DNA from: a virus
Length of the DNA stretch: 37,558 nucleotides
IMG/VR virus record: IMGVR_UViG_3300035698_025578
Location: 1 to 37,558 of that record
Strand: one strand, 5' to 3'
Shown here one piece after another: positions 1-37,558 of the stretch. Both the position numbers and the translations under genes were made by a program. Positions within the stretch are counted from its first letter, which is position 1. Each line of letters opens with the position of its first letter. The notes beneath the pieces were generated by a model. The model had not been told where the DNA came from. It worked only from the letters and a program-made list of their open reading frames with translations, and searched no databases.

Positions 1-2
1 AA

Positions 3-1184
3 ATCAATGATTTTGTGTTAGGTTTGACACCGATGACTTCACAAGGTATGCGTGCAGAATTTACTGATCCATCTGTTATGGATATTCCGGATAGTGCTAT
101 CGGTGAATATGCAACAGGTACCACAGGCGTTAGCGGATTCACAGCATTTAGTGATTTATCAGCAGGTGTACATAGCTTAACGTATAGTGAGTTTATTGAG
201 CGTGAAGCTGATAGGCACCTAACGCTATCGAGCTATATGTTTACTGATAGAGACTTTATCAATAATCGAGAATACCAAGAGATGCCAGTTCATGTTTGTG
301 TGTATCCAAGTTCTGGAGAAATCAGTGGAGTTTATAGATCAGCAATTACGGATAGCGAATTAACTGTATCAGGTGAAGTTTTATTGAATAATATATTTTA
401 TCCGAAATGTGCACTAAGTGGAGTTGGATTCAATTACTTATCAGAAATTCCTGTTACTGAACCAGTTAGTTATGATCATTATATTCTATCAGGTGATGCA
501 TTTATAGAAGGTGATCCTAGAGTATTTTCAAATGGCCTAAACCTTAAAAATATGTATGATTATAAATATGATGTGAACTCAGTAGTATCAGCAAGTGTTT
601 CTTCATATATTGATAACAACGTCGGAGTTAATTTTGCGGATATAAATCGCTCAATTGGTGAAATACTGAGCGGTTGTTTAAAATATGCCAGATCTTATAA
701 TAAAGTTAATGTTTCCAATTTTAATACGGTGTGGCTGTCTTACAAATGTGATAAGTACTATGAAAATAATTCTACTGTTTCAAAAATGACTGGCCGATCA
801 ATACCTAATCCAGAAAATATTACAGAATTAGATGGTGTAGTGTACTATGAATATGAAGGCATGCCTATATCTGATAAAATGAGTATAATTTATCCTGTTA
901 CAGACACGCCCAATAGTGAAGTAGATAACTCACCAATACGACAATATGAATTTATTGAACGAATTGCAGGTTGGAATAGAATCAGTTATCAACCCCATCA
1001 TAAATCTAATTTTTACTCTATTATGCTAAAGAATACCGGCCTAAACGAAAATCTTGATAGTTTAACTGATAAAACCATTAAAACAAAACTGCAAAACAGT
1101 ATAAATAATATTGTACGTAAAATGGTTGACAAAATTTTACCCATCCACACACAACTTTTAAATATTTACTGGTCTGGAGATTAA
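3..1184 (+). CDS. virion structural protein, 5'-truncated by window edge
   Basis: The reading frame is open to the left edge, so the true start lies outside the window; the first start-type codon inside is a GTG at 15. About 390 residues are visible. The protein is acidic, rich in Ser, Gly, Tyr and Asn, and contains several short [VIL]-S-G segments that recur in the next three proteins. No enzymatic motif or membrane segment is seen. It ends immediately before the next ATG, in tight operon order with fibre-like genes, so a tail or baseplate component is the best guess. No family is recognised. Confidence 0.6.
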   Translation: MNDFVLGLTPMTSQGMRAEFTDPSVMDIPDSAIGEYATGTTGVSGFTAFSDLSAGVHSLTYSEFIEREADRHLTLSSYMFTDRDFINNREYQEMPVHVCVYPSSGEISGVYRSAITDSELTVSGEVLLNNIFYPKCALSGVGFNYLSEIPVTEPVSYDHYILSGDAFIEGDPRVFSNGLNLKNMYDYKYDVNSVVSASVSSYIDNNVGVNFADINRSIGEILSGCLKYARSYNKVNVSNFNTVWLSYKCDKYYENNSTVSKMTGRSIPNPENITELDGVVYYEYEGMPISDKMSIIYPVTDTPNSEVDNSPIRQYEFIERIAGWNRISYQPHHKSNFYSIMLKNTGLNENLDSLTDKTIKTKLQNSINNIVRKMVDKILPIHTQLLNIYWSGD

Positions 1185-1490
1185 ATGAGTGAAGAAGTAA
1201 CATACATGCTTAGTGGAGCAATGCCTTGGCAGGAGCGCGTAGATGTAAATATTCACACCAATGAATATGTACAACAAAGCACAATTAATCGAGGTTTTAA
1301 TAGATTACTAGAAAATGATACTGTATTATTTAATAATTTGTTAGCATGGGCTGAAGTTGGTGTGGAAGCATCAACAACGCAAATATATTGTGATACGCTC
1401 TGTGGAAGTACTGAAGAAGGCAAGATGTTACACATAAAGAAAAACGGCGAAGATTTTTACCTTCCACTATTTAAACAGGATATAGCATAA
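1185..1490 (+). CDS. small protein of virion operon, unknown
   Basis: A 101-residue protein starting directly after the stop of the preceding gene. A GGAG ribosome binding site lies inside the previous gene's last codons, so translation is probably coupled. It is mixed alpha/beta in composition, with two cysteines near residues 70-75 and no recognised domain. Its position between two virion-type genes suggests an assembly or structural role. The minus-strand frame over the same stretch is a shadow. Confidence 0.65.
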   Translation: MSEEVTYMLSGAMPWQERVDVNIHTNEYVQQSTINRGFNRLLENDTVLFNNLLAWAEVGVEASTTQIYCDTLCGSTEEGKMLHIKKNGEDFYLPLFKQDIA

Positions 1491-1512
1491 TGCTAACTAA
1501 TAGGATTTAATA

Positions 1513-2700
1513 ATGGCAATTATACCTAGAAATGTAATACATTTAACTCACGAAGATGTTGCTGTTGGGCGATTTTATCATGTAAAAGTTAATGACATAG
1601 CTGATGTTTCTGCGAGCTTAGATGTGATAACGGGACAAATTGCGGTAATTGATGGCCAAATACAGTTTATCAGTGGTAAAGTATCAGAAAACATTTATAA
1701 TATTGATGTTCTTAGCGGCGACATGATAAACATAAGTGGTGATTTGAATAATTTGAGTGCATATGTAAATGCGCTAAATTTAATGGGTCCTGCTGCAGTT
1801 TCGGCACAGATTCAGTATATAAGTGGTGAAGTTTCAAGTAATGATATTGATATAAATATGCTCAATGGGGAAGTTCAATATCTATCTGGAGAAATTGATA
1901 ATTTTGATGCGCGTGTTAATATTCTTAGTGCTCAAGTTCAGTATATAAGTGGTGAAGTTTCAAGTAATGACACTGATATAAATACACTAGGTATTCAAAT
2001 TTCAAATAATGATGATGATATTTCTAATTTAGAAGATGAGCAGGTCGTCCAAAATGTAGCAATAGCTGCAAATTCTTTACAAATGGCTCAATTAAGTGCA
2101 TACGTTGGAACATTCCCTGGTGAAATTCTAAGTGCACAAATACAATATGTTTCAGGTGAACTTGATGATTTAAGTGTTTTAAGCGAAGATTCAGACGATT
2201 ATTTAAGTGGTATAATTGATACATTGTCAGGGATCACAACAGTTAATTCTGAATATTTAAGTTTTATAAGTGGTGAACTTGATGATTTAAGTGTTTTAAG
2301 CGAAGATTCAGACGATTATTTAAGTGGTATAATTGATACATTGTCAGGGATCACAACAGTTAATTCTGAATATTTAAGTTTTATAAGTGGTGAAGTTTCA
2401 GGTAATAATAATGATATTGCTAGCTTATCTTCAATAGTTAGCACAAATGTTCAAGATATTTATTATATCTCTGGGAGAGTGTCCGCGAATACAGGCGATA
2501 TAAATGAAATCAGTGCCCAAGTAGAAGATAACGTCACCGATATTGAAGTTAATCAAATAGCTATTGCATATTTACAGGAACAGATAAAAGAGTTGAGTGG
2601 AATATCTTTTGCACCTGGTGCATTACTGAGTTCAAATGGTATGAATCTATTTTTCGTTAATATTTCTGGACAAATAGCACAAATAACAAACTTTTCATAA
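1513..2700 (+). CDS. repetitive tail-fibre-like protein
   Basis: A 395-residue protein built almost entirely of degenerate units centred on [LI]-S-G-[EDI]-[VIL], alternating with Asn/Asp-rich turns. The hydrophobic spacing suggests a long, probably trimeric coiled-coil or beta/coil shaft, as in phage fibres. Internal units near residues 100-165 repeat with a 42-residue period, and residues about 217-294 are two identical 39-residue units. The last 50 residues are non-repetitive and could be a trimerisation tip. An AGGA site precedes the ATG. Fibre is inferred from composition, context and repeats; no specific family is identified. Confidence 0.65.
   Translation: MAIIPRNVIHLTHEDVAVGRFYHVKVNDIADVSASLDVITGQIAVIDGQIQFISGKVSENIYNIDVLSGDMINISGDLNNLSAYVNALNLMGPAAVSAQIQYISGEVSSNDIDINMLNGEVQYLSGEIDNFDARVNILSAQVQYISGEVSSNDTDINTLGIQISNNDDDISNLEDEQVVQNVAIAANSLQMAQLSAYVGTFPGEILSAQIQYVSGELDDLSVLSEDSDDYLSGIIDTLSGITTVNSEYLSFISGELDDLSVLSEDSDDYLSGIIDTLSGITTVNSEYLSFISGEVSGNNNDIASLSSIVSTNVQDIYYISGRVSANTGDINEISAQVEDNVTDIEVNQIAIAYLQEQIKELSGISFAPGALLSSNGMNLFFVNISGQIAQITNFS
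2161..2394 (+). repeat. perfect tandem duplication, two 117-bp units
   Basis: Positions 2161-2277 and 2278-2394 are identical base for base, including third codon positions. The period is 117 bp (39 codons), so the fibre reading frame is kept. Identity at synonymous sites points to a recent duplication or gene conversion. An older, diverged repeat with a 126-bp period lies upstream, with copies near 1811 and 1937. Confidence 0.95.
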
Positions 2701-2719
2701 AATAAAATAAGAGGTTAAT

Positions 2720-3070
2720 ATGACAGCAAGACGAGTTAATGGACAAATAGGAATAACAGGCTTTGGTGCACTAATTACTGATGTAGATTCAGTTAGTGGC
2801 GTTATTGTAAATCTGAACGATGGAGCTCTTGGCTTTTATGCTAAAAATGTTTCAGTCAGAAATATTTCAACAACAACAGCGATTGAATCACTAGTGAATT
2901 GTTCTGATTCTATGTGGATTGGTGTTAGTGGAAATGGATTAAGCGGTCAAGCAATTGATATACCTGCACAAGAGAGTTTTACATTTACTTCTGATGGTGC
3001 ACCACCAATATTGAGTGTAATAATCAAAGCTGTATCAGGCACCGCAGACGTTAAAATCGGCGCCTTCTAA
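2720..3070 (+). CDS. small beta-rich virion protein, unknown
   Basis: A 116-residue protein with an AGAGG ribosome binding site. It is beta-strand-like, Gly/Ser/Val-rich, has a basic start (MTARR), and shares the V-S-G segments seen in the preceding genes. It is the last gene before a strong terminator. Likely a decoration or fibre-associated protein; the function is inferred from position only. Confidence 0.6.
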   Translation: MTARRVNGQIGITGFGALITDVDSVSGVIVNLNDGALGFYAKNVSVRNISTTTAIESLVNCSDSMWIGVSGNGLSGQAIDIPAQESFTFTSDGAPPILSVIIKAVSGTADVKIGAF

Positions 3071-3097
3071 CTAATTTCAACAAAAAAATATAAAACG

Positions 3098-3133
3098 AAA
3101 ACTTCTTGTGTATTTTACACCAAGAAGTTTTTA
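3098..3133 (+). terminator. intrinsic terminator closing the virion operon
   Basis: A 10-bp stem (3098-3107 with 3122-3131) continues into a 5-bp stem (3108-3112 with 3116-3120) past a single bulged C, with a 3-nt loop and a T-run at the 3' end. It lies 27 bp after the stop of the preceding gene and ends 20 bp before the next start. Confidence 0.85.
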
Positions 3134-3152
3134 GTATTAAAAAAGGAATTAA

Positions 3153-3674
3153 ATGAAAAGTTGGAAAAATTTTGAACGTGATATAGCAAAAGTATTCGCC
3201 ACGGTTTTTGAGGCTAAATTTTATAGGACTCCTGGATCTGGTGCATTTGTTGGCGGAAAGAATAAGTTTAGACTTGAAGGAATGACTGATGGTCAAAAAA
3301 ATATATTCTCAGGTGATGTTATACCACCTGAACAACTACATGGCTTATCAATTGAATGCAAAACAAGAGCTAATTTTAATTTTAATACCATGTTTAAGGG
3401 TGAAAACAAAGAACTAAACTCATGGATAGATCAAACCTTTGCATCTGAATCTATAATGGGTATGTTAATTTTTAAATATCAGCGTTCTCCAACATTCGTT
3501 CTTTTCAATTCAAAACATATCCTCAATAGAAATTCTTCATATTTCACATATATGTATAATGGTATTCCTTATATTATAACCGTTTTCGATGAAGAATGGT
3601 TAGCAGGTAATCGAGAACATATCGAGCGAACATTTAGATTGGCCAAGGAGGCATTGCAAACGTCTGACAAATAG
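3153..3674 (+). CDS. Hjc-like PD-(D/E)XK nuclease (putative Holliday junction resolvase)
   Basis: A 173-residue protein with the active-site order of archaeal/phage Hjc-type resolvases: Glu8 in the first helix, a conserved R-T-P-G-S-G-A loop at 25-31, Asp55 in G-D-V, and E68-x-K70 in I-E-C-K. Such enzymes cut branched DNA during recombination and before packaging, the job of gp49 in T4. An AAAGGA site precedes the ATG, and the gene opens the operon after a terminator. Another PD-(D/E)XK nuclease role cannot be excluded. Confidence 0.65.
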   Translation: MKSWKNFERDIAKVFATVFEAKFYRTPGSGAFVGGKNKFRLEGMTDGQKNIFSGDVIPPEQLHGLSIECKTRANFNFNTMFKGENKELNSWIDQTFASESIMGMLIFKYQRSPTFVLFNSKHILNRNSSYFTYMYNGIPYIITVFDEEWLAGNREHIERTFRLAKEALQTSDK

Positions 3675-3738
3675 AGTATATTAATTTAATGATAAGCGCT
3701 TCTAAACCATTAGAAACGTCTTTAACAAGGAGAACGAT

Positions 3739-4320
3739 ATGGGTCATGGACATTCTGAAGGTGAATTTAATCCAGAAGCAGTAGAGGTTTTTGGTCAAAA
3801 GGTTGCAATTAAAAAACTTGAATTATATCACGAAAGAAGATATGGTGAAATAATTATTCCTCAAAAGGATGATGAGGCAGTTCGTTTAACTAAGGGTACA
3901 ATATTTGCAATAAGCGAAGACGCTCACGAAGAAACAGGTCTCAATATTGGCGATGTTGTTTTATATGATCATTTTTCTGCGTTTTATGACTGTCATCCAG
4001 TAGTTATTTTAAATTGGGAAAATATTATATTTAAAATGGATGGAGATAAACCTATTGCGCTAAAGCGCTGTCTACTATTTAATGCCGAGCGTTTAGAGAA
4101 TATGGAAGCGGAAATTCAAATCCTTTTGCCTGAAATTATTAAAGATCGAGAATCTATTAATATTGGAACAATCAAAGAATTTGATGAAAATTGTGTAAAT
4201 TCAAAATATTTCAAGGATAATAAGCATATAGTTTTTAATCCAAGGCAGGCAACAATAGTAAAAATATGTGGTGAATTAATGACTATACATGAAGATTATA
4301 TAGAGGCAATTTTCAAGTGA
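3739..4320 (+). CDS. GroES-like cochaperonin (gp31 type)
   Basis: A 193-residue protein. Residues about 50-80 carry a GroES-like core with a glycine-bounded strand followed by G-D-V-V-L-Y. The C-terminal 20 residues match the end of GroES-type proteins, where the terminal strand closes the barrel. The middle carries extra sequence, making it about twice the length of GroES and longer than T4 gp31 (about 110 aa). The expected role is partnering host GroEL to fold the major capsid protein. The start is supported by an AAGGAG site. Confidence 0.65.
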   Translation: MGHGHSEGEFNPEAVEVFGQKVAIKKLELYHERRYGEIIIPQKDDEAVRLTKGTIFAISEDAHEETGLNIGDVVLYDHFSAFYDCHPVVILNWENIIFKMDGDKPIALKRCLLFNAERLENMEAEIQILLPEIIKDRESINIGTIKEFDENCVNSKYFKDNKHIVFNPRQATIVKICGELMTIHEDYIEAIFK

Positions 4321-4368
4321 TTTAATCAAACCGTTTAGTGGAACACAATAAAACAAAGGAGTGACAAC

Positions 4369-4944
4369 ATGGACGCAACAGCACAGTCAACACAAATTGG
4401 TAATAAAGAATACATGATTCCCGAAAAGAATACACCGATTTGGGATATTTTTAATGAAACTTATGAAGAAATTATTAACGAAAATAAAAACATGGAAGTC
4501 GCATATAGAATGGCAGGCTTTGAGATTCTTTTGGTTTATCCTAACATCTCGAAAACAACGGTAGCTCGTGTTTGCAGGACTAATCATCATGTTAAACTAT
4601 TAAATGATTATGATTATATTCTCGAATTCAGTGGTGAAATCTGGGATATGTTGTCTGATGAATCGAAACGATTAGTAATGCTTCACGAACTTAAGCATAT
4701 CCGAATCGAGTTCACTAAAACAGGTGAACCAAAATTTAGATTAATTAATCATGACGTTCAAGATTTTTATTCAATTCTTGAAAAATATGGCCTAGACTAT
4801 ATTACTGAACTTAGATCAGCAGTTATGACAACAAATGCAGTTGTTCCTAATATTAAAGATAGCGATAGTCCGGAAAAGAAAGAGCTTAAGCGTAAAAAGG
4901 CAAAAGAACAAAATGACGAATTAGCGCGTACAATTAAACTTTAA
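4369..4944 (+). CDS. putative phage metallopeptidase
   Basis: A 191-residue protein with a clear HExxH zinc site (H-E-L-K-H, residues about 106-110) preceded by a helix ending in R-L-V-M-L. This matches the putative phage metallopeptidase family found in many tailed phages. The substrate is unknown. The C-terminus is a Lys/Glu-rich tail. A GGAG site precedes the ATG. It sits between the cochaperonin and dUTPase genes. Confidence 0.65.
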   Translation: MDATAQSTQIGNKEYMIPEKNTPIWDIFNETYEEIINENKNMEVAYRMAGFEILLVYPNISKTTVARVCRTNHHVKLLNDYDYILEFSGEIWDMLSDESKRLVMLHELKHIRIEFTKTGEPKFRLINHDVQDFYSILEKYGLDYITELRSAVMTTNAVVPNIKDSDSPEKKELKRKKAKEQNDELARTIKL

Positions 4945-4973
4945 AATTTTAAACTAAAATGGAGAAAACAAAA

Positions 4974-5720
4974 ATGGCAACAAAAGTCACATCGGCACGC
5001 AAAGTAACTAAAAAACCTGAGCTCTTAACCCAGCCACCAATTGATGAAAATGCGATAGTCATCGAACTTTCGACTATGCAAGAAACACTTGACACGCTTC
5101 ATGACGTTTTATTGCAAAATAGAAAGATTATGGATCAACATTCTGAACAGATAAGTGAGCTAGTTGATACAGTGTCTGGAATAACCGCAGATAAAGCCCC
5201 ATTCGCCTCACCCGGTATCTCCACGCGTGAATGTGATACATCAGAACATCCAGCCGAATCCACATTCTCGTTCTCTCGAGTAAGAGATGTGATAGCTCCT
5301 TCTCGTGCTCATCCTAATGATGCCGGTGTAGACTTCTTTATACCTAAAGATGCATTTGGGGGAAAGCCCTCATTTGATCTTCAGCCCGGCGAGCGGATTC
5401 TTATTCCTAGTGGTATTAAGATTAAAATGCCAAACGGCTATGCTATGATCTTTCATAACAAGAGTGGCGTATCTACAAAATTGGGGTTAATTGTGGGTGC
5501 GACATGTGTCGACGAGGGATATCAGGGTGAAATTGGTCTGAGTTTGTTTAATTGCTCTAAAAAAATAACTAAATTGTTTGTAGATATGAAAATTCTTCAA
5601 GGTATCTTTACTAAAATGACATATTTTATGCCTGATGAAGTTCCTGAAGAAGTATTGTTCCCTGAAAATTCAGTAAGGGCTGAATCTGGTTTTGGAAGTA
5701 CTGATAGTGTGAAGGTTTAG
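4974..5720 (+). CDS. dut: dUTPase with N-terminal coiled-coil extension
   Basis: Hydrolyses dUTP to dUMP and PPi, keeping uracil out of DNA and feeding dUMP. From the ATG at 4974 the protein has 248 residues. The dUTPase domain begins near 100. Motif 1 is N-D-A-G-V-D (115-120), motif 2 N-K-S-G (162-165), motif 3 D-E-G-Y-Q-G-E-I (180-187), motif 5 S-G-F-G-S-T-D (238-244). Residues 24-70 form a predicted coiled coil and 71-100 a linker, both absent from ordinary dUTPases of about 150 aa. An in-frame ATG at 4959 exists, but the GGAG at 4961-4964 fits the 4974 start. Confidence 0.9.
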   Translation: MATKVTSARKVTKKPELLTQPPIDENAIVIELSTMQETLDTLHDVLLQNRKIMDQHSEQISELVDTVSGITADKAPFASPGISTRECDTSEHPAESTFSFSRVRDVIAPSRAHPNDAGVDFFIPKDAFGGKPSFDLQPGERILIPSGIKIKMPNGYAMIFHNKSGVSTKLGLIVGATCVDEGYQGEIGLSLFNCSKKITKLFVDMKILQGIFTKMTYFMPDEVPEEVLFPENSVRAESGFGSTDSVKV

Positions 5721-5727
5721 TGGTATT

Positions 5728-6933
5728 ATGAAATATGCAGCATTAATGGGAAGAGGAATAGAGGGTTGTGGTAATACTAAGTGTATGCTCGGTATGCGAA
5801 GCTATTACCAGAAGAAGGGCGATCAATTCGATGTTATCGCAACCCGAGATAAAGTTTGGGGGCGAAGACATTCATTTGAGTTTCCAGCTTTTGAGTTTAT
5901 GGGTAAAAATGTCGATGAGTGTAAAGATGTAACTGAAAATTTGAACGACTATGATGTTGTAATTGTATTTTCGGTTCCTTCAAAATCACACTCTGATGAA
6001 TGCGTCTCAAACTTTATTGATATACTTAAGGGTGTGAATGTTCCTAAAATTTATATTCAAGTAGATCACTCTATCCATTCGATTATTCGTAATGCGCGTT
6101 TGGATGAGGTCTGTGCAGAAGTTGATCTAATTATGACTCACTCACTTGAGGGTGATTTTGCTCGATGGATGAAAAAGAATAATATCACCACTGACTTTAA
6201 GCAGTTTATTCACGGTTATGATTTCGATACCCAGCGTGCAAATTACTGGAAAAACATCAGTGAACAGGATGATTTAGCTTTTAAATTTATTGGTCGTTCG
6301 GCATTTTGGAAAGGCCCTCAACTCATGTATGATATTCATCGCGAGTATTTGCGTGACGCGGGCTTTTTGTCAACACTAGAGGGTATGGAACTTTCAATTG
6401 GTGGATTACCTTTGTTTTTTAAGGATGGTGTAAGAGCAAATGGCCCTCGATCAGATATGTTGGCGTGCTTAAATAAGAAAACAGGTTTGAAATTTAATCA
6501 GCTAACTCATGGTGGCCCAGCGTACGTATTTGGTCCGTACATCTTTGATGAGTGTATGAAAAGACTTGCGCTAAGTGCATTTGGCACTGATTTATACAAT
6601 CTTAAAGCTAATAAATATGGCAATAGTATTGAGAATTGTCATTGTGATGTAATCGGTTGTGGCTCGTTGCCAGTATTCCATAAGCATTTTGGTGATAATT
6701 GTAAATCTATTGTAACTCAGCGCCCGTTTACTGATCATGAAAAAACTGGAACACTTTGGCTGGATGATGATAACATTGCTTCAATCGCTGGCTTTATGAT
6801 TGATCTTGCAAAGGATCCTGTTGCTCGAGATCAGATGCGCGAAGAAGCTTTTGATTTTTGGAGAGGTCATGCTGATGCTTCAATAACCTATAACTACTTC
6901 GAAAACGAAATTAAATATTTACTAGGAAAATAA
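5728..6933 (+). CDS. agt: DNA alpha-glucosyltransferase, T4 Agt homologue
   Basis: Transfers glucose from UDP-glucose to 5-hydroxymethylcytosine in phage DNA, shielding it from host nucleases. The 401-residue protein (T4 enzyme about 400) shares family landmarks with T4 Agt: G-R-G-I-E-G-C-G at 8-15, D-H-S-I at about 113-116, and M-T-H-S. It also has the block Y-W-K-N-I-S-E followed by I-G-R-S-A-F-W-K-G, and the donor-site region around V-I-G-C-G-S-L-P-V-F near 310. It is a GT-B fold enzyme. It precedes the methyltransferase by 1 bp and belongs to the same operon as the hydroxymethylase that makes its substrate. The donor sugar could differ from glucose. Confidence 0.85.
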   Translation: MKYAALMGRGIEGCGNTKCMLGMRSYYQKKGDQFDVIATRDKVWGRRHSFEFPAFEFMGKNVDECKDVTENLNDYDVVIVFSVPSKSHSDECVSNFIDILKGVNVPKIYIQVDHSIHSIIRNARLDEVCAEVDLIMTHSLEGDFARWMKKNNITTDFKQFIHGYDFDTQRANYWKNISEQDDLAFKFIGRSAFWKGPQLMYDIHREYLRDAGFLSTLEGMELSIGGLPLFFKDGVRANGPRSDMLACLNKKTGLKFNQLTHGGPAYVFGPYIFDECMKRLALSAFGTDLYNLKANKYGNSIENCHCDVIGCGSLPVFHKHFGDNCKSIVTQRPFTDHEKTGTLWLDDDNIASIAGFMIDLAKDPVARDQMREEAFDFWRGHADASITYNYFENEIKYLLGK

Positions 6934-6934
6934 T

Positions 6935-8119
6935 ATGATCACGCATGCTTCAATAGTTCCATTAATCGGTGGAATGACAATTGGTCAAGCACAGGCCTTT
7001 GAATGTCCACCGGAATACTTGATGTCGTTTGACGGCTTTGAGAGCAATGATTCACACTGTGTAAATTACTTTAATGTACCATATTATATAAACGGCAAAA
7101 CAGGTGGACATGTGGATGTGATAAATGCGGTTTGCCCATGTGCAGGCCTAAGTACATTATCAGTGAGTCCTGGCGCAGAACGTGAAGCAAATAGTTGGAT
7201 GGTTAAGACCGCCAAATTGGTTTTAGAAGAAGTTAAGCCTAAGGTTTTCTGGGGCGAAAATGCCCCAGGCCTTATCGGCAAAAATGGTAAGCCTATTCTA
7301 AACAAGCTAAGAGCTCTTGCAAAAGAAAATGGTTATCGAATGAGTATTTATGCAACATCATCATTGTTACACGGTCTTCCTCAGACACGTAACAGATGTT
7401 TTTACTTCTTCTGGCGAGATAGTAAAATTCCAAAATTGAACTTTGTGAGTCGCCCTCATAAGAAATTAGAAGATATGATCTTGGAATGTCCTAAAACCCC
7501 AACAATGAACGAACTAGTTAATACAAACATCCCTAGTGAAGATCCGTATTATCGAATTATTCTTGAGTATGTACATCCAGGTATGAAGCATCATGAGTTT
7601 GTTAAAAGCATTACCAAAACGACGAACCCTGTGTCATACTGTGAAGATAATGATATTTCATACGAAAGAATGGCTAAATGGTTAAGATCAGTCCGACTTG
7701 ATAAACAAGCGGATAAAATGGACTACATCAGTGCGAAACGTGCCGCTGGAAAGAATTATATGAATAGGTTTATTACTATTCCTAAAGATTACTTCGGTGC
7801 CTTTGTATGCCATCTCCCGACCGTTACGACACATCCTATCGAAGACCGGTTTCTTACTATTAGAGAGTGTTTACACATGATGGGTATGCCAGATGATTTT
7901 GAATTACTGGGTGGTGTTAAGAACCTGAATCATAATTCACAAAACGTACCGGTTGGTACAGCAAAAGATGTTGCGCTCGAGATTAAAAAATACCTGAATA
8001 ATGAGTTAGAATTTTTTGAAGGTGAATTCGTGGTGCAGTATAATAAGAAGAATACTAAGAACTTGGAATTTGAAAGATTCGAAGATTTTTACACTGAGCA
8101 AACTGAAATTGCGTCATAA
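6935..8119 (+). CDS. C5-cytosine DNA methyltransferase homologue
   Basis: A 394-residue protein with the C5-MTase motif order. A motif I variant is at 8-20 (V-P-L-I-G-G-M) and an acidic motif II near 31-38. Motif IV is P68-C69-A-G-L-S with the catalytic Cys69, motif VI E108-N-A-P-G, motif VIII Q150-T-R-N-R. Motif IX is near 310-325 (R-x-L-T-I-R-E-C), and a motif X variant follows (N-V-P-V-G-T-A). Motif IV reads PCA rather than the usual PCQ. It lies between the glucosyltransferase and the dNMP kinase, so it probably acts in DNA modification. If genomic C is mostly hydroxymethylated at C5, an ordinary 5mC function is puzzling. Confidence 0.8.
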   Translation: MITHASIVPLIGGMTIGQAQAFECPPEYLMSFDGFESNDSHCVNYFNVPYYINGKTGGHVDVINAVCPCAGLSTLSVSPGAEREANSWMVKTAKLVLEEVKPKVFWGENAPGLIGKNGKPILNKLRALAKENGYRMSIYATSSLLHGLPQTRNRCFYFFWRDSKIPKLNFVSRPHKKLEDMILECPKTPTMNELVNTNIPSEDPYYRIILEYVHPGMKHHEFVKSITKTTNPVSYCEDNDISYERMAKWLRSVRLDKQADKMDYISAKRAAGKNYMNRFITIPKDYFGAFVCHLPTVTTHPIEDRFLTIRECLHMMGMPDDFELLGGVKNLNHNSQNVPVGTAKDVALEIKKYLNNELEFFEGEFVVQYNKKNTKNLEFERFEDFYTEQTEIAS

Positions 8120-8128
8120 AGGATAGTT

Positions 8129-8656
8129 ATGCTACTTATTTTTGAAGGTCAGGATTCTACAGGCAAAAGTACTACAATTGAAGCGTTGTGTGTATATCTA
8201 AAAGAAAAATATCCAGATAAGTCAATTACTAAATATCATTTTTGTGCATCTGCTGATGAAGAAGCAGCTAGAGAATTGTATTCGACAAAAATGGAAGAGT
8301 TTACAGAATTAGCAAAAGATAATATAGTAATTTGTGATAGATTTCATGGTGGAGAATATGTGTATTCACCTATTTATCGAAAATATTCTGGTGCCTTTGT
8401 TTTCGATTTTGAAAAGCAATATTTAAATTTTGATAATACGTATTTAGTTTTATCATTTGCTGCACCAAACACTTTGCTAGCTCGAGAAGATGGTGATAGT
8501 CTTTCAAACGGTAATATTGAAAAAATTAAGCGAGAACGAGCCAGATTTGAAAATTTTTACTTTTTATCTAATATTATTAAGAAAACAATGGTATATTCAG
8601 ATAGAGATACCACTAAAGAGATTGTGGAACACATTAGCGAAAGTTTTAATATATGA
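8129..8656 (+). CDS. thymidylate kinase-like deoxynucleoside monophosphate kinase
   Basis: A 175-residue P-loop kinase of the dTMP-kinase fold: Walker A G-Q-D-S-T-G-K-S-T at 7-15 and the D-R-F motif near 71-73. In this operon the expected substrate is hydroxymethyl-dCMP (the role of T4 gp1) or dTMP; the sequence does not settle which. It is shorter than bacterial Tmk (about 210 aa). An AGGA site precedes the ATG, and the last codons overlap the start of the hydroxymethylase gene by 4 bp (ATGA), implying coupled translation. Confidence 0.75.
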   Translation: MLLIFEGQDSTGKSTTIEALCVYLKEKYPDKSITKYHFCASADEEAARELYSTKMEEFTELAKDNIVICDRFHGGEYVYSPIYRKYSGAFVFDFEKQYLNFDNTYLVLSFAAPNTLLAREDGDSLSNGNIEKIKRERARFENFYFLSNIIKKTMVYSDRDTTKEIVEHISESFNI

Positions 8657-9357
8657 AAAATGAAAAACGAATTTATCCGTTTATTAACGATTTAAAAATG
8701 AAATTAATTGGTGAAGATTTCGTTATTGATAAATCTGATGTTAAAACTGTTGAATTAATTGATATAACTATTAAAAATTTGGATCCACATCAACCAATAT
8801 TGAATTTTGGTTCAAGGATAACAAATGCTGAATATGTAGAGCGCGAAATCGTATGGTATAACTCTGAATCTCGATATGTTAAAGATATACCGGCACCTAT
8901 TCCTAAAATTTGGCAACAAATTGCTAATAGTGAGGGCGAAATAAATTCAAATTATGGCTATCTCATAAATAACACTGAAAACTTTAATCAATATGAACAT
9001 GTCAAAAATGAATTAATTAAAAATCCGGAATCTAGGCGAGCTATAATGATTTATACTCGCCCATCTATTTGGAAAGATTATAATACTGATGGGATGTCGG
9101 ATTTCATATGTACTAATTATGTTCAATGTTTTATCCGTAAAAATAAATTGATTTATATTATTGACCAACGCAGCGCAGATTGTATATTTGGTGTATTGTC
9201 GGATTTTGCATGGCATTGTTATGTGTATAATAGACTTTTTAATGATTTGCGCCAATCATTTCCAAAATTAGTGTTTGGTCCTATCCATTATAAGATCAAT
9301 TCTTTACATGTGTATGAACGCCATTTTAAATGTTTAAGTGAAATGAAATTGACATAA
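8653..9357 (+). CDS. 42: dCMP hydroxymethylase (T4 gp42 homologue) with replaced 3' end
   Basis: Converts dCMP plus methylene-tetrahydrofolate to 5-hydroxymethyl-dCMP. The 234-residue protein follows T4 gp42 closely: K-I-W-Q-Q near 85-89, G-E-I-N-S-N-Y-G at 95-102, N-P-E-S-R-R at 124-129, catalytic Cys153 in I-C-T-N. Asp184 in S-D-F-A-W sits where thymidylate synthases have Asn and dCMP hydroxymethylases have Asp. The last 29 codons (9268-9357) are one of two copies of this gene's end; the other is at 10563-10652, beyond a homing endonuclease. The product looks intact and functional. Confidence 0.9.
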   Translation: MKNEKRIYPFINDLKMKLIGEDFVIDKSDVKTVELIDITIKNLDPHQPILNFGSRITNAEYVEREIVWYNSESRYVKDIPAPIPKIWQQIANSEGEINSNYGYLINNTENFNQYEHVKNELIKNPESRRAIMIYTRPSIWKDYNTDGMSDFICTNYVQCFIRKNKLIYIIDQRSADCIFGVLSDFAWHCYVYNRLFNDLRQSFPKLVFGPIHYKINSLHVYERHFKCLSEMKLT

Positions 9358-9391
9358 TTTTTGGATTTTTCAACGTTTTAACGATCTTTGA

Positions 9392-9399
9392 TATAAATA
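9392..9399 (+). promoter_or_regulatory. T4-type late promoter octamer before HEG
   Basis: An exact TATAAATA lies 22 bp upstream of the endonuclease ATG at 9422, inside the 64-bp gap after the hydroxymethylase stop. T4 late promoters are defined by this octamer. It would let the endonuclease be expressed late, independently of the host gene. Confidence 0.6.
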
Positions 9400-9421
9400 A
9401 TTCTATTTGATGGAGAATATT

Positions 9422-10537
9422 ATGAATTATTATGTTTATGTTTATCTTGATCCACTCATTGAAATATGTAAAGCCTATGAAGGATACGAGTTTTGTCATG
9501 CACCATTCTATATTGGGAAGGGCAAAAATACTCGATCAACTAAGCACTTAATTGAAGCCAAGAAATATTATGGAGTGGATTCTTCAAAAATAGGAGTTGG
9601 TTTAAATACGGCGAAAATTTTAAAAATTAATGAATTACGAGCTAAAGGCTTAAAACCGGAAATAACAAAAATTAAAACAGGTTTATCAAACGATGAAGCA
9701 TGCTTATTAGAAATTGCGTTAATTGCCGATATAAGAAGAGATTCATCAAACATTTTAACCAACATTAATCCGGGGGGTGAAGGGGGTGATAATATTTCAA
9801 TGCATCCCGATAGACTAAAAATAATTAAAAAAATATCAGATGGTGGAAAGAAAAGATTTAAAGAAAATCCTGAATTGTCGAAAATATTATCAGATAGAGT
9901 TAAAGGCGCGAAAAACCCTATGTATGGCCGAAATGATCAATGCTACAAGCCTGGTGGTATAGTAGATTATGCTAAATATATAAAAGGCTTAACTTATGAA
10001 GAAATATATGGTAAAGAAGAGGCTGAAAAACTAAAAACCAAATTTAGTCAGGATCGATTAGGTAAACCTAAGCCTGAGGGATTTGCCAAAGGTGAAAAAA
10101 ACTCTATGTATGGTAGATCAGTTTACGACACCTGGTTGGAAAAATATGGAAAAGAAGACGCCGATCGCCGACATATTAATTTATGTGAAAAAATGAGTAA
10201 TGGTCAAAAGGCTAGATATGACGACCCACAAGAGCGAATTAAACGCTCAAATCAACTCAAAGATCAATGGGCCACAGGTAAAAGAACTAAGATAGATAAT
10301 TTTGGTGAAAAAAATGGCAAATTTAAAAAAATATCAAAATACGATCAAAATAAAATAATTAAACTATATACATTAAGTAAATTCTGTATGTTTGATATTG
10401 TAAAAATTACTGGATGGTCAAAATATAAAATTTCTCAAGTTTTAAAAACTAATGGTGTTTATTTAGGCAAATGCGCGTATAGATTAAGTAAATTAAATAA
10501 ATTATCTATTAAAAATAGAGTGAGATTTGGAGCTTAG
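9422..10537 (+). CDS. GIY-YIG homing endonuclease with NUMOD3 motifs
   Basis: A 371-residue protein with an N-terminal GIY-YIG nuclease. Y-V-Y-V-Y-L forms the GIY strand, F-Y-I-G-K-G the YIG strand, and the catalytic Glu lies in C-L-L-E-I-A-L near residue 95. At least two NUMOD3-type DNA-contact motifs follow (N-P-M-Y-G-R and N-S-M-Y-G-R), then a C-terminal helix-turn-helix-like end. The ATG at 9422 has a GGAG site at 9412; an upstream in-frame ATG (9410) overlaps that site. It makes double-strand breaks in alleles lacking the insertion. It lies between two copies of the hydroxymethylase 3' end. Confidence 0.9.
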   Translation: MNYYVYVYLDPLIEICKAYEGYEFCHAPFYIGKGKNTRSTKHLIEAKKYYGVDSSKIGVGLNTAKILKINELRAKGLKPEITKIKTGLSNDEACLLEIALIADIRRDSSNILTNINPGGEGGDNISMHPDRLKIIKKISDGGKKRFKENPELSKILSDRVKGAKNPMYGRNDQCYKPGGIVDYAKYIKGLTYEEIYGKEEAEKLKTKFSQDRLGKPKPEGFAKGEKNSMYGRSVYDTWLEKYGKEDADRRHINLCEKMSNGQKARYDDPQERIKRSNQLKDQWATGKRTKIDNFGEKNGKFKKISKYDQNKIIKLYTLSKFCMFDIVKITGWSKYKISQVLKTNGVYLGKCAYRLSKLNKLSIKNRVRFGA

Positions 10538-10549
10538 CATTAAGAGAAG

Positions 10550-10557
10550 TATAAATA
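10550..10557 (+). promoter_or_regulatory. T4-type late promoter octamer before the virion/rSAM operon
   Basis: An exact TATAAATA begins 13 bp after the endonuclease stop and 110 bp before the ATG at 10660. It could drive late transcription of the virion protein and the radical SAM cassette through the remnant gene end. Its sequence would also be read as coding in the remnant's frame. Confidence 0.5.
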
Positions 10558-10562
10558 CTAAT

Positions 10563-10652
10563 TTAGAAGTCGGTCATATCAATTATAAGATGAACTCCTT
10601 TCATGTTTATGAGCGACATTTCAAATTCCTTGAGAAAATGACAATAATGTGA
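10563..10652 (+). pseudogene. displaced 3' end of dCMP hydroxymethylase gene
   Basis: This stretch encodes 29 residues plus a stop. It aligns without gaps to the last 29 residues of the intact hydroxymethylase, 17 of 29 identical, including the core N-S-[LF]-H-V-Y-E-R-H-F-K. Several core codons differ only synonymously. There is no start codon or ribosome binding site of its own. Its TGA is followed by the GAGG site of the next gene, exactly as an original operon junction would be. I infer this is the ancestral gene end, cut off by the endonuclease insertion. Confidence 0.85.
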
Positions 10653-10659
10653 GGTTAAA

Positions 10660-11424
10660 ATGGATTTTAGATTTAGAGAAGGTTTAACGATAAGATGCGA
10701 TGAGGATCCTGATGGTGTAGTAACGTTTATTGATGAAACAGACAACTCGTGTAGTCTTTCAATTAAATCAATTGTAAATTCTTTGAGTGCATCAGGCTCA
10801 AATTATTTTTCATCGGTGAGTGGTACCGTTATTAAAGGTGGGATAAAAATCGAAACCAGTTTACCACGCAGCGTAACAGATCTTCTTTTAGATAATAGTG
10901 CATATTCTGAAACTATTCGAAATGAAATTTCATTATTTGCTGCTAATAATATATTCGCCAATGGTAAAGTTTTTAATGCTGTATATAATGACATGGCTGA
11001 ATTTCGTAGATTAACTAAAGATCTAATAATCGATGATCAGTCTATATATGCAGGCAAATGCTTTTATCAAACTGAAGATGGTGTAGCACTCACTACTGAA
11101 AGAATGCAACCTGCTATTTTAGGAATATGTTCTGATACGTATGGTTACGTTTTAGGCACCCCTGATAAATATCACATAGCGCTTGGATTGGCGGGTTATG
11201 TTTTGGCTAGGATTGATGAAGCTGATTTAACTGATATATTTACTGGTGCATGCTTAACTTCAGGAAAAGATGGAATTTTGACGGTTATGTCAAGAGCCGA
11301 AATTAAAGAATATCCTGATAGAATAATAGCAACATATTTGGGTACTAGCGAAGACGAATGTTTAAACACCACTTATTCTAAAAAATTAAATGCCCATAAT
11401 AGGTATTGGGTTAAGATTAATTAA
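10660..11424 (+). CDS. virion/tail protein with peptidase-G2-like C-terminal domain
   Basis: A 254-residue protein. The first 90 residues resemble the Ser/Gly-rich virion proteins at the left of the window. From about 100 it carries the pattern F-N-A-V-Y-N-D-M-A-E-F-R, followed by short beta strands with many Gly. This recalls the C-terminal domains of phage tail proteins grouped with the peptidase G2 autoproteolytic family. Whether it self-cleaves cannot be judged from sequence. A GAGG site precedes the start. The gene ends 9 bp before the first radical SAM gene, so it may share their operon and could be one of their substrates. Confidence 0.55.
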   Translation: MDFRFREGLTIRCDEDPDGVVTFIDETDNSCSLSIKSIVNSLSASGSNYFSSVSGTVIKGGIKIETSLPRSVTDLLLDNSAYSETIRNEISLFAANNIFANGKVFNAVYNDMAEFRRLTKDLIIDDQSIYAGKCFYQTEDGVALTTERMQPAILGICSDTYGYVLGTPDKYHIALGLAGYVLARIDEADLTDIFTGACLTSGKDGILTVMSRAEIKEYPDRIIATYLGTSEDECLNTTYSKKLNAHNRYWVKIN

Positions 11425-11433
11425 AGGTTTCAA

Positions 11434-12768
11434 ATGTATAAGTTTTTTACGGAGCACATATCCGGCTTGTCTGCTGGATGGTGTAATCTTAAGTGTAAAT
11501 ATTGCTATATTTCAAAAGATGACGAAAAAACTAAATTTTATCATCAAAAAATATTATCGAATTTAGCTGATGGAAGTCATATTAAATCGATTAATGATGC
11601 GATAGGTATAGAAAACTTAAAAAGCTATTCACATTGGGGAACCGAACCTGGATTGACATTGAAACATTACGAGGATTTTTATAATGAAGTTCTTGACAAA
11701 GTAACAACCGAAGAATTTATTATAAGTTTTTCTTCCAATTTTATAATGTCAGAGAGTACATATATCGATTTCATTAAAAAATTACCCAAACATAAACGAA
11801 AAATTGTCAAACTACAGCTACAATGTTCCTTAGATGGTCCTAAACAAATTACTGATGAAAATCGTAATGAAGGCAGTACTCAAAAGATCGTAGATCATTT
11901 TATATTATTTGTGAAAAGACTAAACGAAGATCAAGATTTAATCGATACGCCATTCAAAGAAATTTCTATTCATTTTAAAAGTACTACATCAATTAATCAA
12001 TTTAAACAATTAAGCACTAAAAAGGCATGCCTAAATTTTTATAAATTTTTTGATGCTGTTTTGGGTAATGTATTACGGTTCAACACAAATGGTGTTGTAA
12101 GTATTTCAACATTTGTTTCACCTACTAAAATTACACCTGAAGAAGTCTCACCAGAAATGGCTAAATATTACACTAAGTTTTTTAAAACATTTTTATCACT
12201 TTTGGATGAATTTAACAAATTTAAATACGCTAAGCCAGGATTTACACTATATTCAATGTTTGAGAATTGTGTAACTAATTTGGAATATTCGCTAACGCAC
12301 GGCTCAAGTTATAAATGTTCGGCAGGCGATTCCAATTTTTCTCTAAATGAAAAAGGTAATTTTGTTCCATGTCATAGATATTTCTTTTCTAATTACAAAA
12401 CTCATACTCGCATTGAAGAAAATATGACTAAAGCGGAATTTAATAATTCACCTGAAAAACTCAAAAATAAATTTATTGCCCATCAAATGTATAGAGGTTA
12501 TAATGATTTTTATGCATTCCAGTTTGGGAGCATGAAAGCACTAATACGGGAAACAGCTGAAAGTGGACTAATATCAGAAATTTATAAAACTAATGAACAC
12601 TATGCAAATATGCTTGCTCATTTTTGTATAAATGGATTTGCCTGCCCTGCTGAAAATTATATCGCCACATGTTCCACAATGGTTAGAGATATTAATGACA
12701 TAATCAGTTTTGGAAATGGATTGATTGAAGAATTTATTAATTACAATAAGCAAAAGAGTGACAATTAA
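11434..12768 (+). CDS. radical SAM/SPASM-like enzyme 1
   Basis: A 444-residue protein with an N-terminal radical SAM cluster site C17-x3-C21-x2-C24, reading C-N-L-K-C-K-Y-C. The C-S-L-D-G strand at 131-135 is typical of SPASM-type enzymes. C-terminal cysteines likely bind auxiliary Fe-S clusters: C295 and C313 (P-C-H-R), then C398, C404 and C413. Such enzymes use S-adenosylmethionine radicals, most often to modify peptides or proteins. The layout departs from the standard SPASM spacing, unlike its neighbour. It is preceded by an AAAGG site. The target is unknown; candidates lie downstream in the same operon. Confidence 0.85.
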   Translation: MYKFFTEHISGLSAGWCNLKCKYCYISKDDEKTKFYHQKILSNLADGSHIKSINDAIGIENLKSYSHWGTEPGLTLKHYEDFYNEVLDKVTTEEFIISFSSNFIMSESTYIDFIKKLPKHKRKIVKLQLQCSLDGPKQITDENRNEGSTQKIVDHFILFVKRLNEDQDLIDTPFKEISIHFKSTTSINQFKQLSTKKACLNFYKFFDAVLGNVLRFNTNGVVSISTFVSPTKITPEEVSPEMAKYYTKFFKTFLSLLDEFNKFKYAKPGFTLYSMFENCVTNLEYSLTHGSSYKCSAGDSNFSLNEKGNFVPCHRYFFSNYKTHTRIEENMTKAEFNNSPEKLKNKFIAHQMYRGYNDFYAFQFGSMKALIRETAESGLISEIYKTNEHYANMLAHFCINGFACPAENYIATCSTMVRDINDIISFGNGLIEEFINYNKQKSDN

Positions 12769-12772
12769 TAAT

Positions 12773-14128
12773 ATGAAAAATGATAAAAAGGATTTAATAT
12801 TAACTAACTTCTTGAATAAGCGATTCATTAAGACTTGGGCAAAATTACAAAAGTCTGAGGAAGATATCGATAAAGATGCGCTATTAGAAGCGAATTCTAT
12901 TACGCTTGAACTTATGTATAATTGTACATGCAATCTTGCTTGTAAATATTGTTACTATAATAAGAATAGCAAAAAATTATATCCTAAGGTTGCTAATGAA
13001 AATGAACTAGTTGAAAACCATATCGATGCAATATTAGCCTATTTAGAAAATAATAATTTATACCCTAATATAAGTGTATTTTCTGGAGAAATTACTATTA
13101 CGGATACCGGCATAATGATTCTTAACAAAATAGTTGATTGGAAAATCAGAAATTCTAAAAGCCGCCGCATCCCTTTCCAATTTTGTATACCGAGTAATAT
13201 GACGTTTTTGGATGATGAGAAACGAACTAAGCAAATTGAAGAATTGTTTGAAAGAGCCCAAAGTAATGGCATACATTTTGGTATTTCAGCGTCAATAGAT
13301 GGAAAGCATTGTGATTCTAATCGACCATATAAAACCGGATTTGTTAGAGACGATGATTGGTATGATAAAGTCTTTACGTGGTGCAAAAAGTATAGTGTAG
13401 GATTTCATCCTATGGTCTATGCAGAAAAGATTGAAAAATGGGTTGATAATTTTAATTGGTTTATTGAGATGTTTAAAAAATATGATATGCCAATTTCTAT
13501 GCTATATCTCCTTGAAGTCAGAAATCCTAATTGGAGCAAACAGAATATAAAAGATTTTTATGTATTCATCAATTACTTAACTGATTGGTTACACACATAT
13601 TATAAAGAAGACTTTATTAAGCAATTTTTTGGTTCAAATTTCGAAAAGAGCAACTTCAATATTTTATCAAACAACTTTAGTGAAACTGGTAGAGGAATTG
13701 GTTGCACTCTACAGACTACATTATTCTTGCGTTTATTGGATTTAGAGTTTTTTCCTTGTCATAGACTGCAGTATCCTGAATTAGCGGCCGGGAAAATAAA
13801 GTTTGATTGTGACAACTTATTTGTTCAAGCTAAAAATTTGGAAAACTATTTAACCGCAAACACGTTTGACGTAAAGAATCTGCCATGGTGTGAAAATTGT
13901 GAAATAAAAGATTTATGTGTTGGTGGATGTCCTGGATCACAGTATGAAGCCAATACTGATATGTACATACCGAGTTTTAATATTTGTAAATTGCAGTTCA
14001 TAAAAAATAGAGCTATAATTGATGCGATCGTAAAAAACGATAAATTATCTGAATTTCTGATGTATTTCAATGATGAAACACAGAGAATTATAATAAATAT
14101 AGCTAAATATGGAGAAGAAAATGAGTGA
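12773..14128 (+). CDS. radical SAM/SPASM enzyme 2
   Basis: A 451-residue protein. The radical SAM cluster is C53-x3-C57-x2-C60, followed by the S-A-S-I-D-G strand at 172-177. The SPASM domain is canonical: C311 and C329 (P-C-H-R), then C373-x2-C376-x5-C382-x3-C386, and a final C405. This matches sulfatase-maturing and RiPP-modifying enzymes. The ATG at 12773 is chosen; the longer frame from a TTG at 12725 would overlap the previous gene. It begins 4 bp after enzyme 1 stops, and its end overlaps the next gene by 8 bp. Enzymes 1 and 2 share general layout but little sequence, so they are probably not a recent duplication. Confidence 0.9.
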   Translation: MKNDKKDLILTNFLNKRFIKTWAKLQKSEEDIDKDALLEANSITLELMYNCTCNLACKYCYYNKNSKKLYPKVANENELVENHIDAILAYLENNNLYPNISVFSGEITITDTGIMILNKIVDWKIRNSKSRRIPFQFCIPSNMTFLDDEKRTKQIEELFERAQSNGIHFGISASIDGKHCDSNRPYKTGFVRDDDWYDKVFTWCKKYSVGFHPMVYAEKIEKWVDNFNWFIEMFKKYDMPISMLYLLEVRNPNWSKQNIKDFYVFINYLTDWLHTYYKEDFIKQFFGSNFEKSNFNILSNNFSETGRGIGCTLQTTLFLRLLDLEFFPCHRLQYPELAAGKIKFDCDNLFVQAKNLENYLTANTFDVKNLPWCENCEIKDLCVGGCPGSQYEANTDMYIPSFNICKLQFIKNRAIIDAIVKNDKLSEFLMYFNDETQRIIINIAKYGEENE

Positions 14129-14660
14129 AAATGAAGTCGTAGAAACTGAAGTTTCGAAAGAAAACTTTGATGCATATAATACTGCAGAACAAATTATTGA
14201 GAAATTTTTTAATTCACAGAACGTCATAAAGTATAAGTTGTTCTCTGCTGGTGGGATTAAGCCTGTTATTTATATCTTTAACAGAATTAAAGAACAGAGT
14301 CGAGCTATGCAAAAAGCTGAAAATCCCGATATTAAAAAGCTTACAAAGGAAGATATAGATATAATTGAAAAGAACATCTTTTTGCAACTCGAAAAAAACT
14401 TAATCTTTGAAGCACTTGACACAAAAACCAAAGAGTTTATAAAAACATTTATGCTTTTCATTTTTAATTGGAATGCAAATAGCATAAAAAATTCTATGAT
14501 TGAATATAATGCTAAAAAATTAATTCAGCTTACAGAATTGCAAATATCGCTTAATAATACTATAAATATATTACAGTTACTGAACTCATCACTTTCTGAA
14601 AAAATAACATGTTTTAAATCCTCGAGCGAATTAAGTAAGCAATATCTACAGCTGGAATAA
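14121..14660 (+). CDS. helical protein of rSAM cassette, unknown
   Basis: A 179-residue, almost wholly helical protein with an acidic N-terminus and a single Cys near the end. No domain is recognised. The ATG at 14121 has a GGAG site at 14111; another in-frame ATG at 14109 lies too close. Translational overlap with radical SAM enzyme 2 suggests a partner function such as substrate delivery or chaperone; this is inference from gene order only. Confidence 0.6.
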   Translation: MSENEVVETEVSKENFDAYNTAEQIIEKFFNSQNVIKYKLFSAGGIKPVIYIFNRIKEQSRAMQKAENPDIKKLTKEDIDIIEKNIFLQLEKNLIFEALDTKTKEFIKTFMLFIFNWNANSIKNSMIEYNAKKLIQLTELQISLNNTINILQLLNSSLSEKITCFKSSSELSKQYLQLE

Positions 14661-14665
14661 TATAA

Positions 14666-16630
14666 ATGGCATTTGCAGAACAAAATTATAGATTAACCGG
14701 ATATATTGGTCAAGAAATAGATTTTGTTGCGCCCATAGGCTGGCCTTCTGAAGATTACTATGATATACAACTTTCATTAACGTGTTATACTCATAGTAAT
14801 GACGGCAACAAAGAGCAAAAATATTATTTTAATGCTCAAGATTTTTTTGATGATGACGCCTGGGTATGGGAATGGAATATTTTAGAAGGTTCATTTTCAT
14901 TGCCTGATTGGTGGCAAAATCAATATACTAAAATTAATCCAAAATTGACAGGCATATCACACCAAACAATTATTGATATGCTGAGTTCTGAATTGAGCTC
15001 TAATGTTAGCATTATACAAGCTATTGATTCAAATACGATTTATAATTCATTAGAGCCTGTTATTGATGAAGCGTTTATTCCGTATCCTAGAGACTATTTA
15101 ACATATAACTATAAAAACCATTATACCGATATTGTTAATCAGAGTCATATACAATTGCTTTCCACTCATGTTCATGATATTCAAGTAGAATTAAATAAGT
15201 GTATAGCAAATAAAACCAGTGAAAAAATGCTAGTAAACTCTACACAGTTCTTTAATGAAAAGAGTGCTTACTTTTCAGGAAACCAGATCAATAATTTTTC
15301 AGCAGAATGCCCTATGTTTTGTTCTATAGAGCATAAGCTATTAGGTTTTGATCATATACCTGTGAAATCAGCTGTTGCCGCAGTAGCTAGAGGCGGCGGC
15401 AATAATTGCTCAGCTGGTCAATGGTCAATAGATAGAAGAACGGGCCATGAAAGTGAAATAGTTGGTCGAAACATAGGTATGGGCAGAATGTTCTTTCATC
15501 CACACAATGGTGCCGCTATAAATGACGGTTTGGTGTTTAAATCATATGAAGGTGGACAAGGATCAAATGATTTTTCTAATTTTTATTTGCCAATTCCTGG
15601 TGATCAAGAAGATTCAATTGAGGATGATACATTATTACCATTACCTGGACGACCTGCAACATACTGGAAAAGAGTTAAAGAATTTGTTTCGATTTTAGGT
15701 GGTGCGGGTGATGCTGATAAGTATGGAGAAGGACCTTGGCAAGTAATTACAACCGTTGGAAAATGGATGATGCTAGAGGAGGCATCAATTGTTGGAGGTG
15801 CAGATTATTTTAAAAGTGGCGACTCGGTTTCACCAGCATATAATTATAATATTCAACAAGTGTTTTTATATAAAACAGCAGATCCCACGCTCTTTTTTAG
15901 GCCGACAAAGGATATGACGACATTAGAGTATGATGTTACACATTTAGATCCCAACGATGAAAACTGTCCGTTTTTAACTTTTGAAGTTAATCAAATATTA
16001 GACCAAGAAAATAATATCTTACTAAGGCGCCCCATATATTCATGGAGACTCTGGCACTTAAATAGTATAAATGGAACCCGAAATCAATCTGATGCCCGTC
16101 AAAATTTAATGAATAATAAACAATTAATTCCCATTGATGCTATTATAAAAGCAGCAGAAGATATGAAAACTCCAATTTTTTATTATGGAAAGTACACGAA
16201 TTTATTTTTTCCTGAAGAATTAACTTCAAGAGGTATTAATTATGATGGGGTAGAACTTTTTACATATACATTAGATCATAAAGGTGACGTGGCGGGTGGC
16301 AATTTAATTAATAACTTAAAAACTGCTGGCGGGGGCAATAGACCGACTTATTACAGTTCAACAATAGACGATGATGGTAATACTGTAGGCGCATATCCAG
16401 TTGGATATGCGATGCGTTCCGGATTTGGTTCATTACAGCAAAAATGTCAAGAACTTGGTACAAATTGGAACCCTGATGAAGCAGAAGCATATGGCGGTAG
16501 CGGATTAAAAAACATTTATTCAATATTAGTTGATGATGGAAATTGGGATAAATTTGGGGGCACGCGAACAGCATGGCAAATTATTTATAATTATATTATG
16601 GGTAGTGATCCTGTTAATGCAAATCCATAA
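14666..16630 (+). CDS. large cassette protein A, candidate rSAM substrate
   Basis: A 654-residue protein without signal peptide or membrane segment, rich in aromatic and Asn residues. Residues about 35-70 (L-T-C then N-A-Q-D-F-F-D-D then W-x-W-x-W) and about 155-190 match parts of the next gene's product. It contains C179-I-A-N-K-T, the C-x-A-[N/D] motif shared by five proteins here, and a later E-C-P-M-F-C. Gly/Asn-rich stretches follow (G-G-G-N-N-C-S-A-G near 250). It looks like a structural or adhesin-type protein. It starts 5 bp after the helical gene. The family is not recognised. Confidence 0.6.
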   Translation: MAFAEQNYRLTGYIGQEIDFVAPIGWPSEDYYDIQLSLTCYTHSNDGNKEQKYYFNAQDFFDDDAWVWEWNILEGSFSLPDWWQNQYTKINPKLTGISHQTIIDMLSSELSSNVSIIQAIDSNTIYNSLEPVIDEAFIPYPRDYLTYNYKNHYTDIVNQSHIQLLSTHVHDIQVELNKCIANKTSEKMLVNSTQFFNEKSAYFSGNQINNFSAECPMFCSIEHKLLGFDHIPVKSAVAAVARGGGNNCSAGQWSIDRRTGHESEIVGRNIGMGRMFFHPHNGAAINDGLVFKSYEGGQGSNDFSNFYLPIPGDQEDSIEDDTLLPLPGRPATYWKRVKEFVSILGGAGDADKYGEGPWQVITTVGKWMMLEEASIVGGADYFKSGDSVSPAYNYNIQQVFLYKTADPTLFFRPTKDMTTLEYDVTHLDPNDENCPFLTFEVNQILDQENNILLRRPIYSWRLWHLNSINGTRNQSDARQNLMNNKQLIPIDAIIKAAEDMKTPIFYYGKYTNLFFPEELTSRGINYDGVELFTYTLDHKGDVAGGNLINNLKTAGGGNRPTYYSSTIDDDGNTVGAYPVGYAMRSGFGSLQQKCQELGTNWNPDEAEAYGGSGLKNIYSILVDDGNWDKFGGTRTAWQIIYNYIMGSDPVNANP

Positions 16631-16631
16631 A

Positions 16632-16639
16632 TATAAATA
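16632..16639 (+). promoter_or_regulatory. T4-type late promoter octamer
   Basis: An exact TATAAATA starts 1 bp after the preceding stop codon and ends 27 bp before the ATG at 16667, with an AAGGA ribosome site between. This suggests the last four cassette genes can be transcribed late on their own. Confidence 0.55.
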
Positions 16640-16666
16640 TAGCTAAAGAATTTTTAAGGAATAACA

Positions 16667-19114
16667 ATGGCTTTACAATTTAGAAATAGTTCAGGCACAC
16701 AAATATCGACACTTAGCGGGGAGGTGTTTTATTCCGAAGATTTAGAATTTACTTTACAGTTGTTTAATGATAGCACAACAACACCTGTGAGTTTTTCGAA
16801 CATTTCGAGTAATAGTTTACAGTTTACTATAGGTTCTGATGGTGTTACATATAGTGAATACACTCCAGTAACTAATTTGGCCGTCAGTACATATGAAACA
16901 TTTTACTGTAAATTTTCAGCTAACGGTTCGGGAACATATAATATATTACTTCGCGCTGATTCTACTGATACTGGCATAGATCCCATAATATTAAGTATTG
17001 AAATATTAGTTGTGGGATCTGCTGTACAGATACTTAATTCGTCTTTCGAAGCAGTGCCTGCAACATTCACGTTTAATACTGATTTGAATACTTCGCCATC
17101 TTTGAGTAATGTATATATTCACGGCTTATCTAATTCTCAAATTGATGCAACACCTCACGGAGACACGCCGTCATCAACAGAATCTGGTGCTTCAGATGGT
17201 AATGTATTTGCAGAAATAGTAAAACTCCGAAATTATAGCAGTGTAGCTAAAACTATTAAATTCTCAGATTTGAAAAATTTAGAAATAATCGTTGACGGAA
17301 ACACGCTATTGGCAAATGTTCCCGATTCTACATCTTCACGAAATTATACCATTGCGGGAAATGCAACAGTGAATTTTACGATAAAATTGCATTCACAAGT
17401 TCCAATGACTAGACCTTACCGTTTTGAAGCGAGAAGTCCTGCATGGAGTAATAAAATAGAGGATCAAGATAAAGCCGTAACTGTCGGTGGAACTTCCATG
17501 ACAGTTCATGAGTATGCCTTACAAAATGATGAAGAAGTTGAAGCTATAATTTATAGTAAATTTAAAGAATATTTAATTCTTACTGATACGTCAACAAATA
17601 TACCAATAAAAACCTATTCATTTACTTATAAATTTTACCATGCGTATCAAGGCATAATTTTTAATATCGCGCGATACAATTGGGAAAATACTAATCCTGC
17701 ATTTTCGCAATCACAAAAGGTTTATCCTATCGGTTATGATACTCGACGAATGAATCCTGTCGTTAAAAATCTGGAAGGAGTAGCCGCTGCTAGAAATAGT
17801 ACACTATTAATTGATAGTTTTTATAATATAGGAAATCCTATATATCCATGGAACTCTACTGAATATTTTTTAAATGACTTAAAAGCTGATGAAGAAGGTC
17901 TTTCTGGTAGAATATTTGGTGCGTATACATTTTTAAATAATCTAAAAACTATTGATGGATTTGGCTCCGTTAAGGAAAAGCATATATTTGATGTTGACAA
18001 TGAAAATTGGGGATATACTTCCGTTAGAATCAAATATAGTACACATAGTTTACAGGATGCAATAGAACCTTTTGGGTCATCTACTCCAAGTCTTTTACCA
18101 ACTGGCTATAAATTAAACATTACCGGAACCCCTGTTGCTTTTAATGGTTTAAAATTTGATATTAATGATTTTAGTGAAAATCTTAAGAATTTTATTAATG
18201 CAGGTAAAGCTGAAGTAAGTATAGCATTATGTCTAGCAGCTCTTGGTGAATCCCAGGGTATAGCATCAATACTTACTATAACCCAAGCAGATACATCTAT
18301 AAAATATTTGTCACCATTAGAAAATCAAGAATTGATGATACAAATCAAAATTATTCCTGCTAATTTTGATGGTTCAGAAGAGGGTGAAGATGATTTTGTT
18401 ATTCCTGTTATGGGCACAAACGGAACCCAGGATATAACATATACGGAATATGCTGTTCATTATAATTTTACTATTAATGGTGCTAAAGCACAAAAATCAT
18501 TTGAAGATCCAAATGTAGTAGATGCTTTAGGTAATCCTTTAAAGCTAACTTTAACTTGCGGCCAACATGGAATTTTGGGAGTTGATCGAGCATATACTAA
18601 CGCTCAAAACTTTTTTGATGACGAACAATGGCAATGGACATGGGATAATTATGATGAAGTGGTTTATCCTCCAGATTTTGATCCAGAATTAAATCCTAAA
18701 TATAATCCAAAACTTTTGACACCTATTGATTTATATGCGTTCAATTTGGTTTCATCACACGTGCCACCTTCTGCTGTTTATGCAATTGATCCAATTGAGG
18801 TATATAATCAAGGTAAAAAATTCGTTAACGTAGGTTTAATCACTGATCCAGCGGATGAACCAGGATTTAGTTTTGATATACAAGTCTTTAATCAAATTGA
18901 TAATGCTGAATATTTAGTGTTATGTGGGTTTATTTATGATGTTTCGGGTATGCTACAATGCCTTGCTGATAAAACCACAGATAATTTTACTGTAAATTCG
19001 GGATATAATTCTAATGATACCGAACGATGCTTAGCACAATGCCCAAATCACTTCCAGTTGGTGTATGGTGCAGAGTATCAATCATATCAAACACATTATG
19101 GCGTAAATCCATAA
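16667..19114 (+). CDS. large cassette protein B, candidate rSAM substrate
   Basis: An 815-residue protein. The first 120 residues look like an immunoglobulin-type beta domain, with repeating Ser/Thr strands and a T-L-S-G-E motif like the fibre gene. The C-terminal third is homologous to protein A: L-T-L-T-C, N-A-Q-N-F-F-D-D and W-x-W-x-W near 625-670, then C765-L-A-D-K-T and V-N-S, followed by C-L-A-Q-C-P. It ends in H-Y-G-V-N-P. Likely a virion or released adhesin-type protein; function is inferred. Confidence 0.6.
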   Translation: MALQFRNSSGTQISTLSGEVFYSEDLEFTLQLFNDSTTTPVSFSNISSNSLQFTIGSDGVTYSEYTPVTNLAVSTYETFYCKFSANGSGTYNILLRADSTDTGIDPIILSIEILVVGSAVQILNSSFEAVPATFTFNTDLNTSPSLSNVYIHGLSNSQIDATPHGDTPSSTESGASDGNVFAEIVKLRNYSSVAKTIKFSDLKNLEIIVDGNTLLANVPDSTSSRNYTIAGNATVNFTIKLHSQVPMTRPYRFEARSPAWSNKIEDQDKAVTVGGTSMTVHEYALQNDEEVEAIIYSKFKEYLILTDTSTNIPIKTYSFTYKFYHAYQGIIFNIARYNWENTNPAFSQSQKVYPIGYDTRRMNPVVKNLEGVAAARNSTLLIDSFYNIGNPIYPWNSTEYFLNDLKADEEGLSGRIFGAYTFLNNLKTIDGFGSVKEKHIFDVDNENWGYTSVRIKYSTHSLQDAIEPFGSSTPSLLPTGYKLNITGTPVAFNGLKFDINDFSENLKNFINAGKAEVSIALCLAALGESQGIASILTITQADTSIKYLSPLENQELMIQIKIIPANFDGSEEGEDDFVIPVMGTNGTQDITYTEYAVHYNFTINGAKAQKSFEDPNVVDALGNPLKLTLTCGQHGILGVDRAYTNAQNFFDDEQWQWTWDNYDEVVYPPDFDPELNPKYNPKLLTPIDLYAFNLVSSHVPPSAVYAIDPIEVYNQGKKFVNVGLITDPADEPGFSFDIQVFNQIDNAEYLVLCGFIYDVSGMLQCLADKTTDNFTVNSGYNSNDTERCLAQCPNHFQLVYGAEYQSYQTHYGVNP

Positions 19115-19136
19115 AGGTTCACTTTTAGGAAACATA

Positions 19137-19457
19137 ATGACTTGGCAATGGACTGATAATATTACAACGACATATGAAACAGAATACACAATATTAAGTG
19201 TTAATGATTTATATTCGCTAAGAGAATTAGCAAATGGTCTAGATTTAAATCTTAGATGTACAGCAAATTTTAGTCATGTTTTTACTATTTTTAATACACC
19301 TGACCATCAATTAAATTATGCCTCAGATAATAACAAAGATCATACAGCAGACAGAAAAGCATATATGTCAAATTATATAGAGGATAATATTGGAGGAAGT
19401 GAAGAATCGCCATTTCAATGCGTGCCATATTTTTGGCGAAAAGATGGAGGATTATAA
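19137..19457 (+). CDS. small cassette paralogue 1 with R-C-T-A-N-F motif
   Basis: A 106-residue protein. It starts with W-x-W-T-D, followed by an amphipathic segment ending in L-R-E-L-A-N, resembling the short W-T...hxELR modules of some phage and bacterial surface proteins. Then comes R-C41-T-A-N-F, and Y-A-S-D-N follows after about 15 residues. A further Cys is near the end (Q-C-V-P-Y). It is the first of three tandem paralogues. An AGGA site precedes the ATG. No established function. Confidence 0.65.
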   Translation: MTWQWTDNITTTYETEYTILSVNDLYSLRELANGLDLNLRCTANFSHVFTIFNTPDHQLNYASDNNKDHTADRKAYMSNYIEDNIGGSEESPFQCVPYFWRKDGGL

Positions 19458-19459
19458 TA

Positions 19460-20032
19460 ATGTCATATACTTGGACAGAGTTTGAAACGATCACCATCGA
19501 AGATTTAAATAAATTACGGGAAGATGCAAATGCACTAACGATACACACGCGCTGCACCGCAGATTTTAAATTAGTGCACACAATTAATAATATTGGAGAT
19601 TTGCGTACAAACTATACTTCAGATAATTATTCAAATCAATTAACAGATAAATTTGGTAATAATAGTCTGGTATTAGGTAATTATAGTTGTGCTATGAATC
19701 CAGGAAATGGCGAAGCAACTTGTCAACGATGGCAAGAAGATAATAATCAATGTTCGAGTCATACCGAATTTTTAAATCAGGACGGTACGCCAATGGGATT
19801 ATTTGATAATAAGGGAGATATGTTTCATTTTATCCCGATACCCACGTTAGATGAAGCTCAAAACTTTAATACTGATGGTCGCCATAATTCAGGAATAGGA
19901 ACTTCTTCAGATAAATATGTTGTAAATAACTTAAATGCATTAGGGGAAAATACTGATGGTTTATGTCATCCGTGGAACAAAACCAATTGCGCTAATTATT
20001 TTACAGAATTACAAAATCAAGGATTTATTTAA
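19460..20032 (+). CDS. small cassette paralogue 2 with R-C-T-A-D-F motif
   Basis: A 190-residue protein starting at the ATG with a GGAGG site at 19446-19450; the longer frame from 19418 would overlap the previous gene. The first 60 residues repeat the paralogue 1 plan: Y-T-W-T, then L-N-K-L-R-E-D-A-N, R-C32-T-A-D-F, T-I-N-N, Y-T-S-D-N. The rest is Asn/Gly-rich with six further Cys and no recognised domain. Candidate substrate of the radical SAM enzymes. Confidence 0.65.
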   Translation: MSYTWTEFETITIEDLNKLREDANALTIHTRCTADFKLVHTINNIGDLRTNYTSDNYSNQLTDKFGNNSLVLGNYSCAMNPGNGEATCQRWQEDNNQCSSHTEFLNQDGTPMGLFDNKGDMFHFIPIPTLDEAQNFNTDGRHNSGIGTSSDKYVVNNLNALGENTDGLCHPWNKTNCANYFTELQNQGFI

Positions 20033-20316
20033 TGTATACGTGGACCAACGATATTACAAATTTAGATACTACGATTGATACTGATAATACGATTGAAGTT
20101 ACTGATTTTAATAACATCAAAAATATCATAACATCATTTTCATATACTAATAGATGTACAGCTAATTTTTACACCGTTCAAACTATTTTTCATATAGCGG
20201 TTTATGATACTCAAAATACTTCAGATGATTTTAATAATTTTTCACTAAATAAAACAGCTCGAATGAGCGTAGACTATTATATGCAAAATGTTTATGAATA
20301 TGGCATGGGTCTTTAA
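20032..20316 (+). CDS. small cassette paralogue 3 with R-C-T-A-N-F motif
   Basis: A 94-residue protein whose ATG overlaps the previous stop by 1 bp, with AAGGA upstream. It has the same plan as the two preceding genes: Y-T-W-T-N-D-I, an amphipathic segment, R-C42-T-A-N-F, T-I-F, and T-S-D-D. C42 is its only Cys, so the shared motif holds the one conserved thiol of the set. It is the last gene before the sigma-factor promoters. Confidence 0.65.
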   Translation: MYTWTNDITNLDTTIDTDNTIEVTDFNNIKNIITSFSYTNRCTANFYTVQTIFHIAVYDTQNTSDDFNNFSLNKTARMSVDYYMQNVYEYGMGL

Positions 20317-20339
20317 ATCTATTATGTGCTTATTTTTTG

Positions 20340-20368
20340 TGTACAGTTCCTTTAAATTTTGATAAAAT
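20340..20368 (+). promoter_or_regulatory. early promoter 1 of sigma gene
   Basis: TGTACA, 17 bp, TAAAAT. The -35 is the form used repeatedly in this phage. Confidence 0.6.
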
Positions 20369-20424
20369 TAATCCATGAAAAGTTTAGTTAAATCAATATT
20401 ATTAAAAAAATATTGAAAAAATGG

Positions 20425-20453
20425 TTTACAACTGTCTGATATTTTGGTATAAT
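20425..20453 (+). promoter_or_regulatory. early promoter 2 of sigma gene
   Basis: TTTACA, 17 bp ending in TGG, TATAAT: a near-consensus sigma70 promoter 55 bp upstream of the sigma-factor ATG, with AAAGGAG before the start. Confidence 0.8.
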
Positions 20454-20507
20454 AGTAGTCACAGTTACAGAAGCTAATATTAAGATAAAATAACAAAGGA
20501 GTTCAAA

Positions 20508-21149
20508 ATGTTTACGTTTGATGTAGATCCATTATCTAAAAAACAGGAAAAGGCACTAATTGAGGCAACAACTGATCGTAAGGAGTTGGAGTCAAAGCTA
20601 ATTGCGCATAATTACAAAATGGTGCTAAAAATGGCTCATAAATACAGTTATGTGTCAAATTTTGATGATCGCGTTCAAGAAGGTTCTTATGGCCTTGTTA
20701 TTGCCGCAGGTCGATTTGATACGACACGAAATATCAAATTCAACAGTTTTGCAGTCCATTATATTAAGAAATACATTTTAAAGCATATTTATGGTGAAAA
20801 TCGTGAAAAACGTATTTCAGAAGATCGGACACAGCCAGTGGTTTCAATGGATGGCAACCTTACTAGTGAAGATCTAAAATCTTTGCACACAAAAAACCAC
20901 CAAGAGCCTGAAAGTTATGATCAGGACGCGCATAATGTTATATCACTAGCAATGGAATCACTTAATGATGTCGAGAAACGAGTAATTCATAATCGATTCA
21001 TTGAAAAAAAGACTCTTGATATATTAGGAAAAGAACTAAAATTCTCGCTTTCGAATATTAAAGCTATCGAAACAAGAGCGTTAGGTAAAATGCAAAAACA
21101 TTTGAATACTTGCAACTTATATAGTGTTAGCGATGTGTTTAGCGCATGA
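20508..21149 (+). CDS. phage RNA polymerase sigma factor (sigma70 family)
   Basis: A 213-residue protein. Residues about 30-95 match sigma region 2: a helix with N-Y-K-M-V-L-K-M-A, F-D-D-R-V-Q-E-G, the -10-reading helix F-N-S-F-A-V-H-Y-I-K-K-Y-I. Residues about 145-195 form a region 4-like helix-turn-helix (S-L-N-D-V-E-K-R-V then L-S-N-I-K-A-I-E). T4's late sigma gp55 (185 aa) lacks a full region 4, so this is a fuller version. The likely role is redirecting host polymerase to the TATAAATA late promoters. It is expressed from two early promoters. Confidence 0.8.
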   Translation: MFTFDVDPLSKKQEKALIEATTDRKELESKLIAHNYKMVLKMAHKYSYVSNFDDRVQEGSYGLVIAAGRFDTTRNIKFNSFAVHYIKKYILKHIYGENREKRISEDRTQPVVSMDGNLTSEDLKSLHTKNHQEPESYDQDAHNVISLAMESLNDVEKRVIHNRFIEKKTLDILGKELKFSLSNIKAIETRALGKMQKHLNTCNLYSVSDVFSA

Positions 21150-22137
21150 TTAAAATACTGATTGCAAAACTTTGGGTGGTCGTCCAATAGACCATCCATT
21201 TTTTACGTAATTTTTAAGATCTTTACCTCTAGCCTTTTTGGCCTCAAGAGTTTTAGGATTATAAATATGCCTCAATCCTCTATTTTTAGGATTACCTCTA
21301 ACCCATTTAGTATTGGTATAGTTTTGATTAAAATCAACCTTTTCAACTCGTTTACACTCCAAAGTTTCAGTATGATAAATATGTATAGAATTCTTGTGTG
21401 ATTCGCTTTGTGATTCGCTACTCTTTCGCTTAGCCTCTTCAGTGAATCGAACACCTTTGCGCATTTCACTCCATTTAGCCTTTTGCTCGTTTGTGTGTGA
21501 CTTACCCGCAAAAGCATTTATCCCACCATTATCGAAATACGCTTTTAGCCGCCGGCTGGCTTCAATTTTAGCTTCTTCACCATAAGTTAGTCCTGTTTTG
21601 GCATTAATCTCTTCATTGGCGTAATGCGCTTTAATATTTTTAGAAATATTTTTTCTAGACTCTTTGTTATGAGTTCGTCCCTGCATTGAGGCAATCCCAC
21701 CATTTTTATAATAGCGCTTTATTCGCGTGCTCTGTTTTTGTCGAGCTTCTTCCCCTAGTGTTAGGCCAGTTTCAGGATTTATTTCGGTACTATAGTAAAG
21801 TTGATGTAAAGATTTTTTTATTTTTTCAGTAGTTGTTTCGTTCCGTCCATCATGTGTACCACCTCCAAGTTTTAAGTTATACACGTCATTAACACAAAGA
21901 AACTCATCATCAATAATCAAAGACTCCATTTCAAACGCATCTTCTGAATTCTCGCACAAAAACAGCGTCTGCTTTTCGAAATTTTCTTTGCCGTGTTTCT
22001 TGATTGCTCGATTTAAATATGTGCCTGAACCCAGATATGAATCATCGAGATCATTAGTGGCATGAACACCAACATATGTATTGGCCAGTGAGTAGATTGG
22101 TCGTTTGATATATTGTGTAGTATTTATGTTTTTTCAT
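21150..22137 (-). pseudogene. frameshifted GIY-YIG homing endonuclease
   Basis: On the minus strand an ATG at 22137 starts K-Y-Y-T-I-Y-Q-T-T-N-L-L, the GIY half of the nuclease. The YIG half (Y-V-G-V-H-A-T then Y-L-G-S-G) continues in another frame, so about one extra base lies near 22071-22080. The remaining frame runs to 21150, with the Glu-containing helix (A-F-E-M-E-S) and repeated NUMOD3-type segments (M-Q-G-R-T-H-N-K-E; F-A-G-K-S-H-T-N-E). Only a 269-residue C-terminal part is open from a TTG at 21959. Either inactivated or a sequencing error. It runs opposite to its neighbours. Confidence 0.75.
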
Positions 22138-22143
22138 AAAAAA

Positions 22144-22193
22144 ATCCTCAGTTGTGATTTAGGCCAACGAAAGCCTTTGAGACAACTGAGGAT
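22144..22193 (-). promoter_or_regulatory. hairpin hiding the minus-strand HEG ribosome site / terminator-like
   Basis: A perfect 12-bp stem (22144-22155 with 22182-22193) with a smaller inner stem (22161-22164 with 22173-22176). Read on the minus strand, the 3' arm contains TGAGG, the ribosome site of the endonuclease. It is followed by seven T just before the ATG, so it could both block initiation and terminate transcription from further upstream. Confidence 0.65.
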
Positions 22194-22364
22194 CATAAAA
22201 AAATCTATGTTATAATATGCTAAGAATCTCATCAAATTTCGTTGTTTAAATCATTCTTATTAACTTAACTAAAATTATTTATATATATCAAATTGAAAAA
22301 AACTATGTTGTGGAGTAATTTATTTAGTAATCAGATAATTATGAATTTAAAAATAAGGTAATAT

Positions 22365-23531
22365 ATGCCAAAAACTAATTTACTCCAGCGTTCGTGCGCA
22401 AGCGGGTGCAATTTTTATCGGATGTTTGCTCCGTCCCAGCGCGCCATAACGATGTCAAAGGAAGTATTGAATATTGATACGCCTGTGTATATTTTTAACG
22501 AACAGATTTATCAGATGTTATCGATGGTTATGATGCGCCCTTCAAATCTAGGTGAACAGGCAAAGATCGTTAAGGGCTTTTTTGCACCATTGAGAGAGAA
22601 GTCATCGTTTTGGTTAATTTATAATACTGATGATATCATAGTCCACAAAGATATACCACCCTACAATATAGGCAGGAAGGCATACGAAGGGCAGGAGCGC
22701 TATGATGGGCTAAAGGCTATATTATCCACTGTCGATTTTATAAATGTCACTACAGACACTCTAAGAGATTACTATGTAAACGAATTTAATCTTGATCCTG
22801 CAAAATTTTTAGTAATTCCAAATTATTTACCAAGATGGTGGATTGGTGAAGCTTATAATCTTTCAAACAGAATGTCACTATATAAGAGGCATCAGAAGAA
22901 ACCAAGAATCGGTGTTACATCTTCAACTTCACATTTTGATATAGAAGATCTCAACAATGGACAAGATGATTTTACTCACATCAATGATTTTATTAGAAAA
23001 ACAGTTCATAAATATCAATGGGTGTTTGTTGGAACAATTCCTAATCAATTGAAAGACTTGGCGCAAAATAGGTTGATAGAAGTTCATCGTGGCTCTGATA
23101 TTTTGAATTATCCTCGTGAATTGCATGATAAAAATCTTACTTTGATCGTTGCACCACTACAAGATAATAAATTCAATCGATGCAAATCAAATATCAAGTT
23201 GCTCGAGTCATGGGCACTGGGTATTCCAGTAATTGCCCAAAACTTGCCTCTATATTCAAAATATACTAATTGTGTTTTTGATACTGCTGAAGATTTACAG
23301 AAAAAGATTGATAAGTTATTGCGCACACCTAATCACTATAAAAAAGTTATTAAAGAAAATCGCGCCATTATTGACTTTGGTGACAAGAATGCGCCAAATG
23401 GCTGGTGGCTCGAGAAAAACATGGATAAATGGTTCCGTTTGTTTACGCTACCTAAACGCGGTGTCACAGTTAAACTAAATATGGATAAGATTGCAAAGCC
23501 TGATGGTGATTTACCGGTTTTAGGTGTATAA
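22365..23531 (+). CDS. glycosyltransferase, GT-B fold (group 1-like)
   Basis: A 388-residue protein. The C-terminal half has the donor-binding pattern of group 1 glycosyltransferases: I-V-A-P-L-Q-D, N-x-C-K-S-N-I-K-L-L-E-S-W-A-L-G-I-P-V-I-A near 285-310. The N-terminal half is a Rossmann-like acceptor domain with V-T-T-D-T and V-I-P-N-Y near 140-160. The sugar and acceptor are unknown. Candidates are glycosyl-hydroxymethylcytosine in DNA, extending the Agt product, or a virion protein. AAGG lies upstream of the ATG. It is followed by other modification and nucleotide genes. Confidence 0.75.
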   Translation: MPKTNLLQRSCASGCNFYRMFAPSQRAITMSKEVLNIDTPVYIFNEQIYQMLSMVMMRPSNLGEQAKIVKGFFAPLREKSSFWLIYNTDDIIVHKDIPPYNIGRKAYEGQERYDGLKAILSTVDFINVTTDTLRDYYVNEFNLDPAKFLVIPNYLPRWWIGEAYNLSNRMSLYKRHQKKPRIGVTSSTSHFDIEDLNNGQDDFTHINDFIRKTVHKYQWVFVGTIPNQLKDLAQNRLIEVHRGSDILNYPRELHDKNLTLIVAPLQDNKFNRCKSNIKLLESWALGIPVIAQNLPLYSKYTNCVFDTAEDLQKKIDKLLRTPNHYKKVIKENRAIIDFGDKNAPNGWWLEKNMDKWFRLFTLPKRGVTVKLNMDKIAKPDGDLPVLGV

Positions 23532-23534
23532 ATA
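23527..23534 (+). promoter_or_regulatory. T4-type late promoter octamer
   Basis: An exact TATAAATA overlaps the stop codon of the glycosyltransferase gene and lies 34 bp upstream of the next ATG, which has AGGAG. Confidence 0.5.
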
Positions 23535-23568
23535 AAAATAAATCTAATTTTTAATCCCAGGAGATTTA

Positions 23569-23973
23569 ATGAAATTTTCAAAAGAAACTAAAAACAAAAT
23601 AGCTGAAGCTAATTCTTTAATTAAAAAGGGTAAAATATCTGAAGCATGTTCGTTACTTAAACAAATACTGGAGAGTGAAGGATGGCATGAAGGATATACT
23701 GATGAAAAAATTCAGGAATCAATAAGTGAACAGCCAAAAAAGAAAAAAATACCAAAAGAGTTTGATTGGGAAGGGAATTATGAATATAAAGGCTATAATG
23801 TGCAACAAATAGAGGATGATTATGGCGATTGCTGGAAAATTCGGTATGATATAACTAATCCTCAAGGTAAAAAAATTAAACCATTTGTTAATGATCCGTA
23901 TGCTGAAACGCCTGTTAACAGAATCAATAAATGGATTGATGATGGGTGCAAACCTAATGAGAAGTTGTACTGA
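23569..23973 (+). CDS. unknown protein, 134 aa
   Basis: An N-terminal helical pair (residues 5-38, A-E-A-N-S-L-I-K-K-G-K-I, TPR-like) is followed by a Lys/Glu linker and an aromatic beta-rich segment (W-E-G-N-Y-E-Y, then W-K-I-R-Y-D). No family is recognised. A late-type octamer and a strong AGGAG site precede it. It lies between two glycosyltransferase genes. Confidence 0.6.
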   Translation: MKFSKETKNKIAEANSLIKKGKISEACSLLKQILESEGWHEGYTDEKIQESISEQPKKKKIPKEFDWEGNYEYKGYNVQQIEDDYGDCWKIRYDITNPQGKKIKPFVNDPYAETPVNRINKWIDDGCKPNEKLY

Positions 23974-23995
23974 TTAAATATTACAAAGGAGACAT

Positions 23996-24766
23996 ATGAA
24001 TATCGGTGTAGGCTTACTAAATTACCAACGTCCTGATTTTAATTTTGAAACGCTTTTCGCGTCCCCTCATTTTAATAAAGAGAATCTTATTGTTGCAACA
24101 AACTCGAATAAGTTCGTTCGTGATGATATGACAGAACTAATAAAAGAGGGTGTTAAATTTATAGATTGTGCTAATTCAAAAGTGGCTCAGGCTAAAAACT
24201 ATATTATAGAAGAGGCTCAGAGTCGTCAAGTTGACATTTTGTTTTTATTTGAAGATGATATCATATTAAAAAAACCTGAAATTATTGATGCGTATATTAA
24301 ATTGATGATGGATGTTGATGCAGCGATAATTTTTAGTTCATACGATTTAAACTTGAATAGGGTTCTAGCATATAGCGATGTACCGGCTGACGTTTTGAAT
24401 ATTAACAAAAATGAAACAATATACAGCTTTTATACTAATTTATGCAGTGGATTGACCGTTTTAAATCTTAACAAAAAAATTGTGCCGTTTGATGTTGAAT
24501 TTAATAAGATGGAACTCAAGAAATTTGCGATTGATAATTTTCTTGTTGGTAATATACCCTTTTGTATTCCCTTCTTAGATGTACAAGGTTCTCAATCAGC
24601 CTTTGCTCATAAAGATGGCGCAACGTTTAGACAAATCCAGCATCCACAAATTCAAGCCGAGTATAAAAAGGAATTTGATATTATTGATGCGTTAACAAAA
24701 AATAAAGGCATTACACCAGCTCTGAATATTGATGAAATTGCGCAATGGGTGATTCAAAATGGATAA
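23996..24766 (+). CDS. glycosyltransferase, GT-A-like
   Basis: A 256-residue protein. It starts with a nucleotide-sugar-binding strand (I-G-V-G-L-L-N-Y-Q-R-P), then N-S-K-V-A-Q-A-K-N near 58-66, and F-L-F-E-D-D-I near 81-87. E-D-D takes the place of the metal-binding DxD of GT-A glycosyltransferases. The C-terminal half has an H-K-D acid region near 204-206. Together with the GT-B enzyme upstream, it could extend or branch the sugar on phage DNA. An AAAGGAG site precedes the ATG. It overlaps the dCMP deaminase gene by 8 bp. Confidence 0.65.
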   Translation: MNIGVGLLNYQRPDFNFETLFASPHFNKENLIVATNSNKFVRDDMTELIKEGVKFIDCANSKVAQAKNYIIEEAQSRQVDILFLFEDDIILKKPEIIDAYIKLMMDVDAAIIFSSYDLNLNRVLAYSDVPADVLNINKNETIYSFYTNLCSGLTVLNLNKKIVPFDVEFNKMELKKFAIDNFLVGNIPFCIPFLDVQGSQSAFAHKDGATFRQIQHPQIQAEYKKEFDIIDALTKNKGITPALNIDEIAQWVIQNG

Positions 24767-25211
24767 AGAAGAAAAATTTTACGAATTATACAGAAAGGTG
24801 TTAGAAGAATTGGCACATCTTTCTACGTGTGCTAGATTGAGTGTAGCAGCAATAATTGTTGATCATGGCCAAATACTTATGTCGGCATATAACGGCGTTA
24901 TGCCTCATCAGAAACATTGCTCTCACATTTTTAATGATCCAGAAAATATCAATCAGTGGCGAGATATTCATCATGACTTTGCTATTGAGAATGAAGGTCA
25001 TGCCGAACAAAACCTGATCGCACAATGCGCCCGCAAGGGTGTTTCAACCGATGGAAAACTGATGTGCGTCAGTTATTCGCCGTGTGTCCATTGCGCTAAA
25101 TCTATTATCATGAGCGGAATTTCCCGAGTATTATATCTTGAAGATTATGATCGAGATGATGCTGGTACCCGATTATTAAAAAAATGTGGAATAAAAATTG
25201 AAAAGTTTTAG
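24759..25211 (+). CDS. cd: dCMP deaminase
   Basis: Converts dCMP to dUMP. The 150-residue protein has the zinc site H81-A-E83 (H-A-E-Q-N) and P-C109-V-H-C112, with an added N-terminal Cys/His set (C54, H56) typical of the phage enzyme. It links the dC pool to dTMP synthesis, beside dUTPase and kinase genes. It starts inside the end of the preceding gene. Confidence 0.9.
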   Translation: MDKEEKFYELYRKVLEELAHLSTCARLSVAAIIVDHGQILMSAYNGVMPHQKHCSHIFNDPENINQWRDIHHDFAIENEGHAEQNLIAQCARKGVSTDGKLMCVSYSPCVHCAKSIIMSGISRVLYLEDYDRDDAGTRLLKKCGIKIEKF

Positions 25212-25227
25212 TTAAACTTTGTATAAT
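25198..25227 (+). promoter_or_regulatory. putative promoter upstream of SSB-tail protein and ligase
   Basis: TTGAAA, 18 bp, TATAAT; the -35 lies in the last codons of the deaminase gene. The -10 ends 38 bp before the next ATG. Confidence 0.45.
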
Positions 25228-25265
25228 ATATTGTTATTAATTCAATTAGAATAGGAGATAGAAAA

Positions 25266-25535
25266 ATGTCAGAAACAAGAGAAAATACAGGTACACTAAA
25301 TAAGAATCTAAAGAAGAAAACCGAAAAATCACCCGATTACGTTGGCAATGTTGTAGTTGATGGCACACCATATGTCCTAGTTGGTTGGGTAAATGAAAAT
25401 CGTGAAACTAAAAAGAAATTCATTAGCTTAGTTTTTAATGTAGATGAAGGTGAACAAGCTAGTTATACACCAAAATCTAAAAACACTAAAAAGGCACCCG
25501 CTGCTGATTTGGATGATGATGATTCACCATTTTAA
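25266..25535 (+). CDS. small protein with SSB-like acidic C-terminal tip
   Basis: An 89-residue protein. The core (N-L-K-K-K-T-E-K-S-P-D-Y-V-G, then V-L-V-G-W-V-N-E, K-K-F-I-S-L) resembles a widespread family of short phage and bacterial proteins with a five-strand-like core. It ends D-L-D-D-D-D-S-P-F, close to the D-D-D-I-P-F tip by which bacterial SSB recruits repair and replication proteins. It is followed at once by DNA ligase. It may be a replication accessory protein; DNA binding is unproven. AGGAG precedes the ATG. Confidence 0.65.
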   Translation: MSETRENTGTLNKNLKKKTEKSPDYVGNVVVDGTPYVLVGWVNENRETKKKFISLVFNVDEGEQASYTPKSKNTKKAPAADLDDDDSPF

Positions 25536-25559
25536 TTAATGATAGACATGAGGATCGAA

Positions 25560-27587
25560 ATGACACAAAAACGAATTGATGAATTAGCGGAATTAATCCG
25601 CTATCATAGTGATCTATATAGCAATGGTAGAATTCCAACTGAAGGCGAGTTAGAATCTATTGAAGATAAAGATTATGATATTTTGGTTGATGAACTTGTG
25701 TCATTAGATCCAGCCCATGAAGTGTTATCTGAACTTAATACACCGCAATTTGGTGAAAAGGTACAGCATACTAAGATATGCGGCAGTTTAGATAAGGTTC
25801 ATACTATTGATGAAATTATTAGTAAATTTAAAGGTCATGAATTATGTATTACGCCGAAGATTGATGGATTAGCGGTAATTAATCGTTACGAATTGGGTAA
25901 ATTGAAATTGTCTGCAACGCGCGGCAACGGACATGAAGGCGAAAACGTCACACCTAATGCTCGCTATGTTAAATCAATTAAGCAAACAATCTTTGATAAT
26001 CATGAATGCGAAGTGCGTGGCGAATGCATAATTTACAAAGAAAACTTTTTTGGTATTTTAGACAAGCAAGGTTTTAAGAATCCTAGGGGAACCGCTTCCG
26101 GTTCTCTTCGTCAAAAAGATCCAAAAATAACAGGTAAAAGAAATCTTGATTTTATTGCATATGATTTATTGTTGAATATACCGGTTGAAACATATTCAGC
26201 AAAATTAGAATACCTAAAGATTTTAGGTTTTAAAGTTCCGCCAGTGTATGTAATTCCTTGTGAAGTTGAGCAATTAAATTCAGTGCTTAAGCAAATTAAA
26301 GGGGATAGCGGCAAAACACCATATGAAATTGATGGCGCTGTGGTGCGAGTTAATAATTTAAAAGTTTATAATGAATTAGGCTCATCCAGAAAAAATCCAA
26401 AAGGTGCAGTTGCATTTAAGTATTATACTGATCAAGCAATTTCAACAGTTGATGACATTGAATGGACAGTTTCACGACTTGGTCGTATTGTTCCCGTAGC
26501 GTTGATCCATCCAACAACACTAAATGATACCACTGTTTCCCGAGTAACTCTTAACAATTACAAATGGATCAAAGATCGTGATATCAAAATTCTCGATACA
26601 ATCAAATTTGAAAAGGCGAATGAAATCATTCCTAAAATTGTTGAGGTTGTTCAAAGGCCTGCGGACCGCTATATTAATACACCAACTCATTGCAAAGACT
26701 GTAATGCTGAACTCATCGAGAAGGGTGTAGATTTGTTGTGTAATAATCCATTATGTGGATTGAAGATTAATAAGAAAATCGAGTATATTCTACGAGAACT
26801 AAACTGCAAAGGTATTTCAGGAAAAACTATTCAGCGGCTTGTTGAAAAGGATGTAATTACTGAACTTTGGGATATTTTTGACATATCTGCAACAGAATTG
26901 CGAGAAGCAGGGTTTGCTGCTACTGGTACAAAAAATCTCATTCAGCAAATAAATAAAATGTTAACTACACCTACTGAACTTGAAACTATTTATAGTTGTT
27001 TAGGTATTAAGGGGTGGGGTTCTGATTTGTTTAAGAAGATCGAAGGTCCTCTTGAAAAAATTACAAAAGTACTTAGTTCCGATATGGATTATACTGACGT
27101 AAGAATTGAATTATGTAACAAGTCTGATTTACAAAACGAATTAGTTGCATGTGAAAAGATTGGTCCAAAACGAGCTACTGAACTGATTGAAAATATTACA
27201 CAAAATAAAAATATTGAATTATTTAGAGCTTTTTATTCGAGATTGTCTCTGAAGCCAAAATCTGTCGGGGGCATATTAAATGGTAAAACATTTTGTGTCA
27301 CAGGCTCATTGGATGTACCGCGCAAAACACTCAAAGATATCATTGAGAAAAATGGCGGACTATTCAAAAAAGGTATTTCCAAAGATCTCGATTATTTGAT
27401 AGCTGGCAGGGATTGCGGAAGTAAGCTCGAAAAGGCCAGATCGTATGGTGTTAAGTGTATAAGCGCGGTTGAGCTGAATCTGATGTTGAATAATCAGGTT
27501 AGTGAAATAGCTGAATTTACTCGTACAAAAAAGACTGATAAAAAATCCGAAAAAAAATGTGAATCTATCGCTGCAGATTTTGTATAA
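25560..27587 (+). CDS. ligA: NAD-dependent DNA ligase
   Basis: Seals nicks using NAD+. From the ATG at 25560 (GAGG at 25551) the protein has 675 residues, the full bacterial length. The adenylation lysine is K100 in P-K-I-D-G. It is followed by S-A-T-R-G-N-G and G-E-C-I, and by the N-P-R-G-T-A-S-G-S-L-R motif. Next come an OB domain, a four-Cys zinc finger (C-K-D-C...L-C-N-N-P-L-C near 380-400), helix-hairpin-helix motifs, and a C-terminal BRCT domain (near 575-655, G-K-T-F-C-V-T-G). T4 itself uses an ATP ligase. In-frame ATGs at 25539 and 25548 are less well placed. Confidence 0.92.
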   Translation: MTQKRIDELAELIRYHSDLYSNGRIPTEGELESIEDKDYDILVDELVSLDPAHEVLSELNTPQFGEKVQHTKICGSLDKVHTIDEIISKFKGHELCITPKIDGLAVINRYELGKLKLSATRGNGHEGENVTPNARYVKSIKQTIFDNHECEVRGECIIYKENFFGILDKQGFKNPRGTASGSLRQKDPKITGKRNLDFIAYDLLLNIPVETYSAKLEYLKILGFKVPPVYVIPCEVEQLNSVLKQIKGDSGKTPYEIDGAVVRVNNLKVYNELGSSRKNPKGAVAFKYYTDQAISTVDDIEWTVSRLGRIVPVALIHPTTLNDTTVSRVTLNNYKWIKDRDIKILDTIKFEKANEIIPKIVEVVQRPADRYINTPTHCKDCNAELIEKGVDLLCNNPLCGLKINKKIEYILRELNCKGISGKTIQRLVEKDVITELWDIFDISATELREAGFAATGTKNLIQQINKMLTTPTELETIYSCLGIKGWGSDLFKKIEGPLEKITKVLSSDMDYTDVRIELCNKSDLQNELVACEKIGPKRATELIENITQNKNIELFRAFYSRLSLKPKSVGGILNGKTFCVTGSLDVPRKTLKDIIEKNGGLFKKGISKDLDYLIAGRDCGSKLEKARSYGVKCISAVELNLMLNNQVSEIAEFTRTKKTDKKSEKKCESIAADFV

Positions 27588-27593
27588 TATATT

Positions 27594-27908
27594 ATGAATA
27601 AAAAGACTAAATCGGACATCATAATCACTGATGAAATGTTAGCAACACCTGTAGATTTGCATTCATGTATGGATGATAACAGAACGGGTGTGAAATTAAA
27701 TAGTGTGGAACGTAGTGATATTTTCACTATGACATTTGAAACAACTATTAACGAAATAAGACATTACGCATGCTGTAAAGTATCGGTTGAAGAAATTTCT
27801 AAATACACTCAACCTGAAGTTGTGCTTTTTGAAATATTTAAACAACTGCAATATCAGGTTAATGTCCATAAAAATTCGATAAAAACACAAGGAGATAATA
27901 ATGACTGA
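27594..27908 (+). CDS. unknown small protein, 104 aa
   Basis: A mixed alpha/beta protein with two adjacent Cys (C-C-K) in the middle. No domain is recognised. There is no clear ribosome site; a TATAAT that overlaps the ligase stop is 7 bp upstream, so the start is uncertain. It overlaps the next gene by 8 bp, which supports its reality. Confidence 0.5.
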   Translation: MNKKTKSDIIITDEMLATPVDLHSCMDDNRTGVKLNSVERSDIFTMTFETTINEIRHYACCKVSVEEISKYTQPEVVLFEIFKQLQYQVNVHKNSIKTQGDNND

Positions 27909-28194
27909 ACAGGTTGAAAACACAGAAGAACTGAAAACTGCATCTAAGGTTTGCAAAACATTGATGTTTAAGAACGCTGATCAATACGGTGAATGGATTG
28001 ATGCGCTAATAAGCACTATGGAAACACATGGTAAAACTATTGGTGATTTGCTTGACTATGAACCAACGAATTTTCCGGTTATTATTGGATTCGGTTGGGA
28101 CGATGAAAATCCAGAAGAAGATGATATGGTTATAATTGAATGTAATGATATAACGGTAATCACATGTCAAAAAGAAGACCTAATACAAAAATAA
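27901..28194 (+). CDS. unknown acidic small protein, 97 aa
   Basis: A strongly acidic protein with a helical first half and a beta-rich second half (P-V-I-I-G-F-G-W, then E-N-P-E-E-D-D). Strong AAGGAG site. No family is recognised; acidic early phage proteins of this size often bind host proteins, but nothing specific can be said. Confidence 0.6.
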   Translation: MTEQVENTEELKTASKVCKTLMFKNADQYGEWIDALISTMETHGKTIGDLLDYEPTNFPVIIGFGWDDENPEEDDMVIIECNDITVITCQKEDLIQK

Positions 28195-28217
28195 CAAAAA
28201 CTTAAAGGAGTTTAATT

Positions 28218-28835
28218 ATGTTTGTAGTTGTAGAAGGTGCTAATGGATCAGGAAAAACATCTATTATTGCCAAATTTGCAGAAGATGGTATTAAGACACT
28301 GTTTAGCCCGGGTTCAACTGAACTTTCAAAATATTTGCGACCTCTGTGTCGCGGCACTGACGAATGGGTTGGTGTAGATAAACATATGCAATTTTTAGGT
28401 TTTAGTTTGGCAAGAGTTGATGAATATCTAAAATTGGTTCATGGAAGAGATGAACTTATTGTTACTGATCGATGGTGGACAAGTACCTTTTGTTATCAGT
28501 GTGGTATTGAAGGTTTTAGTATTGAATATTTAAAAAATACTATTCATCCAGATGAAAAAATTGACAGAGTTTATATTTTAACAGCAGATGATGATATTTT
28601 GCTTAAACGGATGTTAAATGAACGAAAAAAAAATCCCGCACACAAATTGTGTAAATGGACATCCGATAAAAGTTTAATGAGTCGTATTAATCGATTATAC
28701 GTTGAAGATCTTTATGTGTTTTTGCTGAATTGTATGAACATAGAAGTTAGACTAATTGATACAACAAATTTAACTATTGATGAAGTTTATAATAAAATTC
28801 GTAAAGATTTAGATATTGATCATGCTAATGATTAA
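28218..28835 (+). CDS. thymidylate kinase-like kinase, second copy
   Basis: A 205-residue P-loop kinase: Walker A E-G-A-N-G-S-G-K-T-S at 6-15, then P-G-S-T-E-L and D-R-W-W near 85-88 (DR-Y/W motif), and a lid with R-M-L-N-E-R. Length matches bacterial Tmk. It is unlike the kinase at 8129 beyond the fold, so the two may serve different substrates (dTMP versus hydroxymethyl-dCMP). AAAGGAG precedes the ATG. Confidence 0.75.
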   Translation: MFVVVEGANGSGKTSIIAKFAEDGIKTLFSPGSTELSKYLRPLCRGTDEWVGVDKHMQFLGFSLARVDEYLKLVHGRDELIVTDRWWTSTFCYQCGIEGFSIEYLKNTIHPDEKIDRVYILTADDDILLKRMLNERKKNPAHKLCKWTSDKSLMSRINRLYVEDLYVFLLNCMNIEVRLIDTTNLTIDEVYNKIRKDLDIDHAND

Positions 28836-29131
28836 TCAAAAAAAATAACAATGATCCCAGAAATACACCTTTAGACCTAAAAAAAGAAAATTTTTCATAT
28901 GTTAATGCTATATCTCATCAGGTACATCATGTTATTTATAAGACAAATGATGATTTTTCAAACGAAATAGCATTGATATCCAAAGAGATAGATTTTGAGT
29001 TGGAAAAAAAGCAAAAACAATTTGATAAGGTGAATAAAACAATTAGATTCGAAAACAATTTTTTGTGGTTATATTATGTGCTTTTCGTCGTTGAATTTTT
29101 TTATATTTTGCAAAGTTTTATGCACCCATAA
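28832..29131 (+). other. open frame without a normal start, predicted C-terminal membrane helix
   Basis: A 99-codon open frame overlaps the kinase stop. It has no ATG upstream of its coding-like part; the first start-type codon is a TTG near 28967. The encoded sequence looks real: N-F-S-Y-V-N-A-I, a charged helix (E-L-E-K-K-Q-K-Q-F-D-K-V) and a membrane segment (F-L-W-L-Y-Y-V-L-F-V-V-E-F). It could be a small membrane protein using an unusual start, a gene that lost its start, or a frameshifted remnant. Confidence 0.4.
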
Positions 29132-29169
29132 TGTAAATAAACTTAGTATAAAAGATTTAAAAATATTCA

Positions 29170-29208
29170 AATGCGCACTCGTGTTCCACTCCTTTGGGGT
29201 GTCGCATT
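29170..29208 (+). ncRNA. structured RNA segment before terminator
   Basis: Outer stem 29170-29175 with 29203-29208 (AATGCG/CGCATT) encloses a hairpin of 6 bp (29187-29192 with 29196-29201). It lies 2 bp before a strong terminator, so it would form the 3' end of the transcript. May be a small RNA or a 3' end stabiliser. Confidence 0.4.
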
Positions 29209-29210
29209 GA

Positions 29211-29244
29211 AAATAGGAAATATTTCGATATTTCCTATTTTTTT
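29211..29244 (+). terminator. intrinsic terminator with TTCG tetraloop
   Basis: A perfect 13-bp stem (29211-29223 with 29228-29240) closed by TTCG and followed by T-rich sequence to 29244. It separates the kinase operon from the next early gene. Confidence 0.9.
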
Positions 29245-29245
29245 G

Positions 29246-29274
29246 TGTACATCAAAGCATATTTTTGGTATAAT
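29246..29274 (+). promoter_or_regulatory. early promoter of the Cys/His repeat protein
   Basis: TGTACA, 17 bp ending TGG, TATAAT; 51 bp before the ATG, overlapping the end of the terminator's T tract. Confidence 0.8.
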
Positions 29275-29325
29275 AGATAGCATAAGTTAATTATAACGAA
29301 AAAATAATCAGGAAAGAAGGACAAT

Positions 29326-29595
29326 ATGAGTTCAAGTAGATGCCGGTTTTGTGGGTCGTCGAGTTTTGGAACGGGTTGTCCATATAGCCCAACAGGTTAT
29401 CATGAGCACTCAGGTGATTCTAAGAAGTGTGAGTACTGTAATTCATCATCATATGGTACAGGCTGCGCATATAGCACTGCAGCAAAAAAGGTTCATCGTC
29501 ATGGCCCAGGAGATGGTAAGTGCCGTTGGTGTGGTGGAAAGAACGTATCAGGCTCAGGATGTGCGTATAGCCCTACAAAATTTCATGAAGCATAG
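29326..29595 (+). CDS. early protein with three Cys/His zinc-ribbon-like repeats
   Basis: An 89-residue protein made of three units of about 28 residues. Each reads C-x2-C, then G-[TS]-G-C-x-Y-S, then a His: C-R-F-C...G-C-P-Y-S...H; C-E-Y-C...G-C-A-Y-S...H; C-R-W-C...G-C-A-Y-S...H. Each unit could hold one zinc (CCCH or CCCC-like). It has its own strong early promoter and an AAGGA site. Function is unknown; nucleic-acid or host-protein binding is plausible. An overlapping frame at 29351 is a shadow. Confidence 0.75.
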   Translation: MSSSRCRFCGSSSFGTGCPYSPTGYHEHSGDSKKCEYCNSSSYGTGCAYSTAAKKVHRHGPGDGKCRWCGGKNVSGSGCAYSPTKFHEA

Positions 29596-29644
29596 TCTAT
29601 ACGGACACTAGTGGACACAGATGGACAAAACATAAAAATAGTGT

Positions 29645-29673
29645 TGTACAAAATTAGAAAATTTTGTTATAAT
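29645..29673 (+). promoter_or_regulatory. early promoter
   Basis: TGTACA, 17 bp, TATAAT; 26 bp before the next ATG. Confidence 0.75.
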
Positions 29674-29699
29674 AGATCCAGATAAAGGAAATATATAAT

Positions 29700-29933
29700 A
29701 TGAATATTAGAAGAAATAGATTTGACGCTGCGCAAGATAAAAGGAATGCCGTAAATTCTGCCGATAAAGCCAATGAAGTATGTGATTCGATGGATGTTCG
29801 TATAGCTATTATGAAACGCGTTGAGAATGGTGAAATAACTTTGATTGAAGCACAAACTGAATTGAAAAAAATTAAGCGTAAAGGTAAAAAGAACGGCATA
29901 CCAACACGGTCTCAAGTATATAATCGTTCATAG
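29700..29933 (+). CDS. small basic protein, 77 aa
   Basis: A helical, basic protein (I-R-R-N-R at the start, K-K-I-K-R-K-G-K-K near the end) with a central helix-turn-helix-like stretch (V-E-N-G-E-I-T-L-I-E-A-Q). No family is recognised. It has its own early promoter and an AAAGGA site. Two long minus-strand frames over it are shadows. Confidence 0.6.
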   Translation: MNIRRNRFDAAQDKRNAVNSADKANEVCDSMDVRIAIMKRVENGEITLIEAQTELKKIKRKGKKNGIPTRSQVYNRS

Positions 29934-29961
29934 ATTTTAAACAAAAGCAAAGTACGTGAAA

Positions 29962-30543
29962 ATGAAATATAACAACATACTTGTACTAAATAAATCATGG
30001 TGTCCTGTACAAATAATTATATATAAGCGAGCATTAGCTGAATTATATACCGATAAAGCTCATGCATTGGATTTGGATTTCGTATCATATGATTATGAAA
30101 ATTGGTTAAACTTTTCCAAAAAGGATCGCCGGTTTAATAGTCTACACACAATAGATAATAGGGTTTGCATACCTGAAATTATTGTTCTTACTAGATCTAA
30201 TAAATTACCAAGACGTGACGTAAAATATAGTCGTCAGAGTGTTTTTGGACGAGATAATTTTACTTGTCAATACTGTGGAAAACACTTCCAGAAGGATCAG
30301 TTGACTATTGATCATGTATACCCTAGGTGTTTAGGTGGAAGGAGCACCTGGGACAACGTGACCACGGCTTGTAAGGTCTGTAATGGCAAAAAGGGTTGTA
30401 AACCTTTAAATGAATCAGGGCTTACGCTTTTAAAGCTTCCATCAAAACCAAAATGGGTTGGTGTTGCATCAAATACTCACCCTACCAAGTTTTGTAAAAG
30501 TTGGGTTCACTTTTTAGATAAAGTTAGTATGGAGGAAGTATGA
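29962..30543 (+). CDS. HNH endonuclease
   Basis: A 193-residue HNH protein. C-Q-Y-C-G-K near 95-100, D-H-V near 110-112 with the first catalytic His, W-D-N-V near 122-125, and C-K-V-C-N close the zinc-bound fold. It is the full-length form with an N-terminal domain (V-L-N-K-S-W...) common to bacterial stand-alone HNH enzymes, so it may be a housekeeping phage nuclease rather than a homing enzyme. A GTG at 29956 is an alternative start. It overlaps the next gene by 4 bp. Confidence 0.8.
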   Translation: MKYNNILVLNKSWCPVQIIIYKRALAELYTDKAHALDLDFVSYDYENWLNFSKKDRRFNSLHTIDNRVCIPEIIVLTRSNKLPRRDVKYSRQSVFGRDNFTCQYCGKHFQKDQLTIDHVYPRCLGGRSTWDNVTTACKVCNGKKGCKPLNESGLTLLKLPSKPKWVGVASNTHPTKFCKSWVHFLDKVSMEEV

Positions 30544-31067
30544 AAAGTGTGATAATTCCGCCTGATATATTTAAGAGTTGTGAAAACTTTGCAAATACTT
30601 ACCACGTTCCTGAGGAGAAATCCTCATGGAAACGTGTAGCGAAATTCAATAAGGCTGATCCGTATAGACATTTAAGAATTGGAATGCTTGGAGAGGCAGC
30701 ATTTGCTATTGAAATGGGTTTGCATTTTACGTTAACACCAGAAGATAAATTTAATGATCATGATTTTGTGTTAAAGTCGGGTGTAACAGTTAATGTTAAG
30801 ACAGCTATGAAAGCATATGGTGTTGGTTTGATCCGTGGAATGTCACAATATGGCAAAAGAATTGAATTAAAAAGTGATATTTACGTGTTTTGTTATCTGG
30901 ATAGAGAAAATTTAATACAAAAATGTGCAGAAATTGTGATAGTTGGATTTCAGACAAAAACTAATATTTTAAAAACATCATTAGTTCCTGCATTACGGGG
31001 TTCGCACTTAAACTATTCAATCGCGTACAGTAACACACAAAATATAGATGAATTGCATAATTTTTAA
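30540..31067 (+). CDS. PD-(D/E)XK-like nuclease, putative
   Basis: A 175-residue protein with G-E52 in a helix (L-G-E-A-A-F), D75 in H-D-F, and N-V-K87 followed by T. This is the order of a PD-(D/E)XK core, but with Asn where D/E is usual, so catalytic activity is uncertain. Its start overlaps the HNH stop (ATGA), with GGAGG upstream, so the two are probably co-translated. Confidence 0.5.
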   Translation: MKSVIIPPDIFKSCENFANTYHVPEEKSSWKRVAKFNKADPYRHLRIGMLGEAAFAIEMGLHFTLTPEDKFNDHDFVLKSGVTVNVKTAMKAYGVGLIRGMSQYGKRIELKSDIYVFCYLDRENLIQKCAEIVIVGFQTKTNILKTSLVPALRGSHLNYSIAYSNTQNIDELHNF

Positions 31068-31123
31068 TGAAAAAAGTGATAAATAATTCTAAATTAACGG
31101 ATTAAATGTTTGGAGATTAAATT

Positions 31124-31669
31124 ATGGCCTCAAGTAAATTTATCAATGCATATCTAGATGTTTGCAAAGGTAGTACATATGCTCTAGCTAAAGAAGATAC
31201 TAAAAAGCCAAAAACTCTTAGCATTGTTGAATCATACCTACAAATGTTGGCACCTCAAAAGAAACAAGCGATACAATTAACTGATTTCATCAATCAATAT
31301 GCAGATATTTATGAATCCATAAACGAAAAAGATCCGTTATTTCTTCTAGATTGTATTTTCCTTTTTGTTAGATTTTTAGAAGGCTCTCATCCAGATATGT
31401 CCAATCCAATTAAAGAAGCATATATTCTGTATCGAAATTCCTTTGGTGTAGAAGATATTGCAAATAATCTGCAAAATTATTATTTGTCTGTTTTTAAACT
31501 AGTTACTGGATTCGGTGTCAATAGATTCTATACCGAAAAGGAATTTAAATCCGCATGGGCTATGGCATTAGCAAACGGCGTTCTGCCCCTTGCGCAAATA
31601 GTTGATAATCGCGAAAACGTTTCTACTAAACCAGCTCAACAGGATACACCAAACAAAATATTTAATTAA
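31124..31669 (+). CDS. unknown helical protein, 181 aa
   Basis: A largely helical protein with a hydrophobic central stretch (L-F-L-L-D-C-I-F-L-F-V) too interrupted to be a clear membrane helix, and a polar Gln/Pro tail. No domain is recognised. A GGAG site precedes the ATG. It is followed 20 bp later by another unknown gene. Confidence 0.6.
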   Translation: MASSKFINAYLDVCKGSTYALAKEDTKKPKTLSIVESYLQMLAPQKKQAIQLTDFINQYADIYESINEKDPLFLLDCIFLFVRFLEGSHPDMSNPIKEAYILYRNSFGVEDIANNLQNYYLSVFKLVTGFGVNRFYTEKEFKSAWAMALANGVLPLAQIVDNRENVSTKPAQQDTPNKIFN

Positions 31670-31689
31670 TATTAAAATAGGAAAAAATT

Positions 31690-32388
31690 ATGGCAAAAAT
31701 GACACACCTGCATATGAATGAAATGATGAAAAAGACTTGCGGAGTTTTACGTAAAGAATCCGCAGAATTTTATCGTGGAGACACAAAATTATCAAATGAA
31801 AAAAAGGAAAAAAAGGAATATTTTTTACCGATTAAGGTGGATAGATTAGAATTTCATAATGGAAAAGCGGCATATAAAGAGTTTAAAAAGCTTTGTGCTA
31901 AAAATAATTGCACATGCGGAGTTGATGAACGTGATCCGAAGCATAATGTGTTTTATGGTTGGATTCAAGGGGATGAAGAAGATATTATTAAAGTATTGAC
32001 TGCACCGGATTGGGGAATATTTGATGATGAAGCTGAAGCATGGCAGCATCTTAGTAAAAATCAGATAGATACTGGAGATGATGTTAAGTCACAAAAAGGA
32101 AGTCAGGATTGGCGTGAGGCAAAAAAAGCCAAATGGGCAAAACGTTTTGAATCTGAAGAAGATACTTTAAATGAACCACCTGATAATAGAGCTTCTTTAG
32201 CAAAATTCCAAAAGGAATTTAATAAGGTTTATTCAGCTTTACAAAAAATCGAAAAAATACTGAATAGTGATAGATGGACTGAATGGGCTGAAACGGATAA
32301 TGATGATTTAATGGATCATCTTGATGATACTCGCAATGTATTTAATCATGTTATGGATGAATGTCAAGGCATATACCACGCGCTATAA
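31690..32388 (+). CDS. unknown charged protein, 232 aa
   Basis: A highly charged protein. The region 45-115 is mixed alpha/beta, with C-T-C-G near 76-79. The region 130-232 is helical, with possible coiled coil (A-L-Q-K-I-E-K-I-L). No family is recognised. AGGA precedes the ATG. It is the last protein gene before a terminator and the RNA region. Confidence 0.6.
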   Translation: MAKMTHLHMNEMMKKTCGVLRKESAEFYRGDTKLSNEKKEKKEYFLPIKVDRLEFHNGKAAYKEFKKLCAKNNCTCGVDERDPKHNVFYGWIQGDEEDIIKVLTAPDWGIFDDEAEAWQHLSKNQIDTGDDVKSQKGSQDWREAKKAKWAKRFESEEDTLNEPPDNRASLAKFQKEFNKVYSALQKIEKILNSDRWTEWAETDNDDLMDHLDDTRNVFNHVMDECQGIYHAL

Positions 32389-32414
32389 AAATAAACATAG
32401 CTCAAACATTTATG

Positions 32415-32444
32415 AATGCATATCTTAATTGATATGCATTTTTT
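32415..32444 (+). terminator. intrinsic terminator
   Basis: A 10-bp stem (32415-32424 with 32431-32440) with a 6-nt loop and a T-run, 26 bp after the preceding stop. Confidence 0.85.
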
Positions 32445-32550
32445 ATGTTTTTTTGTGAATTTTATTAGTAAAACATGTAAATAAACATGTAAGTTAAATT
32501 AGAAATAGGAAATGATTTTGTTAAGACAGATTACAAGTTATAATATATGT

Positions 32551-32647
32551 TCGCATGCCCAACCAACAGATTTGGGGGAACGCGTGCGTCAAGCGGCTGA
32601 ATAACATCACTTTACATTAGTCGCGCATCTCAAGATGCGCTTTTTTT
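32551..32647 (+). ncRNA. small RNA gene with own promoter and terminator
   Basis: A TATAAT at 32539-32544 starts the unit (the -35 is poor). A 7-bp stem (32552-32558 with 32582-32588) encloses a CCAA/TTGG stem. An unpaired stretch leads to a terminator hairpin (32623-32629 with 32634-32640) and seven T. No open frame or tRNA fold fits. The transcript would be about 95 nt. Other sequence from 32445 to 32538 shows no gene. Confidence 0.6.
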
Positions 32648-32659
32648 ATAATTTTTTAG

Positions 32660-32688
32660 TATACAAACCTGCGCATTTTTGGTAAAAT
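32660..32688 (+). promoter_or_regulatory. promoter upstream of the tRNA array
   Basis: TATACA, 17 bp ending TGG, TAAAAT, directly after the small-RNA terminator. Confidence 0.6.
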
Positions 32689-32708
32689 AGATTTAGAAAC
32701 AGAGTAAT

Positions 32709-32720
32709 TGTTCTTTAACA
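32709..32720 (+). promoter_or_regulatory. boxA-like antitermination element
   Basis: TGTTCTTTAACA differs at one position from the boxA of gammaproteobacterial rRNA operons (TGCTCTTTAACA). It lies downstream of a promoter and upstream of a long untranslated tRNA array, the place such an element works. Confidence 0.55.
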
Positions 32721-32762
32721 TGTAAGATGAAATTTAAAAGTGAAATTAAAATCACTTTATAT

Positions 32763-32791
32763 TGTACAGCAACACTGAGTTGTGGTATAAT
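32763..32791 (+). promoter_or_regulatory. main promoter of tRNA array 1
   Basis: TGTACA, 17 bp ending TGG, TATAAT; 65 bp before the first tRNA. Confidence 0.75.
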
Positions 32792-32825
32792 AGTTACATA
32801 TTAAGAAGCAAAGGCTTCTAACAAC

Positions 32826-32851
32826 GATCTTTGAAAATTGAATAGTGAATA
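32826..32851 (+). repeat. rRNA-leader-like 26-bp element, copy 1
   Basis: A 26-bp stretch containing CTTTGAAAATTGAATAGTGA is repeated exactly at 35668-35693, each time between a promoter and RNA genes. It resembles the boxA-type leader of bacterial rRNA operons. Confidence 0.75.
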
Positions 32852-32855
32852 AATT

Positions 32856-32927
32856 GCGGGAGTGGTGAATAAATCACATCTAGATTTCCATCTAGAAGTT
32901 GCAGGTAATACCCTGCCTCCTGCTCCA
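32856..32927 (+). tRNA. tRNA-Gly(TCC)-like, irregular
   Basis: Acceptor GCGGGAG pairs with CTCCTGC; discriminator T and encoded CCA fit Gly. The anticodon loop has 8 nt (or 6 with an extra pair), reading TTCCA with U33 and A37. The D-loop lacks GG and the T-loop lacks TTC. Confidence 0.55.
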
Positions 32928-32936
32928 ATTTAATAA

Positions 32937-33012
32937 CTCCGAGTAACTCAACTGGTAGAGTTTCAGATTTCCAATCTGATGGTTGCGTGTTCGACTCACG
33001 TCTCGGAGACCA
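32937..33012 (+). tRNA. tRNA-Gly(TCC)
   Basis: Seven perfect acceptor pairs, anticodon stem TCAGA/TCTGA with loop TTTCCAA, T-loop TTCGACT, encoded CCA. Confidence 0.85.
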
Positions 33013-33019
33013 ATTTAAT

Positions 33020-33096
33020 GCATCTGTAATTCAATTGTATAGAAATCCAGTCTTCGAAACTGGAAGTTGTAGGTTAGAGTCCTGCCAGATGCGCCA
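33020..33096 (+). tRNA. tRNA-Arg(TCG)
   Basis: Acceptor GCATCTG/CAGATGC, anticodon stem CCAGT/ACTGG with loop CTTCGAA, encoded CCA. Confidence 0.85.
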
Positions 33097-33099
33097 GTT

Positions 33100-33165
33100 C
33101 CAAGTGCAATCAAAAATATAAAAAATGATTAGTAACTTGGTGTTGCTACCTCGCTATGTAACAAC
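33100..33165 (+). ncRNA. two-hairpin RNA between tRNAs
   Basis: Hairpin 1: CCAAGT (33100-33105) with ACTTGG (33135-33140), plus an inner AATCA/TGATT. Hairpin 2: 33142-33149 with 33158-33165, 7 of 8 paired. No tRNA fold. The rest up to 33192 is unstructured. Confidence 0.4.
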
Positions 33166-33192
33166 GATAAAAAAGGTTAATAGCTTAATTTT

Positions 33193-33286
33193 GGAAGCGT
33201 GACCCGAATTGTCCAAGGGCCTCGTCTTGAAAACGAGTTAGTCGGCGTAAGTCGGCATGTGGGTTGGAATCCCGCCGCTTCCGCCA
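33193..33286 (+). tRNA. tRNA-Ser(TGA), copy 1
   Basis: Acceptor GGAAGCG/CGCTTCC, anticodon stem CTCGT/ACGAG with loop CTTGAAA, long class II variable arm, encoded CCA. Confidence 0.9.
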
Positions 33287-33297
33287 TTTTATAAAAT

Positions 33298-33372
33298 GCT
33301 TCGTTAGTGTAGTGGCCAGCACGATACCCTGTCACGGTATTAGCACGGATTCAAATTCCGTACGAGGCGCCA
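33298..33372 (+). tRNA. tRNA-Asp(GTC)
   Basis: Acceptor GCTTCGT/ACGAGGC, anticodon stem ATACC/GGTAT with loop CTGTCAC, discriminator G, encoded CCA. Confidence 0.88.
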
Positions 33373-33378
33373 TTTTTT

Positions 33379-33466
33379 GGAAAGTAAACTGAGTTTGGTA
33401 CTCGGCACCGGTTGCTAACCGGCTGGCTCCTTCGGGAGTGCGGTCCGATTCCGCTGCTTTCCTCCA
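33379..33466 (+). tRNA. tRNA-Ser(GCT)
   Basis: Acceptor GGAAAGT/GCTTTCC, loop TTGCTAA, class II variable arm CTCC-TTC-GGGAG, discriminator T, encoded CCA. Confidence 0.85.
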
Positions 33467-33472
33467 CTTTAT

Positions 33473-33564
33473 GGAAGCGTGGCAGAGATGCATTATTGCA
33501 CTGCTCTTGAAAAGCAGAGACGCCTCAAAAACGTCCGAGGGTTGGAATCCCTCCGCTTCCTCCA
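33473..33564 (+). tRNA. tRNA-Ser(TGA), copy 2
   Basis: Acceptor identical to copy 1, anticodon stem CTGCT/AGCAG with loop CTTGAAA, long variable arm, discriminator T instead of G, encoded CCA. The remainder differs, so this is an old duplicate. Confidence 0.88.
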
Positions 33565-33578
33565 CTCAAAATTAACAT

Positions 33579-33653
33579 GGTGAACGTAGCTTAATGTAAA
33601 GCACACGGATGTGACCCGTGTAGATGTCAGGTCGTATCTGATCGTTCACACCA
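33579..33653 (+). tRNA. tRNA-His(GTG)
   Basis: Acceptor GTGAACG/CGTTCAC with an extra 5' G at 33579, as expected for tRNA-His. Anticodon stem CACGG/CCGTG with loop ATGTGAC. T-loop starts with G. Encoded CCA. Confidence 0.82.
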
Positions 33654-33657
33654 ATTT

Positions 33658-33776
33658 AATACTCTTGACGAAGAGCCAAGAACCACGCCTGAATCTGTAT
33701 AAGCGATGTTATTACTTCGGGTAAGCATTAGTAGAAACTATAATGGATAGGGGGGCGAAAGTGGACAAAGAGTATT
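33658..33776 (+). ncRNA. structured 119-nt RNA inside the tRNA array
   Basis: A perfect 9-bp closing stem (33658-33666 with 33768-33776) holds CCAC/GTGG and GCC/GGC helices, a TTAC-loop-GTAA hairpin and a CTAT/ATAG hairpin. There is no CCA, tRNA fold or open frame. It occupies the slot of a tRNA between two tRNA genes. T4 also encodes non-tRNA stable RNAs in its tRNA cluster. Confidence 0.55.
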
Positions 33777-33778
33777 AT

Positions 33779-33852
33779 GGCCGCATAGTTCAATGGTAGA
33801 ACTCGAGCTCTACACACTCGTTATGTCCGTTCAATTCGGTCTGTGGTCACCA
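33779..33852 (+). tRNA. tRNA, probably Val(TAC), irregular anticodon loop
   Basis: Acceptor GGCCGCA/TGTGGTC (two G-T pairs), D-arm GTTC/GAAC, encoded CCA. A 7-nt loop TCTACAC gives TAC with C at position 33 and a C-A mismatch closing the stem. A 9-nt loop would allow other readings, so the identity is tentative. Confidence 0.55.
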
Positions 33853-33861
33853 ATTTAACAT

Positions 33862-33935
33862 TGTGCCGTAGTGTAATGGCAACACAATAGACTCTGAATC
33901 TGTTTTCGAAAGTTCGAACCTTTCCGGCACAACCA
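33862..33935 (+). tRNA. tRNA-Gln(CTG)
   Basis: Acceptor TGTGCCG/CGGCACA (U1-A72 as in Gln), anticodon stem ATAGA/TCTGT with loop CTCTGAA, T-loop TTCGAAC, encoded CCA. Confidence 0.88.
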
Positions 33936-33944
33936 ATTTAACAC

Positions 33945-34032
33945 GCCAAAGTCCCTTAGTGGTTTATAGGACCGGATTTGTAATCCGGCGGAGTAAAATC
34001 CTTCGTGAGTTCGAATCTCACCTTTGGCTCCA
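33945..34032 (+). tRNA. tRNA with Thr anticodon (TGT) and long variable arm
   Basis: Acceptor GCCAAAG/CTTTGGC, short D-stem CCT/AGG, anticodon stem CCGGA/TCCGG with loop TTTGTAA. A 16-nt variable region with its own stem follows, then T-arm GTGAG/CTCAC, discriminator T and encoded CCA. The anticodon is Thr, the shape is class II. Confidence 0.8.
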
Positions 34033-34045
34033 CTTTAAAATATTC

Positions 34046-34099
34046 GGTAGAGCATTTTTTGTGCTGTATTAGTATAAATAATAATATGACTGCTCTACC
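34046..34099 (+). promoter_or_regulatory. start-hiding hairpin with late promoter in its loop
   Basis: GGTAGAGCA (34046-34054) pairs perfectly with TGCTCTACC (34091-34099), which lies in codons 2-5 of the next gene. The exact late octamer TATAAATA (34073-34080) lies in the loop. Transcripts from the upstream tRNA promoters would carry both arms; transcripts from the late promoter would lack the 5' arm. Confidence 0.65.
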
Positions 34100-34739
34100 T
34101 AAATGTAAATTTTGTAATAAAGAATGTAAAAATCTGAATTCTTTAGCTCAACATCAAATTAGATGTAAAAACAATCCCGACAGAAAATTAACACCGTTTA
34201 ATAATAAGGATTGGCAGAAGCAAAAAGCTACTAACCAATTTATAAAAGCTCGAGAACTTGGATTGCCGAAACCTATTGTATCTGAAGAAACTCGAAAAAA
34301 GCTTTCCGCGAAATCAAAAAATCCGCCTCCAAAAAGTCCCGAAGTTTTAGCTAAACTTTCTAAATTGGCGAAAGAGCGAGGGCTTGGTGGTGTTAGGCAA
34401 TCACGCTGGATTAAATATCAAGGTAAAAAATTAGGAAGCTCATATGAATTGCTTGTAGCTAAAAGTTTAGATGCTAATGGTATCGAATGGGAAACATGTT
34501 CTAGATTTAATTATGTTGATCCATTTGGTAAGGCTCGAACATATACCCCTGATTTTTATTTGCCAAAATTCGATGTATATCTTGATCCGAAAAATGATTT
34601 TTTAATAAATAATGTAAATCCGAGATTAGGATTCCGAGATGTGGATAAAATCGCATTAGCATCAACACAAAATTCGATTACGGTTTTGATTCTTAATTCG
34701 ACTCAATTAAATTGGGAGTATATTAAAACTATTTTATAA
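34086..34739 (+). CDS. homing endonuclease, PD-(D/E)XK type with zinc finger
   Basis: A 217-residue protein. An N-terminal zinc finger (C7, C10, H23, C27) is followed by a NUMOD-like segment (S-E-E-T-R-K-K-L near 66-73), then a nuclease core with E121 (S-Y-E-L-L), P-D156-F-Y-L-P and D167-P-K169. This matches free-standing PD-(D/E)XK homing enzymes of T4-like phages. The ATG at 34086 is chosen because upstream in-frame codons overlap a tRNA. No ribosome site is visible, so late mRNA may be nearly leaderless. It is inserted in the tRNA array. Confidence 0.75.
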   Translation: MTALPKCKFCNKECKNLNSLAQHQIRCKNNPDRKLTPFNNKDWQKQKATNQFIKARELGLPKPIVSEETRKKLSAKSKNPPPKSPEVLAKLSKLAKERGLGGVRQSRWIKYQGKKLGSSYELLVAKSLDANGIEWETCSRFNYVDPFGKARTYTPDFYLPKFDVYLDPKNDFLINNVNPRLGFRDVDKIALASTQNSITVLILNSTQLNWEYIKTIL

Positions 34740-34752
34740 TAAAGGAGATATT

Positions 34753-34794
34753 ATGTACTTTAGTTATGTGAAAGCAAGAGGTTCTATCTTTTAA
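34753..34794 (+). CDS. 13-codon leader peptide candidate
   Basis: ATG with a strong AAAGGAG site encodes M-Y-F-S-Y-V-K-A-R-G-S-I-F then stop. It is followed by a hairpin (AACTAG paired with CTTAGTT, enclosed by TTCTATC/GATAGAA) that holds the AGGAG site of the next gene. The arrangement looks like translational attenuation. Confidence 0.45.
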   Translation: MYFSYVKARGSIF

Positions 34795-34824
34795 CTAGCA
34801 ATAATGCTTAGTTAGGAGATAGAA

Positions 34825-35190
34825 ATGAGTAGAAGTTATAATAAAACGCCGTGTTACCCTCGCGCATCTGGTAAATCTGACAAGCGTATTGATTATAAAA
34901 ACATGCGTACTGAAGTCCGATCCACAATGCGAATCGCAATAGAATTTGATGACTATGTTTTTCCTGAAAAACGTAAACACGTCGGCGATCTTTGGGATAC
35001 TGTTAAGGAGTACCGCGCAATTAATCGCAATTACTTAGCAACCCGTGATAGAGTCGTAGTTTATTATATTCCCAGTGGTAATCCCAATTATGATTATCGT
35101 TGCAATATTGATGAACTCTTCGCCGAACGTTATAATTTATTTGTAAGTAATTTTATGGCGATGAATAAGGTTATTACACCGGTTTCATAA
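34825..35190 (+). CDS. unknown basic protein overlapping a tRNA
   Basis: A 121-residue basic protein, Arg/Tyr-rich at the N-terminus (M-S-R-S-Y-N-K-T-P-C) with a mixed C-terminal half. No family is recognised. AGGAG precedes the ATG within a hairpin stem. Its last 11 codons overlap the 5' half of a tRNA-Met-like gene, and its TAA lies in that tRNA's anticodon loop. Confidence 0.6.
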   Translation: MSRSYNKTPCYPRASGKSDKRIDYKNMRTEVRSTMRIAIEFDDYVFPEKRKHVGDLWDTVKEYRAINRNYLATRDRVVVYYIPSGNPNYDYRCNIDELFAERYNLFVSNFMAMNKVITPVS

Positions 35191-35228
35191 GCCGACTGTT
35201 CGCGGATCAATACCGCGCTTCGCCACCA
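35157..35228 (+). tRNA. tRNA-Met/Ile2(CAT)-like, overlaps coding sequence
   Basis: Acceptor GGCGATG/CTTCGCC (one T-T mismatch), shortened D-arm with GG, loop TTCATAA giving CAT, T-stem CGCGG/CCGCG, discriminator A, encoded CCA; 72 nt. The 3' half is convincing. The 5' half doubles as the end of the protein gene at 34825. Confidence 0.6.
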
Positions 35229-35243
35229 ACTTAAAACTTTTAT

Positions 35244-35330
35244 CCTAGCGTGGGGGAATTGGTATACCTCGCAGATTTAGAATCTGCCGCTCGTAAGGGC
35301 ATGCGAGTTCGACTCTCGCCGCTAGGACCA
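35244..35330 (+). tRNA. tRNA-Leu(TAG)
   Basis: Acceptor CCTAGCG/CGCTAGG, anticodon stem GCAGA/TCTGC with loop TTTAGAA, class II variable arm, T-loop TTCGACT, discriminator A, encoded CCA. Confidence 0.9.
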
Positions 35331-35339
35331 ATTTAAACT

Positions 35340-35413
35340 CTAGACGTAACATAATGTAGTGTACGTGTTCTGGAAACACGGGGGTGTCAGTGCAACTCTG
35401 ACCGTCTAGACCA
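35340..35413 (+). tRNA. tRNA-Pro(TGG)
   Basis: Acceptor CTAGACG/CGTCTAG, anticodon stem CGTGT/ACACG with loop TCTGGAA: anticodon TGG, but C at position 33. T-stem GTCAG/CTGAC, encoded CCA. Confidence 0.78.
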
Positions 35414-35422
35414 ATTTAACAC

Positions 35423-35498
35423 GCGTGTAGGGGGCTGGTCGCCCCGGGGATTCTTATAAACTCCTGTCAGCCTGGTTCAATTCCAGGTATGCGCACCA
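35423..35498 (+). tRNA. tRNA, probably Ile(TAT)
   Basis: Acceptor GCGTGTA/TATGCGC, strong T-stem CCTGG/CCAGG with TTCAATT loop, encoded CCA. Best anticodon arm GGATT/ACTCC (one mismatch) with loop CTTATAA. Confidence 0.65.
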
Positions 35499-35505
35499 AT
35501 TTTTT

Positions 35506-35583
35506 GGAACTGTGGTGTAAGCGTGGTGCGCACATTAGACTGAAAATCTGAAAGTCTTGGTTCAATTCCGAGTGGTTCCACCA
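35506..35583 (+). tRNA. tRNA-Phe(GAA)
   Basis: Acceptor GGAACTG/TGGTTCC, anticodon stem TTAGA/TCTGA with loop CTGAAAA, T-loop TTCAATT, discriminator A, encoded CCA. Confidence 0.85.
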
Positions 35584-35619
35584 ATTAAAAACAATATTCA
35601 AAAACAGATCATTTAACGG

Positions 35620-35648
35620 TGTACAATATCAATTAATTTTGGTATAAT
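35620..35648 (+). promoter_or_regulatory. promoter of tRNA array 2
   Basis: TGTACA, 17 bp ending TGG, TATAAT. Confidence 0.75.
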
Positions 35649-35667
35649 AGATCCAAGAAAACAAACA

Positions 35668-35693
35668 GATCTTTGAAAATTGAATAGTGAATA
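35668..35693 (+). repeat. rRNA-leader-like 26-bp element, copy 2
   Basis: Exact second copy of the element at 32826, again 20 bp after a promoter and before RNA genes. Confidence 0.75.
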
Positions 35694-35700
35694 ACGAATA

Positions 35701-35750
35701 TAGAGGTTTTACAGGCCGCCCGCGCTGAAAGCAGGTCTAGTTTCCTCTTC
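35701..35750 (+). ncRNA. hairpin RNA at head of array 2
   Basis: AGAGG (35702-35706) pairs with CCTCT (35744-35748), enclosing AGGCC/GGTCT and GCT/AGC helices. No tRNA fold. Confidence 0.4.
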
Positions 35751-35779
35751 TCAAAATAAAACTGCGCAACTCTTTAGTC

Positions 35780-35857
35780 TGCGGGGCAAGCAGTAACGAT
35801 GCTGCAGCTGGCTCATAACCAGATGATGTGTGGGTTTGAATCCCACCTCCGCTACCA
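35780..35857 (+). tRNA. tRNA-Met(CAT)
   Basis: Acceptor TGCGGGG/CTCCGCT with an unpaired T1-T72, D-stem GCAG/CTGC, loop CTCATAA, T-stem GTGGG/CCCAC, discriminator A, encoded CCA. An unpaired first position is an initiator-like trait. Confidence 0.75.
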
Positions 35858-35863
35858 CTTTTT

Positions 35864-35945
35864 AACATAGCTGAACGGTAATTATCATAGAAATATGACC
35901 TAACAGCGAAAGCTGAATGCGTGCGGTTCGAATCCCACCTATGTT
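35864..35945 (+). tRNA. degenerate tRNA-like gene without CCA
   Basis: AACATAG/CTATGTT acceptor-like stem, a variable-arm-like CAGC-GAAA-GCTG hairpin and a T-arm with TTCGAAT. The middle hairpin (TCATA/TATGA) leaves only 4 nt, so no valid anticodon loop. No CCA. Probably a decayed class II tRNA. Confidence 0.45.
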
Positions 35946-35953
35946 AATTTTAT

Positions 35954-36032
35954 GGACGCGTAACAAACATTGGTTTTTGTATCAGCCTTTTAAGCTGAAT
36001 AAATGCAGGTTCGATCCCTGTCGCGTCTACCA
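35954..36032 (+). tRNA. tRNA-Lys(TTT)
   Basis: Acceptor GGACGCG/CGCGTCT, anticodon stem TCAGC/GCTGA with loop CTTTTAA, T-loop TTCGATC, encoded CCA. Confidence 0.88.
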
Positions 36033-36043
36033 CTTTATTTTAT

Positions 36044-36180
36044 GGGCACCTTCCCCGATGACTGAAAAAGATCTTATACTCGAGTTAAATGATCTTCCAC
36101 GTGCACCAGTCGCATTTAAAAATTAATCGGGAATCATTAATGCGCCAGCGAAATTCTGGTAGGAGCCCAAAAGCCCACCA
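36044..36180 (+). ncRNA. structured RNA with pseudoknot, ends in CCA (family member 1)
   Basis: GGGC at the 5' end pairs with GCCC before A-CCA. TTCCCCGA near 36051 pairs with TCGGGAA near 36127, and GCATT/AATGC crosses it, giving a pseudoknot. GACTG/CAGTC and AAGATC/GATCTT make a long inner hairpin. A 22-codon frame (36058-36126, M-T-E-K-D-L...) lies inside. It shares the 5' block CCTTCCCCGA with 37380-37478. Confidence 0.5.
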
Positions 36181-36206
36181 CTTTATAAAATTTTAGTTGT
36201 GTGTGC

Positions 36207-36278
36207 TCCAGAGTAGCTCAATGGTAGAGTCATGTACTGTTAATACATTTGTTGTAGATTCGAATTCTACCTCTGGAG
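36207..36278 (+). tRNA. tRNA-Asn(GTT), no encoded CCA
   Basis: Acceptor TCCAGAG/CTCTGGA, anticodon stem ATGTA/TACAT with loop CTGTTAA, T-stem GTAGA/TCTAC. The helix extends six more pairs beyond the acceptor (GTGTGC/GCACAC), and CAC stands where CCA would be. Confidence 0.85.
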
Positions 36279-36300
36279 CACACATCATTAAACGACTTAT

Positions 36301-36370
36301 GGGGCGCAAGCACAAAATCGGCCAACAGCTGATTGGATATGCATGGTGAAAATTCATGCGCGCTCCATCA
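36301..36370 (+). tRNA. tRNA-like RNA with 3' TCA, degenerate
   Basis: Acceptor-like GGGGCGC/GCGCTCC, then A and TCA; a T-arm-like GCATG/CATGC stem with a 9-nt loop; a CCAA/TTGG stem with loop CAGCTGA lacking U33. Probably a decayed tRNA. Confidence 0.4.
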
Positions 36371-36376
36371 ATTTCT

Positions 36377-36451
36377 CGATGCATCGTATAACGGTTAATA
36401 CTCCTGTCTGATAAGCAGAGAATCGCGGTTCAGCTCCGTGTGCATCGACCA
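36377..36451 (+). tRNA. tRNA-Ile(GAT)
   Basis: Acceptor CGATGCA/TGCATCG, D-stem GTAT/ATAC, loop CTGATAA, T-loop TTCAGCT, discriminator A, encoded CCA. Confidence 0.82.
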
Positions 36452-36462
36452 ATTTTAATAAT

Positions 36463-36536
36463 GGGACGGTAGCTTAATGCAAAGCGGCTCTCTTGCAAAG
36501 AGTCAGATCCGGTGTCATATCCCGGTCGCTCCACCA
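36463..36536 (+). tRNA. tRNA-Ala(TGC)
   Basis: Anticodon stem GCTCT/AGAGT with loop CTTGCAA; acceptor GGGACGG/TCGCTCC has the G3-U70 pair that marks tRNA-Ala, plus one A-C mismatch; encoded CCA. Confidence 0.82.
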
Positions 36537-36563
36537 ATTTAAGTAATAAAGATCATTTAGTGG

Positions 36564-36592
36564 TGTACAATATCAATTAATTTTGGTATATA
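36564..36592 (+). promoter_or_regulatory. third copy of array promoter, -10 altered
   Basis: About 40 bp around it repeat the 35620 promoter region, but the -10 reads TATATA after loss of one A. Confidence 0.5.
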
Positions 36593-36598
36593 GATATA

Positions 36599-36678
36599 CG
36601 CACATCATAATAGTTGCAAATATTCTTGTGCGGAATGTGAAATGGATTAGGCCAACCCGACTGATCATCCATATTTCA
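36599..36678 (+). ncRNA. two-hairpin RNA downstream of altered promoter
   Basis: CGCAC/GTGCG (36599-36603 with 36628-36632), then TGAAAT-GGAT paired with ATCC and ATTTCA (36638-36647 with 36667-36678, two-base bulge). No open frame. Confidence 0.4.
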
Positions 36679-36691
36679 AAAATTATTTCAA

Positions 36692-36750
36692 ATTCGAACC
36701 TTTTTTGATTCTGTATGTATAAATAATATTACAACATGAAAGGTTCAAAT
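36692..36750 (+). promoter_or_regulatory. RBS-hiding hairpin with late promoter in its loop
   Basis: Positions 36692-36704 pair with 36738-36750 at 12 of 13 positions. The 3' arm contains the AAAGG ribosome site of the next gene, 7 bp before its ATG. The exact TATAAATA at 36718-36725 lies in the loop. Confidence 0.75.
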
Positions 36751-37371
36751 ATGAAGATATGCGAAAAATGTAAAAAAGAACATGACGGATCATTTGGATC
36801 GGGTAGATTTTGCTCTAAGCATTGTTCTAATAGTCGAAAGTTAGACTATTCGGCTATATATAAACACACCAAAATTATTTGTTGTGCAAAATGCGGCGTC
36901 GAATTAATAGTTAATGTGGCATCCAGTAATACTAAGCTTTGTACAGACTGTCGAAAAACCCGATACGAATTTACATGTGAAGAATGTGGCGCAAAATTTT
37001 ATCGTGAACATAATTTTAGAAAAAATAGTAAAATAGTTTGTCCTAAACATATGCGGCGGGTTCCACATGCTCAAATTTTAGATGATACATTTTCTATTTT
37101 GGACCTTTCAAAGCGTACGGTTACCAAATTACTAAATCGTTCAAAAATACCATGTGCAATTTGCGGTTGGAATAATGCAACTCGCGACATTCATCACGTA
37201 GTTCATCGAAAAAATGGTGGTGGCAATGAAATATCTAATTTAATTGTTGTATGCCCAAACTGCCATCGAGAAATACATTCTAATAATGCATTTTCTGAAA
37301 CATTTTTACATAAATTAACTATAGACAAGACCTTTCCAAATTGGAAAGATTTTTATAATTGTTCTAATTAA
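36751..37371 (+). CDS. HNH homing endonuclease with N-terminal zinc fingers
   Basis: A 206-residue protein. Three CxxC-type zinc motifs fill the first 105 residues (C-E-K-C, C-A-K-C-G, C-E-E-C-G), with C-S-K-H-C and C-T-D-C partners. The C-terminal HNH core has C-A-I-C-G-W, D-I-H-H, G-N-E-I-S-N-L, and C-P-N-C-H-R-E-I-H. The ATG at 36751 is chosen over 36736 because AAAGG lies between them. It is free-standing within the tRNA array. Expression is probably held to late times by the hairpin upstream. Confidence 0.85.
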   Translation: MKICEKCKKEHDGSFGSGRFCSKHCSNSRKLDYSAIYKHTKIICCAKCGVELIVNVASSNTKLCTDCRKTRYEFTCEECGAKFYREHNFRKNSKIVCPKHMRRVPHAQILDDTFSILDLSKRTVTKLLNRSKIPCAICGWNNATRDIHHVVHRKNGGGNEISNLIVVCPNCHREIHSNNAFSETFLHKLTIDKTFPNWKDFYNCSN

Positions 37372-37379
37372 TATTTATT

Positions 37380-37478
37380 GGCGATCCTTCCCCGACAGCG
37401 CGGCCTGTACACCCGCTCCCTATTTTTATAAAGGTCTGGAAGATGTGCACGCTGGAGCATTTCCACAGGGCGCCACCA
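37380..37478 (+). ncRNA. structured RNA ending in CCA (family member 2)
   Basis: GGCG/CGCC closes the ends before A-CCA. ATCCTTCC near 37384 pairs with GGAAGAT near 37438, and CAGCG/CGCTG crosses it, again a pseudoknot. It shares CCTTCCCCGA with 36044-36180. No valid tRNA arms. Confidence 0.5.
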
Positions 37479-37487
37479 TTTTAACAT

Positions 37488-37558
37488 GCTCTCATAGTTC
37501 AACTGAATAGAATCCCGGGTTCCTATCCCGATGATGAAGGTTTGAGTCCTTCTGAGCG
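37488..37558 (+). tRNA. tRNA-Arg(CCT), cut by window edge
   Basis: Anticodon stem CGGG/CCCG with loop TTCCTAT, T-stem GAAGG/CCTTC, acceptor GCTCTCA pairing with TGAGCG and beyond. The last bases lie outside the window. Confidence 0.75.

Follow-up and report, generated by a model that had tools for sequence, protein, structure and literature searches.

Two radical SAM enzymes encoded beside cysteine-bearing proteins in phage tail regions: a candidate RiPP-like maturation cassette

Why should a phage encode two consecutive radical SAM enzymes upstream of several proteins that share a cysteine motif? The question is raised by IMG/VR virus record IMGVR_UViG_3300035698_025578, of which the whole stretch analysed (37,558 nt) is referred to here as the window; the genes concerned lie between positions 10660 and 20316. 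A preliminary description, made from the DNA alone, listed two radical SAM genes, a helical protein and five downstream proteins, and their coordinates and motifs were confirmed as follows.

10660..11424, + strand: tail-fibre-like protein, 254 aa (blastp; alignment with the protein of locus L003)
11434..12768, + strand: rSAM1, radical SAM enzyme with a CX3CX2C site and a partial SPASM-like C-terminus (C295, C313-H314, C404)
12773..14128, + strand: rSAM2, radical SAM enzyme whose SPASM domain has all seven Cys (start ATG 12773)
14109..14660, + strand: helical partner protein (H), which adjoins the enzymes in relatives (alignment of six homologues)
14666..16630, + strand: 654-aa protein, candidate substrate, C179-I-A-N, homologous to the product of the next gene
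16667..19114, + strand: 815-aa protein, candidate substrate, C765-L-A-D near the C-terminus
19137..19457, + strand: S protein 1, 106 aa, R-C41-T-A-N-F (S-domain profile E 5e-11)
19460..20032, + strand: S protein 2, 190 aa from ATG 19460, R-C32-T-A-D-F (S-domain profile E 4e-9)
20032..20316, + strand: S protein 3, 94 aa, R-C42-T-A-N-F (S-domain profile E 2e-10)

Alignment of the paralogues indicated that ATG 19460, not 19418, is most likely the start of S protein 2. In S protein 3, the conserved Cys is the sole Cys.

Judged by their CX3CX2C sites, both enzymes are members of the radical SAM superfamily. The cluster site is C17-x3-C21-x2-C24 in rSAM1 and C53-x3-C57-x2-C60 in rSAM2, invariant across 31 and 32 homologues, respectively; Pfam PF04055 matched both, but at 24 and 21 bits it fell short of the 29.5-bit cut-off. 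The canonical SPASM domain first noted in the second enzyme was borne out: C311, C329, C373-x2-C376-x5-C382-x3-C386 and C405 were invariant across the 32 rSAM2 homologues, a seven-Cys pattern that identifies rSAM2 as a SPASM-domain enzyme, and the NCBIfam SPASM model TIGR04085 gave 33 bits (cut-off 27). The pattern is not present in rSAM1, where only C295, C313 and C404 are conserved and the same model gave 13.5 bits, below the cut-off. An AlphaFold model of rSAM2 (pLDDT 88.6) matched the folds of CteB, anSME, ChlB and SuiB. In PDB profile searches both enzymes matched CteB best, and so did rSAM2 by fold; the PapB thioether maturase was the best NCBIfam match of both. The solved structures nearest in profile and fold are thus enzymes that act on Cys in peptides, with CteB first. 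As in the thioether synthase CteB, both enzymes have His after the SPASM Cys; anSME has Asp there. Both enzymes scored far below the cut-off of every named NCBIfam family. A role in defence was discarded, a weak viperin-like match of rSAM1 being the only one of its kind.

The five downstream proteins had been described as sharing one alignable Cys motif and as candidate substrates of the enzymes. Each of the five carries C-x-A-[N/D] a single time, and the motif is absent from the remaining listed open reading frames of the window. In composition-preserving shuffles, it arose by chance in 0.8-6% of trials per protein and in all five in 0 of 20,000, although homology searches place the five in two groups rather than one, so that they are not independent. 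The three small S proteins are homologous to one another (E 2e-12 to 1e-5). The 654- and 815-aa proteins share a homologous stretch of 186 residues that contains the motif (E 5e-15). Comparison of the one group with the other detected no homology. No database family was found for the 654-aa protein, and none above cut-off for the 815-aa protein. As candidate substrates, the three small proteins are backed by homology, whereas the two large ones are plausible but unproven.

A viral scan with a single rSAM2 query gave nothing; a fragment, and then alignments, gave relatives, the genetic code of each contig being chosen by enzyme score. A cassette made of rSAM1, a full-SPASM rSAM2, H and one to three S proteins was found in tail regions at 35 distinct loci, nearly all of them on IMG/VR viral contigs, and the cassette first noted in the window is a fragment of this larger pattern. 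Enzymes widespread without the motif proteins, an outcome named at the outset as speaking against substrate modification, were not what we observed. The two travel together in phage contigs: both enzymes were present at all 35 loci, with one to three adjacent S proteins at 34, and the sole exception was cut at a contig end; H was present at 32. A search seeded with S proteins gave three further loci, which agreed with the cassette or ran off the contig. The linkage was retained through several gene orders and in phages with altered genetic codes, among phages whose enzymes are only ~30-40% identical, and the distances of the rSAM1, rSAM2, H and S sequences correlated (Mantel r 0.60-0.84, p 0.0005).

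Radical SAM genes of phages have previously been read as metabolic cargo; those of Campylobacter phages CP220 and CPt10 were taken as metabolic modules (PMC2853527), and a CP220 gene lies among unrelated genes. By analogy, the enzymes of the cassette could merely adjoin the S genes, the shared Cys being structural. Against this stand the near-complete linkage, the correlation of sequence distances among the four gene families in divergent phages and a SPASM domain of the peptide-maturase type, and we give it hardly any probability.

Outside these contigs, rSAM1, rSAM2, the two large proteins (654 and 815 aa) and the S proteins were compared by tblastn with 50,697 INPHARED phages, which gave no match or one weak match, and no isolate phage in INPHARED carries the cassette. 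The single weak match lay on a faecal contig, with genes for ABC transporters and proteases next to it. A scan of GTDB genomes gave one close relative (L020); the rest were distant Bacteroidales enzymes, 21-36% identical over part of their length.

The preliminary description assigned the putative substrates to structural or adhesin proteins, a setting supported by the tail genes around the cassette: a lambda-J-like tail protein, a tape measure, a tail-fibre C-terminal domain and a laminin-G fusion. In the window, the 10660..11424 protein matched proteins of loci L003, L042, L056, L065, L066, L080, L100 and others (blastp, best E 3e-26), and its C-terminal half recurs adjoining the cassette in at least 10 other contigs. 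The same context bears on whether the S proteins might instead be a released product, such as a bacteriocin-like RiPP, and no part of the virion. Their leader-like N-terminus, disordered tail and size (85-390 aa in most cases) do resemble a precursor. However, S genes lie among tail genes in unrelated phages and are repeatedly linked to the tail-fibre-like domain, one S protein is fused to a laminin-G-like domain, and no exporter or protease gene recurred beside the cassette in the loci that were read, an impression rather than a count. A released peptide is thus improbable.

Across relatives, S proteins consist of a helical N-terminus, one Cys and a predicted-disordered tail; in an AlphaFold model of one of them, helices extended up to the Cys with disorder beyond, and only the N-terminal part was confident. 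The Cys occupied the same position in 61 of 66 S proteins and the residues flanking it varied. The C-x-A-[N/D] motif holds for the five proteins of the window; in the relatives, the general form is C-x-[A/T/S]-[H/D/N/Y] and only the Cys is nearly fixed. In the remaining 5 of 66, Asn or Asp replaces the Cys, which is therefore not needed in every S protein; four of these are the copy adjoining rSAM2 in loci with the order R1-H-S-S-R2-H. Most relatives carry a tail tetrad repeat, [C/D/N/Y]-[S/T/A]-[S/T/A/G]-[H/Y/D/V], with periods of 4, 8 and 16 (z 16.5, 27.9 and 36.1). The S tails of the window showed no repeat period (z 1.8) and appear, by this comparison, to have lost the periodicity that relatives show.

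These repeats suggest another target. The enzymes might mainly modify Asp, Asn, Tyr or His of the tetrads (carbon-carbon cross-linking and epimerisation are examples), and the Cys would then only begin the repeats or serve for docking. The Cys is in register with tail positions otherwise occupied by D, N or Y, the Cys-less copies keep their repeats and remain beside rSAM2 and H, and the weak family matches include the cyclophane maturases YhhB and GrrM. Against this, some S tails (at L042) are nearly without aromatic residues and those of the window have no repeats, yet the Cys is kept in both. We regard the repeats as an unlikely main target, while giving the idea serious weight.

A third chemistry, oxidation of the Cys to formylglycine, had been put forward alongside a RiPP-like maturation. 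Anaerobic sulfatase maturases (anSME; TIGR03942; PDB 4K36-4K39) are SPASM enzymes whose target is one Cys within C-x-[P/A]-x-R. The C-x-[A/S/T] of the S proteins resembles this motif, and anSME was among the fold and profile matches, with a good fold match. Nevertheless, formylglycine is disfavoured because the Cys-Asp of anSME, whose Asp is the catalytic base, is replaced in both enzymes by Cys-His, as in CteB, and because family scores are low (42 and 28 bits for the anSME model, cut-off 349). Furthermore, the residue at +4 from the Cys was Arg in only 2 of 59 cases and the S proteins contain no sulfatase domain. This part of the original proposal was rejected as very improbable; linkage and enzyme family favour its RiPP-like part.

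We therefore propose, with a probability of roughly two in three, that the cassette directs a RiPP-like maturation in which rSAM1 and rSAM2, probably with H, modify the Cys of S proteins, likely to a thioether, probably for display at the tail. A candidate substrate encoded beside the enzymes, as expected of a RiPP system, is present at the 34 loci with S proteins. The helical N-terminal part of S would serve as a leader-like recognition module with the Cys at its end, and the flexible tail as the core-like part. The two enzymes, probably partnered by H, would act on the Cys and possibly on the repeats that follow; the likeliest chemistry would be a radical thioether that joins the sulfur of the Cys to a tail residue close by. 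Mature S proteins would probably be displayed on the tail and serve there in adhesion or host contact. Points counted against this explanation are the Cys-less S copies, the unfixed +4 position, the repeat-free tails of the window and the low enzyme family scores.

Conservation of the four-part cassette across divergent phages, including those with altered genetic codes, points to radical chemistry on their own tail proteins and suggests that phages chemically re-shape their own adhesive proteins. A wider version, which we offer tentatively and at less than even odds, is that two cooperating radical SAM enzymes install Cys cross-links, and perhaps repeat-wide changes, in tail-built, low-complexity tetrad-repeat proteins of a widespread undescribed class of phages, the host-contact surface of the virion being a ribosomally made, radically cross-linked polymer. 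The literature searched, bioRxiv and most subscription journals lying outside the search, held no account of radical SAM enzymes that mature the tail proteins of phages. If true, the proposal would mean that host binding can also be diversified after translation, and it would provide a new pair of enzymes for modifying peptides, the repeats being their evident substrate. The cassette also allows many tail-region genes that are unannotated in viral metagenomes to be labelled by function.

Among known systems, CP220/CPt10 (PMC2853527) and pelagimyophages (PMC7029224) likewise encode radical SAM proteins in exchangeable cassettes. The Campylobacter-phage genes were ruled out as the same system because the one CP220 gene looked at has no partner gene, S or H, annotated beside it. 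The CteB/SCIFF thioether maturase (TIGR03974; PDB 5WGG) is the best profile and fold match and has the P-C-H at the SPASM Cys in common with our enzymes, which differ in that they reach 33 and 29 bits where the cut-off is 425 and in having no six-Cys SCIFF peptide. The ranthipeptide maturase PapB forms Cys-X3-Asp/Glu thioethers (PMC9413430). Like it, the cassette would employ a SPASM enzyme on the Cys of a ribosomal peptide, and PapB (NF047865) is the top NCBIfam match, albeit at 76 bits for rSAM2 and 44 bits for rSAM1 against a cut-off of 340. A fixed Cys-X3-Asp thioether as in PapA was ruled out, since Y, D, N, K, F, H or R occurs at +4. In contrast to PapB, the cassette combines two enzymes and a helical protein, and its putative substrate is a phage tail-region protein, usually with one Cys and with no fixed Asp at +4.

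Outside the cassette, the 37,558-base virus record G000 carries genes for nucleotide metabolism and DNA modification, including a dUTPase, an alpha-glucosyltransferase and a DNA methyltransferase. The cassette itself is arranged as follows.

Gene layout of the cassette.
10660-11424, + strand: tail-fibre-like protein
11434-12768, + strand: rSAM1, radical SAM enzyme
12773-14128, + strand: rSAM2, radical SAM enzyme
14109-14660, + strand: helical protein (H)
14666-16630 and 16667-19114, + strand, between the helical protein and the short proteins: 654-aa protein, then 815-aa protein
19137-20316, + strand: three short proteins (S proteins, candidate substrates)

Just upstream (9407-10537) lies a GIY-YIG endonuclease-like gene (LEM-3_GIY-YIG, 51 bits; weak NUMOD3 match), probably a homing endonuclease. 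A short Cys-rich protein encoded at 29326-29595 has three repeats of the C-x2-C-x5-6-G-x-G-C-x-Y-S type and is zinc-ribbon-like by eye.

Single-sequence searches for relatives gave no match. Using an rSAM2 fragment as a query retrieved a single viral contig, L003, whose genes are ordered as in the window (tail-like protein, rSAM1, rSAM2, helical protein, two short proteins) and which has C-T-A-N in one of its two short proteins; this contig encodes two more radical SAM proteins at a distance of 10-16 kb from its cassette (G001:C1:101869-102204, 107696-108112). Enzyme alignments used as queries identified 35 distinct loci, corresponding to the window, 33 other IMG/VR contigs and L020, a 5.7-kb contig from a bacterial MAG, once three loci with identical rSAM2 had been removed. 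The whole analysis draws on sequences and predictions; the scans were pattern-based and seeded from family members, and the contigs are metagenomic fragments.

We checked whether the enzymes are widespread without the Cys-motif proteins. Both enzymes were found in 35/35 loci and S proteins were encoded beside them in 34, the only exception (L055) being cut at the contig start. H was detected in 32 of the 35; in L082, a similar gene in its place fell below threshold. The reverse search, seeded with the S N-terminus and covering near relatives only, returned ten loci, seven of which were known. Of the three new ones, L100 carries both enzymes, L099 shows a SPASM fragment where its contig starts, and the L093 contig ends right after the S genes. 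Sequence distances of the cassette parts were correlated (Mantel r 0.60-0.84, p 0.0005). Gene order varied (S-S-R1-R2-H, R1-R2-H-S-S, R1-H-S-S-R2-H and H-R1-R2-S, R1 and R2 being the two enzymes), indicating that the linkage survives rearrangement.

Different phage types carry the cassette: in L044 it comes after a lambda-J-like tail protein, in L042 terminase, portal and capsid genes lie downstream of it, and in L074 a tape-measure gene precedes it by about 5 kb. Its carriers include phages whose genetic code is altered, since the enzyme genes of four distinct loci are open throughout only if a stop codon is reassigned (TGA as Trp in L010 and L055, TAG as Gln in L020 and L058). The cassette genes of L057 are likewise open only with TGA as Trp. 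At least 10 other contigs have the tail-fibre-like C-terminal domain of 10660-11424 in their cassette region, and L080 encodes a repeat-bearing S module fused to a laminin-G-like domain. Gene context and this fusion point to S proteins as putative host-contact structures.

The preliminary description proposed that five downstream proteins share one alignable Cys motif. Each indeed contains a single C-x-A-[N/D] (5/5), absent from the other listed window ORFs, and shuffles of the five proteins never reproduced the motif in all of them (0/20,000 trials). The five are not independent: homology splits them into the three short proteins and the 654/815 pair, and the shuffle figure overstates independence because homology within groups accounts for part of the sharing. 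The 654- and 815-aa proteins are tied to the S proteins by motif and position only.

S proteins start with a helical, tryptophan-containing and often duplicated N-terminus, followed by the Cys. Met1 and this Cys were the sole invariant residues in the first 12 aligned, and the Cys was in place in 61/66 S proteins (its register placed by hand for a few divergent ones), within the pattern C-x-[A/T/S]-[H/D/N/Y]-[Y/D/N/K]. AlphaFold predicted helices as far as the Cys, then disorder. D, S, Y, T, N and G are abundant in the tails, where periodicity at 4, 8 and 16 residues is very strong (z = 16.5, 27.9 and 36.1 relative to shuffles; z = -17 at lag 2); N-terminal parts gave no lag-8 signal. The tetrad, [C/D/N/Y]-[S/T/A]-[T/S/A/G]-[H/Y/D/V], is in register with the Cys, which occupies a place otherwise taken by D, N or Y. 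The window S tails have no significant period (z = 1.8), and this phage therefore has a degenerate version in which the Cys is retained. The S protein at L065:8502-9059 ends in S-D-I-R-L-K-K-D-I, resembling the start of the tail-fibre intramolecular chaperone (Peptidase_S74); the end of L012:9143-9691 is similar.

In the R1-H-S-S-R2-H loci, the S copy adjacent to rSAM2 lacks the Cys in 4/4 cases versus 1/62 elsewhere (p = 7e-6), these loci being related (rSAM2 44-62% identical) and not four independent events. Two S-seeded finds outside the count of 66, L099-S2 and L100:9310, also lack it. The Cys-less copies beside rSAM2 are no more than a hint that rSAM1 may be the enzyme acting on the Cys, with rSAM2 having a different target.

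Other phage tail-region proteins (L019:7611-8833, L012:9143-9691, L011:7907-8474) contain, after a similar N-terminal domain, Cys-rich eight-residue repeats such as C-D-C-A-Y-A-C-T, and have between two and five distant radical SAM genes alongside; they possibly form a second class. At L016:11062-12765, a radical SAM gene is directly followed by one whose protein begins with a Cys-rich C-x2/3-C segment (MGYCDGWETCSACQGVSCEGYC...), another candidate pair of enzyme and substrate. Phage radical SAM genes have been interpreted in Campylobacter phages as interchangeable modules that probably serve metabolism (PMC2853527) and named merely as cassettes in pelagimyophages (PMC7029224); searches across 5.39 million open papers turned up no description of radical SAM maturation of phage tail proteins.

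Both enzymes contain CX3CX2C and, as first read from the sequence, the second has a SPASM domain: that of rSAM2 is complete, scores above the NCBIfam cut-off and keeps its seven Cys without exception across 32 homologues. Just three C-terminal Cys are conserved in rSAM1. PapB, which makes Cys-Asp/Glu thioethers and accepts 0-6 spacing residues (PMC9413430), was the top NCBIfam match for both enzymes, followed by other peptide maturases, all far under family cut-offs. CteB (5WGG) ranked first for both in a PDB profile search (8e-16, 2.6e-12), and the predicted rSAM2 model (pLDDT 88.6) matched CteB, anSME, ChlB and SuiB. At the position that reads PCH in CteB and PCD in anSME, both phage enzymes carry C-H. 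The formylglycine-like maturation initially considered is thus disfavoured; judged from this sequence position, which does not prove the bond type, the comparison with CteB and anSME speaks for thioether-type chemistry.
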